Assembly (NCBI GenBank): GCA_020354575.1
Contig: CP070649.1
Coordinates: 1-56,507 of the forward strand
Reading direction: 5' to 3'
DNA from: Candidatus Bathyarchaeota archaeon
Lineage (GTDB): Archaea; Thermoproteota; Bathyarchaeia; Bathyarchaeales; SOJC01
DNA length: 56,507 bases
The position numbers and the translations under genes were made by a program. The first letter of the stretch is position 1. The number at the start of each line of letters is the position of its first letter. Of the stretch, positions 1 through 56,507 are shown piece after piece. The notes below the pieces were generated by a model. It was not told the origin of the DNA, did not search any database, and saw only the letters and a program-made list of their open reading frames with translations.

Positions 1-482
1 ATGTTGGTGGAGTCGTGCTCAACCTGCAGACTCCGCAGGAGGTCGAAGAAGCTTATCGAACAATTCTCGCCAAAGTAAAGGAGCATCAACCTAACGCGCG
101 GATCTCAGGGATCCTGGTTCAAGAGATGGCCCCCCCATCCACGGAAATCATCGTAGGCGGGATTAAGGATGCCCAATTTGGGCCATCCATCATGTTTGGC
201 CTCGGAGGCATCTTCGTGGAAGTCTTGAAGGACGTCGTCTTCCGGATCGCACCAGTCTCAAGGCAAGAGGCCACGCTCATGATCACCGAGATAAAAGCGT
301 ATCCTGTATTGACAGGGTACCGCAACCATCCCCCCTTAGATACTGATGCTATCGCCGACATCATCGTCAAGACGTCCCAGCTCATGGTCGATCATCCCAC
401 TATCCAAGAGCTTGACTTGAATCCCATCCTAGTCTACGAGAAAGGCGCCAAAACCGTCGACGCCAGAATCATACTTGAATGA
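1..482 (+). CDS. ADP-forming acyl-CoA synthetase, C-terminal ATP-grasp part (5' partial)
   Basis: The reading frame is already open at the left edge (first full codon at base 3), so the true start lies outside. The visible 160 residues are the end of an ATP-grasp_5 / succinyl-CoA ligase beta-like domain. They include a VQEMAPPSTE stretch, the glycine-rich FGPSIMFGLGGIFVEVLKD block and a final ELDLNPILVY strand, all typical of acetate/acyl-CoA ligase (ADP-forming) beta subunits or the C-terminus of fused enzymes. Such enzymes convert acyl-CoA, ADP and phosphate to acid, CoA and ATP in fermentative archaea. Substrate cannot be told. The stop overlaps the next start (ATGA). Confidence 0.85.
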   Translation, partial: VGGVVLNLQTPQEVEEAYRTILAKVKEHQPNARISGILVQEMAPPSTEIIVGGIKDAQFGPSIMFGLGGIFVEVLKDVVFRIAPVSRQEATLMITEIKAYPVLTGYRNHPPLDTDAIADIIVKTSQLMVDHPTIQELDLNPILVYEKGAKTVDARIILE

Positions 483-1399
483 ATCCCCTTTTGCCCAAAC
501 GTTTTGTAGCATCAAGGTTGATGAGGGAAAAGAAATTGCCTGATGATCTCGTACATCAAATCGAAGAACTTGAAAAGGAACTCAACTCCCTTACCCAGCA
601 ACGAGAAACCTTTGAAAATAAAGCACAACAATGGGCCAAAAAGAGGGATACCATTCACAAACAGATTAAAGATCTAAGATTGGAAATCGTGGATTCCAGA
701 CAAAGACGAGACACAATTAATGAAAAGGTGAAGGCGTTAAAGACGCAGAGAGACCAAACACGGACCACAATTAAGGAGAAAATTAACGAAGCCAAAAATA
801 AACGAGAGAAGCTTCGTCTTTTAAGAGCAAAAAGACCTAGACAGGATGCTGAAAAAATAAGGCTGCAGAAAGAGGAAATCGAATGGCAAATTCAAACAAC
901 TCCTTTAACCCTTCAAGAAGAAAAACCTCTCGTTGAAAAGGCAAATCAACTTGGAATTTTCCTTGAGATTTTTCGACAAATAACCAATCTAGAGGAGGAA
1001 ATTAGTGATTTGCAAAATAAAATTGACACAATGAATGAAGAAGCCAAAGTTCTTCACTCTAGAATCTCAGAATTGGCTCTTGCAAGTCAAGAACAGCACG
1101 AGAGAATGATAGAAGGACTCAACAAAGTAAAAACGTTGCAGCCTGAAGCTGATCGTAATCACCAGAGCTTTATATCGGAAAAGAACGATTCAAAAGGAAT
1201 ACACAAGAGACTCCTCGAGATTAAGAAGAGAATAAAAACCCTCAAAGCAAATTTAACAGAAGATGAGAACAAAAAAAGAAGGCAACTACAAGAGGAGACA
1301 CGGAAAAGAATAAAGGCAGAAGCTTCAAAGAAGCTAAAACAAGGAAAGAAGCTCTCATTAGAAGAATTCAAGCTCTTAACCAACGAACATCCTGAATGA
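479..1399 (+). CDS. Long coiled-coil protein (COG1340-like)
   Basis: A 306-residue, highly charged protein with heptad-like Leu/Ile spacing over almost its whole length and no recognisable enzymatic motif. It resembles the archaeal coiled-coil family often labelled COG1340 (sometimes wrongly called phosphoserine phosphatase). The C-terminal tail (KKLKQGKKLSLEEFKLL) is a conserved-looking short helix in that family. It overlaps the upstream acyl-CoA synthetase by ATGA, so the two are probably cotranscribed, although no functional link is evident. The role is unknown; a structural or scaffold function is a guess. Confidence 0.75.
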   Translation: MNPLLPKRFVASRLMREKKLPDDLVHQIEELEKELNSLTQQRETFENKAQQWAKKRDTIHKQIKDLRLEIVDSRQRRDTINEKVKALKTQRDQTRTTIKEKINEAKNKREKLRLLRAKRPRQDAEKIRLQKEEIEWQIQTTPLTLQEEKPLVEKANQLGIFLEIFRQITNLEEEISDLQNKIDTMNEEAKVLHSRISELALASQEQHERMIEGLNKVKTLQPEADRNHQSFISEKNDSKGIHKRLLEIKKRIKTLKANLTEDENKKRRQLQEETRKRIKAEASKKLKQGKKLSLEEFKLLTNEHPE

Positions 1400-1418
1400 A
1401 CCAGCTTGCACATCAAAC

Positions 1419-2210
1419 CTAAAACTCGAATCTTTCAATGATCTTGCGTTCCTTTTCAGCCATTATCTCCGCTATCACATGGACATACCTTTCAAGCCCT
1501 GAATTCTGAATTCTCGCCTTCAGCAACTCATCTATCTGAAATATTCCAGCTGAATTTGCCATTTTAATCTTAATTGTTATCGGCTTCTCCTTTCCTTCCA
1601 GAATCTCCACATTCTCTATTGAGAGAGCGGAGACAGAATGGATATCAATTTTGCCCGACTCAAAGGGTATTCGCGCTCGACCTTGCTCCATGTCCAAGGC
1701 ATCTGCTATTCGAACTATGCCTGCCTCCAAAGTCAACACTTGTTGGTGGGGATGATGAGCCAAAATGGCATGCAAAACCTCAGAAATCATAATTGCTCGT
1801 TGGTCTTGATCATAGATAACAGATAAGTGATTCCGAAGAAAGCCAAGCGCTAAAAGAACGCTATAGATTTCATGATTCTCCCTATTTACAATCATCCCTA
1901 AATCATGAAAAATAGAGCCAAGAACAACTATAACCTCGGCATCCTCATTAGCCAAATCGTAATCCTTAACAACATTAGGCACAATCCCCTTGTTGAGTAG
2001 CATTCTCAAAAGCTTCAAGGCAGAATTTGCAACAATCTTCACGTGTATGGGTCCATGATCAGTATAGCCCATACGATTGATGGCCATGACATTGGAACAC
2101 TTCCAAAAGGCTTGTAATTCATTATCCTCTTTCACTAGATCAACAATTCTTCTCAGTTTTGCATTGTCTTTGCACGGTATATTAAATACATAAGACAACT
2201 TTGCCACCAA
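1419..2210 (-). CDS. HD-domain phosphohydrolase
   Basis: A 263-residue protein with an HD metal-binding core: His52/His56 in DHGPIH, the HD pair His102-Asp103 in SIFHDLGM, His113, a second His cluster (AHHPHQQ, about 151-156) and Asp170 in RIADALDM. HD proteins of this size in archaea are metal-dependent phosphatases or phosphodiesterases acting on nucleotides, but the substrate cannot be read from sequence. About 80 residues after the HD core form a small alpha/beta tail. It is convergent with the coiled-coil gene, 19 bases away. The start was taken as the first ATG on an AAGTTGTC-rich leader; no strong ribosome site is visible. Confidence 0.8.
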   Translation of the reverse strand: MVAKLSYVFNIPCKDNAKLRRIVDLVKEDNELQAFWKCSNVMAINRMGYTDHGPIHVKIVANSALKLLRMLLNKGIVPNVVKDYDLANEDAEVIVVLGSIFHDLGMIVNRENHEIYSVLLALGFLRNHLSVIYDQDQRAIMISEVLHAILAHHPHQQVLTLEAGIVRIADALDMEQGRARIPFESGKIDIHSVSALSIENVEILEGKEKPITIKIKMANSAGIFQIDELLKARIQNSGLERYVHVIAEIMAEKERKIIERFEF

Positions 2211-2344
2211 CCAGTATATTCACGGTTACGTAAGATAAATGCACTCACCTTTGAATGTAGAACAGCTCATCTTTACCCCTTGATTAATCAGGAAAGCTTT
2301 GACAACGTTTATCTGCGCGATCGTAATCAATACACCTGTTTCCC

Positions 2345-2716
2345 ATGAGTGATGCTGAACTACAGGCCATAAGAAAAGCCAAATTACAAGCACTCCAGAA
2401 GAAATTAGTCAAGAAAAAAGAGCACACTCAGCAGGCCAATTCAGATGAAATACTGGACAGAATTTTCCGAGGAAGAGCTTGGGAAATCTTCAATGTGGCT
2501 AGCCAGCAATATCCAAAAGCTATGCTCAAACTGAAGCCAAGCCTAGTCAAGCTAGCTCTATCAGGAAGAATACGGGAAGTGACTGGTGAACAACTCTACT
2601 TTTTCCTTAGAAGTCTAGGTTTGAGGATAAGACTACGAACCCATATTCGCTTCACAGAACACGGAAAATTAAAGTCATTATCGGAGAAAATTAAAGAGGA
2701 TCTTTCAAAGATTTGA
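2345..2716 (+). CDS. PDCD5/TFAR19-family DNA-binding protein
   Basis: A 123-residue basic protein. The N-terminus (SDAELQAIRKAKLQALQ) matches the start of archaeal PDCD5-type double-stranded DNA-binding proteins, followed by the three-helix region with LVKLALSGRIREVTGEQL. The C-terminal 40 residues (LGLRIRLRTHIRFTEHG, then LKSLSEKIKED) differ from the classic KRE-rich PDCD5 end, so this may be a divergent paralogue. The family binds DNA and is tied to nucleoid or stress functions. The next gene, a radical SAM protein, starts 32 bases downstream on the same strand. Confidence 0.65.
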   Translation: MSDAELQAIRKAKLQALQKKLVKKKEHTQQANSDEILDRIFRGRAWEIFNVASQQYPKAMLKLKPSLVKLALSGRIREVTGEQLYFFLRSLGLRIRLRTHIRFTEHGKLKSLSEKIKEDLSKI

Positions 2717-2748
2717 GATTCTGAGCTAGAAAGTGTAGATGATCCTCC

Positions 2749-3492
2749 ATGAATGTAAAGGAAGTCACTGCGAAAAGCATTCTGTCCAAATCCAAAGTCC
2801 TTGATTATGCAATTAATCCTTACATTGGATGCGAGCACGGCTGCACCTACTGCTATGCACGATACATGAAAAGGTTCACTGGTCATAAAGAGGATTGGGG
2901 CAAATTCGTTGATATAAAGATCAACGCACCAAAACTTTTGCAGCACGAAATCAGGAAAAAACGCGTTGGCAGAGTATGGATTAGCGGAACTTGTGACCCC
3001 TATCAACCAATGGAAAGACACACCCAACTCACAAGAAGATGTCTCGAAATTCTTTCAAAGCATGGTTGGCCTGTCACAATTCAGACCAAATCTACATTGA
3101 TTATGCGTGACTTGGATTTACTTGGAAACTTTGAAGATATAGAAGTAGGTCTCTCCATTAGCACTGGAAATGAGAGTATCAAAGCCCTTTTTGAACCTAA
3201 ATGTCCAGCAATCGAGGATAGAATCAAGGCAGTGGAGTCGCTGCATTCAGCAGGCCTAAAAACCTTTGTAATGATCGCTCCCATATTGCCAGAAGCTGAA
3301 ATATTGATCAATAGAGTGAAGGACAAAGTGGACAACATAATAATCGACAAAATGAATTACCATTACGCAGATTGGGTATACAAGAAGCATGGTCTACAAT
3401 ATGCGCTAACTCCAGCTTTCTTTGATAAAAAGAAGGAAGAACTCACAGCTACTCTAGGTCAAGCAGGAATATCTTATCAATTCTTATTCTAG
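2749..3492 (+). CDS. Radical SAM protein, SPL/COG1533 family
   Basis: A 247-residue radical SAM enzyme. The CxxxCxxC motif is Cys28, Cys32 and Cys35 (YIGCEHGCTYCYARY), which binds the [4Fe-4S] cluster that cleaves S-adenosylmethionine. A GTCDPYQPMER segment and an IQTKS segment follow, both characteristic of the COG1533 group related to spore photoproduct lyase. The C-terminal third is shorter than in true lyases, so repair activity should not be assumed. It is probably cotranscribed with the PDCD5-like gene (32-base gap), which fits a DNA-linked job, but that is inference. Confidence 0.8.
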   Translation: MNVKEVTAKSILSKSKVLDYAINPYIGCEHGCTYCYARYMKRFTGHKEDWGKFVDIKINAPKLLQHEIRKKRVGRVWISGTCDPYQPMERHTQLTRRCLEILSKHGWPVTIQTKSTLIMRDLDLLGNFEDIEVGLSISTGNESIKALFEPKCPAIEDRIKAVESLHSAGLKTFVMIAPILPEAEILINRVKDKVDNIIIDKMNYHYADWVYKKHGLQYALTPAFFDKKKEELTATLGQAGISYQFLF

Positions 3493-3567
3493 TAGTTCTT
3501 GTAAGCCTGCAATCATGCTCGTACACTTTCGAAAAAAGGTTAATTGAAGTAACGAGTATCTTAACCT

Positions 3568-4194
3568 ATGTTAAAACTGGCTAAACCAGTATCTCGCTTT
3601 GTCCATGACTATTTAGTGAAAACGGGCAAGAAACGAGAAAATAAGGTTTGGGGAGCGAATTATCGGTGGGAACACACACTTCGCGTGGCGCACTGGGCTA
3701 GAATCCTGGCCCTTGGAGAAAAGGCTGATATTGAACAATGCGTTGTAGCAGCCTTGTTTCATGATGTGTCGCATTTTATCTCAGAAGACTACCGCAAGCA
3801 TGGAACGAAAAGCGCTGAAATAGCAAAAGAATTCTTGAAAAGTGAAGGCGTGCCTGAGGCTTTCATCAACGAGGTGTGCTACGCCATAGAAAGCCATGTG
3901 GGAGAACGTAACCCCAAAACCATGGAAGCGAAAATTCTGCAAGATGCGGACACAATTGACCGGTTTGGCTACTTCCGAATTCTCATGTTCGGAAAAACCA
4001 CCGACTTATCAAACTTGAAATCACTCACACAAGAGCTCCGCGCCTTTCTAGGGTACTTGAAGAAGCTGGAACAAGGCCAGTTTGGACCTATGTGGACCAA
4101 ACTAGCCCAAACCAAAGTCAGCGTGCAGATGGAAACCTACACGATTATCTACACCGGACTTCTTGAGGAGATTGAGAACACCCAACTCCTGTAA
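3568..4194 (+). CDS. HD-domain phosphohydrolase
   Basis: A 208-residue HD protein: His36 (RWEHTLRV), His42 (AHWA), His65-Asp66 (ALFHDVSHF), a further His in SHVGER and the late Asp in LQDADTIDRFGY complete the usual metal-ligand set. This layout resembles YedJ/YpgQ-type nucleotide phosphohydrolases. It is preceded by a TTAACC-rich stretch rather than a clear ribosome site. It is the second of several HD proteins in the window and shares little outside the motifs with the one at 1419-2210. Confidence 0.8.
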   Translation: MLKLAKPVSRFVHDYLVKTGKKRENKVWGANYRWEHTLRVAHWARILALGEKADIEQCVVAALFHDVSHFISEDYRKHGTKSAEIAKEFLKSEGVPEAFINEVCYAIESHVGERNPKTMEAKILQDADTIDRFGYFRILMFGKTTDLSNLKSLTQELRAFLGYLKKLEQGQFGPMWTKLAQTKVSVQMETYTIIYTGLLEEIENTQLL

Positions 4195-4203
4195 TTCCCA
4201 TGA

Positions 4204-4218
4204 ATGCATGCATTGCCC
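4204..4218. repeat. Intergenic ATGCATGCATTGCCC copy 1
   Basis: A 15-base string just past the stop of the HD gene, identical to the one at 26772-26786. The first ten bases are a self-complementary ATGCATGCAT. Related palindromic strings lie at 7745-7758, 37186-37195 and 42259-42270. Function unknown. Confidence 0.6.
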
Positions 4219-4309
4219 AAGCAAAACTTAAGTCTTCCACACATTATAGGGACAATCGTTCCAACAATACCGACTACCCTTATAAATGCAGCCTTCGCAT
4301 TCCCCCCGG

Positions 4310-4449
4310 CTAAAAACTCTTCCCTTCGTACAATCCCCCCAATATCTTTGCATATTCTCTCAAGTATTCTTTTCGGGAAGATTGAACAAAGGCACCATAA
4401 CTCTATGTTCGTGCATGTTCTGGAGCAAGTGGTTGGGAATGTCGCCCAT
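4310..4449 (-). pseudogene. Frameshifted small ORF remnant
   Basis: Within a 314-base interval otherwise empty of genes, the minus strand reads from ATG at 4449 as MGDIPNHLLQNMHEHRV..., reaching an in-frame stop after NLPEKNT. A -1 shift at the AAAA run continues as EYLREYAKILGGLYEGKSF and a stop at 4310. The two halves join into a plausible 46-residue protein, so this is either a decayed gene or a sequencing indel. No family is recognised. The rest of the interval holds only the inverted repeat at 4427-4497 and the 15-base repeat at 4204. Confidence 0.3.
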
Positions 4450-4497
4450 TAGAACGAGGGAGAAAGGAGAAGGGCCTTACTGTTTTCCCAACCACTT
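4427..4497. repeat. 13-bp perfect inverted repeat
   Basis: AAGTGGTTGGGAA at 4427-4439 is exactly complementary to TTCCCAACCACTT at 4485-4497, with 45 bases between. The left arm lies inside the frameshifted ORF. It sits just downstream of the secreted-protein gene on the minus strand, so it could form a 3' hairpin in that transcript, but the spacer is long for an intrinsic terminator. Confidence 0.55.
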
Positions 4498-4508
4498 AGA
4501 CGGCTCAT

Positions 4509-4844
4509 CTACCCCTGCAATACCTCCATAGAGATTATCTGCACAATCGCTCCCCACATATGAATCCCAAGGTACCCTTCCAATATCTTTAGTTCGAACT
4601 GAACTCGTAAACCATCAACCTGAAATCTCTCATCCAAGTTGATTGGGTCATAGTGTTTTCCATCATCACTAATGATTCCGTAAAACCCTCCCTCAAAACC
4701 TAAGAAGGTTATGGTCCCTGCTTCAGTTATAGTATCCCCTCGATCTGCCAGATCACCGTGGGTTGTTAGGTCGATTGAGAATCCTGCAGCTATTAACGGA
4801 ACCAAGAACAGGACAGGGAGAAGAGCAAAGTGCTTGCTTATCAT
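4509..4844 (-). CDS. Small secreted protein, unknown function
   Basis: A 111-residue protein with an N-terminal hydrophobic segment (residues about 7-22, LLPVLFLVPLIAAG) that looks like a signal peptide or single anchor. The mature part has a tight conserved-looking block, GFEGGFYGIISDDGKHYDP, then NLDERFQVDGLRVQF and IHMWG, which reads like a small beta-barrel (OB-like). Similar short lipoprotein-like domains occur in bacteria and archaea, but I cannot name the family. No lipobox cysteine is present. Confidence 0.6.
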   Translation of the reverse strand: MISKHFALLPVLFLVPLIAAGFSIDLTTHGDLADRGDTITEAGTITFLGFEGGFYGIISDDGKHYDPINLDERFQVDGLRVQFELKILEGYLGIHMWGAIVQIISMEVLQG

Positions 4845-4942
4845 TCCATTCCCACTCTCATATGATGAAGAATCATGATTTATTTCTACGTTTTAGAACA
4901 GGCGTTCAAGTTCTTAGAACATGCGGATATCTTTAGCTAATG

Positions 4943-4950
4943 CTTATATT
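4943..4950 (+). promoter_or_regulatory. TATA-like element for the VIT-family gene
   Basis: GCTTATATTTGG about 70 bases upstream of the GTG at 5019 resembles an archaeal TATA box. A second weaker A+T stretch is not seen nearer. Confidence 0.3.
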
Positions 4951-5018
4951 TGGTTCCAAGCTATTCGTATTATCGGTGTTAACGTTTCTGAGAAGCATTT
5001 TCTCAGTGGGATAAAACG

Positions 5019-5618
5019 GTGGTTGGTCGTTTAAGAGATTTATTAAAGCGCATCCGAATGTACCTACAAATCACTCAGATGGGTCCCATAGCAAGAAGAT
5101 ACTTTGTAAAAAATGGCTTTGACGGTTCTATGACCATGCTAGGAATCATTGTTGGCTCGTGGGTCGTGGGCGTTGAGCGACCAGAGATAATTGTCACTGC
5201 TGGGCTTGGCGCGTGCTTGGCGATGGGAATTTCAGGGTTGTTTGGGGCATACATGACCGAAAGAGCTGAACGAAAAAGGGATCTCAAAAGTCTTGAAGAC
5301 GCCATGAAAACAAACCTGCAAGATTCAGTGCTAAACGATGCTTCTTCCTTTGTCTCCTTCTATGCAGCGATTGTTGATGGAGGGTCACCCATATTGACAG
5401 CCATTATTTCTCTCATACCCTTTGCCCTTGCTTTAAGCAGTTCAATTGTGATTGGAGATGCTTACATTCTTTCCTTCATTCTAACGTTAGCCACTCTATT
5501 TACCTTAGGGATTTATCTCGGCAAAATAGCCAAAGAAAACATGGTCTTATATGGCATCCAAACATTAGCTGCTGGCATAATAACCGTGACCATCGCGCTG
5601 CTGCTGGGCGCCTTATAG
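5019..5618 (+). CDS. VIT1/CCC1-like membrane protein (TIGR00267-type)
   Basis: A 199-residue protein starting at GTG. An N-terminal amphipathic segment is followed by a hydrophobic helix pair (FDGSMTMLGIIVGSWVVG and TAGLGACLAMGISGLFGAY), an acidic/basic cytoplasmic stretch (TERAERKRDLKSLEDAM), and three more membrane helices. This is the layout of the archaeal branch of the VIT1/CCC1 iron/manganese transporter family. It would move divalent metal across the membrane; substrate is inferred from family only. Confidence 0.8.
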   Translation: MVGRLRDLLKRIRMYLQITQMGPIARRYFVKNGFDGSMTMLGIIVGSWVVGVERPEIIVTAGLGACLAMGISGLFGAYMTERAERKRDLKSLEDAMKTNLQDSVLNDASSFVSFYAAIVDGGSPILTAIISLIPFALALSSSIVIGDAYILSFILTLATLFTLGIYLGKIAKENMVLYGIQTLAAGIITVTIALLLGAL

Positions 5619-5655
5619 CCGTCTAATCATATAGGTTTGTTCGCATATCCAAAAT

Positions 5656-5664
5656 CTTATATAT
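5656..5664 (+). promoter_or_regulatory. TATA box of the MFS gene
   Basis: CTTATATATG, preceded by an A-rich stretch, lies about 55 bases before the ATG at 5717, a normal distance for a short leader. Confidence 0.5.
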
Positions 5665-5716
5665 GCAATCATCCTTGTCGAGGGGTGGTTGGTTAGTTTG
5701 ACTAGGGGCACTAGAA

Positions 5717-6892
5717 ATGAATTCCTATGGACGAAACATGTTAATTCTTTCTATCCTCTTCCTAGTGAATTCTCTAGCCATTGAATTGATAACTCCGATA
5801 TGGCCAATTTACATTAATTTTCTCGGCGCCTCCATGACTGAACTCGGCTTAGTCTTTGCTAGTTCTACTGCCATAAGTGCAGTCATGCAAATTCTCAGCG
5901 GATGGCTCTCCGATAAATATGGTCGGAGACGACTCCATATATTGGGTACGTCAATAGCCATTATCTCGCCCTTGATGTATGCCCTCGCTAACGCTTGGAC
6001 AGACCTAATTCCTTGGATTGCCCTATCAGGTTTCGCAACAGGATTGTATCTCCCTATTAGAGGGGCAATCATTGCCGATGTTTCCTCAAGGAAGACTATG
6101 GCCTCAGCTTATAGCTGGACAAACATCGCTTGGCTTATAGGTTCAACCATAGCTCCGTTTATCGGTGGTCTAGTCGCAGATACACTCGGTATCCTCTTCC
6201 CGTTTTTCACCTGCTTCATCTTACGATTCGCAGTTTTACCTTTGGCACTAGTTTTACACGAGTCGAAGAGGAAACCACAGAAGACTGGGATCAACAATCA
6301 GAACCAGGACCCCACCGTCATCAATAACTACTTATCAACCCTTATCTGGATCTCACTAGTTAACGTGATTCAAGGCATAGGAATGGGGGTTACTGGTCCG
6401 ATCATCCCTGTGTTTGTGATGACAAATTTTCAGGTAGACTATACATTCATTGGAATTCTCTACGCCATCGGGTTTGGGGTAGCCTCGATAATCGTGCAGA
6501 CCCCTGGAGCAAAGTGCAGCAACCGCTTTGATCGAAGGAAAATAATGTTTGTGACCTTCGTAGCATCAGCACCATTCTTCTTATTGTTTGCCTACTCGCG
6601 GAGTACAATGGAATTAATTCTATTCATGTTCTTATCAAACGTTATCTTGAATCTTCATTGGTCTGCTTATCAAACTTATTTAATGGACGCAACACCCTCA
6701 TCAAGATGGGGTCTTGTAAATGGGATTTCAGCAACCACCTTCTTCATAGGGATTGTTATGGGAAACGCCATTAGCGGCATTCTTTGGGACTTCTATGGTT
6801 GGATGGTGCCCTTTTATGTTTCCAGTCTTGCTATAGGGCTTTCGGCTTTGCCTCTCCTTCTACTGAAGGAATCCAGAGCCAAGCTTGAATGA
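5717..6892 (+). CDS. Major facilitator superfamily transporter
   Basis: A 391-residue protein with about twelve hydrophobic helices in two halves, split by a charged loop near residues 190-205 (ESKRKPQKTGINNQNQDP). The MFS motif A in loop 2-3 is visible as GWLSDKYGRRRLHILG. This is the drug/metabolite-proton antiporter-like group, but the substrate cannot be predicted. It stands alone with its own TATA box. Confidence 0.88.
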   Translation: MNSYGRNMLILSILFLVNSLAIELITPIWPIYINFLGASMTELGLVFASSTAISAVMQILSGWLSDKYGRRRLHILGTSIAIISPLMYALANAWTDLIPWIALSGFATGLYLPIRGAIIADVSSRKTMASAYSWTNIAWLIGSTIAPFIGGLVADTLGILFPFFTCFILRFAVLPLALVLHESKRKPQKTGINNQNQDPTVINNYLSTLIWISLVNVIQGIGMGVTGPIIPVFVMTNFQVDYTFIGILYAIGFGVASIIVQTPGAKCSNRFDRRKIMFVTFVASAPFFLLFAYSRSTMELILFMFLSNVILNLHWSAYQTYLMDATPSSRWGLVNGISATTFFIGIVMGNAISGILWDFYGWMVPFYVSSLAIGLSALPLLLLKESRAKLE

Positions 6893-6990
6893 GTCTAAGC
6901 GTGTGCTGGAGTTGGCCTTAATTTGCGCTGGGTTTACATGTACGCAACAAACGCTATATCGTTGATGTTGTTACTCATAATTCTGGAATA

Positions 6991-7485
6991 TTGGATGGTG
7001 CGAAAGCTTTGCAGGTTTTAATTGTCTATGACTCGAAGAGTGGAAATACCGAAAAAATGGCTTTAGCGGTTGCTCAAGGAGTCAAGGAGATTGCTGCTCT
7101 TAGTGTGGTTGTAAAACGGGTGGATGACACGACAAACGAAGATTTACTGAGCGCTGATGGAGTAATTGTTGGATCTCCTACCTACTATGGCCAAATGTCA
7201 AGCAAAATCAAAGCGATGTTTGATGCGTCGATTAAGATTCATGGAAAGCTGGAAAATAAAGTCGGAGCGGCTTTCACGAGTTCCGGTGGTGTTGCGAGTG
7301 GTGCAGAAACTACGATAATCTCCATTTTGGAGGCGATGCTTGTTCATGGGATGATCATCAAAGGAAGAGCTCGAACTTCCCATTATGGTGCTGCTGCAGT
7401 AGGAAAACCCAAAGAACGAGAAGAAGCAAAGTGCAGAGATTTAGGGAAGCAAGTTGCTTTGCTTATCTTGAAATTGAGATCCTAA
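6991..7485 (+). CDS. Flavodoxin-like / WrbA-type FMN protein
   Basis: A 164-residue flavodoxin-fold protein. The FMN phosphate loop is IVYDSKSGNTEKMA near the N-terminus, followed by the GSPTYYGQMS loop and a TSSGGVASGAETT loop, as in NAD(P)H:quinone oxidoreductase (WrbA) relatives. The start used is TTG at 6991; the family core begins about ten residues later, so a slightly later start is possible. It probably acts in cytoplasmic electron transfer or quinone reduction. Confidence 0.8.
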   Translation: MDGAKALQVLIVYDSKSGNTEKMALAVAQGVKEIAALSVVVKRVDDTTNEDLLSADGVIVGSPTYYGQMSSKIKAMFDASIKIHGKLENKVGAAFTSSGGVASGAETTIISILEAMLVHGMIIKGRARTSHYGAAAVGKPKEREEAKCRDLGKQVALLILKLRS

Positions 7486-7545
7486 CAGAATATTGTCTAC
7501 AAGCTTAAATAATCCAGCCAGCAGATTTTTGCTTGCTCTAAATTT

Positions 7546-7619
7546 GGGCCGGTCGTCTAGCACGGTAGGACATTGGCTTTACGAGCCAAAGGTCGCTGGT
7601 TCAAGTCCGGCCCGGCCCA
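7546..7619 (+). tRNA. tRNA-Val (UAC)
   Basis: The full cloverleaf can be drawn. Acceptor GGGCCGG/CCGGCCC, D stem GTCT/GGAC, anticodon stem TTGGC/GCCAA with loop TTTACGA (anticodon TAC), T arm GCTGG-TTCAAGT-CCGGC and discriminator A. The CCA end is not encoded. No intron. Confidence 0.95.
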
Positions 7620-7744
7620 CTAAATTTGCACAAATGGGCTATCTAACCATTCTCTTGATCTTCTGTGAGCTCACGGCCCGTTTAAATGCTTTCTGTTTCT
7701 GCAACATCTTGTATTCAGGATAGGTCGTTTTCGAATGCGGATAA

Positions 7745-7758
7745 ATGCATGCATGCAT
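7745..7758. repeat. Self-complementary ATGCATGCATGCAT
   Basis: A 14-base palindrome between tRNA-Val and the convergent M20 peptidase gene. It is the longest member of the TGCATGCA-type strings seen in several intergenic gaps of this window. Confidence 0.5.
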
Positions 7759-7785
7759 ATCAATGATTGTTGACCAACATTCTCT

Positions 7786-9153
7786 CTAGGATATTTTGTC
7801 CCTCGCGACCTTACCGAGATCGATTATTAGATCCCGGACATTCTTTAAATCTTCAAGATATACAAATTCATTCAAACCATGATAACACGTATCCGCCCTG
7901 ATCGTGCCATAACACACAACCGGTATTCCATTCTTAGCAAAAAAACTTCCATCATTTCCACCAAGTTCTCCAGCGAAGGGCAAAGTCTGTCCTATGGTTC
8001 TCTTAATGCTTTCAGAAACTGTTTGCACGAAGGGCAGATCTTTCGGTGTATGATACCCAGGGAGTTTATTAGTGATTTCTAAAATTGCGGTACAGCCTGT
8101 ATCGTTGAGTGACCGTTGAAAGTGAGTCATAAGCTCTTCCTCTGCTTGCTTTAAGGGTTCTTCGGGCAGAAGTCTTCGGTCGAATCGGACTTCACATGTA
8201 CCAGGAATGACATTCTCTTTTTCCCCTCCTCTGATCATTGTCACCGAGTATCTTCCCCAGATATTTGAGCGTGGCGCGTCGGGTGGCGAGTGAAGTGTTG
8301 ACTCTTTTTTTTGAACCAGCGTCTTATACCGCTCAAGGGAGGCTAGAAGTTTGAGCGTTTCGTCAATTGCGTTTTTGGCTTTGAATGGAGACCCTGCGTG
8401 TCCCTGTTTTCCCTTTACGGTTATTTTGCCCCAGATGATGCCGCTTGCTCCCAAGAAGAGTCTTTCCATGCCTGAATCAACAACTAAGGCTGCGTCACCT
8501 TTCAATTCACAATCGGTAATTACATAGTCAACGCCATATCTTCCCCCGATTTCTTCATCTACTCCAGCAATGAGTTTGAGGTTTATATCCAGCTCTTCTT
8601 TTCTTAGTTGTCGTAGAGCCCCCATTGCTGCAGCAATGCCTGACTTGTTATCTGCACTACCTCGTCCATAGGCCTTTCCGCCTCTAATGGTCAACTTGAA
8701 AGGATTGTACGTCCAGCCTGGGCCCGGTGGAACAATATCAAAATGGGATTCCAGGAGAAGAGTTATGTCTGAGCCCATGTCGAGAGCAACAATAACATTC
8801 GGACGCGAAAGCCCATCCTTAGCGCCCTCTTCTCCGTTGATAATCTCCACATCTAAACTATTTTTTCTAGCTTCTTCTACAATTATCGATGAACATTTGT
8901 CATAACCTTCTTTTGAGACTGATTCGGTATCAATTTCTACCAGTCTTTTGAGAATATCAATTTCATATTCAAGAGAAGTCAAGCAATCGACCCCTTGCAC
9001 GACCTCTAGCGTTTCCTCCAACTTAGCTTTTTTGATAAGACCTGCTAAAAATCCATGCAATTGTATTGCGAGAAGTAACTCGTAAGTACATTGTCTACCT
9101 GAATTAGCTTTAATCACTAAACTGCCTTTGGACGCTTCACAATAGTGTCTCAT
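7786..9153 (-). CDS. M20-family zinc metallopeptidase (ArgE/DapE/CPG2-like)
   Basis: A 455-residue protein with the M20 zinc site: SHFDIVPPG (first His plus Asp), GRGSADNKSG (bridging Asp), GVDEEIGG (catalytic Glu pair), VVDSGME (Asp) and CYHGLNEF (last His). The dimerisation lid sits between. It would hydrolyse an amide bond in a small peptide or N-acyl amino acid. About 70 residues precede the usual family start (EIDILKRLVEID), so the real start may be an internal GTG or TTG; the annotated ATG overlaps the upstream Lrp gene by 17 bases, which suggests coupling and regulation by that protein. Confidence 0.85.
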   Translation of the reverse strand: MRHYCEASKGSLVIKANSGRQCTYELLLAIQLHGFLAGLIKKAKLEETLEVVQGVDCLTSLEYEIDILKRLVEIDTESVSKEGYDKCSSIIVEEARKNSLDVEIINGEEGAKDGLSRPNVIVALDMGSDITLLLESHFDIVPPGPGWTYNPFKLTIRGGKAYGRGSADNKSGIAAAMGALRQLRKEELDINLKLIAGVDEEIGGRYGVDYVITDCELKGDAALVVDSGMERLFLGASGIIWGKITVKGKQGHAGSPFKAKNAIDETLKLLASLERYKTLVQKKESTLHSPPDAPRSNIWGRYSVTMIRGGEKENVIPGTCEVRFDRRLLPEEPLKQAEEELMTHFQRSLNDTGCTAILEITNKLPGYHTPKDLPFVQTVSESIKRTIGQTLPFAGELGGNDGSFFAKNGIPVVCYGTIRADTCYHGLNEFVYLEDLKNVRDLIIDLGKVARDKIS

Positions 9154-9628
9154 CTAGATATTTGAAAGAAAATTCCTTGATTTGACCCTCATCCGTTACC
9201 ATGATGAAGCTCTGAATATCCTCCATATAATGTCCCCAATCGTTCCGAAATAATGTCAGCTTCTGGGCATAATCTCTATAGTCTTTGTGCAGAGACATAA
9301 TTACGCCAGTCATACCCAATCCTTCTCCAGTCGAGGCAAAAATTGAATTGGTGAATTTTACGGCATATTCCCTTACTTTTCCAATGAGCTCTTCTGATAT
9401 GACTTTGGGATCCATTTTTACAAAAGTAAAGGCAAGAATCTCGAAGCCCAATTTCCTCCAATCGGGAATAACCGTATAACTCTTAATAAGACCTTGACGT
9501 TCAATCTTGCCTCGGGTTCTAGTTATGGTGGGTTGTGAGACTCCTAATTTTTTGGCTAGCTTTCTATCGCTTTGCTTTGAATCTCTTAATAATTCTATCA
9601 ATAATTTCTTGACCAAATCTTTTCGCAT
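9137..9628 (-). CDS. Lrp/AsnC-family transcriptional regulator
   Basis: Starts at ATG 9628 (MRKDLVKKLLIELLRDS). Residues 1-60 form the winged helix-turn-helix (KLAKKLGVSQPTITRTRGKIE), followed by a C-terminal part corresponding to the ligand-sensing region, though divergent from the classic RAM domain. An upstream extension to 9679 is possible but lacks family similarity. It overlaps the M20 peptidase gene, so the pair is likely one operon, with the regulator sensing an amino acid or peptide product. Confidence 0.8.
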   Translation of the reverse strand: MRKDLVKKLLIELLRDSKQSDRKLAKKLGVSQPTITRTRGKIERQGLIKSYTVIPDWRKLGFEILAFTFVKMDPKVISEELIGKVREYAVKFTNSIFASTGEGLGMTGVIMSLHKDYRDYAQKLTLFRNDWGHYMEDIQSFIMVTDEGQIKEFSFKYLDETLL

Positions 9629-9746
9629 AATTGAGACTATGTTGCAATCAAATTTACGTTTTTTGGTCAGAAAACACAACGACTAAGATATTTAACGATT
9701 CGGCAATTGAGTTTCCAGAAGATTTAGACCTGAATTTTTTGCCCTT

Positions 9747-10127
9747 TTAGCTTGACAACCATATGAATATCGTGGCGAGAAACAAATAGCCAAGTATAGC
9801 TGTTATAATGCCTGCCACCAAGTTATAACCCAGCCCAAAAAGTATTACGGGAATGCAGAAAGATATAGATCCCAAAATAATCGAGAGGAAGGATAACCTT
9901 GAGAGCTTAAAAGAAACGTAAGTAACGCCCACTCCTAGAAGAAGCACTAGCATACCTACAGCCGATAAAATTGGACCTGCCTCTTGCGGACTGCCCACTA
10001 TTCCTCCAATAAGGAACATTAACTCTGTTCCTCCCGCCAACCCGTTTGCCCCGCCTATCACGAAAACCATTCCGAGAAACATGGCTACAACTCCACCTAC
10101 CTTCATTGCTAGTTTTAACGGTTCCAT
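9747..10127 (-). CDS. Small four-helix membrane protein, unknown
   Basis: A 126-residue hydrophobic protein with four predicted membrane helices (about residues 8-28, 50-68, 78-97 and 102-124) and short polar loops. No family recognised. It lies 68 bases upstream of no other minus-strand gene start, so it is probably monocistronic. Confidence 0.6.
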   Translation of the reverse strand: MEPLKLAMKVGGVVAMFLGMVFVIGGANGLAGGTELMFLIGGIVGSPQEAGPILSAVGMLVLLLGVGVTYVSFKLSRLSFLSIILGSISFCIPVILFGLGYNLVAGIITAILGYLFLATIFIWLSS

Positions 10128-10285
10128 TATTCATCACCCACTTCTTAATTCAAGGCCGCTTTAAAAATTTTAGCGTAGGTTTATCACAAAACCTTCGCAG
10201 CCCAAGATGAAAATTCAGCTTCCACTGGTCAACTTTCTTAAATGATGAATTGCAGATTAACGACTGAGAAAGAAGTGAAAAGAAT

Positions 10286-10765
10286 ATGGAGACAGATAAG
10301 GAGCAAACAAAGAATCGCTTTCATCATGTGGGCATTGTGGTGGAGAATATTTCACAGGCTATTGAAAAATTTTCCATTGCGTTGGGAATTGATAAAGATA
10401 AAGTGAAAGTAGAGAAAATGAGCTATATGAGTGGAAAGGGAGAAGAAGAGGAGTTTAAATTCGCCTTTTTGCCTTTAGCGAAAGGAGAAAATAATTTTAT
10501 TGAATTGGTTGAACCAACAACGCCAGGGCCTACGGCAAGATACTTAGAGAAACATGGTGAAGGGTTATTCCATCTCGCTTTTGAGTCATCAAACATCACA
10601 GCAAGTATTCAGGAATTTGAACGAGCTGGAATACCTCAAGCAGGCTTGACACCCACCGAAGAGGTTCTTTCGGTTTTTTTGCATCCAAAGTATGCTCATG
10701 GAGTCTTAGTACAAATTCTAAAGAAAGGTGTCTTTGATGGCTCTGGAAGACTAGCACCGAAATAA
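10286..10765 (+). CDS. Methylmalonyl-CoA epimerase-like VOC protein
   Basis: A 159-residue vicinal-oxygen-chelate protein with two beta-alpha-beta-beta-beta modules. The start FHHVGIVVENISQAI, the central FIELVEPTTPGPTARYLEKHGEG-like block (Glu metal ligand) with FHLAFESSNI, and the closing HPKYAHGVLVQILKK all match methylmalonyl-CoA epimerases, which racemise (2S/2R)-methylmalonyl-CoA using a divalent metal. No mutase is in the window. An ADP-forming acyl-CoA synthetase fragment at the left edge would suit propionate metabolism, but linkage is not shown. Confidence 0.78.
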   Translation: METDKEQTKNRFHHVGIVVENISQAIEKFSIALGIDKDKVKVEKMSYMSGKGEEEEFKFAFLPLAKGENNFIELVEPTTPGPTARYLEKHGEGLFHLAFESSNITASIQEFERAGIPQAGLTPTEEVLSVFLHPKYAHGVLVQILKKGVFDGSGRLAPK

Positions 10766-10905
10766 TGGAGCAGCAAAGCTATTTGAGTCAGTAGACATAG
10801 AGGGCACCCATGCAAAAAAGAAATATGCATGTTGAAATTTTGCATATCCCTCTGATTTTAAAAATAGTCAGAATTGCTGACTTAATGGCCTATCATAAAA
10901 AGTGG

Positions 10906-10980
10906 TGGGGCTGCCCGGATTTGAACCGGGGTCACGAGAGCCCAAGTCTCATAGCCTAGACCAAGCTAGCCGACAGCCCC
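10906..10980 (-). tRNA. tRNA-Pro (UGG)
   Basis: On the minus strand: acceptor GGGGCTG/CAGCCCC, anticodon stem TGAGA/TCTCG with loop CTTGGGC (anticodon TGG), T arm CCCGG-TTCAAAT-CCGGG and discriminator A. The next three bases (10905-10903) encode CCA, unlike the tRNA-Val gene. No intron. Confidence 0.93.
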
Positions 10981-11163
10981 TCCTATTTAGGAGCAAAACC
11001 TTAGGAAGCAATTAATCTCCCAATTGATTCCCAAAGACTTGTTATAGATAGTGATCTTACTCTAGTTGGTATAGACCCTGCTATAATAAATCTAACTCCA
11101 AAACAAACCCCCATGAGAGCAGTGACATTAGATTCAAGGCGTAAGACATCCCCCAAAGGAAAG

Positions 11164-11173
11164 TTTATATAAA
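11164..11173 (+). promoter_or_regulatory. TATA box of the rps13 operon
   Basis: TTTATATAAA, 48 bases before the rps13 ATG, with a GGAG ribosome site at 11210-11213. This is the only strong TATA element before the ribosomal/RNA polymerase gene run. Confidence 0.65.
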
Positions 11174-11220
11174 TTGTGGCTCCTTTTCGGTAGTTAGCTT
11201 CAAAATACTGGAGATTCAAA

Positions 11221-11685
11221 ATGCCGAAAGAATTTCGTCACATTACAAGGATAGCTGAGACAGACTTAGATGGCACCTTAAAGGTTTCCTACGCCATTTC
11301 GGAAATAAAAGGCATAGGGTCAAGCATGGCTAATGCTATTGCAAAAAAGGGTGGTATCGACCCAAATGTTCGTCTCGGCTTCCTCTCAGATCAAGATCTG
11401 GAAAAATTGGAAGATATAATAAAAAATCCATTTAAACACAATATTCCCAACTGGCTTTTCAATCGCCAGAAGGATTTTGAGACCGGAAAGAATTTGCACA
11501 GCATAGGTTCCGATCTTGTTTTGCAGACAAAGACAGATATCGATAATTTGAAAGCCTCCAAATCTTGGAGGGGGTATCGCCACTCTTATGGGTTGAAAGT
11601 TCGAGGTCAACGGACCAAGACTACTGGTAGAAAAGGAAAAGCCATAGGGGTCAGAAAAAAGCGGAGACCTGGAAGTAAGGAGTAA
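11221..11685 (+). CDS. rps13: Small-subunit ribosomal protein uS13
   Basis: A 154-residue archaeal-type uS13. It has the helix-two-turn-helix region ([20 protein letters not shown]), the coiled helices, and the basic C-terminus [18 protein letters not shown] that reaches into the decoding site. Length is normal for archaea. It opens a co-directional ribosomal run; its stop overlaps the rps4 start (TAATG). Confidence 0.97.
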
Positions 11686-12272
11686 TGGGCGACCCTAAAA
11701 AGCAACCTAAGAAATACGAGACTCCAAGATTTCCTTGGAGAATAGACGTATTACAATCCGAACTTAAATTGCTTGGCCAATATGGGCTGCGAAATAAAAG
11801 AGAACTGTGGCGACATAAAACGATGCTATCAAAATTCCGGGGCATTGCACGTTCCATACTAGGTCTACCTAAAGAGGAAGGAGAAAAATTAAAGGGACAA
11901 CTTCTAGCTAGACTAAATAGACTTGGGATACTCTCGGAAACAGCGGCTCTTGATGACGTATTAGATTTAGCAATTGAAGACATTCTTGAAAGGCGTCTCC
12001 AATCTCTGGTTTTTCAGAGAGGACTTGCCAAGTCGGCCCATCAAGCTCGTCAACTCATAACTCATGGGCATATAACCATTGGGGGGAAAAAGGTAACATC
12101 ACCAAGCTATCTAGTGTTAAGAGATCAGGAATCCCACATTGTATATGCTCCAACTAGCAGTATAGCAAACCCTGATCATCCACTACGTCAAAGTATAGCT
12201 AGCAGGGCTTCTAAGGAACCAATTAATGAGACCAATAAAGAGGATATCAGAGGAGTGGGATCTGTAAAATGA
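11685..12272 (+). CDS. rps4: Small-subunit ribosomal protein uS4
   Basis: A 195-residue uS4 with the N-terminal basic segment ([10 protein letters not shown]) and the S4 RNA-binding domain around residues 105-165 ([19 protein letters not shown]). It nucleates small-subunit assembly on 16S rRNA. It is joined to its neighbours by TAATG at the start and ATGA at the end, which implies translational coupling. Confidence 0.97.
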
Positions 12273-12664
12273 GTAAGAAAATCGAGAAATGGGGTGTTGT
12301 TCATATTTACAGTTCATACAATAACACCATTGTACACGTGACAGATATTTCCGGCGCAGAAACCGTATCAAGGACTAGTGGCGGCATGTTTGTGAAAGCA
12401 GATCGTCTTGAATCATCCCCATACGCTGCCATGCGTGCTGCAGCTGCAGCTGCTTCAACTGCTAAAGAAAAGGGCATTACAGCTATACACATAAGAGTGA
12501 GAGCACCTGGAGGTTCAGGTGCCAGAACACCTGGTCCAGGAGCACAAGCTGCAATACGTGCATTGGCTAGAGCAGGATTCCGGATAGGACGCATCGAGGA
12601 AGTGACGCCTATTCCGCATGATGGCACTAGAAGAAAAGGCGGCAGAAGAGGTCGAAGAGTGTAA
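12269..12664 (+). CDS. rps11: Small-subunit ribosomal protein uS11
   Basis: A 131-residue uS11: [19 protein letters not shown] at the start, the [19 protein letters not shown] loop, and the basic end [13 protein letters not shown] that contacts rRNA of the platform. Full length, with the normal archaeal position between rps4 and rpoD. Confidence 0.97.
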
Positions 12665-12715
12665 TCTTTGTCTCCTGCAAGATTGCTGGATCAGTAATGA
12701 AGGAAGGTAAAACTC

Positions 12716-13531
12716 ATGAAGATTCAAATCCTAGAGAAAAACGATATTTCAATGCGTTTGCTCATTGAAGGAACTAATGCACCGTTAATGAACACTTTAC
12801 GACGCATAATTCTTTCTGAAGTGCCAACCATGGCAGTAGACGATGTAGTAATCTTAGAAAACTCTTCAGCACTACAAGATGAATTTCTAGCCCACAGAAT
12901 TGGACTTGTACCACTAAAGACAGATTTGGATACATATAACTTGCCTGAAAACTGTGAATGCAAAAGCGAGTTTGGGTGTAATTTATGTCGTGTATCTTTA
13001 GTCCTCGATGTGGAAGCAGAGGATCATACAATAGTAGTTCGCTCTAGCGACTTCAAATCAGAGAATCCAACTGTGATCCCAGTCAGTAATGAGATTTCTT
13101 TAGTAAAGTTAGCCCCCGAACAAAAAATCCGGTTGGAGGCGTACGCTCGATTAGGTAAGGGTAAAGATCATGCGAGATGGCAATCAGTTTCAATGTGTAC
13201 CTACAAGTATAAACCCATCATATCCGTGAATACAGAACTCTGTAATTCTTGTGGGGAATGTGTAGAAGCTTGTTCAAGAAATATAATAACAAAGACAGGG
13301 AAAAAGATTGAAATTCGAAACCTTGAGAATTGCACCTTATGCCAAGATTGTGTAAAAGCATGCCAGGAAACGCCTAAAGCAGTGAAATCGTCATGGGATG
13401 AAACCTCATTCATATTTGCCATAGAATCTACAGGAGCGCTTACGTCAGAAAGAATTTTGCGAGAAGCCCTCAACATTCTTGATGGAAAGCTAGTCGAGTT
13501 TCTAAAACAATTGCCAGTGAAAAAAACATGA
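12716..13531 (+). CDS. rpoD: DNA-directed RNA polymerase subunit D with two 4Fe-4S motifs
   Basis: A 271-residue archaeal alpha-like assembly subunit. The dimerisation part (NTLRRIILSEVPTMAVDDV) and the closing EALNILDGKLVEFLKQL helix match RpoD/Rpb3. The insert carries two complete CxxCxxCxxxC ferredoxin motifs (Cys176-179-182-186 and Cys206-209-212-216), so both clusters should form; many archaea keep only one or none. A further CxC...CxxC set (80, 82, 88, 91) may bind zinc. It pairs with subunit L, not in the window. Confidence 0.96.
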   Translation: MKIQILEKNDISMRLLIEGTNAPLMNTLRRIILSEVPTMAVDDVVILENSSALQDEFLAHRIGLVPLKTDLDTYNLPENCECKSEFGCNLCRVSLVLDVEAEDHTIVVRSSDFKSENPTVIPVSNEISLVKLAPEQKIRLEAYARLGKGKDHARWQSVSMCTYKYKPIISVNTELCNSCGECVEACSRNIITKTGKKIEIRNLENCTLCQDCVKACQETPKAVKSSWDETSFIFAIESTGALTSERILREALNILDGKLVEFLKQLPVKKT

Positions 13532-13890
13532 GAAAAATAAAGACTGAAAATCCTCAATTAATAAGCCTAATTCGATATTTGAAGAGAGCAGCAAGAGAGG
13601 GCAATGCAAAGATATGGAGCAAAATCGCTAGAGATTTGTCTAGACCTAGAAATAGGCGAACATCGGTTAACTTAAGTCACATAAATCGATGCACTAAGGC
13701 AGGTCAGACGATTGCAGTACCGGGGAAAGTGCTCGGGGCTGGAATACTTCACCATCCTGTAACAATTACCGCCTTCACCTTTTCGACTGCTGCGAGAAGG
13801 AAAATTATCAAATCAAAAGGGAAATGTTTGACATTTGCGGAATTAATCAAGAAGAATCCCAAAGGTTCGAACATAATGATTGTTGGGTAA
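13528..13890 (+). CDS. rpl18e: Large-subunit ribosomal protein eL18
   Basis: A 120-residue eL18 (L18e/L15 fold): NPQLISLIRYLKRAA at the start, a VPGKVLGAGILHHPVTITA core, and KSKGKCLTFAELIKKNPKG near the end. It overlaps rpoD by four bases. Confidence 0.95.
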   Translation: MRKIKTENPQLISLIRYLKRAAREGNAKIWSKIARDLSRPRNRRTSVNLSHINRCTKAGQTIAVPGKVLGAGILHHPVTITAFTFSTAARRKIIKSKGKCLTFAELIKKNPKGSNIMIVG

Positions 13891-13894
13891 GAAT

Positions 13895-14332
13895 ATGCAA
13901 TCCAAAGGAAAAGCGGAAGTAATCTTCGATGCCAATAATTTAATACTCGGTAGAATGGCGACAGTGGTTGCTAAGCGTTTGCTTCAAGGAGAGAGCATTG
14001 TAATATTAAATGCGGAGCGTGTTGTCATCTCTGGGAAAAGGCTCAGCAGAATAAAGGAAGCCAAAATGAAGTTGGAAATAGGGCACCCTCGAAAAGGCCC
14101 TTATTTCCCGAAACGCCCTGATAGGTTTGTGAAACGAGCTATTCGAGGAATGTTGCCTCGAAAAAAGCCGAAAGGAAAAGAAGCTTATAAACGATTGCGT
14201 GTCTTTATAGGCATACCTTCAGAATTCAAAGATCAACCTTTGGAAACAATACAGAAAGCGAAGGCTGAAAGACTTAAATGCCCATATGTCACGGTAGGCG
14301 AGGTGGCTAAAGAGATAGGATGGACTCCATAG
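13895..14332 (+). CDS. rpl13: Large-subunit ribosomal protein uL13
   Basis: Archaeal uL13. I chose ATG 13895 (MQSKGKAEVIFDANNL) over the in-frame TTG 13880, which lies inside the rpl18e end. Family features are DANNLILGRMATVVAKRLL, VVISGKRLSRIKEAK, the PKRPDRFVKRAIRGMLPRK block and the final PYVTVGEVAKEIGW. Confidence 0.95.
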   Translation: MQSKGKAEVIFDANNLILGRMATVVAKRLLQGESIVILNAERVVISGKRLSRIKEAKMKLEIGHPRKGPYFPKRPDRFVKRAIRGMLPRKKPKGKEAYKRLRVFIGIPSEFKDQPLETIQKAKAERLKCPYVTVGEVAKEIGWTP

Positions 14333-14341
14333 GGGAGTAAT

Positions 14342-14755
14342 ATGTCAAGTTCTAAAAAAATAATAACAATTAGTGGAAAAAGAAAAACTGCTATAGCTAG
14401 GGCCACATTAAGAGCTGGGAGAGGCAGAGTGCGAATAAATAACATTCCAATAGAGTTATTTGAGCCAAGAATCGCTCAATTAAAAATCATGGAGCCTTTG
14501 CTGCAAATCGAAGATAAACTCAGAAGCCAAATTGATATGTATGTAAAAGTTTCAGGAGGAGGATTCATGGGGCAAGCCGAAGCTGCAAGAATGGCTATTG
14601 CTAGGGGGCTCCTCAAATGGACGAAAAGCAAGCATTTGAAGTCGATTTTCACGGAATATGACAGGACAATGCTTGCAGGCGACTCTCGACGAAAAGAATC
14701 CAAGAAATTCGGCGGCCCAAGCGCTCGTGCAAAACGGCAGAAAAGCTATAGGTAG
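14342..14755 (+). CDS. rps9: Small-subunit ribosomal protein uS9
   Basis: A 137-residue uS9 with the start [19 protein letters not shown], the [19 protein letters not shown] centre, and the invariant C-terminal KRQKSYR tail that touches P-site tRNA. Ten bases separate it from rpl13. Confidence 0.96.
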
Positions 14756-14772
14756 GAAGAGTGAATGAGACG

Positions 14773-14997
14773 ATGATCATCCCTATTCGTTGTTTCACGT
14801 GTGGCAAGCTGATTGGCGACAAATGGGAGTACTTTTCAAGACGCGTAAAAGAAGGAGAAGATGCAGGAAAAGTTTTAGATGATCTTGGTCTGGATCGTTA
14901 TTGTTGTCGAAGAATGCTTCTTTCTCATGTGGAAATCATAGATGAAATAATTAGGTTTTATGAAACTGGCAAACAACAACAGATGAGACCGACTTAG
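14773..14997 (+). CDS. rpoN: DNA-directed RNA polymerase subunit N
   Basis: Rpb10 homologue. ATG 14773 gives the family start [18 protein letters not shown]; the upstream GTG 14761 would add four residues. Zinc ligands are Cys7, Cys10 and the CC pair in [14 protein letters not shown]. In many archaea rpoK follows rpoN, but here eno follows after 15 bases and no rpoK-like ORF is visible. Confidence 0.95.
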
Positions 14998-15012
14998 GAG
15001 CATTATCGCGAC

Positions 15013-16263
15013 TTGTCCACACAAATAACGAGAATTACAGCCCGGAAAATTTTCAATAATCGTGGAGAAGAAACAATAGAGGTGGACATTAGAACTAAAT
15101 CAGGATTTGGGCGAGCAGCAGCTCCAGCAGGAGCAAGCAAAGGTTTAGCTGAAGTAGCATATTACCCCAAAGGTGGCGTTGATGCTGCAATAAAAGTAGT
15201 TGAGAAATCCATAGCACCTAAACTAGTTGGCATGAATGCCAATCAGCAAGAGGAAATAGACTCGCTACTTCACGAAATTGACGGATCAGAGAACTTCCGA
15301 AGAATAGGAGGAAATACAGCTTACGCCATATCATTAAGCTCTGCAAAAGCTTCATCTGACTCGTATGGAGTATCGCTGTACAAATACCTAGGAGGGCAGA
15401 TTCATTATAGACTTCCCTTTCCTTTGGGAAATGTGTTAAGTGGAGGAAAACACGCACGTGGAAGAGCCCCTGATATTCAAGAGTTCTTGGTTCTCCCAAT
15501 TCACGCCAAATCCTTTTTAGAAGCTGCGAAAGGAAACTTGGAGTTTCACAAAAGGGTGGGTGAGCTTCTTGAAAGAACAAACAAACCATTCACAGGCGGA
15601 AGAAGCGACGAAGGCGCGTGGTTAGCTAACATTGATAACTACGAAGCCTTAGAACTAATAACTAAAGCATGCGAAGAAGTCTCAAACCAACTTGGCCTCC
15701 AATGTAGAATAGGATTGGATGTTGCTGGATCAACACTTTGGAACTCGAAAACGAAAAAATATGTTTACCGTCATGATAAGATTAAGGTAACTCCTGAAGA
15801 GCAACTCGAATACATTCAAGAATTAATTCAGAAATATAATTTGGCCTACGTTGAAGATCCTTTTCACGAAGATGATTTTGAAAATTTTGCTATATTGACA
15901 AAACAAAGCAAAGGGTGTCTGATTTGCGGTGATGACCTTTTTGTAACAAATACTGATCGGTTAACTCAAGGGATAGCAAAGGCTGCAGCCAATTCGATAA
16001 TTATAAAGCCTAATCAGATAGGGACTCTCACTGATGCTTGGAAAGCAGTAAAAAAAGCTAATGAGGCTTTGTATACGCCTGTAGTTTCTCACAGATCAGG
16101 TGATACCACAGATACTGAAATAACTCATTTAGCTTTGGCTTTTAACTGTCCAATTATCAAAACGGGAGTAGTTGAAGGGGCTAGAATCGCTAAAATTAAT
16201 GAGCTTATAAGAATAGAGAATGATCTCGGAAAGGAAAGAAGGATGGCTAAAATTCCATTATAG
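15013..16263 (+). CDS. eno: Enolase
   Basis: A 416-residue phosphopyruvate hydratase starting at TTG. It has APAGASKG near residue 38, GRAPDIQEFLVLP, the metal-ligand strands around GLDVAGSTLW, YVEDPFHEDDFE and LICGDDLFVTN, the catalytic Lys in IIKPNQIGT, and SHRSGDTTDT. It interconverts 2-phosphoglycerate and phosphoenolpyruvate. Its place between rpoN and rps2 is the usual archaeal one. Confidence 0.97.
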   Translation: MSTQITRITARKIFNNRGEETIEVDIRTKSGFGRAAAPAGASKGLAEVAYYPKGGVDAAIKVVEKSIAPKLVGMNANQQEEIDSLLHEIDGSENFRRIGGNTAYAISLSSAKASSDSYGVSLYKYLGGQIHYRLPFPLGNVLSGGKHARGRAPDIQEFLVLPIHAKSFLEAAKGNLEFHKRVGELLERTNKPFTGGRSDEGAWLANIDNYEALELITKACEEVSNQLGLQCRIGLDVAGSTLWNSKTKKYVYRHDKIKVTPEEQLEYIQELIQKYNLAYVEDPFHEDDFENFAILTKQSKGCLICGDDLFVTNTDRLTQGIAKAAANSIIIKPNQIGTLTDAWKAVKKANEALYTPVVSHRSGDTTDTEITHLALAFNCPIIKTGVVEGARIAKINELIRIENDLGKERRMAKIPL

Positions 16264-16276
16264 GAGGATAAAGATA

Positions 16277-16984
16277 TTGACTAAAAAAGAAGAAAGTGAG
16301 CAAATCGAAAACACGGAAGAAGAAGAACCCAGAAGTAGTGAAGCTTCTGCATCCAGTGAAGAGGTTGCCATACCTAGTGAAGAAGATCTCTTGTTACCCC
16401 GTGATGTGTTGCTTTCTGCAGGTCTTCATATCGGCACAAGAATGAAAACAAAAGATATGGACGAATTTATTTACCGTGTTAGACCTGATGGTTTGTTCGT
16501 ACTAGATGTTAAAAAGACAGATGAACGAATACGTGCGGCAGCGAAATTCTTATCAAGATTTGAGCCCGATAGAATTGCAGCCGTTGCATCTAGGCTCTAT
16601 GCTAGATATCCCGCACAGAAATTCTGTGAAACTACAAAAGCTACACCGATCGCGGGAAGATTTGTACCTGGACTGTTCTCAAATCCCTTGTATGCCAACC
16701 ACATTGAACCAGCAGTCATTATTGTTTCAGACCCAAAGGCCGATGTTCAAGCGGTTAAGGAAGCTGGCGTTATGGGCATACCAGTTATTGCCCTTTGTAG
16801 TACTGACAACGATTTTGCGGGAGTAGATCTCGTTATTCCGACAAACAATAAAGGTAGAAGAGCTTTGGCTGTCATTTATTGGATGCTGGCTAGACAATTA
16901 CTACGCGAGAGAGGAGAGTTAACACCTGACAAGGATATAGATTTGTCTGTTGAAGATTTCGAGGCGCGGGTTCCGCAAGGCTGA
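16277..16984 (+). CDS. rps2: Small-subunit ribosomal protein uS2
   Basis: uS2 core (LLSAGLHIGTRMKTKDMDEF, RFVPGLFSNPLY, VIALCSTDNDFAGVDLVIP). A GGAGG at 16263-16267 followed by TTG 16277 decides the start, rather than the in-frame ATG 16220 inside eno. The first about 35 residues are an acidic, serine-rich extension (EEEEPRSSEASASSEE) not needed for the fold. Confidence 0.95.
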   Translation: MTKKEESEQIENTEEEEPRSSEASASSEEVAIPSEEDLLLPRDVLLSAGLHIGTRMKTKDMDEFIYRVRPDGLFVLDVKKTDERIRAAAKFLSRFEPDRIAAVASRLYARYPAQKFCETTKATPIAGRFVPGLFSNPLYANHIEPAVIIVSDPKADVQAVKEAGVMGIPVIALCSTDNDFAGVDLVIPTNNKGRRALAVIYWMLARQLLRERGELTPDKDIDLSVEDFEARVPQG

Positions 16985-17003
16985 TCTTCATGAAGGTGTG
17001 TAA

Positions 17004-17849
17004 GTGAAGATTCGGAGACCCTATCGCGCAGGAAGTTTCTATGCTGGTACTCAGGAGGACTTGCAAAAACAGGTAGAAAAATGCTTCACTCATGAGCTTG
17101 GCCCTGGAACTCCAGCTATTAAAGATGGTATGAGGAATATAATTGGTCTTATTTGTCCCCACGCGGGGTACATGTATTCCGGTCCGATTGCTGCCCATTC
17201 ATACTATAGATTGGCTGCTGATAGTAAGCCAACTATTGTTGTAATTCTTGGTCCGAACCATACTGGACAAGGAAGCGGGTTAGCACTGATGAAGAGAGGG
17301 ATTTGGAGAACCCCTTTAGGAGATACACACATAGACGAAGATATTGCCGAAGCTATCCTGCAAGAATCTGATATTATCGATGAAAGTGAGCTGGCTCATA
17401 CTTATGAACACTCCATTGAAGTTCAACTTCCCTTTCTTCAGTATCTATATGGTTCAAGGTTCAAGTTCGTTCCTATAAGTTTCCTTATGCAAGATTTTGG
17501 ATCCAGCATCGAGGTAGGTCAAGCTGTTGCTAGAACTTTGAAGGGAAAAAAGGCAATAATCATTGCCTCCACAGACATGACACATTATGAGCCTCAAGAA
17601 ACAGCAGTGAAGAAGGACATGGACGCTCTCAAAACATTAGAAAAGTTAGATGAAAGAGACTTTTATTCGATTATTGAACGCTATCATATAACCGCATGTG
17701 GGGTCGGTCCTGTTGTCGCTCTTATTGCGGCATCCAAGCTTCTAGGTGCAACAAAAGGTCAGATACTTTGCTACAAAACGAGTGGTGACATCACAGGAGA
17801 CTATTCAAGCGTTGTTGGCTATGCCTCTGCTGTAGTCACATTAAAGTGA
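17004..17849 (+). CDS. MEMO1 / AmmeMemoRadiSam-B family protein
   Basis: A 281-residue MEMO-family protein starting at GTG. The dioxygenase-like fold is shown by ICPHAGYMYSGPIAAHSY, ILGPNHTGQGSG, the HTYEHSIEVQLPFLQ block and ASTDMTHY; the His residues are the usual metal-site candidates. The biochemical role in archaea is unsettled. It commonly sits between rps2 and mevalonate kinase, as here. Confidence 0.88.
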   Translation: MKIRRPYRAGSFYAGTQEDLQKQVEKCFTHELGPGTPAIKDGMRNIIGLICPHAGYMYSGPIAAHSYYRLAADSKPTIVVILGPNHTGQGSGLALMKRGIWRTPLGDTHIDEDIAEAILQESDIIDESELAHTYEHSIEVQLPFLQYLYGSRFKFVPISFLMQDFGSSIEVGQAVARTLKGKKAIIIASTDMTHYEPQETAVKKDMDALKTLEKLDERDFYSIIERYHITACGVGPVVALIAASKLLGATKGQILCYKTSGDITGDYSSVVGYASAVVTLK

Positions 17850-17961
17850 AGGCTCATTGAATAGGGAGCCTCCCTAGTCGAATTTGAATCGCTTTATCTA
17901 TTGTAATTCCACCAATTGAAGCAGCTTCATAGCATATATTTTTCTGAGAGTCTAAAAAGCG

Positions 17962-17971
17962 TTTTATTTAT
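17962..17971 (+). promoter_or_regulatory. TATA-like element before mevalonate kinase
   Basis: TTTTATTTAT about 35-45 bases before the ATG at 18006, followed by a GAGGAAAG ribosome site at 17993-18000. This suggests a promoter for the isoprenoid gene run separate from the rps13 operon. The gap 17850-18005 also has a 6-bp hairpin (AGGCTC/GAGCCT) at the end of the MEMO gene, without a T tract. Confidence 0.45.
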
Positions 17972-18005
17972 TTCCTGGTTATAATTCCCATAGAGGAAAG
18001 TTCAA

Positions 18006-18941
18006 ATGGGGCGTGGTTCGGGCTTTGGAAAAACTATTCTTTTCAACGAGCACTTCGTTGTATATGGCATTCCGGGAATTGTCTCCGCAATTGACTCAAC
18101 AGCTTCCGCGATAGTAAGGCAAACAGGAGAAGGAATTAGAGTAAAAGACGAGAGGAAAGGAGCAAAAGGGTACACCCAGAAGAAGATGGTTCAGCAAAAG
18201 GAATCAATTAGTCGAATGCTCAAAGCCATGAGCTTTGACCGAGAAAAAATTGCCTTAGAAATTTGGCTAGGTGGAAACCTCCCCGGCTTTAGTGGAATTG
18301 GTGCATCGGCTGCAAGTAGCGTCGCTATTGCCAGGGCTATCGCAGATGATTTTGACTTAGATTTGTCTGATGAAAAAATAAACCACATTGCTTATGAAGC
18401 TGAGAAAGCTTATGCTGGCACCCCTTCAGGAATTGACAACACTGCAGCCACTTATGGCGGACTGATCTGGTTTAAAAAATCGGTAATTGGAAAATCAGAT
18501 ATCATCGAGAAATTAAGTTTGAAAAAACCAGTTGAAATCGTCATTGGCAATACTGGAATTGTAGCCGATACTAAAGCTATGGTTGAAGGAGTTGCAGCAA
18601 GAAGAGAAATGGATCCAATAAAGTATGATCGATTATTTAAGCAAGCAGAGGAATTGGTGTTTCAAGCAAGAGATAGCTTAAATGATTTTAGTTTGAGAAC
18701 AGTCGGGGAATTAATGGATAGGAATCATCATCTATTGCAGGAAATTGAGGTTTCAAGTGAAGAACTCGATTATCTTGCCAGTTTGGCGCGAAAACAAGGA
18801 GCCTACGGAGCCAAGCTTACAGGTGGCGGTGGTGGAGGTTGTATAGTAGCCTTAACCCCGGGAAAAGCATTACAGCATAAGGTTGCACGCAGGATGCAAA
18901 ATGAGGGGTTTCAAGTATTAAAAACACGAATCGGAATTTAA
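18006..18941 (+). CDS. mvk: Mevalonate kinase
   Basis: A 311-residue GHMP kinase that phosphorylates mevalonate to 5-phosphomevalonate. Visible motifs: GSGFGKTILFNEHFVVYGIP at the start, the ATP loop LPGFSGIGASAASSVAIARA, the AGTPSGIDNTAATYGG catalytic segment and the C-terminal KLTGGGGGGCIVAL. It heads the isoprenoid cluster. Confidence 0.95.
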   Translation: MGRGSGFGKTILFNEHFVVYGIPGIVSAIDSTASAIVRQTGEGIRVKDERKGAKGYTQKKMVQQKESISRMLKAMSFDREKIALEIWLGGNLPGFSGIGASAASSVAIARAIADDFDLDLSDEKINHIAYEAEKAYAGTPSGIDNTAATYGGLIWFKKSVIGKSDIIEKLSLKKPVEIVIGNTGIVADTKAMVEGVAARREMDPIKYDRLFKQAEELVFQARDSLNDFSLRTVGELMDRNHHLLQEIEVSSEELDYLASLARKQGAYGAKLTGGGGGGCIVALTPGKALQHKVARRMQNEGFQVLKTRIGI

Positions 18942-18981
18942 ATAATAGTTAGAAAGCAATCAAAAAAGGAGATAAAAACAA

Positions 18982-20292
18982 TTGGGAATTAGACATTTCC
19001 TGAAGCAATTGGAGGCTGAAGGGGAACTTACAAGAATAAGAAAAGAAGTATCAACGGAGTATGAAATGGCAGGAATCATTGATGCCACTGATGAAAGACC
19101 TGTATTTTTTGAAAAAGTGGAAAAGGCTAACATTCCAGTTGTAGCTGGACTCGTTTCTTCAAAAGAATTAGTTGCAAAAGCTCTGAATATTGAAAAACCA
19201 CAGCTATTGCACAAGCTTTCTAATGCAATATCAAAGCCTTTTCCGATACCTGAGATTGTACCGAAGGGAGAATGCCAACAGGTTGTTGAGAAAAATGTTG
19301 ATCTCACAAATCTTCCAATAATGAAGTATACAAAAAAAGATGGTGGAAAATATATCGCCTCCGCCATAGCAATAATAAAAGACCCTGAGTTGGGTAGAAA
19401 CACGTGTTTCCATAGGCTGATGCTGCTGGATCAGAAAAGATTTGTAGCGAGAATCGTTGAAGACCGAGGAACGGACACTGCCTTGAAAAAGTCCGGTGGC
19501 GAACTTGACATCGCATTTTGCATAGGAAACTCGACTGCTGTCCTTCTAGCTGCTTCTACATCTCTGCCAAAAGGTGTGGACGAATTGGGCATGGCGAACG
19601 CGCTAGAAAAGACAGACCTTGTGAAGTGTCAAACAGTTGATCTCGAAGTTCCAAAAGATTGTGAGATTGTATTGGAAGGAAGGGTAACAAAAGAAATGGC
19701 CCCAGAAGGGCCATTCTTAGACCTTACAGGGATTCCTGACAAGGTGAGACAACAGCCAGTGGTGGAAATAAGCTGCATAACATCCAGAGAAAAGCCAATC
19801 TACCAAACTATTCTCGCAGGAAGAAAAGAACATAGAGTATTAATGGGAATGCCCAAGGAACCAACCATTTTTAACGAGACAAATAAAGTCTGTGAATGCA
19901 AAGATGTTTACATAACCAATGGTGGGTGCAGCTGGCTTCACGCCGTTGTACAAATTACCAAAAAGAAACCTGACGATGGGAAAAAGGCAATCAAGGCAGC
20001 TTTTGAAGGTCATAGATCACTGAAGCATTGCGTTATTGTTGATAATGATATAAACATCTATGATCCAAATGAGGTTGAATGGGCGATTGCAACTAGGTTC
20101 CAAGCAAACAGAGACGCTGTCATTTTACCAAACCAAAGAGGATCCTCTTTGGATCCCTCTGGAGATTTATCTGAAGGAAAAAAAGCGAAAACCTGCAAGA
20201 TGGGCCTAGATGCAACAATTCCTCTCACGCAAACAGGAAAAGGTTTCAAGAAAGAGGAATATCAAAAAGTGGATCTAGAAGCATTCTTGTGA
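18982..20292 (+). CDS. UbiD-type decarboxylase, probable anhydromevalonate phosphate decarboxylase
   Basis: A 436-residue UbiD-family protein starting at TTG behind AAAGGAGAT. It has the N-terminal RHFLKQLEAEGELTRI, the prenylated-FMN/Mg site region (NTCFHRLMLLDQKRFVARI) and the catalytic acid block EGRVTKEMAPEGPFLDLTG. Directly upstream of both phosphomevalonate dehydratase subunits and near IPK, it is best read as the enzyme turning trans-anhydromevalonate 5-phosphate into isopentenyl phosphate, as characterised in Aeropyrum pernix. It needs prenylated FMN; no UbiX gene is in the window. Confidence 0.88.
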   Translation: MGIRHFLKQLEAEGELTRIRKEVSTEYEMAGIIDATDERPVFFEKVEKANIPVVAGLVSSKELVAKALNIEKPQLLHKLSNAISKPFPIPEIVPKGECQQVVEKNVDLTNLPIMKYTKKDGGKYIASAIAIIKDPELGRNTCFHRLMLLDQKRFVARIVEDRGTDTALKKSGGELDIAFCIGNSTAVLLAASTSLPKGVDELGMANALEKTDLVKCQTVDLEVPKDCEIVLEGRVTKEMAPEGPFLDLTGIPDKVRQQPVVEISCITSREKPIYQTILAGRKEHRVLMGMPKEPTIFNETNKVCECKDVYITNGGCSWLHAVVQITKKKPDDGKKAIKAAFEGHRSLKHCVIVDNDINIYDPNEVEWAIATRFQANRDAVILPNQRGSSLDPSGDLSEGKKAKTCKMGLDATIPLTQTGKGFKKEEYQKVDLEAFL

Positions 20293-20296
20293 TTTC

Positions 20297-21493
20297 ATGT
20301 TTCTCACAAAAGAAGAAAAGCATCTACTCAAGGGGGAAAAAGGTCTAGCAGTGAAAAAATCTATGGAGATTCTCGTTGCCTTAGGGAATATCTATGGGGC
20401 AAACAGACTCATAGAAATAGGCTCAGTTCAAGTTGCAGGCGTATCTTATCACAACCTGGGAGATGCTGGTTTGGAATTCCTAAAGGAACTAGCGAGAGAT
20501 GGAAAAGTGAAAGTTCTCACAACTTTGAATCCCGCAGGAATGGACCTGAAGGATTGGAAGAAACTAGGTATCGATGAAGATTTCGCAAGAAAGCAGAATT
20601 TAGTAATTGAAGCCTTTGAGAAAATGGGTATTATCATCTCTTGTACGTGTGCTCCATACTTGATAGGTAACTTGCCTACCTACGGGGAACACATTGCTTG
20701 GTCGGAATCCTCTGCAGTTACTTTTGCAAATTCTGTAATTGGGGCAAGGACGAATAGAGAAGGCGGTCCATCTGCGCTTGCAGCGGCTTTTGTAGGTAAG
20801 ACTCCCTGCTATGGGCTTCATCTGGATGAAAATAGAGCGCCAAACACTCGTGTGGATGTGACTGCAGAATTGGTGAAGATCTCCGATTGGGGAGCTCTCG
20901 GCTACTGTATTGGAAAAAAGGTAGAAAATGGAATTCCTTATATAATGGGCATTGAAACTGCCACTTTAGACGAGTTAAAATCTTTTTGCGCCTCCGTGGT
21001 GACTTATGGCTCAAAACCTATGTTCCATATGATGGGAATAACTCCCGAATCTGAAAAGTATAAACCTCCTAAAGCAACGATCACTATTGAAAATACAGAC
21101 CTTGAAAGAGCGTACAAAAGTATTAATGACGACTTTTCTGATGTGGATTTAATCTGTGTTGGATGCCCCCATTGCTCAATTAAAGAAATTTCAGAAATAG
21201 CGAAATTGCTGAAAAACAGAAAAATATCTCCAAACACTGAGTTCTGGGTTGCGTGCTCAAGACTTGTGAAACAGATGGCTGATAAAAGAAGCTATACTGA
21301 TATTATTGAGAAAGCAGGAGGGAAGTTCGCCTGTGACACATGCATGGCCGTGGCTCCTCTGAAAGGAAGATTTAGATCAGTTGTAACAACCTCCGCAAAA
21401 GGATGCTATTACTCGAGACACAACAACATGATGACAAAAATGGGAAGTCTAGAAGAATGCATAGAAGCTGCGGTGAAAGGACAATGGAGCTAA
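20297..21493 (+). CDS. Phosphomevalonate dehydratase large subunit (aconitase X)
   Basis: A 398-residue aconitase X catalytic domain. Cys residues that could hold the Fe-S cluster are in [18 protein letters not shown] and FACDTCMAV, with the substrate-region block [17 protein letters not shown] and [12 protein letters not shown]. With the small subunit it dehydrates 5-phosphomevalonate to trans-anhydromevalonate 5-phosphate. It starts four bases after the UbiD gene; its last codons overlap the small subunit start. Confidence 0.9.
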
Positions 21494-21867
21494 GAGGGAG
21501 AATTATTTCAAGGGGAATTGCAGAAGGAGAAGCCCTGAAAACCTCACAATCGATTTCATTCTACGGTGGAGTTGATCCAGACACTAGTGAAATTATAGAG
21601 AAAGGGCATGAATTGGAAGGAGAAAGGGTTAGAGCAAAAATACTGGTTTTTCCCAATGGGAAAGGATCCACCGTCGGTTCATATACGCTATATAGATTGA
21701 AAAAAAACGGGATGGCTCCCATAGGAATCATAAACAAAGAATGTGAAACGGTAGTCGCTGTGGGTGCTATAATCTCAGAGATTCCCTGTGTCGACAAAAT
21801 CGATATCTCGAAAATAAGAACAGGAGACATTGTCCATATTAACAACAGCCACGTTATAATAAAGTAA
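21484..21867 (+). CDS. Phosphomevalonate dehydratase small subunit (DUF126)
   Basis: ATG 21484 ([18 protein letters not shown]) lies inside the end of the large subunit gene, giving 127 residues, the normal DUF126 swivel-domain length. An earlier in-frame start would add unrelated residues. Family marks are [36 protein letters not shown] and the closing [15 protein letters not shown]. It supplies the swivelling half of the aconitase-type active site. Confidence 0.9.
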
Positions 21868-21977
21868 TGAGTTCAGCAGTCGATGCACTACTTGCGAAAC
21901 AGAACGCTTTATTGCTTGAGTTGGGCCAAGAATTCAAAACATATAACCATCATAAAACAAGGAGTTGAGGGTTCTTA

Positions 21978-22811
21978 ATGCCAGAAGAACTGCAGATGAA
22001 ATTCAAAGATGATACAAAAGGGAAAACAATTGTTTTGAAGCTGGGAGGTTCAGTGATAACAAATAAAAAAAAACTTATGGTCCCGAAGCTGAAGGTCATA
22101 AATCGATTGGCAAAAGAAATAGCTGATGCAAACATTGAACAACTAATTGTAGTTCACGGCGGTGGTGGCTTTGGTCACCCTTGGGCAAAACAATATAAAA
22201 TCAAAGAGGGCTACAAATACCCGTCACAAGTTGAATGGTTCACAAGAATACACCAAGCCATGCTTGAATTAAACAAGCTAGTTGTGGACGCCCTAATACG
22301 TAATAATATTGCTGCTTTCTCCGTCTCCCCCTCATCCTGCATAATTACGAAGGCTGGTCGAATTCAAGTGTTCTATGATAGTGCAATTGTACGCCTTCTT
22401 GAAATTGGATTTGTGCCCGTGTTGTTTGGAGACGCAGTTGTAGATAATGAACTTGGATTCACCATACTTTCTGGGGATCAATTAGTTACTGCTTTATCGG
22501 CAAAATTCAACGCTTCTAGAGTAATTTTCGGTGTAGATGTAGATGGCTTATTTACGGCTGACCCAAAGACCAGCAAGAGGGCACAATTAATTCGAAATAT
22601 CACACTGCCCGAATTAAAAGCCTTAATCCAGAGTATTGAACAAGCCAAGGCTACTGATGTAACAGGTGGAATGTTTGGCAAGATTTTTGAGCTGATGGTT
22701 GCGATTGATGTGCCCATCAAAACGATAATTGTTAATGCTACTAAGGAAGGTAATATTTACAAAGCGCTTAGAGAAGAAAGAGTAATTGGCACAGTAATTG
22801 AGAAAGAGTGA
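21978..22811 (+). CDS. ipk: Isopentenyl phosphate kinase
   Basis: A 277-residue amino-acid-kinase-fold protein. IVLKLGGSVITNK is the phosphate loop; the His in GGGGFGHPWAKQY is the diagnostic IPK residue; FGVDVDGLFTADP and TDVTGGMFGKI complete the ATP and substrate sites. It makes isopentenyl diphosphate from isopentenyl phosphate, the last step before isomerisation. Confidence 0.94.
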   Translation: MPEELQMKFKDDTKGKTIVLKLGGSVITNKKKLMVPKLKVINRLAKEIADANIEQLIVVHGGGGFGHPWAKQYKIKEGYKYPSQVEWFTRIHQAMLELNKLVVDALIRNNIAAFSVSPSSCIITKAGRIQVFYDSAIVRLLEIGFVPVLFGDAVVDNELGFTILSGDQLVTALSAKFNASRVIFGVDVDGLFTADPKTSKRAQLIRNITLPELKALIQSIEQAKATDVTGGMFGKIFELMVAIDVPIKTIIVNATKEGNIYKALREERVIGTVIEKE

Positions 22812-22817
22812 AGCATT

Positions 22818-23912
22818 TTGCCAAATAAGACTAAAAATCGAAAGGCTGATCACATTAGGATCTCTTTAGAAGAAAATGTACGAGCCAAACTTGTCACTAC
22901 GGGATTTGAAGATGTATACTTTGTCCATCAAGCTCTACCTGAAGTTGACCGTGATAAAATTCATCTTGCTACCAAAATTTTCAATCACGAATTTTCTGCT
23001 CCAATATTTGTAGGTGCCATGACTGGAGGTACTAAAAAGGCATCAAAAATCAATATGTCTATTGCTGAAGCAGTTGAGGAACTCGGTCTAGGGATGTGTG
23101 TTGGAAGCCAAAGAGCTGCGATTGAAGAGCCTCAACTGGAAGCAACCTACAAAATTGTCAGAAAGAAGGCTCCCGGGGCATTTCTGGCTGCAAATCTCGG
23201 AGCTCCTCAACTCGTCCAAGGATATGGAATAAAGGAAGCTGAAAGAGCTGTGGAAATGATCGAGGCCAATGCTCTAACTATTCATTGTAATCCATTACAA
23301 GAAGCGATTCAACCAGAAGGTGAAACAGGTTTTGCTGGGGCCCTCCAAAAAATTGAAGAGCTAGTCCAGACCCTTCAAATACCGATAATCGTAAAGGAGA
23401 CAGGAGCCGGGATCTCTTCTGAAATTGCTGAGAAATTAGAACGGGTTGGAGTAAAGGGAATTGATATTTCTGGATCAGGTGGCACAAGTTGGGCAGCTGT
23501 GGAGTATTATCGCGCAAAATCTTCGGCAGACACACATCATCAAAAACTAGGTGAGAGTTTCTGGGACTGGGGTATACCCACTGTAGCAAGCCTCGTTGAA
23601 GTTAGTCAATCTACAAAGATTACCCTCATTGCTTCTGGTGGAGTTCGAAGAGGGACAGACATCGCAAAATCGTTAGCGTTGGGCGCTCATTTGGCTAGCA
23701 TGTCTACTCCAATACTGCGCCCAGCAATTAAAAGTACTAGTGAAGTGATGAACACCTTGAAGTTCTTTATTGAGGAATTGAGGAATACTATGTTCCTAGT
23801 TGGCGCAGAATCGATGGAGGAACTAAAAAATACTCCCATAGTGTTGTTGGGGAAGACGTCGGAGTGGCTGAGAAAAAGAGGATTCGACCCTGAAATATTT
23901 GCACGGCGATAA
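22818..23912 (+). CDS. fni: Type 2 isopentenyl-diphosphate isomerase
   Basis: A 364-residue FMN-dependent IDI-2 starting at TTG. It has RKADHIRISLEENV at the start, FVGAMTGGTKKASKIN, GMCVGSQRAAIEEP, HCNPLQEAIQPEGE, GIDISGSGGTSWA and SGGVRRGTDIAKSLALGA, covering the FMN and Mg/substrate sites. It interconverts IPP and DMAPP. Confidence 0.95.
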   Translation: MPNKTKNRKADHIRISLEENVRAKLVTTGFEDVYFVHQALPEVDRDKIHLATKIFNHEFSAPIFVGAMTGGTKKASKINMSIAEAVEELGLGMCVGSQRAAIEEPQLEATYKIVRKKAPGAFLAANLGAPQLVQGYGIKEAERAVEMIEANALTIHCNPLQEAIQPEGETGFAGALQKIEELVQTLQIPIIVKETGAGISSEIAEKLERVGVKGIDISGSGGTSWAAVEYYRAKSSADTHHQKLGESFWDWGIPTVASLVEVSQSTKITLIASGGVRRGTDIAKSLALGAHLASMSTPILRPAIKSTSEVMNTLKFFIEELRNTMFLVGAESMEELKNTPIVLLGKTSEWLRKRGFDPEIFARR

Positions 23913-23914
23913 CC

Positions 23915-24991
23915 ATGGAGACTGACATTAAGAAATTTCTACAAAACCAAATCACTATCATCGATGAGACAATTGAAAAATATGTTCCGAGAAAAATGGA
24001 AAAGGACGCAGTTGTCTTTGCCCTTAACCCGCCTAGGTTTTCATATAACCTTGAAGCTTTGGATAAAGCAATTGTTGAACCAATCTGGGAGTTTCTTGAT
24101 CGCGGAGGAAAACGTTGGAGACCTAGTCTATTCCTCCTAATATGTGAAGCTCTAGGTAAGGATCCCCAAGACTTTCTTGAATATGCCATAATCCCTGAAA
24201 TCATTCACAATGGGACATTGATGGTTGATGATATAGAAGACCAATCAGAACTCCGTAGGGGCAAACCATGTACATATAGGCTATTTGGTTTAGATATAGC
24301 AATAAACGCCAGCAATGCCATGTACTACCTTCCCCTGTTATCACTGATCAAAAACCAAAGAAGAATCTCAGCACGTGTTCGCAACAAAGCTTACGAGATA
24401 TATATTCGAGAAATGATAAAGCTCAGTTTCGGGCAAGCTATGGATATCGCTTGGCATAGAGGATTAGCGAGTGCGGATCAACTAGATGAGCGAGATTACT
24501 TACAGATGTGTGCTTATAAAACTGGGACTTTGGCTAGAATGGCTGCGAAGTTGGCAGCTGTCCTATCAGGAGCGGACGAAGAGTTGATCCAAAAATTGGG
24601 ACAATTTGCAGAAGCTATTGGCGTCGCTTTTCAGATCCAAGATGACATCTTAGATTTGACTGGAAAAGCATTTGCTGAGAAGAAGGGGGCAAGAGGAATG
24701 GATATTTCCGAGGGTAAACGGACATTGATTGTAATCCACACTTTGCATAACGCTAATCCTGCCGATAGACATCGCCTTCAAGAGATTTTAAAGATGCATA
24801 CAGCCAAGCAGGAATTACGAGATGAAGCTATTGCAATTATGAAAAAGTACAACGCGATTGAATATGCAAAAGCACATGCACAAAATATGCTGAGAGAAAG
24901 CTGGCATAGTATCGACATGATTCTATCTCATTCAAAAGCAAAAGAAAAATTGAGAGCCTTTGCTCAATATCTCATTGAAAGGGAAATTTAA
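23915..24991 (+). CDS. Polyprenyl diphosphate synthase (GGPP/FPP synthase)
   Basis: A 358-residue trans-prenyltransferase. GGKRWRPSLFLL and the first Asp-rich motif DDIEDQSELRRG are present; the second is QIQDDILDLTG. It condenses DMAPP with IPP to C15-C20 products for archaeal lipid cores. Chain length cannot be fixed from sequence alone. It starts two bases after fni. Confidence 0.93.
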   Translation: METDIKKFLQNQITIIDETIEKYVPRKMEKDAVVFALNPPRFSYNLEALDKAIVEPIWEFLDRGGKRWRPSLFLLICEALGKDPQDFLEYAIIPEIIHNGTLMVDDIEDQSELRRGKPCTYRLFGLDIAINASNAMYYLPLLSLIKNQRRISARVRNKAYEIYIREMIKLSFGQAMDIAWHRGLASADQLDERDYLQMCAYKTGTLARMAAKLAAVLSGADEELIQKLGQFAEAIGVAFQIQDDILDLTGKAFAEKKGARGMDISEGKRTLIVIHTLHNANPADRHRLQEILKMHTAKQELRDEAIAIMKKYNAIEYAKAHAQNMLRESWHSIDMILSHSKAKEKLRAFAQYLIEREI

Positions 24992-24994
24992 AGA

Positions 24995-26749
24995 GTGACA
25001 TTGTTGTCTTCAACCTCTGAATTAAGAAGGGCTATCAAAAGAATTGCTCTATTAAACGCCTTTAACCATGATGGAAAAGCTCAGCTAGGCCCCGTTATTG
25101 GCAAGCTTTTTGCTGAAATGCCCCATCTAAAGGCGAGAATAAAAGAAATTACACCCCTTATCTCCGAAATTATCGAAGGGATAAATCGCCAGAGCCTTGA
25201 AGATCAGAAAAGAGCTATTAAAAAGCACTGGCCGAGTCTCCTAGTTAGAAAAAAAGTTGAGGAAGAGAAGAAGCTTCCACCATTACCCAGTGTGGAAAAA
25301 TATGGTAAAATACGTACGCGCTTCTCTCCCAATCCAGATGCCCCAATTCATCTTGGATCTGCCAGAGCAATTGTCCTCTGTCATGAATATGCAAAGATAT
25401 ATGAAGGAGAGTTTATAGCACGGTTTGAAGACACCGATCCAAAACAGAAAAAGCCTCAGCTTCCGTTCTATGATTCCATAAAAGAGGACTTACGATGGTT
25501 ACACTGTGACCCTCACAAATATTTCATTCAAAGTGACCGTTTACAAATCTACTACAGATTTGCGGAGCAGCTACTCCGTGAAGGCAATGCTTACGTCTGC
25601 ACTTGCAGATCTGCAGCCTTCAAGAAGCTAATTGAAGCTAAAAGCCACTGTCAATGTCGAAACCTGTCACCTAAGGGGCAGCTTGAAAGGTGGCAGAAGA
25701 TGCTTAATGGTACATATAAAGAGGGCGAAGCTGTCATTCGCGTTAAAACAGATCTTGCGCACCCCAATCCAGCAGTTCGCGATTGGCCTGCCCTTCGAAT
25801 CATAGATACAAAGAGCCATCCTCATCCCCGTGTTGGCGATCAATATCGTGTATGGCCATTGTATAATTTTGCGTGTGGCATAGATGATCACCTATTAGGA
25901 ATTACTCATATAATTAGAGGGAAAGAACACTTAACCAATCAAACAAGGCAAGAGTATATGTATCGTTATCTCGGATGGGAATACCCGGAGACAATCCATT
26001 ACGGAAGAATGAAAATAACTGGAACATCCTTAAGCAAATCCAAGATCATACAAGGAGTATACAATGGAACGTATAAGAGCTGGGACGATCCTAGACTAGC
26101 GACATTTGCTGCATTGAGACGTAGAGGAATACAGGCAGAAGCCATAAAACGATTGATTTTTGACGTGGGCCCTAAAACCCAAGATGTCACACTCAGTTGG
26201 GACAACCTTTATGCACACAATCGAAAAATTATCGAGCCCAAAGCAAACCGTTACTTTTTTGTTCATAACCCACTAAGAATTTCAGTGAATAGCCTTCCAA
26301 AGTCCTTCAAAGTAAAAATCGCCTTGCACCCTGATTTCCCTCAAAGAGGCTTTCGACAATTCGATATCAAATCAAAAGACAACATTGCTGCCTTTTGGAT
26401 CGCGGCAAAAGATGCTAGAAGGATGAAAAAAAAGCAAATCATCCGCTTAATGGAATTATTTAATATAAAAATTGTAACTTTGAAAGGAGATGGGATAATA
26501 GCAACTTTCCATAGTCAGGAGTATGAAAAGGCAAAACAATCGAGAGCTGCTTTGATTCATTGGATTCCTGAGGGAAGAGAGGTTAAATGTCAAATAATGA
26601 TGCCTGATGCATCAGTTGCTCTGGGGCTTGCTGAAGAGGATTGTAGTAACCTGCGAAAGGAGACGATTGTGCAATTTGAACGATTTGGATTTGTTAGAAT
26701 AGATAGTAATAAAGACGCTATCATCCATTGCTATTATTGTCATCGATGA
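24995..26749 (+). CDS. gltX: Glutamyl-tRNA synthetase
   Basis: A 584-residue archaeal/eukaryal-type GluRS starting at GTG. The class I HIGH equivalent is HLGSARAIVLCHEYAK following RFSPNPDAPI; the KMSKS equivalent is TSLSKSKIIQG; the C-terminal beta-barrel domains bind the anticodon. About 100 helical residues precede the catalytic domain, as usual. A tRNA-Glu gene lies 0.9 kb downstream. Confidence 0.95.
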   Translation: MTLLSSTSELRRAIKRIALLNAFNHDGKAQLGPVIGKLFAEMPHLKARIKEITPLISEIIEGINRQSLEDQKRAIKKHWPSLLVRKKVEEEKKLPPLPSVEKYGKIRTRFSPNPDAPIHLGSARAIVLCHEYAKIYEGEFIARFEDTDPKQKKPQLPFYDSIKEDLRWLHCDPHKYFIQSDRLQIYYRFAEQLLREGNAYVCTCRSAAFKKLIEAKSHCQCRNLSPKGQLERWQKMLNGTYKEGEAVIRVKTDLAHPNPAVRDWPALRIIDTKSHPHPRVGDQYRVWPLYNFACGIDDHLLGITHIIRGKEHLTNQTRQEYMYRYLGWEYPETIHYGRMKITGTSLSKSKIIQGVYNGTYKSWDDPRLATFAALRRRGIQAEAIKRLIFDVGPKTQDVTLSWDNLYAHNRKIIEPKANRYFFVHNPLRISVNSLPKSFKVKIALHPDFPQRGFRQFDIKSKDNIAAFWIAAKDARRMKKKQIIRLMELFNIKIVTLKGDGIIATFHSQEYEKAKQSRAALIHWIPEGREVKCQIMMPDASVALGLAEEDCSNLRKETIVQFERFGFVRIDSNKDAIIHCYYCHR

Positions 26750-26771
26750 TTTGAACCTAGCTCCAAGAAAT

Positions 26772-26786
26772 ATGCATGCATTGCCC
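26772..26786. repeat. Intergenic ATGCATGCATTGCCC copy 2
   Basis: Identical over 15 bases to 4204-4218; both lie a few tens of bases or less past the stop of a plus-strand gene. Confidence 0.6.
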
Positions 26787-26877
26787 CGCATTTGTATATG
26801 TGAATTTCAAATCGTTATTTAAATTTCCTAAGAGATTTATTCAAAATAAGTAATCATAAAAAAGGAGAGACAAATAT

Positions 26878-27216
26878 ATGTCTCGATCTAAACTTGAAAA
26901 ATACTTAGATATTCTTGCGGCTATAGTCGCTGAACCTCTGAGTCTGGAGAACATTTCATATCAAGCAAACATCGAGTGTAGAATGCTAGAACGCTATTTG
27001 AGCTTTTTAGCAACACATAAATTGATTGCAAAACGGTCATTGGGAAATACGAAAATCACATATGCTATTACGGAAAGGGGTTTGGCAGTATTCAAAACAC
27101 TGCAAGCACAGAAATATTTCCAAAGACTCAAGAAAATCTTGCCTATTGTTGAAGAAGCTAGTGAGATTGAGCCCTTAATTTCAAAGCGTTCTAGCCTACT
27201 TGAGGAGGATGATTAG
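26878..27216 (+). CDS. Winged helix-turn-helix regulator (ArnR/HTH_45-like)
   Basis: A 112-residue protein whose first 75 residues form a winged helix (ILAAIVAEPLSLENISYQAN, then RMLERYLSFLATHKLI, and a wing ending in ITERGLAVFKTL), followed by a helical tail. It resembles small archaeal HTH_45 regulators. A TATA-like TTATTTAAATTT lies at about 26814-26825 and a GGAGAG ribosome site just upstream. Two tiny ORFs follow in the same direction. Confidence 0.75.
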   Translation: MSRSKLEKYLDILAAIVAEPLSLENISYQANIECRMLERYLSFLATHKLIAKRSLGNTKITYAITERGLAVFKTLQAQKYFQRLKKILPIVEEASEIEPLISKRSSLLEEDD

Positions 27217-27249
27217 AGAAGCGTTTCTCTAAGTGGAGGTGATGGTGAA

Positions 27250-27312
27250 GTGTTTGACACTTTCAAAACAAGGATATTTGAAAGGACCCAATCTGGTGGA
27301 AGGGGATTCTAA
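27250..27312 (+). CDS. Possible 20-residue micro-protein
   Basis: GTG 27250 is preceded by GGAGGTGAT (27235-27243), a perfect complement to the archaeal 16S 3' end, at six-base spacing. It encodes MFDTFKTRIFERTQSGGRGF and ends in TAATG, overlapping the next small ORF. The ribosome site is stronger than that of most large genes here, so translation is likely; the peptide may be a coupling leader. No family. Confidence 0.4.
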   Translation: MFDTFKTRIFERTQSGGRGF

Positions 27313-27488
27313 TGAGAGGAAAAAAAACTGGCTCTCAAGTACTTGAGGAAATTGATGCAAAGCCACACTCTGAAGAGCGCTATTTGAATGTCCAACGGTT
27401 CTCAGCCAAAATTGACATTAGGGATATTACTCCTGAGCAGAAAATGCAAGAAGCAAGCAAGCCATTATATTTGAAAAGATACGAATAG
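27312..27488 (+). CDS. 58-residue hypothetical protein
   Basis: ATG 27312 sits in TAATG with the preceding micro-ORF, and GGAAGGGGATT upstream may also serve as a ribosome site. The product is charged and soluble, with HSEERYLNVQRFSAKIDIRD and LYLKRYE segments. Probably translated with the wHTH gene. No family recognised. Confidence 0.45.
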   Translation: MRGKKTGSQVLEEIDAKPHSEERYLNVQRFSAKIDIRDITPEQKMQEASKPLYLKRYE

Positions 27489-27637
27489 ATCTTGTATGCA
27501 TACCCTGTGAACATGTAAGCCTTTTGACTAATCACTACAGAGTTCCAATCAATAATATTCCCGAAGTCTGTTCATTAATGTAGGAGAATTTAACACCACT
27601 CATTCATTGATTAATTGGCATATATGAGGTAAAGTGG

Positions 27638-27732
27638 TGCTCCGGCCGGGATTCGAACCCGGGTCTCCGGCTCGAAAGGCCGGAATACTTAGCCGGGCTA
27701 TATTCGGCAGCCATGACGGCTCCTACCGGAGC
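27638..27732 (-). tRNA. tRNA-Glu (UUC), apparently intron-containing
   Basis: Acceptor GCTCCGG/CCGGAGC, anticodon stem CCGGC/GCCGG with loop CTTTCGA (anticodon TTC), T arm CCGGG-TTCGAAT-CCCGG, discriminator A, and CCA encoded at 27637-27635. The D-arm side is 20 bases too long. Removing 27703-27722 restores T8, A9 and a D stem GTAT/GTAT (with wobbles). Confidence 0.88.
27703..27722 (-). other. Putative noncanonical tRNA intron (D-arm, after position 10)
   Basis: The 20 bases GAGCCGTCATGGCTGCCGAA contain an AGCC-GTCAT-GGCT hairpin, expected of the central helix of a bulge-helix-bulge splice substrate. The flanking bulges do not fit the strict motif at these exact ends, so the boundaries are inferred from the mature tRNA shape. 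A second GCTCCGG copy lies just 5' of the gene (about 27744-27738), which leaves an alternative 5' end open. Confidence 0.5.
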
Positions 27733-27818
27733 CCATTCCGGAGCGTTATCCACTTAGTGCTTCTTTCGAATAAACATATCTGCTTCTCAAAGCCATTCCT
27801 TCGAGCTTTCGTTACCCG

Positions 27819-28502
27819 TTAGAGGGATAGGTCAATCAAGTGCAGTAGCGTCAAATGCAACGGATAGTAGATGTAGAAGGCATATCTTCTAATCGAATAG
27901 ATAGCGGAGTTTGCTGAAATCTTCGTCTCCATCTTCAATCTGCTGCTGGTGTGGAGGATGATTAATGGCAAAGCAGCTAGGGATGCTATCTGAATATTCT
28001 GAATAATATCTGGGCTATATAAAAAAAAGGCATTCAGCATAAAAATGGTCACAGTCCCAAGCTTCACATTTTCATGTAGGATTTTCATACCTATCATGAT
28101 TGCTATTGCATAAATGCTTCCCTCAGAGTTGAGAAAGAAGCCAAAAAGAAATGGAAGAAATACTAGGGGACTTTTTTTATTTAAGAGGTAGATTGTCAAA
28201 GCCCCAAGAAGTAGGGAGAAAAAGATGTTGAGTCGTTCAAGAGGTGCAATTCCAAAGGCTAAGAAATAAGGAATCTGAGAGATCAGACCGAAAAGGAAGA
28301 GCCTGAGCAAATGCGCTTTCACATTTCGTGTATTCTCGACGCCTAGGACCAAAAGGTAGGCAAAAATAGGAAAGGCGAGACGACCTACTATGCGAAAAGC
28401 CAATTCTGTTGGGTAGTAGATAAGTCCAATATGATCAAATGTCATTGTTACAATCGCTATCACCTTAAGCAGGTCTCTACTATAGTCAAAAGTTCTATTC
28501 AA
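27819..28502 (-). CDS. TraX-family membrane protein
   Basis: A 227-residue protein with six to seven membrane helices. The start (SRDLLKVIAIVTMTFDHIGL) and FRIVGRLAFPIFAYLLVLG are typical of the TraX family, which in F plasmid acetylates pilin and elsewhere is of unknown function. The C-terminus SIRRYAFYIYYPLHLTLLHL fits an acyltransferase-3-like membrane fold. Confidence 0.85.
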   Translation of the reverse strand: MNRTFDYSRDLLKVIAIVTMTFDHIGLIYYPTELAFRIVGRLAFPIFAYLLVLGVENTRNVKAHLLRLFLFGLISQIPYFLAFGIAPLERLNIFFSLLLGALTIYLLNKKSPLVFLPFLFGFFLNSEGSIYAIAIMIGMKILHENVKLGTVTIFMLNAFFLYSPDIIQNIQIASLAALPLIILHTSSRLKMETKISANSAIYSIRRYAFYIYYPLHLTLLHLIDLSL

Positions 28503-28728
28503 GGCAAGAACCTTCGGACTTCATGTTGTGTAACCAACTTTGGAAAGCCCCAATATATAAAAACATGCGAAATAAGGTAGAGTATTTTCTCGCCGTATTA
28601 CGCATATTTCCCAGCAAAAGGCTAGATCACAAAATGCAACTTGTATGCTGGCGCGTACTAATGTGCTTTTCAAAAAATTAAAAATGAAAAAGACGAATGA
28701 ACAAAGAGACATATGGATAAAAATCTAA

Positions 28729-28746
28729 CAAGTCAGATCTGACTTG
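28729..28746. promoter_or_regulatory. 18-bp perfect palindrome downstream of hsp20
   Basis: CAAGTCAGATCTGACTTG is fully self-complementary and lies 28 bases past the Hsp20 stop. No gene starts nearby. It has no spacer, so it is more like a dimer binding site than a hairpin. Confidence 0.45.
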
Positions 28747-28773
28747 ATTAGATCTTCATCTTAGTTTAGTTTA

Positions 28774-29379
28774 TTATTCTATCTCTATTGATTCGCCTTT
28801 GGGTTTTTCCTGTTTTTCTTTATGAACGGTGACTTCTAAGACTCCATTTTTGTATCTGGACTTTGCTTGCCTCGGATCTATTGTAACTGGCATTGGGATC
28901 TCTTTATAGTATTTACGCTGCGGAGTATCGACTGAAATATTAAGGCTATTTTCAGTTCCATGAAGTTTAATATCTTCCTTGTCAACGCCTGGTAATTCTG
29001 CAATGACTTTAACTTCCCCATCAGTTTCTAGCACATCAACCAATGGTTCTCTCTCTTTTTTGATGTTAACTTTAGGTCTACCCATACGAGTTTCGGGCTT
29101 GATGTTGCCGAACTCTCTGACCTGTGGTCTTCCATCTGGACCAACTGTCATGCTATATCCATAGACAAAGGGTCCCCACCGCTTCACCTTGGTTCCATCA
29201 GGCAAAGTTCGTTCTTGGACAAGCTCTCTAGGTGCTCTCTTGAATATATCTTCAAATTCTCTTTCCATCATTTCCTCCATTTCTCTGAAGAGATCATCAA
29301 TGTCTCTGAAGCCAATTCTATCAAAGAAAGGGAGTCTCCTCTTCCTAAACCGTTTTGACCGCCAATCTTCTTCTGGCAT
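28774..29379 (-). CDS. hsp20: Hsp20/alpha-crystallin small heat-shock protein
   Basis: A 201-residue sHsp. A 100-residue N-terminal arm rich in Arg/Glu/Phe (FDRIGFRDIDDLFREMEEMM) precedes the alpha-crystallin domain (LVDVLETDGEVKVIAELPGV ... YKNGVLEVTVHK). The closing extension is KPKGESIEIE. A perfect GGAGGTGAT site precedes ATG 29379. It is the last gene of a three-gene operon with a putative heat-shock regulator; it would hold unfolding proteins in soluble complexes. Confidence 0.93.
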   Translation of the reverse strand: MPEEDWRSKRFRKRRLPFFDRIGFRDIDDLFREMEEMMEREFEDIFKRAPRELVQERTLPDGTKVKRWGPFVYGYSMTVGPDGRPQVREFGNIKPETRMGRPKVNIKKEREPLVDVLETDGEVKVIAELPGVDKEDIKLHGTENSLNISVDTPQRKYYKEIPMPVTIDPRQAKSRYKNGVLEVTVHKEKQEKPKGESIEIE

Positions 29380-29385
29380 GATTTA

Positions 29386-29565
29386 TCACCTCCTTTTTTT
29401 CTCACTTCGTCTAAACTTCTCAAGGCTAATTCGAGGTCCCTCGAAAGGTCTTTTCGGCATTGGTCTACGCCTCCCAGGATCCAGCGGTTTGAAAGGATTA
29501 AAAGGGAAAATCGGATCTAAGGGTGGATACGACAGGGATCCTGAGAAATACTCGTCAGATAGCAT
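29386..29565 (-). CDS. Small proline-rich protein in the hsp20 operon
   Basis: ATG 29565 overlaps the regulator stop as TAATG behind GGAGAGG. The 59-residue product is Pro/Phe rich in its first half (YPPLDPIFPFNPFKPLDP) and strongly basic at the end (KFRRSEKKRR), so probably disordered. Position between regulator and Hsp20 suggests a stress role, possibly as an sHsp partner; that is inference. No family recognised. Confidence 0.6.
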   Translation of the reverse strand: MLSDEYFSGSLSYPPLDPIFPFNPFKPLDPGRRRPMPKRPFEGPRISLEKFRRSEKKRR

Positions 29566-29993
29566 TATCTTTCGCCTCTCCAAAATTCATCGGTTTCTTC
29601 TAAAGCTTCTACAAGATGCCTTAAAACAAGGCTCATCAGTATGAAGCCACTATGCCCAACATTTGAGCAACGATATCTTCCTCTTTCAACTTTTTCTAAG
29701 AATCCTCCATCTCGAAGTTTTCTTGCGTTCTCCCACACAATTTTTGGATTCAAATCCAGATCTTTCATAAAATCAACGAATTTCATTGTCCGATCTTCTT
29801 CCTGCATAAGACGTTTCATCATTCTCAAACGAGTTTCATGAGCTAGAGCATCAAACACTTTTGACAATCTCTGGCAGTCTGCATCGAAAGCTTCCATTTC
29901 GTCTTCCAGCTGTTCTCTTGACCAGTCCGTCATTGAAAGCGGAATTTCAAAAAAGATTTCTCCATTTCGAACTAGTTGGAGCTTTAGCTTCAT
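29565..29993 (-). CDS. ArsR-like helix-turn-helix regulator, probable heat-shock repressor
   Basis: A 142-residue protein. Residues about 40-105 form an ArsR-type winged helix (VFDALAHETRLRMMKRLM and FMKDLDLNPKIVWENARKLR). An N-terminal beta strand segment precedes it. The layout (regulator followed by Hsp20) recalls the Archaeoglobus HSR1 operon. Two similar dyads flank its own TATA box, consistent with autorepression. Confidence 0.8.
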   Translation of the reverse strand: MKLKLQLVRNGEIFFEIPLSMTDWSREQLEDEMEAFDADCQRLSKVFDALAHETRLRMMKRLMQEEDRTMKFVDFMKDLDLNPKIVWENARKLRDGGFLEKVERGRYRCSNVGHSGFILMSLVLRHLVEALEETDEFWRGER

Positions 29994-30008
29994 GCTGTGT
30001 GACCTCTT

Positions 30009-30024
30009 ATTACCAAAAAGTAAT
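30009..30024 (-). promoter_or_regulatory. Operator copy at the transcription start of the hsp20 operon
   Basis: ATTACCAAAAAGTAAT, a 16-base dyad with one mismatch relative to the upstream copy. It lies about 20-28 bases downstream of the TATA box, so a bound protein would cover the start of transcription. Confidence 0.6.
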
Positions 30025-30035
30025 ATAGAATCCCC

Positions 30036-30044
30036 TATATAAAT
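30036..30044 (-). promoter_or_regulatory. TATA box of the hsp20 operon
   Basis: Minus strand ATTTATATAGG lies between the two ATTACC dyads; the start of transcription would fall near 30012. Confidence 0.55.
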
Positions 30045-30060
30045 ATTACCTTTAGGTAAT
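30045..30060 (-). promoter_or_regulatory. Operator copy over the BRE of the hsp20 operon
   Basis: ATTACCTTTAGGTAAT, a perfect 6-bp dyad with a 4-base spacer. It abuts the TATA box on its upstream side, where TFB would contact the BRE. Confidence 0.65.
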
Positions 30061-30170
30061 AATGGATATTCGCGTTCATGTATGCATCACCATGATTGAA
30101 GACAGACTCACCAGCAGCCTAAGAATTGTTGAGCCACCAATTCTCTGCACGAGTCTTAATATGATAATGA

Positions 30171-30599
30171 ATGAAGCCAGGAGATGACCATAAAACGCTA
30201 AAGCTTAAAGTCGGTGATGAATTACATTCTAGTTTGAGCGGAATACTCATGGATTTAAAATCAATAAAAACAGAGAAAGATGTGATTGAAGCCCTGAAGA
30301 ACAGGACAACATTCGAAAGAGATGTATACCTTGCCACTTTTGGAATTCCTAAAGGAAAAGTTAGCACTTATAAACGAATTGCTGAAAAAATCGGAAGGCC
30401 CAAAGCATACCGCGCAGTGGCAAACGCCCTCCACAAGAATCCCTTATCACCAGTTGTTCCATGTCACCGAGTTGTGGGCTCTGATGGTTCATTCGGTGGA
30501 GATAGAAAAGGAGCCGAGTGGAGACGAAGTAAAGTCAAAAAAGAGGGCGTCCCCACCGAAAAAGGGAAAGTAAAAATTAGGGACGAAATCTTGTATTGA
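30171..30599 (+). CDS. ogt: Methylated-DNA-protein cysteine methyltransferase (OGT-type)
   Basis: A 142-residue protein with the alkyl-acceptor site PVVPCHRVVGSDGSFGGD and the DNA-binding region IPKGKVSTYKRIAEKIGRPK followed by AYRAVANALHKNP. It removes O6-alkyl groups from guanine in a single-use reaction. The N-terminal domain is short, as in the smallest archaeal forms. Confidence 0.9.
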   Translation: MKPGDDHKTLKLKVGDELHSSLSGILMDLKSIKTEKDVIEALKNRTTFERDVYLATFGIPKGKVSTYKRIAEKIGRPKAYRAVANALHKNPLSPVVPCHRVVGSDGSFGGDRKGAEWRRSKVKKEGVPTEKGKVKIRDEILY

Positions 30600-30688
30600 T
30601 ACAATCTCAATACCTTTCTAGCTAATCTCTCAAAGCACCTTGCCCAAACGTGTTTCTCCGTACCTGAATATCTAATAGCTCTCCATGT

Positions 30689-30710
30689 AAAGATGAGATG
30701 CATCTTTTTT
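30689..30710 (+). terminator. Intrinsic-type hairpin with T tract after ogt
   Basis: AAAGATG-agatg-CATCTTT followed by TTT. The seven-base stem and T run are about 90 bases after the ogt stop and 57 before the next start. Confidence 0.45.
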
Positions 30711-30766
30711 GAGCAATTCCTCTGCCTTGATAACAAGTAAATATCAGTATAATTAAAGATAAGAAT

Positions 30767-31384
30767 ATGACAAATCCTCCGCCACTTGTATTAGGCATTT
30801 CTGGCAGCCCACGAGAAGCATCAACAGCCTTTGTAATTAAGGAGGCCCTGAGATATGCCAATAGGAAACATTCCGTTCAAATTGAATATTTTTCCTTGCA
30901 TAACAAAGACATAAACTTCTGCATTCACTGTGACTTTTGCGTGAAGGAAAAAAGAGGATGCATTCATCAAGATGATATGACCAGGGCTTACCAGGTCTTA
31001 GAAAAAGTTGATGCTGTTATTGCGGGAACTCCAATTTATAATGGCTCTATTAGTGGACAGCTAAAGACCTTTTTTGACAGATGTAGAGCCATGGTTGCCA
31101 AGAACCCGAATGCTCTCAAAAACAAGGTTGGTGCAGGTGTAGCTGTCGGAGGAGATCGAGTCGGTGGTCATGAGCTTGCCTTATTAACTATTCACTCCTT
31201 TTATCTTGCAAATCATATGATCCCTGTGAGTGGTGGTCCCTTTGGGGCAAACCTTGGAGGCTCCGTTTGGTCACATGATCTAGGAAAAAGAGGTGCAAAA
31301 GAAGATACTGAAGGGCTCAAAACAGTAAACAAAACTGTCGATAGATTGGTAGAATTGACAATTTTACTTAAAGGGAGGCTTTAA
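30767..31384 (+). CDS. Iron-sulfur flavoprotein (NADPH-dependent FMN reductase fold)
   Basis: A 205-residue protein with the flavodoxin-like FMN loop LGISGSPREASTAF and the compact cysteine motif Cys52-x2-Cys55-x2-Cys58-x6-Cys65 of the ISF family, which binds a [4Fe-4S] cluster. GTPIYNGSISGQLKTFFDR is the second FMN loop. It directly abuts the AfpA gene (TAA then TTG), suggesting an electron-transfer pair as described in Archaeoglobus and methanogens. Confidence 0.88.
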   Translation: MTNPPPLVLGISGSPREASTAFVIKEALRYANRKHSVQIEYFSLHNKDINFCIHCDFCVKEKRGCIHQDDMTRAYQVLEKVDAVIAGTPIYNGSISGQLKTFFDRCRAMVAKNPNALKNKVGAGVAVGGDRVGGHELALLTIHSFYLANHMIPVSGGPFGANLGGSVWSHDLGKRGAKEDTEGLKTVNKTVDRLVELTILLKGRL

Positions 31385-31948
31385 TTGGGTCTAAAAATCG
31401 CGTGGGGAATAACTGGAAGCGGAGATTGGCTTTTAGAAAGCGTGGAAATAATGAAAATCCTCCAGAAAAAATACAGCCTCAAAATTGACATCATACTTTC
31501 CAAAGCTGGACAGATGGTTACCACATGGTACAATCTTTTAACCCCAATCACGCAGAATTTCAACAGAGTATTCATTGAGGAAAACTCTAATACCCCTTTT
31601 CTAATTGGTCCTCTCCAAATGGGAAAATATAGCCTCCTGTTAATATGTCCTGCCACTAGCAATACAACCGCCAAGATTGCCTATGGAATAGCTGACTCGT
31701 TGCTTACAAACTGCGTAGCGCAAGCAGCCAAGGCTCAAATACCTGTTTATATTTTCCCAGTTGATCAAAAGGCTGGCAAAGTAGTAACTACCCTCCCTAA
31801 TAAGAGAAAAATCACTCTTCATATGCGCAAAGTAGATGTGGAAAACGCCGAGAAACTAAAGAAGATGAGAGGAATAACTGTTCTCTCAAATCCAAAAGAT
31901 ATTGAATCCATCTTCGTAGAGTTTATGAAAAACAAGGAGGACAAGTAA
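31385..31948 (+). CDS. afpA: Archaeoflavoprotein AfpA
   Basis: A 187-residue flavoprotein of the HFCD (UbiX/Dfp-like) superfamily starting at TTG immediately after the ISF stop. The start IAWGITGSGDWLLES and the LICPATSNTTAKIAYGIADS loop match AfpA rather than UbiX, which would have a GASG loop. It binds FMN and probably exchanges electrons with the upstream iron-sulfur flavoprotein. Confidence 0.82.
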   Translation: MGLKIAWGITGSGDWLLESVEIMKILQKKYSLKIDIILSKAGQMVTTWYNLLTPITQNFNRVFIEENSNTPFLIGPLQMGKYSLLLICPATSNTTAKIAYGIADSLLTNCVAQAAKAQIPVYIFPVDQKAGKVVTTLPNKRKITLHMRKVDVENAEKLKKMRGITVLSNPKDIESIFVEFMKNKEDK

Positions 31949-32072
31949 TGTTTCGCAGCTCTCCTTCAAGTGTCTAATACTGGGAAGCTTGCTCTTTGGT
32001 GAGCTAAAAATATTTCATTTTGCTTAATAATCTAAAAATAAGTAGTTGGAATCAGTGAGCGGAGGTTGAATT

Positions 32073-32105
32073 ATGTCTTGTAAAGAAGATGACTCAATTG
32101 TCTAG
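32073..32105 (+). CDS. Possible 10-residue leader peptide overlapping modE
   Basis: GGAGGTTGA (32061-32069) is placed correctly for ATG 32073, which encodes only MSCKEDDSIV before a stop at 32105. The modE ATG at 32089 lies inside it in another frame and has no ribosome site of its own, so translation of modE may depend on this leader. Confidence 0.35.
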   Translation: MSCKEDDSIV

Positions 32106-32436
32106 CCCTAAAAGCAAACTGGAAATCAAGCCGTCATTTAAGCTGTGGTTCGAGGCTCGCGGAAAATACATCTTCGGAGAGGGAGCATTTGGACTGCTTG
32201 AGAAAATCCAAGAGGAGGGTTCGCTCAATGCTGCTACAAAGAGCTTGGGAATGTCATATCGTTATGCCTGGGGGCTCATCAGAGATATCGAAAAGCACCT
32301 TGGAAAGCCCGTTATTAAGACTCAAAGAGGAGGAAGACAAGGAGGTAAGACGGAGTTAACAGAAACGGGGTTCTTCCTCACAATGAATTATAGAAGACTG
32401 AAAAAGGCTTTAATGGATGTATGCAAACTCGAGTAG
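32089..32436 (+). CDS. ModE-type winged-helix regulator
   Basis: A 115-residue protein made of only the ModE N-terminal LysR-like winged helix: ALLEKIQEEGSLNAATKSL-type helix (visible as EKIQEEGSLNAATKSLGMSY), RYAWGLIRDIEKHLGKPV and the wing RGGRQGGKTELTETG. There is no TOBE/molbindin domain, so direct molybdate sensing is not evident. No molybdate transporter gene is adjacent. Confidence 0.85.
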   Translation: MTQLSSPKSKLEIKPSFKLWFEARGKYIFGEGAFGLLEKIQEEGSLNAATKSLGMSYRYAWGLIRDIEKHLGKPVIKTQRGGRQGGKTELTETGFFLTMNYRRLKKALMDVCKLE

Positions 32437-32480
32437 AAGCATTTTGACTATGGGAGTATAGTTTGCGTTAGTAAGCTTCA

Positions 32481-33758
32481 TCAATACGATACTCTTGTGG
32501 AGTAAGGGAGCTCGCCGAACATTTTTGCTGCTGCTGCACTTACTCCTTTTCGGTACTCCTCGTGGGTATATACCCGCACGACGTTTATGAATCCTCTTAA
32601 GGCTTCAAAGATCCTCGAAATTTCACTAAGACGTTGAGGAATTTTCTTTCCTTCATGTGTTCTATGAAAGATAAGAATTTCCATGGGTTCCAAAAGGGCA
32701 GAATGATGGTATGGTACAGAAGGCAAGGTTGGCACGTCAATGACAACTTGCTGGGGGTCTATGTCTGCATGTTTGGCAATCTTACCTCGCATTTCAGTAC
32801 GAATTTCTTCCGTGTTGAATAATTTTGAAATCCCTTCGTCCTTAACATGGAAGGTTTGTTCATAAGCGCATTTAAAGAGCCGTCGTCTTTCGAGATTTTC
32901 CATAATCTTTCGAGATTTTTCGCATAATTTTAGCATAGTCCAGACAGTATAGTCGTTCAGACTTAGATAATCTTCAGGAGTTTTAAAGCTGATTAAGCCC
33001 AATTCGTCTTTTGCTTTTTCCATTGCTGTTGCAAGCATTATTTGAGCAGCTCGACTCACTCGATGAAAATAAATGCTTTTGAAGGATTCGATGCGAGCCA
33101 GTATGAAAGATTCGAGAGCAGAAAGCGCACCGGAATCGACGACCATATTATCATCCAGAACGTCTAGCATATGAATTATTCGGAAGACATCCACATTTCC
33201 ATACTGGGCACCAGTGTGGTAGGTATCTCTAATGATGAAGTCAAGCTTATCGACATCCACGGCGCTTTGGACTATTTGATCAATGAAATTCTTTCCTCTG
33301 CGATGTAAAGAACCTACAGCAAGTCTTGCTAGTTCACGCGGTTCAAATCCCGATCTCTTAAGAATTTCAGCTAATTCTGATTTTTCTATCATCCACACGG
33401 TTATGTCTTCATGGGTTTTATCGAGAAATTTCTCAAGCAAATGTTCAAATACATGAGAGAAGGGGCCATGCCCCACATCATGGAGTAGTGCAGCAAGTCG
33501 AATCATTTGAATTTCTTCTTTTGATATGTACTGAGAAAGGTTGGGATTTTCTGTTAGTCGCTGTGCAAGGTACATGGTCCCTATGGAGTGTTCAAAGCGA
33601 GTGTGGTTAGCGCCTGGATAAACGTATTCTGCACCTGCTAGTTGACGGAGTCTGTGAAGGCGTTGCATCGGAAATGAGTCTACCACGTCCTTTTCATATT
33701 TTGTTACATAGACATAGCCATAGACAGGATCCTTAATCTCGCCCCAACGGTGGGTCAT
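32481..33758 (-). CDS. HD-domain dNTPase-like phosphohydrolase (SAMHD1/YwfO type)
   Basis: Starts at ATG 33758 (MTHRWGEIKDPVYGYVYVT) behind GGAAGTG; an earlier ATG at 33803 would add 15 residues. The HD core is complete: NHTRFEHSIGTMYLA, ALLHDVGHGPFSHVFEHLL and SAVDVDKLDFIIRDTYHTG. The 425-residue length and order match dGTPase/SAMHD1-like enzymes that hydrolyse dNTPs to nucleoside and triphosphate. A thymidylate kinase gene lies divergently next door, fitting nucleotide-pool control. Confidence 0.88.
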   Translation of the reverse strand: MTHRWGEIKDPVYGYVYVTKYEKDVVDSFPMQRLHRLRQLAGAEYVYPGANHTRFEHSIGTMYLAQRLTENPNLSQYISKEEIQMIRLAALLHDVGHGPFSHVFEHLLEKFLDKTHEDITVWMIEKSELAEILKRSGFEPRELARLAVGSLHRRGKNFIDQIVQSAVDVDKLDFIIRDTYHTGAQYGNVDVFRIIHMLDVLDDNMVVDSGALSALESFILARIESFKSIYFHRVSRAAQIMLATAMEKAKDELGLISFKTPEDYLSLNDYTVWTMLKLCEKSRKIMENLERRRLFKCAYEQTFHVKDEGISKLFNTEEIRTEMRGKIAKHADIDPQQVVIDVPTLPSVPYHHSALLEPMEILIFHRTHEGKKIPQRLSEISRIFEALRGFINVVRVYTHEEYRKGVSAAAAKMFGELPYSTRVSY

Positions 33759-33897
33759 ATTTTCAACACTTCCTTTAAACGCGGTTGTTAGTACATAATT
33801 CATGCATCGTCCAGAGGGTTTAACTTTTTACGTGTCACTTATACTAATTGGCATTAAGCCTTGAGAGTAGTAGACTACGCAAAGGACGTAATGAGCT

Positions 33898-34512
33898 GTG
33901 ACTAACAATCGTGGTGTCTTTATTTGCCTTGAAGGAATAGATGGCAGTGGAAAAACTACTCAAGCACGTCGCCTTGTAAAAACCTTAATAAAAAAAGGGT
34001 ATGACGCTGTCTATACTACGGAACCGAGTAAAGGTCTCTATGGAAAGATAATACGAAAGCAGCTTCTCCAACGAAACAAGCGAGTTCCAATTGTAGTAGA
34101 AGCTTTGCTCTTCGCAGTTGATCGTATTGACCATATTGAGAAGGAAATCAATCCACTTCTCGATGCTGGTAAAGTCATAATCTGTGATCGTTATGTTTTT
34201 TCCTCTATAGCATACCAAGGAGCTTCCGACTTCAGTCAAGAATGGATAAAAGAAATTAACAAGCACGCCATCAAACCAGACCTTGGGTTGTATATTGATG
34301 TACTGCCAGAATTAATGGACAGCCGAATCCATAGGGCAAAATCAGTGATGGAGACTAAACAAACACAAAGGAAAGTTAGAGAAATATATCTGAAATTAGT
34401 GAAAGATAAGCACCTTGTTCATGTTTATGGAAGAGCTACAAAGAGGGAAGTAGCTCAAACTATTGAAAAAGTGGTTTTCAAATTCCTAGAGAGAATTAAA
34501 CCGTCCGCGTAG
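33898..34512 (+). CDS. tmk: Thymidylate kinase
   Basis: A 204-residue P-loop kinase starting at GTG. CLEGIDGSGKTTQARRL is the Walker A, TTEPSKGLYGKIIR the DR(E)-type TMP loop, and ICDRYVFSSIAYQGAS the catalytic DRY segment. It phosphorylates dTMP to dTDP. Its end overlaps the convergent gene by 17 bases. Confidence 0.95.
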   Translation: MTNNRGVFICLEGIDGSGKTTQARRLVKTLIKKGYDAVYTTEPSKGLYGKIIRKQLLQRNKRVPIVVEALLFAVDRIDHIEKEINPLLDAGKVIICDRYVFSSIAYQGASDFSQEWIKEINKHAIKPDLGLYIDVLPELMDSRIHRAKSVMETKQTQRKVREIYLKLVKDKHLVHVYGRATKREVAQTIEKVVFKFLERIKPSA

Positions 34513-35017
34513 CAAGCTCAAGCGCAATAGAATATTGATCATTTAATTTCGTCTTTACTAATTTTATCAGGAAATGCATCAAATCTCTAACGTGAACGCG
34601 TCGAGGTCCGCGCTCATGAAAAACTGAAAAGTGTACGAAGTTTGGTGCAAAAGAGAACCTCAGGAAGTAATAATCGAATTTTAGAGGAGTGTGTTTTCCT
34701 GAATCAAGAACATGATATTGGAGGGCACAGAAAAAATCAAGAGTTGTCAGAGTTTTATTTTCTATCTCAGTCATTAGTTTATTTAGCTCGGTTTTATCAA
34801 GGAACGCAAAAGAGACATCTTCTCCTATTCCGAATTCAAAAATCACTTCACAGTTTGCTGGGAAGGAATAGCTAATGTCTTTGAGCCTGAAAACTTCTTG
34901 GTTAAGGCAATGGAAGGTCGTTGCAACTGCTTGTTGGATTTTCCTCGACGAAGCTCTATGAGTGAAACTTAAGAGTCCATGAATCATGTTTGGAAAATTT
35001 GCGTAATTCCCCAGCAT
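34496..35017 (-). CDS. Conserved-looking archaeal protein, unknown function
   Basis: A 173-residue soluble alpha/beta protein without recognised motif. Segments such as CEVIFEFGIGEDVSFAFLDK and FSFAPNFVHFSVFHERGPRRVHVRD read as structured. It is 15 bases downstream of the p27-like zinc protein gene and probably cotranscribed. The ATG at 34987 is an alternative start ten residues in. Confidence 0.65.
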   Translation of the reverse strand: MLGNYANFPNMIHGLLSFTHRASSRKIQQAVATTFHCLNQEVFRLKDISYSFPANCEVIFEFGIGEDVSFAFLDKTELNKLMTEIENKTLTTLDFFCALQYHVLDSGKHTPLKFDYYFLRFSFAPNFVHFSVFHERGPRRVHVRDLMHFLIKLVKTKLNDQYSIALELATRTV

Positions 35018-35032
35018 GCAGGCATTATTCCC

Positions 35033-35425
35033 TTATGTTACTTTCATTTTCTTTAGTTTCTCAAGATTTTCAAGAAAGGAAGCCAAAGCTGCACTGAGTT
35101 TTTGCAGCTCATCCACATTCTCCTCGTCGCTGATTTTCTGTTTGAGCTTCTCGATCTTCGTCATGAGCGTGTTTTCAAGAGCCATGAGATTTGCATTGCT
35201 CTTCGCTTTCTCAACCTCAGCTTCTTCCCTTACTACTATGACACGTTTCTCACATTTTGCGCACCACAACTCACTATTTCTAAAGCGGAACAGAGGGGAA
35301 GCACAGGCTGGACAAGAAAGTTCTGTAAGAGTAGCCCCTTGCTTCAATAGATCAACCATTTGCTGTAGGTTTTCAGGCTTTTCAGACAAGTTTAAAACCT
35401 CAAGTACTAAATATTCTGTACGCAT
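35033..35425 (-). CDS. Sjogren/scleroderma autoantigen p27-like zinc protein
   Basis: A 130-residue protein: MVDLLKQGATLTELSCPACASPLF is the autoantigen p27 start (here preceded by about 22 residues), and the two CxxC knuckles (CPAC, CAKC) bind zinc. A coiled-coil tail with VDELQKLSAALASFLENLEK follows. Function unknown in archaea; the human homologue is a nuclear protein. Confidence 0.85.
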   Translation of the reverse strand: MRTEYLVLEVLNLSEKPENLQQMVDLLKQGATLTELSCPACASPLFRFRNSELWCAKCEKRVIVVREEAEVEKAKSNANLMALENTLMTKIEKLKQKISDEENVDELQKLSAALASFLENLEKLKKMKVT

Positions 35426-35469
35426 AATTTGAGGCTTGCTCTCAAGTCTGTTAAACAGAGGTGTAGCTT

Positions 35470-35748
35470 GTGGTAAGTAAGAAAAAATTAGCAGAGTATA
35501 AGGAACGATTAGAGCAAGCTACGATGATGCTTGGCCAGATTTCTGAGGACACAACGACTCCACGGAATATCAGACGAGCTGCTAAAGAAGCAATAGATGC
35601 ACTGCAAACTGGAGAGGTAACGGCCGCTGTGAAAGCATCGAACGCAATTTCAATTCTCGATGACATCCTTCAAGATCCAAACATGCCGCCATACACGCGA
35701 GTAAAACTATGGAATGTAATGAGCCTCTTAGAGGCTATTAAGGACTAG
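35470..35748 (+). CDS. UPF0147 family protein
   Basis: A 92-residue all-helical archaeal protein starting at GTG. QATMMLGQISEDTTTPRNIR and AISILDDILQDPNMPPYTR followed by LWNVMS are hallmark UPF0147 stretches. No biochemical role is known. Confidence 0.9.
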   Translation: MVSKKKLAEYKERLEQATMMLGQISEDTTTPRNIRRAAKEAIDALQTGEVTAAVKASNAISILDDILQDPNMPPYTRVKLWNVMSLLEAIKD

Positions 35749-35918
35749 TGGATTGCGAATTTCATGGAATCAGTTGCCTAAGAAATTTCGGCACTAATCG
35801 TTCTTCTAGTGAGCAACTTGATGCTAAAATGCTCGCGCAAGCGTGCAAGCAACTATTAAATACTCTGATTCGCTTTCTGTATCATCTTGAATTAATGAAA
35901 AGGAAGGGTTAAAACAAG

Positions 35919-36029
35919 ATGCCAACATGGATTTGCAATGAATGCAAAGCTGATTATGCTAGTAGATGTCGACAGGTGAGCTGCTCAAACCGTGGCGCTC
36001 CTGAGGAAAAGCACACCAAGAAAGCATAG
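35919..36029 (+). CDS. 36-residue putative zinc-binding mini-protein
   Basis: ATG 35919 behind GGAAGGG encodes MPTWICNECKADYASRCRQV then SCSNRGAPEEKHTKKA. Four cysteines (6, 9, 17, 22) could bind zinc. The stop overlaps a possible GTG start of the next gene. Too short for ordinary gene finders. Confidence 0.5.
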   Translation: MPTWICNECKADYASRCRQVSCSNRGAPEEKHTKKA

Positions 36030-36049
36030 TGGACGATGAGGTGTTCAGA

Positions 36050-36427
36050 ATGGTCGACCATACAATTGTGCATTTTGAGATTCCAGCTGATGATATTGAG
36101 AAACTCCGAAATTTCTACTCGAAACTATTCGGATGGAAGATTGAGAAAATGCAGGGCTTTGAGGAGTATTGGAGTATTGAAACTGTGCCCGTAGATAAAG
36201 GCAATCTATTGCGACCTGGGGTTAATGGAGGACTGATGAAAAAGCAGAATCCAGAACACAATCCTGTAACCTACATCGCAGTTGAATCTGTAGACGAGTA
36301 TAGCAAGAAGATAGAACACCTAGGCGGTAAAATCACTGTGCCAAAACAAGAGATTCCAGGAATAGGTTGGTGGGCCTTCGCCCTGGACCCAGAGGGAAAC
36401 CTGTTCGGCATTTTCGAGAGCAGATAG
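36050..36427 (+). CDS. VOC/glyoxalase-like protein
   Basis: I chose ATG 36050 (MVDHTIVHFEIPADDIEKL) behind GAGGTG over GTG 36029. The 125 residues contain one VOC repeat pair with LRNFYSKLFGWKIEKM, VTYIAVESVDEYSKKIEHLG and WWAFALDPEGNLFGIFE, as in CFP30B-type glyoxalase proteins. Substrate unknown. Confidence 0.85.
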   Translation: MVDHTIVHFEIPADDIEKLRNFYSKLFGWKIEKMQGFEEYWSIETVPVDKGNLLRPGVNGGLMKKQNPEHNPVTYIAVESVDEYSKKIEHLGGKITVPKQEIPGIGWWAFALDPEGNLFGIFESR

Positions 36428-36470
36428 GCTTTAGACCTCCATGTCCACTTTTTCTTTACACGCAGAAATG

Positions 36471-36480
36471 CTTTATAAAA
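36471..36480 (+). promoter_or_regulatory. TATA box of the TBP gene
   Basis: CTTTATAAAA, a near-consensus archaeal box, 38 bases before the TBP ATG. Confidence 0.65.
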
Positions 36481-36517
36481 GGGTGTTCAAACACTTCACT
36501 ATAAGAAGCTGTGCTTA

Positions 36518-37075
36518 ATGCCGAAGACGAAAGCCATAGTAAACATTGAAAATGTTGTTGCTTCTGGTGCCTTAAACCAGAAGGTTGACTTGAACGCGAT
36601 TGTGAAAGGTTATCCAGGGGTCGAATATCGCCCAGAACGGTTTCCTGGACTTGTAATTAGGCTTAGGAGACCGAAGACGGCTACGTTGATTTTTAGCACT
36701 GGCAAAATGGTTTGCACAGGAGCAAAATCGGAGAAGGAGTCCCGGAGAGCTGTTATGAGGGTCGTTAAAGAATTGAAAAAAGCCGGAATAATCATCATTA
36801 GCAAGCCCAACTTGAAAGTTGTGAACATCGTTGCTTCTGCAAGGTTAAGCGGAAAGGTGGATTTGGAGAAAGCAGTTTTCACGCTTAAAGCGATGTATGA
36901 GCCAGAGCAATTTCCAGGCATGATTTACAGGATGGACGAACCTAAAGTAGTCATATTGGTATTTGCAAGCGGGAACCTTGTTTGCACTGGCGCCAAAAGA
37001 GAACAAGAGGTCCACGATGCTGTGCACAAACTTCACAGGATACTCGAAGAACAGCAACTGATATTCTATGAATAA
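36518..37075 (+). CDS. tbp: TATA-box-binding protein
   Basis: A 185-residue TBP with the expected two pseudo-repeats: NIENVVASGALNQKVDLNAI ... FSTGKMVCTGAKSEKES and NIVASARLSGKVDLEKAVF ... FASGNLVCTGAKREQEV. The DNA-intercalating Phe pairs are in ERFPGLVIRL and EQFPGMIYRM. It nucleates archaeal preinitiation complexes. Confidence 0.97.
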   Translation: MPKTKAIVNIENVVASGALNQKVDLNAIVKGYPGVEYRPERFPGLVIRLRRPKTATLIFSTGKMVCTGAKSEKESRRAVMRVVKELKKAGIIIISKPNLKVVNIVASARLSGKVDLEKAVFTLKAMYEPEQFPGMIYRMDEPKVVILVFASGNLVCTGAKREQEVHDAVHKLHRILEEQQLIFYE

Positions 37076-37178
37076 TAGAATCGTCAAAAATGCAAAGATT
37101 TTATGCCTGCGAAATAAAATGTACTGAGGAGACCTCGTGCGTCGTCTTGGACTTACCCGTAAAGTTGTGATAATGAGT

Positions 37179-37577
37179 TCAACCAATGCATGCATACAAC
37201 GCTTCGCGCGCGCGTGCTTCGTTGTCTATTCTCTTCAGAAGCTCCATTAGTTTTTTCCCTTCTCTTTTCAGTTCTCTTTTCGAGATAGTGGTTTGCGTTG
37301 GACAAAGGTCATCCACTACTATTCCTTCTTGTTCGCTGTAGATTACTGGATAAATACGACATCCCAGAGGTCTGTGCCTATAAATTTGGCAGCGACATTT
37401 TTCAACATCATAAAAAACGCAAAGTTCGTGGCGATTTTTCAGTCTGGCAAAACCGTGCCTGTCGTATCGCACGAACTCCTGCCTGTCATGGCTCAATTTC
37501 TCTAAACGCTCAATGTCTGCATTAGAAAGCATCATTTCAGTTTTTTCACAACATACTCCACAATGCGAACAATGCAT
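37179..37577 (-). CDS. YkgJ-family cysteine-cluster protein
   Basis: A 132-residue protein with the N-terminal CSHCGVCCEK and the later CVFYDVEKCRCQIYRHRPLG then CRIYP, the signature of YkgJ/UPF0153 putative Fe-S or zinc proteins. Function unknown. A GCGCGCGCG run at about 37205 and an ATGCATGCAT palindrome lie in its last codons. Confidence 0.85.
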   Translation of the reverse strand: MHCSHCGVCCEKTEMMLSNADIERLEKLSHDRQEFVRYDRHGFARLKNRHELCVFYDVEKCRCQIYRHRPLGCRIYPVIYSEQEGIVVDDLCPTQTTISKRELKREGKKLMELLKRIDNEARAREALYACIG

Positions 37578-37772
37578 AAGCTGATTCTACCCTCACCCTC
37601 CTTTAATGCTTTTGTGACCTGCACGATTTAATGGAAAGAAGGCAGATTTCCGCCAAATGATAAAACTAGAAGAAAGCAGTTATCGATAGAAGAGGCAAAT
37701 GCGACATCTCCTGAAGCGTATTTTGGAGATCCTAGAGAAGAATAAGAAGATTGCATGCACACAATAAATGGT

Positions 37773-38267
37773 CTATAGCACATTTTTCATTTGACTAATG
37801 GTGTTGCAGATTGCTTCAGGGTTATTTGACGAAAAGACGAATGGCTTTCCTTTCCGTAGGATTATTTTCACCGCATCGCCAAGTGATGTTGTGTAAGCCC
37901 AAGAGCCGTCAGCACCATATCTCACACCGATACCATAGTACCTTCTAAAAGGAGCTTTAGTTGGCTCACAGGATACTATATCCCCTATGAGAATACGTTT
38001 GCGATTGAAAAAGCCATAATAAATTAGAAGGCTTTCAGTGGTCACCTTTATCCGTATGCCACGATAATTCCAAAATACAAACAAAACAAACGCCAGAGGG
38101 GACGCCAAGACAACAATCAAAAAAGGATGTTGAATAGCGACACCAACAGCGATGGTTATCAATAGTATGCACAAGCTAAGTAAAGAAAAAAATCCCACTA
38201 GAGCTTTTATCAATATGCCCGTTGGGACCCATTCCACATAGAAAACGTCCTTCATATTAATCCACAT
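37773..38267 (-). CDS. Membrane protein with bacterial-PH-like domain
   Basis: A 164-residue protein with two membrane helices (about 18-40 and 46-66) followed by a PH-like beta domain (IKVTTESLLIYYGFFNRKRI, YYGIGVRYGADGSWAYTTSL, KPFVFSSNNPEAICNTI). It resembles bPH-domain membrane proteins. ATG 38255 (MKDVFYVEW) is an alternative start. Confidence 0.7.
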   Translation of the reverse strand: MWINMKDVFYVEWVPTGILIKALVGFFSLLSLCILLITIAVGVAIQHPFLIVVLASPLAFVLFVFWNYRGIRIKVTTESLLIYYGFFNRKRILIGDIVSCEPTKAPFRRYYGIGVRYGADGSWAYTTSLGDAVKIILRKGKPFVFSSNNPEAICNTISQMKNVL

Positions 38268-38303
38268 CGATACTGATACACATGCACGCCCATTTCCAGG
38301 GGC

Positions 38304-38579
38304 CTATCTCTTCAAAACCGAACCACAATTTCCACAATACTTCATGGAAGCTCGCATCTTCGAACTGCATTCTTGGCACCTAATTTGCGGGGGAGGATAA
38401 AGACCGCGTCCACAGTCCCCACAGAACTTGTTCTCAGCAGGGTTCTGGGCAGCACACTCATGGCAGATAAGAACTCGTCTAACTACACCTTTTTCCGGCA
38501 GTCTCATGGCTTGAAGCATTTGCTGACCCATAACTAACCCAAACGCCATTCCTAAGCCAGCTGAGAAAGCTTCGCTCAT
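38304..38579 (-). CDS. Double zinc-ribbon protein
   Basis: A 91-residue protein with a hydrophobic N-terminal helix (FSAGLGMAFGLVMGQQML) and two zinc ribbons, CHECAAQNPAENKFCGDCG and CQECSSKMRASMKYCGNCG. Probably a membrane-associated or binding adaptor. It precedes the bPH-like gene by 36 bases on the same strand, so the two may be cotranscribed. Confidence 0.75.
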   Translation of the reverse strand: MSEAFSAGLGMAFGLVMGQQMLQAMRLPEKGVVRRVLICHECAAQNPAENKFCGDCGRGLYPPPQIRCQECSSKMRASMKYCGNCGSVLKR

Positions 38580-38715
38580 TTTAATTCCGCTTAGAGTTCA
38601 CATTATAACCGCTGCTTGACGGATATAATAAGATTTTGTGACATACATGCATGAAATAGAATATTCTATTGTTCTAGAAGAGACTTCCAGAAGAGATAAA
38701 GCTTGCAGCGATACA

Positions 38716-39465
38716 ATGCTTTTGGGGAGTAAAATCACGAAAAAATTGCTTATACTTTTACCAACACTGATAGTTACGCTCATTGTAGCCAGTAGTGTAG
38801 CCATCTCTGGACCCACCTACACCTGGGAAAAAACCTTTGAAGTAACCAAGCCTGAGATTGAATGTGAAATTGAGATTAGTGATTGCCGAGTGGTGGGTTG
38901 TCCCGTTAAAGTCCGGGTGATGCTGAAGCTTGGTAATGACTGTGGAAGATCCTGGCATGAGTGCAAGGAATGTGATATAAGCATTTACGATATCGATGGT
39001 GATGGAAACCTTGAGACAATGATGGCTGATTGTCACGATATTACATCTGATGACATTGTGGTTTGGGACCTAGATGATTGGTGGAGTGAAGAATTGCCTT
39101 TTAGGCGGAAGATATGTATACATCATTGGGAAGACGAGTGTTGCTATCAAATCAATGGAACATATGCCGTGCAGCTGTATTGGTGGAATGAAACACACGA
39201 AGACTGGCAACATCTGATGTACCTGCAAGAAGAAACCAACATAACGCTAGGGTGCTTGCCTCCATGCACATGCATGCCTATGCTGGTAGATGTGAACGGT
39301 GATGGTATTCTTGATGTTATTGCTGGGTGCATAAACCGTTGTAACACACTCATGCACTGGTTCAGGAAGACATATACTTTCATTCCAAGCATGGAAGGAG
39401 AATACAAAGTCGTCGTCACCTTTACCACAGAAACCGAAACCTTCACCTATTCCAGTGAAGACTAA
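38716..39465 (+). CDS. Secreted Cys-rich protein with DxDGDG-type Ca sites
   Basis: ATG 38716 (MLLGSKITKKLLILLPTLIV) gives a proper signal peptide; the longer frame from 38638 would bury it. The mature part carries two dockerin/EF-like loops, YDIDGDGNLE and VDVNGDGILD, and many cysteines (CRVVGCPVK, CKECD, CLPPCTCMP), consistent with a disulfide-stabilised surface protein. The end has a CARDB-like beta strand (FIPSMEGEYKVVVTFTTE). No family named. Confidence 0.65.
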   Translation: MLLGSKITKKLLILLPTLIVTLIVASSVAISGPTYTWEKTFEVTKPEIECEIEISDCRVVGCPVKVRVMLKLGNDCGRSWHECKECDISIYDIDGDGNLETMMADCHDITSDDIVVWDLDDWWSEELPFRRKICIHHWEDECCYQINGTYAVQLYWWNETHEDWQHLMYLQEETNITLGCLPPCTCMPMLVDVNGDGILDVIAGCINRCNTLMHWFRKTYTFIPSMEGEYKVVVTFTTETETFTYSSED

Positions 39466-39528
39466 AACCTCCTTTCTTTTTTCTTGTCATTCGTTGATGG
39501 GTCTGCCTAGGTAGTCAGAGACAAGAGC

Positions 39529-39687
39529 ATGAGCATTCATGAAAAAAAGAGTGGAACTTTAACACAATCCTTAGGAATTGAAGGAATGCAAATGCATGAT
39601 TCGGAGATAATGATGGCGAAGTTCCTTAAGCCGTTGAGTAGAATAGATGAAGGTAGACCTAATTCTGAAGACCTCAAGAACGCTTAA
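39529..39687 (+). CDS. Possible 52-residue protein
   Basis: An open frame from ATG 39529 (MSIHEKKSGTLTQSLGIEG) to TAA 39685-39687, with in-frame alternative ATG codons. It precedes the flavodoxin-like gene by 41 bases. The region has no other coding and the composition is protein-like, but no clear ribosome site or family supports it. Confidence 0.3.
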   Translation: MSIHEKKSGTLTQSLGIEGMQMHDSEIMMAKFLKPLSRIDEGRPNSEDLKNA

Positions 39688-39728
39688 GAGTTCGTTTTGA
39701 AACTGAAGATGTAGGGGTTTAGGTGAAA

Positions 39729-40193
39729 ATGGGGGACAAGACTCTTGTGGCTTTTGCTACTAAAGGTGGAGCAACAAAAGAAGCATCTGAAATCATCACT
39801 GATGTTCTAAAAGAGAAGTACAAGTTTACAGTTGACTTGGTTAACTTGAAGAAGAATTCACCGAACCTCGAAGAATACGATAATATTGTTATAGGCGGTG
39901 GAGTTCGAGTTGGAAAAGTCTATGATGAAGCTTTGAAGTTTCTCAAGCAAGACTTTGGAGATAGAAAAATAGCATTCTTTGTATGCTCTGGAGATGCTGG
40001 AGACCCCAATAAGTATGAAGAGGCATGCATGAAATATATTACTAATGTGTTGGCGAATTATCCAAATGTCAAAACCGTAGCCACGGAAGCGTTTGGTGGT
40101 CGCATGAAAATGCTGTGGAAAACAGTTCTTGACAACTTTGACCAAGCAAAGATTCGTGCTTGGGCTGAAAAACTTGGAAGCAAGTTAACATAG
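39729..40193 (+). CDS. Flavodoxin-domain protein
   Basis: Start ATG 39729 behind AGGTGA, with GTG 39723 as alternative. The 154 residues form a flavodoxin fold: LVAFATKGGATKEASEIITD (FMN loop), YDNIVIGGGVRVGKVYDEA and FFVCSGDAGD, close to HemG-type/Flavodoxin_5 proteins. Probably a quinone or protoporphyrinogen-oxidase-like FMN protein. Confidence 0.82.
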   Translation: MGDKTLVAFATKGGATKEASEIITDVLKEKYKFTVDLVNLKKNSPNLEEYDNIVIGGGVRVGKVYDEALKFLKQDFGDRKIAFFVCSGDAGDPNKYEEACMKYITNVLANYPNVKTVATEAFGGRMKMLWKTVLDNFDQAKIRAWAEKLGSKLT

Positions 40194-40310
40194 AAAAAGA
40201 GAGCACTACCCTGAAGGAACCTGAGTTAGAATCCTTGGGAACTTATGGTTTGTGAACAAAGGTTCTAAGGCTATACAGAATCAATAATAGTTCCAAATGA
40301 GTGGAGTATA

Positions 40311-42221
40311 TTGGGAGAGCATGTGAGAAGAGTATCCGCCTTACTTGTGCTGACTTTGCTGCTTTTCAGTCTCTTTGGCTTTTCACTGAATATTCAACCA
40401 GTGAAAGGGGCGGAGACTATCTACATAAATGCAGATGGCTCCATTATCCCCATAACTGCAAATATTACCAGCATTGACAACAGAACCTACACATTAACTG
40501 ATGACATCTTCTATTCTGGAAACACAACAGCTATCATCATAGAAAAGGATGACATTGTCTTTGATGGAATGGGACATGTATTACAAGGGGATGGTTCACA
40601 TTATTCAATTGGAATCAAGCTTTTCACCAGAACCAATGTTACAATAAGAAATGTTGAGATTAGAGCCCTCGACACCGCAATTTCACTGTCTGATTCATCA
40701 AACATCACGATTCACCACTGCGAAATAAGGGAAAATGGCTGGCATGGTGTTTTACTCCGAAATTCCACAAATAATATAATCTCAACAAACTGGTTCTTCT
40801 TCAACCCACGGGGTATCCAATTAATTTCCTCTTCAAGCAACCTGATATCTGAGAACATAATGGAATTTAACCATTGGTGTATTTACCTGCAAGCTTCAAG
40901 CAACAACGTTATTAATCGTAATGCGATGACGAGAAGTCAAAACTATCAATTTCGTCTCTCTGGTTCCCCGGGCAACCAGATATTTGAAAATAACGTGACA
41001 GAGCATTACCGTTATGGAGCTTACCTGCAGAACTCATCAAGTAACAAATTTAGAAACAATACTTTTACCTCAGGGGGTTGGCATTTCTGGGTTTCTGGCT
41101 CTGCCCTGCCTCACTTTGTAAACGACATTGACCAATCCAACACAGTTGAGAATAAACCAGTTTATTATTGGACTAATAAGCAAAACGAAACAGTTCCAGA
41201 AGACGCTGGTTTCGTGGCTTTAGTAAATTGCACTAACATAATGGTTCAGAACCTATCAATTACTGAGAACGGTCAAGCCCTGCTTCTAGCTGGCACAAGA
41301 AACTCCACCATAATCAGGAACACCTTCGCAGGGAACATCTATGGAATTGACCTTTGGTTATCTTCACACAATCTTATCTCGGAGAATAACATAACAAACA
41401 ACGAGGTTGGGATAGAAGCTAGCAATTCCTCAAACAATCGCATATCCAATAATAGACTGGCAGATAATTACGATTATGATATTGAAGCATTTTACTCTTC
41501 CAATAACTTGATTTCCAAAAATGACATCCAAAGTGAAAATGATGGTCTTCAATTCTATCATTCCATGAATAACACCTTATACAAGAACAACTTAACTGGC
41601 TCCCACGTCTCTTGGGATGCTGGCATTATACTTCTGTACAACTCTTCAAACACTAACATCTACGGGAATAACATTACTTCATATGGATGGGTTGGAATCC
41701 TATTAGACTATACATTTCACAACAGAATTGTGGGGAATATGATAGGAAACAATGGACATGGCATATGGATGGGAATCACTGCCAGCAACGAAATCTTCCA
41801 CAACTGCTTCATCAATAACACAATACAAGCCAAATTTGGGATGGCTGTTCTTAGTGACGTTAACCTTTGGGATAATGACTATCCTTCAGGGGGCAACTAT
41901 TGGGACAATTACAACGGCACAGACTTTCTCAACGGGTCCTCTCAGAATGAGAGCGGTACTGATGGAATTGGAGACACACCTTACATCATTGATGAGAATA
42001 ATCTTGACAGGTATCCTCTGACGGTTCCTTTTGGTCAACTCGTTTGGGATGTTAACGGAGATAGTTATGTGGGAATTGATGATATTATTTCAGCTGCTGA
42101 GCATTTTGGGCAAGACCCCACTCACCTAGACTGGGATTCTCGTTGTGACATAAACAGAGACCAATATGTAGGCATTGATGACATTGTTTCAGTTGCCGAA
42201 CACTTCGGAGAATCCATCTAG
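40311..42221 (+). CDS. Secreted parallel beta-helix protein with dockerin-like end
   Basis: A 636-residue exported protein starting at TTG behind TGGAG. Signal peptide (SALLVLTLLLFSLFGFSLNI), then NosD/PbH1-type right-handed beta-helix repeats (NNIISTNWF..., SSNNLISKN..., NTTIIRNTF-like rungs) and a C-terminal pair of dockerin-like loops, DVNGDSYVGIDDIISAAEHFG and DINRDQYVGIDDIVSVAEHFG. Many N-x-S/T sites suggest surface glycosylation. It may bind or cleave polysaccharide; no cohesin partner is in the window. Confidence 0.85.
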   Translation: MGEHVRRVSALLVLTLLLFSLFGFSLNIQPVKGAETIYINADGSIIPITANITSIDNRTYTLTDDIFYSGNTTAIIIEKDDIVFDGMGHVLQGDGSHYSIGIKLFTRTNVTIRNVEIRALDTAISLSDSSNITIHHCEIRENGWHGVLLRNSTNNIISTNWFFFNPRGIQLISSSSNLISENIMEFNHWCIYLQASSNNVINRNAMTRSQNYQFRLSGSPGNQIFENNVTEHYRYGAYLQNSSSNKFRNNTFTSGGWHFWVSGSALPHFVNDIDQSNTVENKPVYYWTNKQNETVPEDAGFVALVNCTNIMVQNLSITENGQALLLAGTRNSTIIRNTFAGNIYGIDLWLSSHNLISENNITNNEVGIEASNSSNNRISNNRLADNYDYDIEAFYSSNNLISKNDIQSENDGLQFYHSMNNTLYKNNLTGSHVSWDAGIILLYNSSNTNIYGNNITSYGWVGILLDYTFHNRIVGNMIGNNGHGIWMGITASNEIFHNCFINNTIQAKFGMAVLSDVNLWDNDYPSGGNYWDNYNGTDFLNGSSQNESGTDGIGDTPYIIDENNLDRYPLTVPFGQLVWDVNGDSYVGIDDIISAAEHFGQDPTHLDWDSRCDINRDQYVGIDDIVSVAEHFGESI

Positions 42222-42258
42222 CTGCCTTGGATGAATGCAGGTTTTTTCTAAACTATTC

Positions 42259-42270
42259 TGCATGCATGCA
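42259..42270. repeat. Self-complementary TGCATGCATGCA
   Basis: A 12-base palindrome in the gap after the beta-helix gene, about 35 bases before a TATA box. Confidence 0.45.
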
Positions 42271-42306
42271 AGTCAACTCTCGGAGATTGCGAGGGTGTCA
42301 AAATAG

Positions 42307-42316
42307 TATATATAAA
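42307..42316 (+). promoter_or_regulatory. TATA box of the FAD oxidoreductase gene
   Basis: TATATATAAA, 53 bases before the TTG at 42369. Confidence 0.55.
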
Positions 42317-42368
42317 CTTTTATGGTAGTTAGTCTATTCTGTGTAAGGCTTTGATGGATTGATGTCAT

Positions 42369-43757
42369 TTGAAGTATGATGTTATAGTTGTGGGCGCTGG
42401 ACCAGCTGGTATCTTTTCAGCTTTAGAACTTGTAGAAAATACGTCCCTTAACATACTGATTTTAGATAAGGGCACGGATCTCGATAAACGTAAGTGTCCT
42501 GCTAGTCGAGGGTTTGGCTGTTTAAATTGCGATCCATGTAATGTGCTCCATGGCTGGGGTGGAGCTGGCGCGTTTAGCGATGGGAAATTAACGCTTTCTA
42601 CCGAGGTGGGCGGTTGGCTTGGCAAATTTGTTAGTGAAAAAAACCTTCAAGGGCTAATTGGGTATGTCGATAAGGTTTATACACGGTTTGGGGCTCCAAA
42701 CAATGTTTATGGTGGTGAGGTGGATCAGGTTGAGGAGATTGAACGACAAGCGTCTCTAGTTGGCTTGAAGTTGGTCCATCAAAAGGTTCGTCATATGGGT
42801 ACCGAGAAATGCACGGAGACTTTGCGTAAGATGAGGGATTTCTTGAACGGAAAAGTGGAGGTAAGAACTAGGAGTGAGGTCAAAGGGCTTCTTATAGGAA
42901 ATGGCTGTGTTAAGGGAGTAGAAACGATTAATGGTGAAAAGCTCCTGGCAAAATATGTAGTTGTTGCCCCTGGACGAAGTGGCGCAGAATGGTTGAAAGT
43001 CGAAGCTCAAGCTTTGGGTTTGAAGACTTTGAATAACCCAGTTGATGTGGGGGTTCGTGTAGAAGTTCAGGCATCGATCTTAGAGAAGCTGACTCGTATT
43101 TTGTATGAGCCAAAACTGGTTTACTATTCGAGGTTTTTTGATGATATTGTGCGGACGTTCTGTGTTGCTCCCTATGGAGAGGTAATTACTGAATCTTATG
43201 ATGGTGTTTTGACCGTGAATGGACAGAGCTATGCAGAGCGCAAAACTGGAAATACAAATTTTGCCATTCTGGTGAGTACAAGTTTTACTGAACCCTTTAG
43301 GGAGCCAATTGCATATGGGAAATATATTGCCCGATTGACTAATTTGCTTAGTGGAGGTATTATTGTGCAACGATTGGGCGATTTGGATGCAGGACGGCGA
43401 TCGACGGATGAACGGGTTTCCCGAAGCACTGTTGTACCTACGCTCAAGAGTGCCACACCAGGGGATTTGAGTTTCGTTTTGCCCTATCGATATTTAGCGG
43501 ACATTCGAGAGATGCTGCGAGTTTTAGATAAAATTGCGCCGGGAGTTGCTGCGAGTGACACATTGTTATATGGGGTGGAAGTGAAGTTTTATTCTTCAAG
43601 ACTTGCGTTGAACGAGTGTTTAGAGACGCCGATCAAGAATTTATTTACGATTGGCGATGGAGCAGGACTGACAAGGGGACTCATTCAAGCGTCCGTCTCT
43701 GGTGTGATCGCAGCAAAGCAAATCGCAAAAAGAGAAAAACATTTGAAAGCAGATTAG
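42369..43757 (+). CDS. FAD-dependent oxidoreductase (COG2509-like)
   Basis: A 462-residue flavoprotein starting at TTG. The Rossmann FAD loop is DVIVVGAGPAGIFSALEL, followed by CPASRGFGCLNCDPCNVLHG with four cysteines, the GWGGAGAFSDGKL block and the late FTIGDGAGLTRGLIQASVSG, typical of COG2509 dehydrogenases. Substrate unknown; the cysteines may serve a cluster or redox function. Confidence 0.88.
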   Translation: MKYDVIVVGAGPAGIFSALELVENTSLNILILDKGTDLDKRKCPASRGFGCLNCDPCNVLHGWGGAGAFSDGKLTLSTEVGGWLGKFVSEKNLQGLIGYVDKVYTRFGAPNNVYGGEVDQVEEIERQASLVGLKLVHQKVRHMGTEKCTETLRKMRDFLNGKVEVRTRSEVKGLLIGNGCVKGVETINGEKLLAKYVVVAPGRSGAEWLKVEAQALGLKTLNNPVDVGVRVEVQASILEKLTRILYEPKLVYYSRFFDDIVRTFCVAPYGEVITESYDGVLTVNGQSYAERKTGNTNFAILVSTSFTEPFREPIAYGKYIARLTNLLSGGIIVQRLGDLDAGRRSTDERVSRSTVVPTLKSATPGDLSFVLPYRYLADIREMLRVLDKIAPGVAASDTLLYGVEVKFYSSRLALNECLETPIKNLFTIGDGAGLTRGLIQASVSGVIAAKQIAKREKHLKAD

Positions 43758-43857
43758 AATTCCATCTCTCCGCTTTGCACGACTGCATCTCCATAGAATC
43801 GTAAAATTTTTTTATAAATTAATAACTGAATCTGCACATACAAAGAGAGGGATAACA

Positions 43858-44334
43858 TTGCCAGGAAAAGATGTGCGAGGGATCTTAGCTGTTCTTTTGG
43901 ATTTGCTTAAATTCCTGAGAATTTATAAGCAGCGTGATTTTTGGATTCAAGTGGCTGCAGGACTTGCTGGGGTATTCCTTTGGATGATTGTACTTCCCAG
44001 CGAGGATATTGCTGGAGCTGTTGCTGCGGCTCCGATTCTCATCGTTCTCACCTTCATTATGATAAACATTATATGGGCTGGCTCTCAAAGGCCATATGCC
44101 TGTGTGCTTGGAAGCTTAATTGGTTATGGGCTATATAATCTCGCAGTTAGTGTGATTGTACATCACCTTTCTATAACGGAGATTCTCGTGGCTGTTATTT
44201 TTGGTGTGATTTATGCGTTTGTCTTTTCATCATTTGCCTTTATGATTTTTAATTTTCTCGGTCTTATTAAAATGAAACAAGAGAAGGGCTCAAAAACTAT
44301 AGGGAAGATAAAAAAGGGAGATGGTGAAGGCTAA
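43858..44334 (+). CDS. Four-helix membrane protein, unknown
   Basis: A 158-residue protein starting at TTG behind GAGAGGGA, with a TATA-like TTTTTTATAAATT about 45 bases upstream. Four membrane helices (about 35-50, 53-75, 82-100 and 105-138) and a basic C-terminal tail. Its stop overlaps the convergent operon end by four bases. Confidence 0.65.
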   Translation: MPGKDVRGILAVLLDLLKFLRIYKQRDFWIQVAAGLAGVFLWMIVLPSEDIAGAVAAAPILIVLTFIMINIIWAGSQRPYACVLGSLIGYGLYNLAVSVIVHHLSITEILVAVIFGVIYAFVFSSFAFMIFNFLGLIKMKQEKGSKTIGKIKKGDGEG

Positions 44335-45068
44335 TCTTCAGCCTGCGGTTTTGATCTTTGCCAGAGCGCCACTCCAACGACGCAGAGAACTGCGATTGGA
44401 ACGAGATACCAGGCCCAGAACCAGTCGCTGTAGCTTGTCTCGTAGAGAAATCGTAGTCGTCCGATGAATAGTGACATTCTGGCCATGACGGTTCCACCAT
44501 ATGCTGCTCCGAAGGTAGCCATAAGGAAGTATCGTCCTATTTTTGTGCTTACTCCTAGGATGCCTGTGTGTTCCCATGTGAAGAAGAAGAAAGACAACGC
44601 CGTAATTATGCCGATGATGATTATGATGCTATCGAGGCCCGGTGGGGGCCATCCTTCCCACACCCCTGCTCCTACTAGTGGCAGCTGCGCAGTGCTTTGG
44701 ATCTGAACTAGGAAGTTGCTTTGGATCATGCCTGTAATCATCATGCCTGCCATTATACCTGCGACGATTGATACGGGATATCTGTACAGGTAGAAGTACT
44801 TCTTCGAGAAGAAGAAGAAGTACATCAAGCTGATGAGTATTGGAATTGCCCAGATTAAGTTGCCTTCGTAAAGTCTTGCGGTTCCCCAGACTCCCTGTGT
44901 TAGAGCAGCGTCATACATGAACGCTAAAGTAAAGACGGCTGCTAAACCAATGAATAGATGCTCCACTGCACGGGAAAGCGGATTTTCCTTCCAGAGGAAG
45001 CTGTATATGAAGATTGTCGCAAAGACCCCAAAGATCGCTGCAAATAGATCGAGTTCAGGGGGGATCAT
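44331..45068 (-). CDS. Polytopic membrane protein H of the MutL-like operon
   Basis: A 245-residue protein with about seven membrane helices; an aromatic patch (SLMYFFFFSKKYFYLYRYP) and a short loop WEGWPPPGLDS stand out. ATG overlaps the upstream gene as ATGA behind GGAGG. It closes the eight-gene operon. No family recognised. Confidence 0.7.
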   Translation of the reverse strand: MIPPELDLFAAIFGVFATIFIYSFLWKENPLSRAVEHLFIGLAAVFTLAFMYDAALTQGVWGTARLYEGNLIWAIPILISLMYFFFFSKKYFYLYRYPVSIVAGIMAGMMITGMIQSNFLVQIQSTAQLPLVGAGVWEGWPPPGLDSIIIIIGIITALSFFFFTWEHTGILGVSTKIGRYFLMATFGAAYGGTVMARMSLFIGRLRFLYETSYSDWFWAWYLVPIAVLCVVGVALWQRSKPQAED

Positions 45069-45928
45069 TTCTCTTTTCCTCCACTAGATCTGGTGAGTAC
45101 GTAACTAATGTTTCCAGCGATAATAAACAGTATAACGATTACGTGGGCCACTGATTGAGCATCTAATGGTGCTAATAGCTCCGTTGGATATCCATAGGCT
45201 CCAGCCAGAAGAGATTCATATTCGCCAGCTCCAGAGAGACCATTCAATATCCCTACGATTTGACCGGCTGCATAAAAGGGCATCATTCCCGGAACACTAA
45301 CCGCTGTAGAGCCTACAACTAGTGGTAATGCAGCTGGACCACCATGACGTCCTTGAACAAATTGTATTACTTGTTGCTCACCTGGAGTTCCTGAGGTGAT
45401 TTCACACCACAGGCTAAGATCTTCAGCAGCTCTGGTGTCCTGCATTAGAGGTATGTCCGCCATAGGGGTTCCATAATGATCCGTACCCTTTGCGGTCCAA
45501 GTGTCATCTCCGAATGTTTGCATACCGACCTCATTTCCTGGAATATATCCGAGATACACCACATCTGTTCCATACTCTGGAATGGCGGGAAAATCGCTAC
45601 CATAAACATCTCTGAGGATGTCCTCACCAAGTGGGCCACCTGACGCCCAAAAGGCAGTTGCGACGACTCTTAGTCCCAGCTCCCTGGCCTGAAAGAGAAA
45701 GCCTTTAGCTTGCGGTCTGTTTTCTGGTATCGTGGCTGGTCCGAAGTCGAACGAGCATACCACTATGTCGCCTGCTGAAAGCGTTTCTGTAGTGTCATAC
45801 ATTGCTTGCGCATGCTCCCCTACCAGTATTGGAAGATTTAGGGGACTTAGAAGTGGGATGCTTACGAAGATGAATAATATGATGTAAAGGTAGCGACGAT
45901 CGATTTGGGTTATAGTTTTCCAATCCAT
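45065..45928 (-). CDS. Membrane-anchored protein G with extracytoplasmic domain
   Basis: A 287-residue protein. One N-terminal helix (YLYIILFIFVSIPLLSPL), a soluble domain of about 210 residues containing DIVVCSFDFGPATIPENRP and GLRVVATAFWASGGP (alternating beta/alpha, Rossmann-like), and a C-terminal helix (VAHVIVILFIIAGNISYVL). Ribosome site GAGGGTGATC. It pairs with the other anchored alpha/beta protein in this operon. Function unknown. Confidence 0.7.
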   Translation of the reverse strand: MDWKTITQIDRRYLYIILFIFVSIPLLSPLNLPILVGEHAQAMYDTTETLSAGDIVVCSFDFGPATIPENRPQAKGFLFQARELGLRVVATAFWASGGPLGEDILRDVYGSDFPAIPEYGTDVVYLGYIPGNEVGMQTFGDDTWTAKGTDHYGTPMADIPLMQDTRAAEDLSLWCEITSGTPGEQQVIQFVQGRHGGPAALPLVVGSTAVSVPGMMPFYAAGQIVGILNGLSGAGEYESLLAGAYGYPTELLAPLDAQSVAHVIVILFIIAGNISYVLTRSSGGKEK

Positions 45929-45938
45929 TTGATCACCC

Positions 45939-46604
45939 TCATTGCTGTTCCGGTCCGAGGTATCCTCGCTCTATGCCCATTAGTTGCCGTATTGCAAGCA
46001 AAATAGCTCCTATTGCAATACCTATAGTGATTGCTCTGTTCCCTGCTGTGTTTGGTACATTTAGAAGCCAAGTAGCAATCGTTGGTAGTCCCTCCCAGAT
46101 TGCTCCCCCTACGGGTGCTCTACCTAGAAGCATAAGCGCGCCTACAATTAATAGTATGGAAGCCTCCAAGCTTCTGAGTCTGAATGCTCTATAAGCTGCT
46201 GATGCAATGAAGAAAGCTAGCAATGAAAATATGGTCATGTCCATGGAAACATATATGTTGTTATAAACCCAGGCGAAGAGATCGCTTGCGTACATCAGAT
46301 GTTGTGGATGGGTTGCAACTCCGTACAGTCCAATAATTAGGTATAAGATTACACCTATAATGGTGAAAATGCTGTATTTCCAGAATCTGCCTCTTTTACT
46401 TATATTGACAGAGTGATGTCTGATCAGTACAATGAGACCTATTACCCCTGCCATTACGACTAGAATGTCCACAGAACCTGTCAAGAGGGCGGTAGCGTCT
46501 CGGGCTGGAGTGCCGGGTGCAAAGAAATAGGTAGCGATGACCATTATTATGCCCATTAAAAAGGTAATTACAAGCGGGATATATCGCTTGATAACAAGAC
46601 TCAT
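45939..46604 (-). CDS. Polytopic membrane protein F of the MutL-like operon
   Basis: ATG 46604 (MSLVIKRYIPLVITFLMG) is chosen because GGAGG lies six bases upstream; the longer frame starts inside the previous gene. About 221 residues with six membrane helices and a short basic end. The loop GRAPVGGAIWEGLPTIATW resembles loops in the other membrane subunits. Confidence 0.7.
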   Translation of the reverse strand: MSLVIKRYIPLVITFLMGIIMVIATYFFAPGTPARDATALLTGSVDILVVMAGVIGLIVLIRHHSVNISKRGRFWKYSIFTIIGVILYLIIGLYGVATHPQHLMYASDLFAWVYNNIYVSMDMTIFSLLAFFIASAAYRAFRLRSLEASILLIVGALMLLGRAPVGGAIWEGLPTIATWLLNVPNTAGNRAITIGIAIGAILLAIRQLMGIERGYLGPEQQ

Positions 46605-46614
46605 GTAATTCCTC

Positions 46615-47394
46615 CTATAACGCAAAGAAATCATTCAATGCTGTGACGCCAGCAGCTGTCAGTATGACACCGATGAGAATTAAAGCAACAGTAGTGATTT
46701 TTGAGAAATCAGCGCCCCATAATGAACCGATTTGAGTTGGGTCTTTGGATAAATATGCCCCAGCGGCCATTAATTCTTCACCTATGAGGGCATAATCCGC
46801 AGCGACAACGAAGAAGTGGATTTGATGGTAGTTTGCAGTTCCAGCAATTTGAATCGCTCCGCTGTAGAATCCTGATTCAGCTAAAATTAGCGATTCTGCC
46901 CAAAATGGTCCCATGTGAATACTTGCTGCAATTTTCTCTCTGTAGGTCCTTCCTAATACTCCGAAAGCCCATGGAAATTGGTCGCCTCCCAGATATTCAA
47001 TATTTTCGGGGTTGAATTCATCTGATTTACCTGCTCGAATGTAGGATTGCTCCATGACATCAACAGCCATAGGCATTATTGTTGGATCGTATGGATAGTA
47101 GATGAGCTTTGCTCCATATTTTGCTGCGAGTTCGGATGTGTACCCCAGAATGTTAAGACCTGCAATGGTTTGGTAGTAGTATTGGTCCCTAATGCCCCCA
47201 AGACCTGTAGTAAAGGCGATTGGTCGTCCCATTTCAGTAGCACGTCCAACTGCTTCTTCAATGGCTTCTAGACCAGGGATGTTTCTGATTTTTGGTGATG
47301 CTTTTCCTGCTCGGGTTAAAAACAGAGCAATAAGTCCTTCAGCCACAACGATAATTAGCATTACAAATGATGCAACTAAGCCTTCGTTAATCAT
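46615..47394 (-). CDS. Membrane protein E with DUF6754-like soluble domain
   Basis: A 259-residue protein: N-terminal helix (VASFVMLIIVVAEGLIALFL), a soluble domain opened by IRNIPGLEAIEEAVGRATEM and GRPIAFTTGLGG, with AAKYGAKLIYYPYDPTIMP, and a C-terminal helix. I associate the IPGLEAIEEAVGRA... block with bacterial DUF6754 proteins; this needs a database check. The role is unknown. Confidence 0.65.
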   Translation of the reverse strand: MINEGLVASFVMLIIVVAEGLIALFLTRAGKASPKIRNIPGLEAIEEAVGRATEMGRPIAFTTGLGGIRDQYYYQTIAGLNILGYTSELAAKYGAKLIYYPYDPTIMPMAVDVMEQSYIRAGKSDEFNPENIEYLGGDQFPWAFGVLGRTYREKIAASIHMGPFWAESLILAESGFYSGAIQIAGTANYHQIHFFVVAADYALIGEELMAAGAYLSKDPTQIGSLWGADFSKITTVALILIGVILTAAGVTALNDFFAL

Positions 47395-47803
47395 TTTTCG
47401 TTTTCCTCATTTTTCCTTTTTTTTCGTCTGCCTCACGTGCTAGCGCTTCTATTTTCCTAATTAAAGCTTCAACATGTCTTCGGTCCTCAAAGAGCAGACC
47501 ATATTCGGAGCCCTGATGCTCATCAATGACAATTCCAAGCATTGGTACTCCGTACATGAGCCACATCTGGCTGCCTATGAAGGAGAGAGGCTTAATTGAT
47601 TCCAAGAAGATGATGGCTGGCGTTTCCAAGCGGTGATTCACTATCCAACTAGCAAGCCTCTCAATTAGGAGTTCCGCTCTCTCCGGTGAGAGTTCAATCG
47701 CAAACCGATGCATTAGTTCACCAACAGTTACTAGAGACGTAACACGTTTGGCATTCTTTCCATTTGGACAACGGATCCATTTAAATCTTTGGTCGATCAT
47801 CAT
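47387..47803 (-). CDS. Soluble protein D of the MutL-like operon, unknown
   Basis: About 138 residues from ATG 47803 (the frame is also open to TTG 47815). It has an alpha/beta feel: ELLIERLASWIVNHRLETPA, IIFLESIKPLSFIGSQMW and a charged helical tail. It overlaps its neighbours at both ends, so it belongs to the operon. No family recognised. Confidence 0.65.
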   Translation of the reverse strand: MMIDQRFKWIRCPNGKNAKRVTSLVTVGELMHRFAIELSPERAELLIERLASWIVNHRLETPAIIFLESIKPLSFIGSQMWLMYGVPMLGIVIDEHQGSEYGLLFEDRRHVEALIRKIEALAREADEKKGKMRKTKND

Positions 47804-48740
47804 CGATTTTGCCAAGTTTTTGCGTACTTTGCTCCAATTTTTCCCTATATTGTGTTATTAATTTAGGATATTTCTCAACTAAATCTGCATTATTTTGTGT
47901 ACATTCAGAGTAGAGGTTGCTAAGTCTTGGATTTACTATACTCAGAAGATCAAATGTTTTCTTTCCCAATTCACTGGCAGCCCGACATGTTGGGTTGCAT
48001 GGAAAGAAATTCATCACAAAATAGGCAAAACGATCCAGCTCTTCTCCTGTGTTCCTCAAATCCCTGATTTGTCTACTGGCTCGGATTTCAACATTGGTAT
48101 CTTGGCTTAAACGATCCTCGATGTATCTTTTTACACAGCAGTGAGGATATCCAAGCATCTTTCCAAGAGATGCAAGGTATTCTGAAGATAATTCCTCCGA
48201 GTAGGCTATTGTTGTTTCTTTAGTGCCTGTACGCGTATCTTTTCTTGCAGTTTTCCTGACCTCAAGCAGTCTTTCTAATTTCTTCTTTAGCTTTGAATCC
48301 TGAAAAAAATATAACTCATGAATACTCGGTCTTACTTCGGTTTCTTTAGTCCGTAGAAGCAGTCTTTTCGCCCATAGCAAATGAGCTTTGTACGAGTTGG
48401 AGGTTAAGACTACTCGTTTGAAAGATTGCCGAAGTTGATTTTTTAATTTCTGAATAAGAATCATCTTCTCGCTAGGAATCGCCATCAAAACCGATTGAAG
48501 ATCTGCTTTACATAGTTCATCAATTCTTCTTCCTAGTTCAACTCCATCTTTGAATTCAGCTGGTATAGTGATAAATGAGCAGGGACGAATTCCGCCAGCT
48601 ACCATCAAGTAATCTTCAATTTTAATATAATCGTGTAAGGCAGTTTCATCTAACAATTCTGTATATAAGGAATTTGTTAGAATGCTAGCCCTGTTCTTGG
48701 GTCTTCTCAAAATTCGGTCGTGAAATCCCATTGAATCCAA
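47781..48740 (-). CDS. DUF483 family protein
   Basis: A 319-residue protein with the DUF483 signature MLGYPHCCVKRYIEDRL and the downstream FPCNPTCRAASELG. The paired cysteines suggest metal binding. The family is widespread in methanogens and other archaea without known function. It is 21 bases after the lipoyl-like gene and overlaps the next one. Confidence 0.8.
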   Translation of the reverse strand: MDSMGFHDRILRRPKNRASILTNSLYTELLDETALHDYIKIEDYLMVAGGIRPCSFITIPAEFKDGVELGRRIDELCKADLQSVLMAIPSEKMILIQKLKNQLRQSFKRVVLTSNSYKAHLLWAKRLLLRTKETEVRPSIHELYFFQDSKLKKKLERLLEVRKTARKDTRTGTKETTIAYSEELSSEYLASLGKMLGYPHCCVKRYIEDRLSQDTNVEIRASRQIRDLRNTGEELDRFAYFVMNFFPCNPTCRAASELGKKTFDLLSIVNPRLSNLYSECTQNNADLVEKYPKLITQYREKLEQSTQKLGKIDDDRPKI

Positions 48741-48761
48741 ACCAAGGACAGGTTACTCGTA

Positions 48762-49913
48762 TTATTCTTCTATTATTTCTACATTTGCCCTTGGCACAAT
48801 TACGTGTCTTCCATCTGCAAGCTTCGCTTCTAAAACCCTAACACTTGATTCTGTCTCAATTGTCTGAAGTTTCACTGGAAGTTTCGAAACGATACCTAAT
48901 GCTCCAAAAAAGGGGTCCCTTATAATTCTTATTGGCGTGCCAGGTAACAACCCTTGCTGAAGGTAATCTTTTTCATCATCATCTTCAAACTTGCTAGACT
49001 CTGTTACTTCATCAATCATTGGAATGATAATTTCAGGTCTAAGGACTCCTGCTCTGATTTGAGTGGCGCCATTAATAGAAGCATCTTTACCATTAAACTT
49101 CTTTAATAGTGAAAAGGTCTTTTCTGACATAGCCATTTCGCCAAACCCCTCTGTGATAATAAGTGTTATGGGGATATCTTCATGGCCTGTAATCGCAACT
49201 CCGATCTTATAGCCTAAGAAGGTTGTTAGATCGTGATCATCTATGCCTCCAACCACAATTCCCTTTACCCCAATTTGACCAGCTTTTTGCAAAGCATCGT
49301 CTGTCACTCGAGCTCCTCCAATCAAGATTTTTCCTTTGTGCTCGGGTTTGAGTTGCGCTGCAGTTAGAATTTCATTCGGAGTTTTAGCGACTAGTGTTAG
49401 CTTGCCCTTTCTTTCACCTCCTATGCCGAAAATTCCTTGAATAAAGGCTGCAGGAGTTTCAATGGTTGCTCCTTCATTTGGTAATATCTCCATTACTTTG
49501 CCGGGTATATATGCATCAATATCTAATGGGATCTTTGACTCTCTGATGAGAACTTGACCTGAAACATCAGAAACTCGTTCAATGGTTCCTGAGGCTGGTG
49601 CGTATGTCGTCCGCTTGAGCAATCCAAAGAGGCTTTTGATCATGGCGATAGGTTCATCTTTCTCGACCTCTTCGCCTTTCTTCTTAAGCAAATATTTCGA
49701 AGTTTCCCAGTATTCAATTCCGAGCAACGCAGCTACATTAGCCACATGGACCTCTCCTAAAATAAATGCCCTAGCGATTATCGTGTCCGCAGTAATCTCT
49801 TCTTTCTCTCTAACTAAAACTTCTCCTGGAATGGGAAGTATTCTTGTTTTTCTAACTACTGTTGTGGCTTTTCTCTTCAATCCGGGTGTATAACAGCAGG
49901 CTTCTGATGACAT
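48762..49913 (-). CDS. Biotinyl/lipoyl-like protein with KOW-like C-terminus
   Basis: ATG 49913 overlaps the MutL-like stop as TAATG; the frame is open to TTG 49934. About 383 residues. The N-terminal part looks like a half-barrel carrier/hammerhead domain (KKKGEEVEKDEPIAMIKSLF, YAPASGTIERVSDVSGQVL). The middle has IGGARVTDDALQKAGQIGVK, an alpha/beta block. The end, LPGTPIRIIRDPFFGALGIV, then VPRANVEIIEE, resembles a KOW/SH3 motif. No conserved lysine for biotin or lipoate is obvious, so covalent modification is doubtful. Confidence 0.65.
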   Translation of the reverse strand: MSSEACCYTPGLKRKATTVVRKTRILPIPGEVLVREKEEITADTIIARAFILGEVHVANVAALLGIEYWETSKYLLKKKGEEVEKDEPIAMIKSLFGLLKRTTYAPASGTIERVSDVSGQVLIRESKIPLDIDAYIPGKVMEILPNEGATIETPAAFIQGIFGIGGERKGKLTLVAKTPNEILTAAQLKPEHKGKILIGGARVTDDALQKAGQIGVKGIVVGGIDDHDLTTFLGYKIGVAITGHEDIPITLIITEGFGEMAMSEKTFSLLKKFNGKDASINGATQIRAGVLRPEIIIPMIDEVTESSKFEDDDEKDYLQQGLLPGTPIRIIRDPFFGALGIVSKLPVKLQTIETESSVRVLEAKLADGRHVIVPRANVEIIEE

Positions 49914-51760
49914 TATGCTAGCGAACCCCCACAAAGCTCATATAGTTTTTCAGGATATGCGTCGAGTGCTTGGAACCATCCAACTAGCTTTTTTCTTCTT
50001 TCATTCTTGTCATCTGGTAAGATTACTGGTCTCCCTCTTGCGTCCAGGATGATACCGACTGTTCCTCCTTCGATCTCCACGGTTCTAGTTTTTCCTTCGC
50101 CTTTACCTACATCTCCACCTCGAAATGGGGTAATCTCTACCTTGGCTTTTTCTCCTTCCTCAAGTTGGACTCTTTTCATTGTCCCAAATTCCGCTCTTTC
50201 TTCGATTACTGAATTATCGGATTTGTGAACGACAATTTCCATAGCTTCTCCAACTTTCGAAGCTGTTCCCTTGGGAGCAATGCAAACTCCAATTCTGATA
50301 AGACAATCTTTCTCAAATATTTCCATAGCGGCTTCGGGATGAACAGTGGAAAGAACGCCCAGATGGGGCATCATAAATACGCTGTCTTGAGCTAACCTAG
50401 TTACTCCTTCTGGCTGGAAACCATCAATTAACATAAGGGCTGATTGAGCTCTTCTCGGTGCGTGGGAAAGGAGACCACCTGTGCCGGCGACTAGGTTGAT
50501 TTTGAGCATGTCGATGTAGGTTTCTTCGAATGATCGTTGGTCAAAAATGTCAGCTATTGTACGCCGCCTTTGTACTCCGCGAAGAGGTCGAGCCAGCAAC
50601 TTATGATGGGCAAAACCTAAGCGCAAAGCTTCTCTTGCAACTGCATGTTCTATAACCAGATCTCCTATGCTTTGTGGAACGGTTGTGGGACGTATCATCT
50701 TGTTGTAAAGGCGGTTGCGAAGATCATCTTCTGTGATGTCAAAGGGTATCCAACGAGTGATCTTCTGAGTTCCAGCTTCTTTCAATACGTTGCAAATACT
50801 ATAGCTCATTCCTAAGTTGGCACTCACTGTTCTAACAAATTCATTCTCGTAAATTGAATACACGTTGGTGGTTGCCCCACCTAGGCCGACACCAACGACA
50901 TTTATCTTGTATTTTTCTGCAATTACTTGGAACATTTTTCCTTCGCCAGCGGGCGTTGGCATGATGGGGATAGGTGTCCATTTCATCAAGCGGTCGTATC
51001 CGGGTGCATGGGACATGACATGTTCCATAAAAAGCTCATGAATAACATTTCTGGCCGGCTCTGTGTTTTCCATTTCCAGAACAGGACGTAAATTCTCAAC
51101 GATCTTCAAAGCGAATGTTTCATCTAGAATTTCCTTGATGTTTGTACGTGCTTTTTTATTTCCAGCAAAAACGATTGGGAGCTCAAAGTCTGCACCTAGC
51201 CTTGGTCTTGGCTTTGCAGCCTCAATCAGCTCAGCCGTTTCAGCTACATGTGTGATTGTTCCTCCATCAGTACCTCCAGCCATTAGAATCATATCGGGTC
51301 TGAGATACCGTATTCTCTCAATTTTTTCGTAAGGACGTCTTCCATCATCCACTGCTATTACATCCATAACTATAGCTCCAGCACCTAACGCGGCCCTTTC
51401 AGCACTCTCAGCAGTCATCGTTTTTACAACTCCTGCCACCATCATCTGAAGTCCTCCGCCGGCACTACTCGTAGTAACGTAGAGATCTGCTCCTTCATTC
51501 CCCTTTGAGGGCGTAATTATGCCCTGAGAACCCAATAATTTGTGTCCAGTTAATTCCTCCACTTCTCGTACGGCATTTCGAACACCCAATGTTACATCTT
51601 CAAAAGGACTCTCAACAGTTGTGGGAGCTTCTCCACTAACCACAAATCTATATTCATCTCCGATTTTCTTAAAGAAACGGGCTTTGCTTGTCGTGCTCCC
51701 ACAATCCGTTGCCAGAATAATGTTAATCTTATCCGTATTGATTCTGAGCTTTGAAGTCAA
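49913..51760 (-). CDS. MutL/GlmL-family ASKHA protein
   Basis: A 615-residue protein starting at TTG. Phosphate loop IILATDCGSTTSKARFFKK, TSSAGGGLQMMVAGVVK, MAGGTDGGTITHVAETAEL and the second phosphate loop VGVGLGGATTNVYSIYENE identify the glutamate-mutase accessory family, an ATP-binding actin/Hsp70-like fold related to reactivases of B12 enzymes. No B12-dependent mutase subunit (GlmS/GlmE) lies nearby. It leads an eight-gene operon with four membrane proteins, so it probably energises or assembles a different complex. Confidence 0.88.
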   Translation of the reverse strand: MTSKLRINTDKINIILATDCGSTTSKARFFKKIGDEYRFVVSGEAPTTVESPFEDVTLGVRNAVREVEELTGHKLLGSQGIITPSKGNEGADLYVTTSSAGGGLQMMVAGVVKTMTAESAERAALGAGAIVMDVIAVDDGRRPYEKIERIRYLRPDMILMAGGTDGGTITHVAETAELIEAAKPRPRLGADFELPIVFAGNKKARTNIKEILDETFALKIVENLRPVLEMENTEPARNVIHELFMEHVMSHAPGYDRLMKWTPIPIMPTPAGEGKMFQVIAEKYKINVVGVGLGGATTNVYSIYENEFVRTVSANLGMSYSICNVLKEAGTQKITRWIPFDITEDDLRNRLYNKMIRPTTVPQSIGDLVIEHAVAREALRLGFAHHKLLARPLRGVQRRRTIADIFDQRSFEETYIDMLKINLVAGTGGLLSHAPRRAQSALMLIDGFQPEGVTRLAQDSVFMMPHLGVLSTVHPEAAMEIFEKDCLIRIGVCIAPKGTASKVGEAMEIVVHKSDNSVIEERAEFGTMKRVQLEEGEKAKVEITPFRGGDVGKGEGKTRTVEIEGGTVGIILDARGRPVILPDDKNERRKKLVGWFQALDAYPEKLYELCGGSLA

Positions 51761-51794
51761 CTAATTCAACCTATCAACTGTTGAGCAATATAGG

Positions 51795-51814
51795 ATTTAA
51801 GCAGTAGCTTAAAT
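51795..51814. promoter_or_regulatory. 20-bp dyad between divergent genes
   Basis: ATTTAAGC-AGTA-GCTTAAAT, a perfect 8-bp inverted repeat. Each half is TATA-like, and the distances (about 25 bases to ATG 51839, about 35 to TTG 51760) suit two back-to-back promoters sharing this site. A regulator dimer could control both directions. Confidence 0.55.
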
Positions 51815-51838
51815 AGTGATCGAAGTTGATGAGTAAAT

Positions 51839-52267
51839 ATGAACGATGAAAGGAATAGGAGCAGAAAGGCTCCTGCTTTAGCAGACTATGTAGCAGGAGC
51901 TGCTCTTGCCAACTCCCTAGCCTGGCTGACATTAGGAGTAATCGCTATTCTAAATTTCAATCCCAATACTGCCGTGCAACTTCTATTTCTAATGTACCCA
52001 CTTGGCGCGGTTGTCGCGGGATTTCTTGTATCTCGCAAGTTGATTCAGGACGATCTTAAAGTTGGTCTGAAAACAGGGATAGGCGCCTTTGTGCTTCACA
52101 TTTATGTTTTCATGGGAGTACTCGAATTAATTTGGGGTACTAGGGTTCTATTTCTGGGAGATCATATTTTGATTCTTGGATCCTTCATCTTAGGGGGATT
52201 GGCTGGAGCGTTTCTTTATTCGCGTTTCTTGTATTCGCGTTCTTCTCAAGGGCTTAAGCCCAAATAG
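51839..52267 (+). CDS. Small membrane protein divergent from the MutL-like operon
   Basis: A 142-residue protein with four membrane helices (about 14-42, 47-65, 78-100 and 107-128) and a basic tail. The ATG lies about 25-30 bases after the TATA-like half of the dyad, so the mRNA may be leaderless. No family recognised. Confidence 0.65.
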   Translation: MNDERNRSRKAPALADYVAGAALANSLAWLTLGVIAILNFNPNTAVQLLFLMYPLGAVVAGFLVSRKLIQDDLKVGLKTGIGAFVLHIYVFMGVLELIWGTRVLFLGDHILILGSFILGGLAGAFLYSRFLYSRSSQGLKPK

Positions 52268-52720
52268 TCAGATATCTTTCTTCATAAAAACAACATCTCT
52301 ATTTGTGAGGGGGTCTTTCATGTATCCCGCTATTGTGAACCCTTTGATAGAATATAGACCTACGGCATTAAAATTATCTGCGAATTCATTGTGTAAAATC
52401 TGTTTCATGTGAGGGGTATTCTTCTTGATTTCTTTCACCAGTTGATCAATCAACTGCCCTCCTAGGCCTGCAAGGGCACTCTTCTTTTCTGCAACTGTTA
52501 AAAACAGTATTCTTGGAAAACCTAGTAGAGTAGCAGTTATCAAGCCTACAATCTTCTTTTCCCTTTTGGCCACCAACGTCATGACTTGTTTGCCATAAAT
52601 CATTCCTTTCAATCTATTCTTATCTCCATATTCTTTTGCCTGGCTTCCCAGTGTGGATATAATCATCTTTACGCATGAATCAACATCTTTCTCTTGAAGC
52701 GGTTCGAAATTAAAATCCAT
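52268..52720 (-). CDS. GNAT-family acetyltransferase
   Basis: ATG 52720 (MDFNFEPLQEKDVDSCVKMI) behind AGGTG. About 150 residues with the GNAT layout: KIVGLITATLLGFPRILFLT strand pair, then SALAGLGGQLIDQLVKEI as the acetyl-CoA pyrophosphate loop, and NAVGLYSIKGFTIAGY. The canonical Q/RxxGxG/A loop is weak, so activity is likely but not certain. The gene is convergent with the membrane gene, adjacent base to base. Confidence 0.78.
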   Translation of the reverse strand: MDFNFEPLQEKDVDSCVKMIISTLGSQAKEYGDKNRLKGMIYGKQVMTLVAKREKKIVGLITATLLGFPRILFLTVAEKKSALAGLGGQLIDQLVKEIKKNTPHMKQILHNEFADNFNAVGLYSIKGFTIAGYMKDPLTNRDVVFMKKDI

Positions 52721-52826
52721 CAGTAACACCTATACAATAGTTTATTGATCTCAACAAAAATATTACGCTATGCTATGTACTGCTGCTTTTGCGAGCCAAT
52801 CATTGCATACATAAATAATTTTCGAC

Positions 52827-52969
52827 ACCGGATACAAAAAGTATCCGTTTTTGACGAAGCTGGCTTCGCCAGGTCCAGTATATCCACCTCCATGGAAATT
52901 ACCGTAGTCCATTTGGGGATTGAACCCCAGATTCGCCTACGGATCGTATCCTGAGTACAGATATCCGGT
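52827..52969. ncRNA. Candidate structured RNA element
   Basis: In a 450-base gap (52721-53169) without a convincing gene, 143 bases fold into nested perfect stems: outer ACCGGATA/TATCCGGT (52827-34 with 52962-69), hairpin CGGATAC-aaaaa-GTATCCG (52829-47, which competes with the outer stem), CTGGC-ttc-GCCAG (52860-72), and CCGTAG/CTACGG (52902-07 with 52937-42) enclosing TGGGG-attgaa-CCCCA (52914-29). Strand is not fixed; a TATA-like CATAAATAATT at 52810 favours plus. It could also be a small inverted-repeat element. The rest of the gap shows nothing. Confidence 0.4.
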
Positions 52970-53169
52970 AATTTTGGAGTGTTGTTCAAATTCTATGAAA
53001 AACAGAAGAGATTTGGAAAATGGGCGAATCCAGCTATCCAGATAAGAAGAATAGAGAAAAGCGTTTAAGAAATACTAAGGCAGCCTTGGCTTGCCTGCAT
53101 TTTTTTCGTTGCATGTAGCGAGCACGCAATGGCTTTTCCTTTGTAGTCTAATATATAGTCCACAAGACT

Positions 53170-53367
53170 TCAATTGGCACATTTATGCTTCCTTCGCTTT
53201 AACTTCTGAACCAATACTATTGCCTCCCTCGCTGTCTCTGCGCTCCCCACCAACTTTGCCTTGTTCAGCAGCACTCTCTGCCCGCAGTAGGAACACCTTC
53301 GGCTTCGCTTAGCAGAATCCGCTACTAACAGCATTCCACAGCTACTACAAACTATAATCAAATACAT
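53170..53367 (-). CDS. DUF1922-like zinc-ribbon protein
   Basis: A 65-residue protein with CSSCGMLLVADSAKRSRRCS YCGQ-type paired CxxC knuckles and a helical, basic tail (EAIVLVQKLKRRKHK). It matches archaeal DUF1922 rubredoxin-like zinc proteins. No function known. Confidence 0.8.
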   Translation of the reverse strand: MYLIIVCSSCGMLLVADSAKRSRRCSYCGQRVLLNKAKLVGSAETAREAIVLVQKLKRRKHKCAN

Positions 53368-53424
53368 ACCTGAAACCTGCGAAAAACATTCTCAACAAAC
53401 ACATATTATGTTAGGTAAACACCT

Positions 53425-53712
53425 TCATAAATGACAATCACTATATACCGCTTCCAGCACTTCTCGAGCTATCTTCGACCCTTCAAAAGCATGATCCGTA
53501 ATCGTCTCTTCATCTTCCATCGCTCGTGCCACATCATGAAGCAATACTGCAGCTTTGACCACATCCAGATCAGCCTTCTCTTCCTTGGCGATTCGTATGG
53601 CTAGGCTGTACACGCGTTTCACATGAGATTTGCTGTGATGCGAATGTCGAAGAAACGCTTCACTCTGCTCCTTTATCTTCGTAAAAATGGAGTCATCCAA
53701 CATATCCATCAC
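53425..53712 (-). CDS. Short (truncated?) HD-domain protein
   Basis: A 95-residue protein with HSKSHVKRVYSLAIRIAKEE, AVLLHDVARAMEDEETITDH and FEGSKIAREVLEAVY, i.e. the first half of an HD phosphohydrolase. It stops where the second metal-ligand helix and late Asp should follow. Relatives are 170-220 residues. Either a truncated remnant or a minimal HD protein. Confidence 0.65.
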   Translation of the reverse strand: MMDMLDDSIFTKIKEQSEAFLRHSHHSKSHVKRVYSLAIRIAKEEKADLDVVKAAVLLHDVARAMEDEETITDHAFEGSKIAREVLEAVYSDCHL

Positions 53713-53898
53713 GCTACTAAGTAGACTAGGGGAAAATTAATAAAAGCAATTGCATGCAAGCTTCCTAATTCTATGATGTACAAAACAGTGCTGCGCGCGC
53801 ACTTCGCTAACCTGATAAGCTTAACTTGAGGTCATTTCATCTTTGTAAAGAGTTTCAACCTTCTGATTCGGTTGGCCAGATTTTTATTCTCCGCAAAC

Positions 53899-53908
53899 TT
53901 TTTAAAAA
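53899..53908 (+). promoter_or_regulatory. TATA-like element of the peptidase gene
   Basis: TTTTTAAAAA about 30 bases before GTG 53932, so a short or leaderless transcript is likely. Confidence 0.4.
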
Positions 53909-53931
53909 AAAAGGACATAAAATAAAAGCTT

Positions 53932-55710
53932 GTGGAGATGGAGGTGGGTCAAATTAAGAAAAGTATTGACTTAGAAAAAATTTATGGACTCTCATTAAAA
54001 CTTAGCAAACAGGATCGAGAAGATTTAGGAATGAGAATTCCCGTAAATATTTTCGTCCAAGATCCTTTTATTGCTCAGAGATATAAGCAAAAGAAAAAAT
54101 TCGGGATAGAACCAATTAAACTAGATTGGGAACCCAGTTGGGGAAATGGACCGACTAGTTCAAGAGTAGCTGTGGTAGATTACAATATGGACACCGATAT
54201 TCTTGCTAGTCCTGTCAAATGGGACCGGAAAAAAAAGAAGTTCATTGGGACTACTGATCCTAACAGCTTTCGTTTTCACAATGTAAATGTGTGGGCCATC
54301 ATTCACAATATTATAGCTTTTTTCGAAGACCCATATGTGATGGGTCGTCCAATCCCTTGGGGATTCAATGGGAATAGGTTGATAGTAGTACCTCACGCAG
54401 GAGAAAAGAAAAATGCCTTTTACAGCCGAAGAGGCAAATGTTTGTTATTTTACTACTTCTTTTCTGGAGGTGTACCTGTTTATACATGTCTATCGCATGA
54501 CATAGTTGCACATGAGACAGGGCATGCTATACTTGATGGTATTCGCCCTCATTATTTTCATTTCAGTTCAGCTCAATCAAGCGGATTTCACGAATTTATT
54601 GCTGATCTTACCGCAATACTTTCAGCCCTTAGAACAACCTCAGTGCGTCATGCCGTAGCGGACATTTTAGAAAAAGCTGACGGTCAGCTTTGGGAAGCAC
54701 AGGTTATTTCTCGTCTGGGGGAAGAATTTGCGGTAAAAGGTTCAGAAGAGACATATGAAAGTGTGGATCGAAACTACATTCGTAATGCATACAACGATAA
54801 AACTATGGATCAAATTAAAAATTGTTGGATACCCCATGATTGCTCTGAAGTATTAACTGGAGCTCTGTTTCAAATTTTAGCTGAGATTATAATTTATAGG
54901 ATAGAAAAAGAGAATGAGTCTGCTAAAGCGGCACTATGGAGGGCGACTCAGCATCTTAACAGATTAGCATTTAGAGCATTAGATTATTGTCCTTCCGTTG
55001 ATATCCAATTCGAAGATTATGTTCAAGCCTTAATCCGAGCAAATGAAATAGCTTATCCAGTCGATACTCATGGATACTTGGAGATTATTAAGGAAATCTT
55101 CAAGAAAAGAGGAATAGAAAAAATAGACCCAGACCCACCACCAAAAGCCGTCTCATTTACCTGGAAATATGACTTGGAAAGCATAGCTAGCTCTCACACA
55201 GCAGCCTATCATTTCTTAGATGATAATCGTGAAATACTTGATATTCCATTAAACCAAGACTTCGAAATAGCTGACATATATTATACTAACAAAGTAAAGG
55301 GAGCATATGAAAGACTACCCCGAGAGATTATTCTAGAGTATATTTGGAATGAAGCCATAACACTGAGGGGGAATGACTTTGGTGAGTTCCAAAACAAGAA
55401 AGTGCCTCTTCGTTGTGGCGGAACACTTGTTTTTGAAGAGCGTGGTAACCTTTTGTATTGGAGTAGAAAAGCTGGAACAAAGCCCAAAAGAGTTAGAAAA
55501 ATAGGCAATGAACGTATTAAAAAACTTCTCCATTATATAAAGTTGCTAATTGCAGCAGATAAGATCAGGTTAGTACCTGCGGAAGCGCTACAGCATATTA
55601 ATCCTTATCAACCTGCGATTGAAGCAATACAAGATGGCGGTATGCTCCAACTTGAGATAACTCCGGAGTTTCTAAATCCAACTAAGGGTTTGGTGAAAAG
55701 TAATGAATGA
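53932..55710 (+). CDS. Thermolysin-like (gluzincin) metallopeptidase domain protein
   Basis: A 592-residue protein without signal peptide, so cytoplasmic. The zinc site is HETGH (His194, Glu195, His198) in LSHDIVAHETGHAILDGI, with a third ligand and support in FHEFIADLTAIL (Glu221, Asp225), the ExxxD arrangement of gluzincins. Residues 400-592 form a C-terminal part without a recognised domain. The next gene overlaps by eight bases. ATG 53938 is an alternative start. Family name not known to me. Confidence 0.75.
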   Translation: MEMEVGQIKKSIDLEKIYGLSLKLSKQDREDLGMRIPVNIFVQDPFIAQRYKQKKKFGIEPIKLDWEPSWGNGPTSSRVAVVDYNMDTDILASPVKWDRKKKKFIGTTDPNSFRFHNVNVWAIIHNIIAFFEDPYVMGRPIPWGFNGNRLIVVPHAGEKKNAFYSRRGKCLLFYYFFSGGVPVYTCLSHDIVAHETGHAILDGIRPHYFHFSSAQSSGFHEFIADLTAILSALRTTSVRHAVADILEKADGQLWEAQVISRLGEEFAVKGSEETYESVDRNYIRNAYNDKTMDQIKNCWIPHDCSEVLTGALFQILAEIIIYRIEKENESAKAALWRATQHLNRLAFRALDYCPSVDIQFEDYVQALIRANEIAYPVDTHGYLEIIKEIFKKRGIEKIDPDPPPKAVSFTWKYDLESIASSHTAAYHFLDDNREILDIPLNQDFEIADIYYTNKVKGAYERLPREIILEYIWNEAITLRGNDFGEFQNKKVPLRCGGTLVFEERGNLLYWSRKAGTKPKRVRKIGNERIKKLLHYIKLLIAADKIRLVPAEALQHINPYQPAIEAIQDGGMLQLEITPEFLNPTKGLVKSNE

Positions 55711-56507
55711 ACAGCTTTTGATAAGAGCGTATAAGGTTGGATGTGGCGATTGCATATTTATCCGAGTTCCTGATACAGATCGCCCATTTCATATCCTTAT
55801 TGATTGCGGAAATTTCTTTGGCAATAGTTCAGCTGAATTAAAAAAAGCAATGAAAAACGTGGAAGAACTATTGAATAACGAGTTGGTACCTGCAGACAAG
55901 AAAGGACATTTAGATCTTTTGGTAGCTACACATCAGCACTGGGATCACATCAAAGGATTTGAATCAGCATTAACAGTTTTCAAAAGAATCATAGTTGATC
56001 ACATCTGGCTACCTATAGCAATGAAAGAAGATCACCCAGAAGGTTTTCAGATGCGTGCATTGCAAAATCAAGTTGAGGAAGTAATAAAGAGAATTGACAG
56101 CGATCCAGACTTCTCACTTAGCCCCGGACTGTTTTCTTTACTGCAAATGATGAGTTTAAGCACCAAAGAAGCGAGCAAGGCACTTATCAGTTTGATTCCT
56201 TCTCACCATGGAATCAAACCAGTATTTGTATACAGAGATTTTGAGGAGAATTTATCTGACCAAGATAGAAAAAAAGCTTTATTGGATTTCAAGGATTCTG
56301 AAACTAAACTTTCTGTGTTAGCTCCTGAAAAAGACATTGATAAATCGTATGTGGAGGAAGCATGGGGTTTTTCTGATACTTTAGAAAAAGGAAAACAACT
56401 TATACACGAGCTTGTTCCAGCAAAACAGCGAATTAAAACACCAACGAATATTAGTTCGTTGGAATTCCAACAGTTAAAAACTCATCTTAAATATGCATCA
56501 CTTTTAG
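55703..56507 (+). CDS. MBL-fold metallohydrolase (3' partial)
   Basis: ATG 55703 lies inside the peptidase end; the frame stays open to the window edge (268 codons seen). The MBL motif is HxHxDH at residues 77-82 (ATHQHWDHIKGFESAL), after IRAYKVGCGDCIFIRVPD and FHILIDCGNF, as in ComEC/Rec2-type MBL proteins. The overlap implies translation coupled to the metallopeptidase. The C-terminal domain is cut off. Confidence 0.8.
   Translation, partial: MNEQLLIRAYKVGCGDCIFIRVPDTDRPFHILIDCGNFFGNSSAELKKAMKNVEELLNNELVPADKKGHLDLLVATHQHWDHIKGFESALTVFKRIIVDHIWLPIAMKEDHPEGFQMRALQNQVEEVIKRIDSDPDFSLSPGLFSLLQMMSLSTKEASKALISLIPSHHGIKPVFVYRDFEENLSDQDRKKALLDFKDSETKLSVLAPEKDIDKSYVEEAWGFSDTLEKGKQLIHELVPAKQRIKTPTNISSLEFQQLKTHLKYASLL

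Follow-up and report, generated by a model that had tools for sequence, protein, structure and literature searches.

The window, i.e. the whole stretch of 56,507 nucleotides that was analysed, belongs to a Bathyarchaeota genome of 1.84 Mb assembled as a single contig. Eight adjacent genes (g1-g8), all on the minus strand, occupy positions 44331-51760 (Table 1), and reading of the open reading frames confirmed the extent and the tight junctions given in the initial annotation. The genes are joined by overlaps or by gaps of at most ~21 bases: g1 and g2 overlap by 1 base, g2 and g3 are separated by 21 bases, the pairs g3-g4, g4-g5 and g7-g8 overlap, and gaps of 10 bases lie on either side of g6 (g5-g6 and g6-g7). 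Because of these junctions, g1-g8 are likely to be carried on one transcript, in the order MutL, carrier, DUF483, g4 and the four membrane protein genes g5-g8 (hereafter, the cassette). Pfam gives no family for g4, g6, g7 or g8.

Table 1. Genes of the operon in the window (coordinates in the window; aa, amino acids; TM, transmembrane)
Gene	Coordinates	Strand	Product	Basis
g1	49913..51760	-	MutL/GlmL-type ASKHA protein, 615 aa	PF13941, 398 bits, residues 15-486
g2 (carrier)	48762..49913	-	383 aa, start ATG 49913	AF2 model and KOW match
g3	47781..48740	-	DUF483 protein, 319 aa, start TTG 48740 or ATG 48731	PF04467, 34 bits, weak
g4	47387..47815	-	Small protein, 142 aa, start TTG 47815 or ATG 47803	Recurring MutL partner
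g5	46615..47394	-	DUF6754 protein, 259 aa, start ATG 47394	PF20539, 271 bits
g6	45939..46604	-	Polytopic membrane protein, 221 aa, start ATG 46604 after AGGAGG, ~5-6 TM	Cassette member
g7	45065..45928	-	TM helix-alpha/beta domain-TM helix, 287 aa, start ATG 45928	Cassette member
g8	44331..45068	-	Polytopic membrane protein, 245 aa, start ATG 45068	Cassette member

Several other genes of the window were recorded. A 142-aa polytopic protein (51839-52267, plus strand) is encoded divergently from the MutL gene, and its homologue (DUF3792-like, below cut-off) lies at L048:960-1373, upstream of the other cassette of G201. An HD/HD_assoc_2 protein and a thymidylate kinase are encoded at 32481-34512, ~10 kb from the operon, and homologues of both adjoin the second cassette, in L048. 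The plus strand also encodes a 592-aa protein with a zinc-protease-like HETGH motif and no Pfam match (53932-55710), and a NosD/beta-helix secreted protein (40311-42221) that has a pair of dockerin-like repeats, DVNGDSYVGIDDI / DINRDQYVGIDDI, at its C-terminus.

The g1 protein matches PF13941 over its full length (gathering cut-off 27 bits), carries a C-terminal extension of ~130 aa past the Pfam domain, and is 49-64% identical to MutL homologues encoded in operons of other phyla. Its phosphate-1 motif is intact. The phosphate-2 motif reads GVDIGGATTDVFS in the bacterial MutL proteins checked and GVGLGGATTNVYS in the window MutL; both aspartates are lost (D to G and D to N) in 8/8 archaeal sequences checked (the window, L048, L173, L175, L176, L177, L194 and L195). 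ATP hydrolysis by archaeal MutL is uncertain because the phosphate-2 aspartates are altered.

The g2 protein had been described as a lipoyl-like carrier with a KOW-like end, and the fold, though not the function, was borne out. In the AF2 model (pLDDT 84.5), a barrel-sandwich at the N-terminus is followed by an alpha/beta part and, at the C-terminus, by a KOW/SH3-like domain; the latter overlays the Spt5 KOW domain (8p4e_Z, TMt 0.86, rmsd 1.3), and this KOW/NusG-like end was the sole meaningful Foldseek match. Against Biotin_lipoyl in Pfam, g2 reached just 16 bits, short of the cut-off. Among 20 carriers, Lys, Cys and His are invariant at no position, and the tip of the hairpin, AMKM in biotinyl domains, is (F/L)G-x-x. 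A lipoyl or biotin carrier role was rejected, since the 20 carriers have no modifiable lysine at the hairpin tip; with no conserved lysine, g2 is an adaptor and not a prosthetic-group carrier. MutL and the carrier have no significant sequence relative in the PDB. The two are fused as one protein of 913-1091 aa in six loci. These loci (L178, L179, L180, L181, L182 and L183) encode a diverged second type of MutL-carrier, and no cassette was seen within the stretches read around them.

Two polytopic and two anchored alpha/beta proteins had been reported for the rest of the operon, and this architecture was recovered: g6 and g8 are polytopic, and g5 and g7 each consist of a domain between two TM helices. 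The initial annotation had overlooked that g5 is a full-length member of the named family DUF6754 (PF20539, gathering cut-off 27 bits). For g5 there is a confident AF2 model (pLDDT 91; helix-domain-helix, with an alpha/beta soluble part), but Foldseek comparison of this model with PDB folds returned nothing at E<=0.001, and no significant sequence relative of g5, g6, g7 or g8 was found in the PDB. Eleven g5 positions are invariant or nearly so across 102 sequences (G50, R51, E54, G56, G64, G162, E173, G179, D200, E207 and D229). In g8, F161 and G187 are invariant and R96, R197 and Q122 near-invariant; in a crude hydropathy scan of g6 and g8, none of the TM helices had a conserved charged residue buried within it. 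Homology within the cassette was unsupported, both between g5 and g7 (HHalign probability 14%) and between g6 and g8 (0.4%).

Topology was predicted with the positive-inside rule. Five Lys/Arg residues follow TM1 of g5, so its domain should face the cytoplasm. Both termini of the g7 proteins (103 homologues) carry Lys/Arg, and few such residues flank the domain, which should therefore lie outside. The cassette is thus predicted to expose one alpha/beta domain on each side of the membrane.

A scan of 84,980 species returned more than 580 relatives. The best 80 of these came from bacteria (Cloacimonadota, Zixibacteria, Planctomycetota, Armatimonadota, Bacillota (Symbiobacterium, Fermentithermobacillaceae), WOR-3, Fermentibacterota-like Aegiribacteria, Poribacteria, Coatesbacteria, Latescibacterota, Eisenbacteria, Riflebacteria and Myxococcota) and from archaea (Bathyarchaeota and Methanomethylicota), named as in the record titles. 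The cassette occurs in a dozen or more bacterial phyla and in several lineages of archaea. The strict order g5-g6-g7-g8 (DUF6754 protein, polytopic, anchored, polytopic) was found in 104 of the 119 g5 loci examined; most of the other 15 appear to be contig-end cuts or gene-calling artefacts. In ~16 cases g4-MutL-carrier immediately precedes the cassette, and g4 homologues stand immediately 5' of MutL-carrier in ~15 bacterial operons. The usual bacterial order is c3, g4, MutL, carrier, g5, g6, g7, g8, where c3 is a small membrane protein present in 24 bacterial loci and absent from the window. Because the same gene order recurs in distant genomes, the linkage is beyond chance.

All eight window genes recur in linkage elsewhere, in bacteria and archaea. 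The proposed eight-gene unit was narrowed in one respect: DUF483 homologues occur beside a cassette or carrier only in L048 and L194 (archaea) and in L054 and L196 (Bacillota), after the carrier in L196 and by the cassettes in the other three. The recurring core is therefore seven genes, and g3 is a facultative accessory.

Among 300 genomes of the window's phylum, DUF6754 was found in seven, with 1 to 7 copies each (an eighth match, of 19 bits, was debris and was left out of the count). The carrier was present in exactly these seven (one further match, of 18 bits, was left out as noise), and so was full-length MutL (~400 bits); the other MutL matches in the 300 genomes reached at most 27.6 bits and covered only a short stretch. 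For the co-occurrence of a pair of these genes, Fisher p is ~2e-14, uncorrected for kinship; kinship inflates this value, though the seven genomes span several families. The carrier was also present in 43 of 44 further DUF6754 genomes. Neither of the outcomes that the initial annotation named as refuting it was seen, since the genes do co-occur in other bacteria and archaea and no known complex matched the set. The proposal of an undescribed membrane complex functionally tied to the ASKHA protein is well supported, and the existence of a real, widespread membrane system, undescribed so far, is near certain.

GlmL and Or-4 are thought to be maturation or repair chaperones of B12 mutases, and an accessory operon of a B12-dependent mutase (methylaspartate or ornithine) would explain why g1 matches PF13941 and, weakly, the GlmL and Or-4 models. 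Against the GlmL and Or-4 NCBIfam equivalogs, g1 scored 207.5 and 205.7 bits (cut-offs 600 and 475), within a range of 153-208 bits for the GlmL/Or-4 models (cut-offs 204-600) and below all of them. The glutamate mutase E subunit (PF06368) was absent from all seven genomes and no mutase gene was seen beside the operons, in line with the earlier remark that the window operon has no mutase subunit. A role as glutamate or ornithine mutase accessory was rejected on these grounds; for glutamate mutase it is refuted in the seven genomes, and the mutase explanation as a whole is scarcely tenable.

Copy numbers of the two parts differ. Archaeal genomes have one complete carrier and 3-7 cassettes, several bacteria have one carrier and 5-6 cassettes, three tandem cassettes follow a single MutL-carrier in L059, and G325 has 15 cassettes, the highest number per genome, with several carriers. 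One soluble module therefore probably serves many cassettes.

This ratio is also expected from the main rival, in which MutL-carrier would be purely a maturation or repair chaperone for a membrane enzyme made of g5-g8 that is not a transporter, e.g. an oxidoreductase or hydrolase with its active site in the g5 R/E/D cluster. The membership of g1 in the MutL family, the enzyme-like invariant residues of g5 (R51, E54, E173, D200, E207 and D229) and redox genes by some cassettes (Hdr/Tfr-like near L033, acyl-CoA dehydrogenase adjoining L037, AOR near L195) all agree with it. However, no cofactor motif was seen, g7 and g8 are hard to explain in such an enzyme, and the neighbours are diverse; we consider this explanation rather unlikely.

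A Pfam scan of 111 cassette neighbours gave no dominant substrate class. Amidohydrolases and cassettes lie close together more often than expected (16/20 within 3 kb), but the profile had been seeded from such neighbours, and the association is no more than suggestive support for transport. By eye, putative D-aminopeptidase, P1 peptidase and M20 genes adjoin MutL-carrier loci in Bacillota and archaea, and putative D-cysteine-desulfhydrase-like and 5-oxoprolinase genes lie beside MutL-carrier in the same two groups. Glycine cleavage genes lie upstream of the MutL-carrier-cassette operon in L063, L086, L098, L100, L106 and relatives, some of which have a lipoate-ligase-like gene downstream of the operon. 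One orthologous cassette, that of L032, L041 and L050, has genes for an FtsZ/tubulin-domain protein and for ThiS upstream, and its g8 is followed by a gene for an Lrp ligand-binding protein. In Phycisphaerae (L091, L095, L107, L120, L123 and L125), the cassette is directly upstream of plsX-fabH-fabD-fabG-acpP-fabF.

This last arrangement, together with a GDPD gene preceding the nearest relatives (L034 and L051) and the predicted outside position of the g7 domain, would suit a machine that assembles the cell envelope, lipids or the cell surface and has an ASKHA regulator in the cytoplasm. Such neighbourhoods are lineage-specific, however, and cassettes span lineages of very different envelopes, archaea included, which makes an assembly machine distinctly unlikely. 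A membrane complex for sensing or signalling, with its two alpha/beta domains on opposite sides, would accommodate the two-sided topology and the expansion of paralogues to 15 copies, but a linked kinase, regulator or receptor domain is not typical, the sole example being the Lrp-like gene after g8 in L032 and its orthologues; signalling appears quite improbable.

One archaeal clade has a further partner. The operon BCCP, OadA, g5, g6, g7, g8 was found in L033, L039, L043 and L208, and in L209 the contig ends within OadA, with the cassette alongside. These five OadA-linked cassettes form one clade (support 0.97; 73-90% mutual identity). Their OadA proteins contain RDAHQSLLATR and HSHT, as pyruvate/oxaloacetate carboxyltransferases do, and MKM or AMK is present in the BCCP. 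Next to the BCCP-OadA-cassette operon, in divergent orientation, is a PxpBC-like carboxyltransferase-domain gene. Biotin carboxylase, the 12S-type carboxyltransferase and OadB were all absent from the five genomes (control genomes were positive). In a search with positive controls, OadB (PF03977) was likewise absent from all seven genomes, although a divergent OadB could escape detection and the malonate decarboxylase membrane proteins MadL/MadM were outside this scope. In the window, the operon has neither OadA nor a biotinylatable BCCP; the genome encodes OadA apart from the cassette, and genes for biotin carboxylase and a 12S protein lie no more than 10 kb from OadA.

In oxaloacetate decarboxylase, decarboxylation of carboxybiotin and Na+ pumping fall to the membrane subunit OadB (PMC7274780). 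The presence of OadA and BCCP without a carboxylase or second carboxyltransferase fits best a decarboxylase needing a membrane partner; the co-operonic cassette is a candidate for that partner, hinting at ion translocation. PYC_OADA was present in 20 of 44 other genomes and near no cassette there, and OadA was not found beside cassettes in bacteria. Being confined to one archaeal clade, the OadA link may be a lineage quirk. A bolder generalisation, which we regard as unlikely, is that the cassette represents a new class of primary ion pump or transporter with interchangeable soluble drivers that dock via a barrel-sandwich: OadA and a biotin carrier (decarboxylation) in the one archaeal clade, and MutL with its lysine-free adaptor elsewhere.

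The reading that we tentatively prefer, with a probability of about 0.42, is that of a complex for transport or ion translocation which a shared ASKHA module serves in trans. The cassette has four membrane subunits (g5 with its domain predicted inside, g7 with its domain predicted outside, and the polytopic g6 and g8), which would translocate ions or solutes across the membrane, diverged cassettes handling different substrates or reactions. The soluble module consists of MutL, the barrel-sandwich/KOW adaptor and the small g4. A single ASKHA-adaptor pair would dock on the cytoplasmic side, at g5, and assemble, load or energise each cassette in trans, much as the work is divided in group II ECF transporters; in the one archaeal clade, the cassette would be coupled instead, or additionally, to OadA and a biotin carrier, replacing OadB. 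Transport is supported by the strict cassette order, the co-occurrence, the one-to-many copy ratio, the fusions, the two-sided topology and the OadA operons. Against it, no transporter or pump matches g5-g8 in sequence or fold, the hydropathy scan of g6 and g8 gave no buried conserved charge, the OadA link is limited to one archaeal clade, and the cassette neighbours are diverse. The earlier suggestion that the ASKHA protein assembles or energises the complex is still plausible, but the loss of the phosphate-2 aspartates argues against ATP-driven energisation in archaea and weakens that part of it.

This membrane system of seven to eight genes, which archaea share with a dozen or more bacterial phyla and whose cassettes number up to 15 per genome, appears to be without a described function. 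If it is a transporter or pump, it would be a missing piece of energy or nutrient metabolism in many uncultured anaerobes, would add a second role for GlmL-type ASKHA proteins, and would provide an orphan biotin decarboxylase with the membrane partner that it lacks. A search of 5.4 million open-access texts gave no paper that names DUF6754 or PF13941 (subscription papers and preprints were outside this scope).

Comparisons with Pfam, NCBIfam, the PDB and PADLOC found no known complex matching all eight genes, and an anti-phage defence system was rejected (0 PADLOC profile matches). The ASKHA domain of g1 matches, from end to end, that of the B12 aminomutase accessories GlmL/Or-4 (MutL, PF13941); g1 differs in its C-terminal extension, its fixed partner (the carrier) and its membrane partners in place of a mutase. 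The N-terminal barrel-sandwich of g2 is common to biotinyl/lipoyl carrier domains, which differ in having a modifiable lysine. The Na+-translocating oxaloacetate decarboxylase (OadA, BCCP, OadB, OadG) is approached in five archaeal genomes, where OadA sits with the cassette, the biotin carrier is also present wherever the contig extends, and there is no other known partner; the membrane part, however, is g5-g8, unrelated in sequence to OadB, and the window cassette lacks OadA and BCCP. Group II ECF transporters combine one shared soluble energising module with many membrane units encoded elsewhere. None of the eight operon proteins is an ABC ATPase; in place of ABC ATPases there are an ASKHA protein and a barrel-sandwich adaptor, there is no S-component, and each unit has four conserved membrane subunits. 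No known kind of system fits, and the nearest analogies, ECF and oxaloacetate decarboxylase, each fail a tested defining feature; the likeness to ECF transporters lies in a single soluble module that serves several membrane units.
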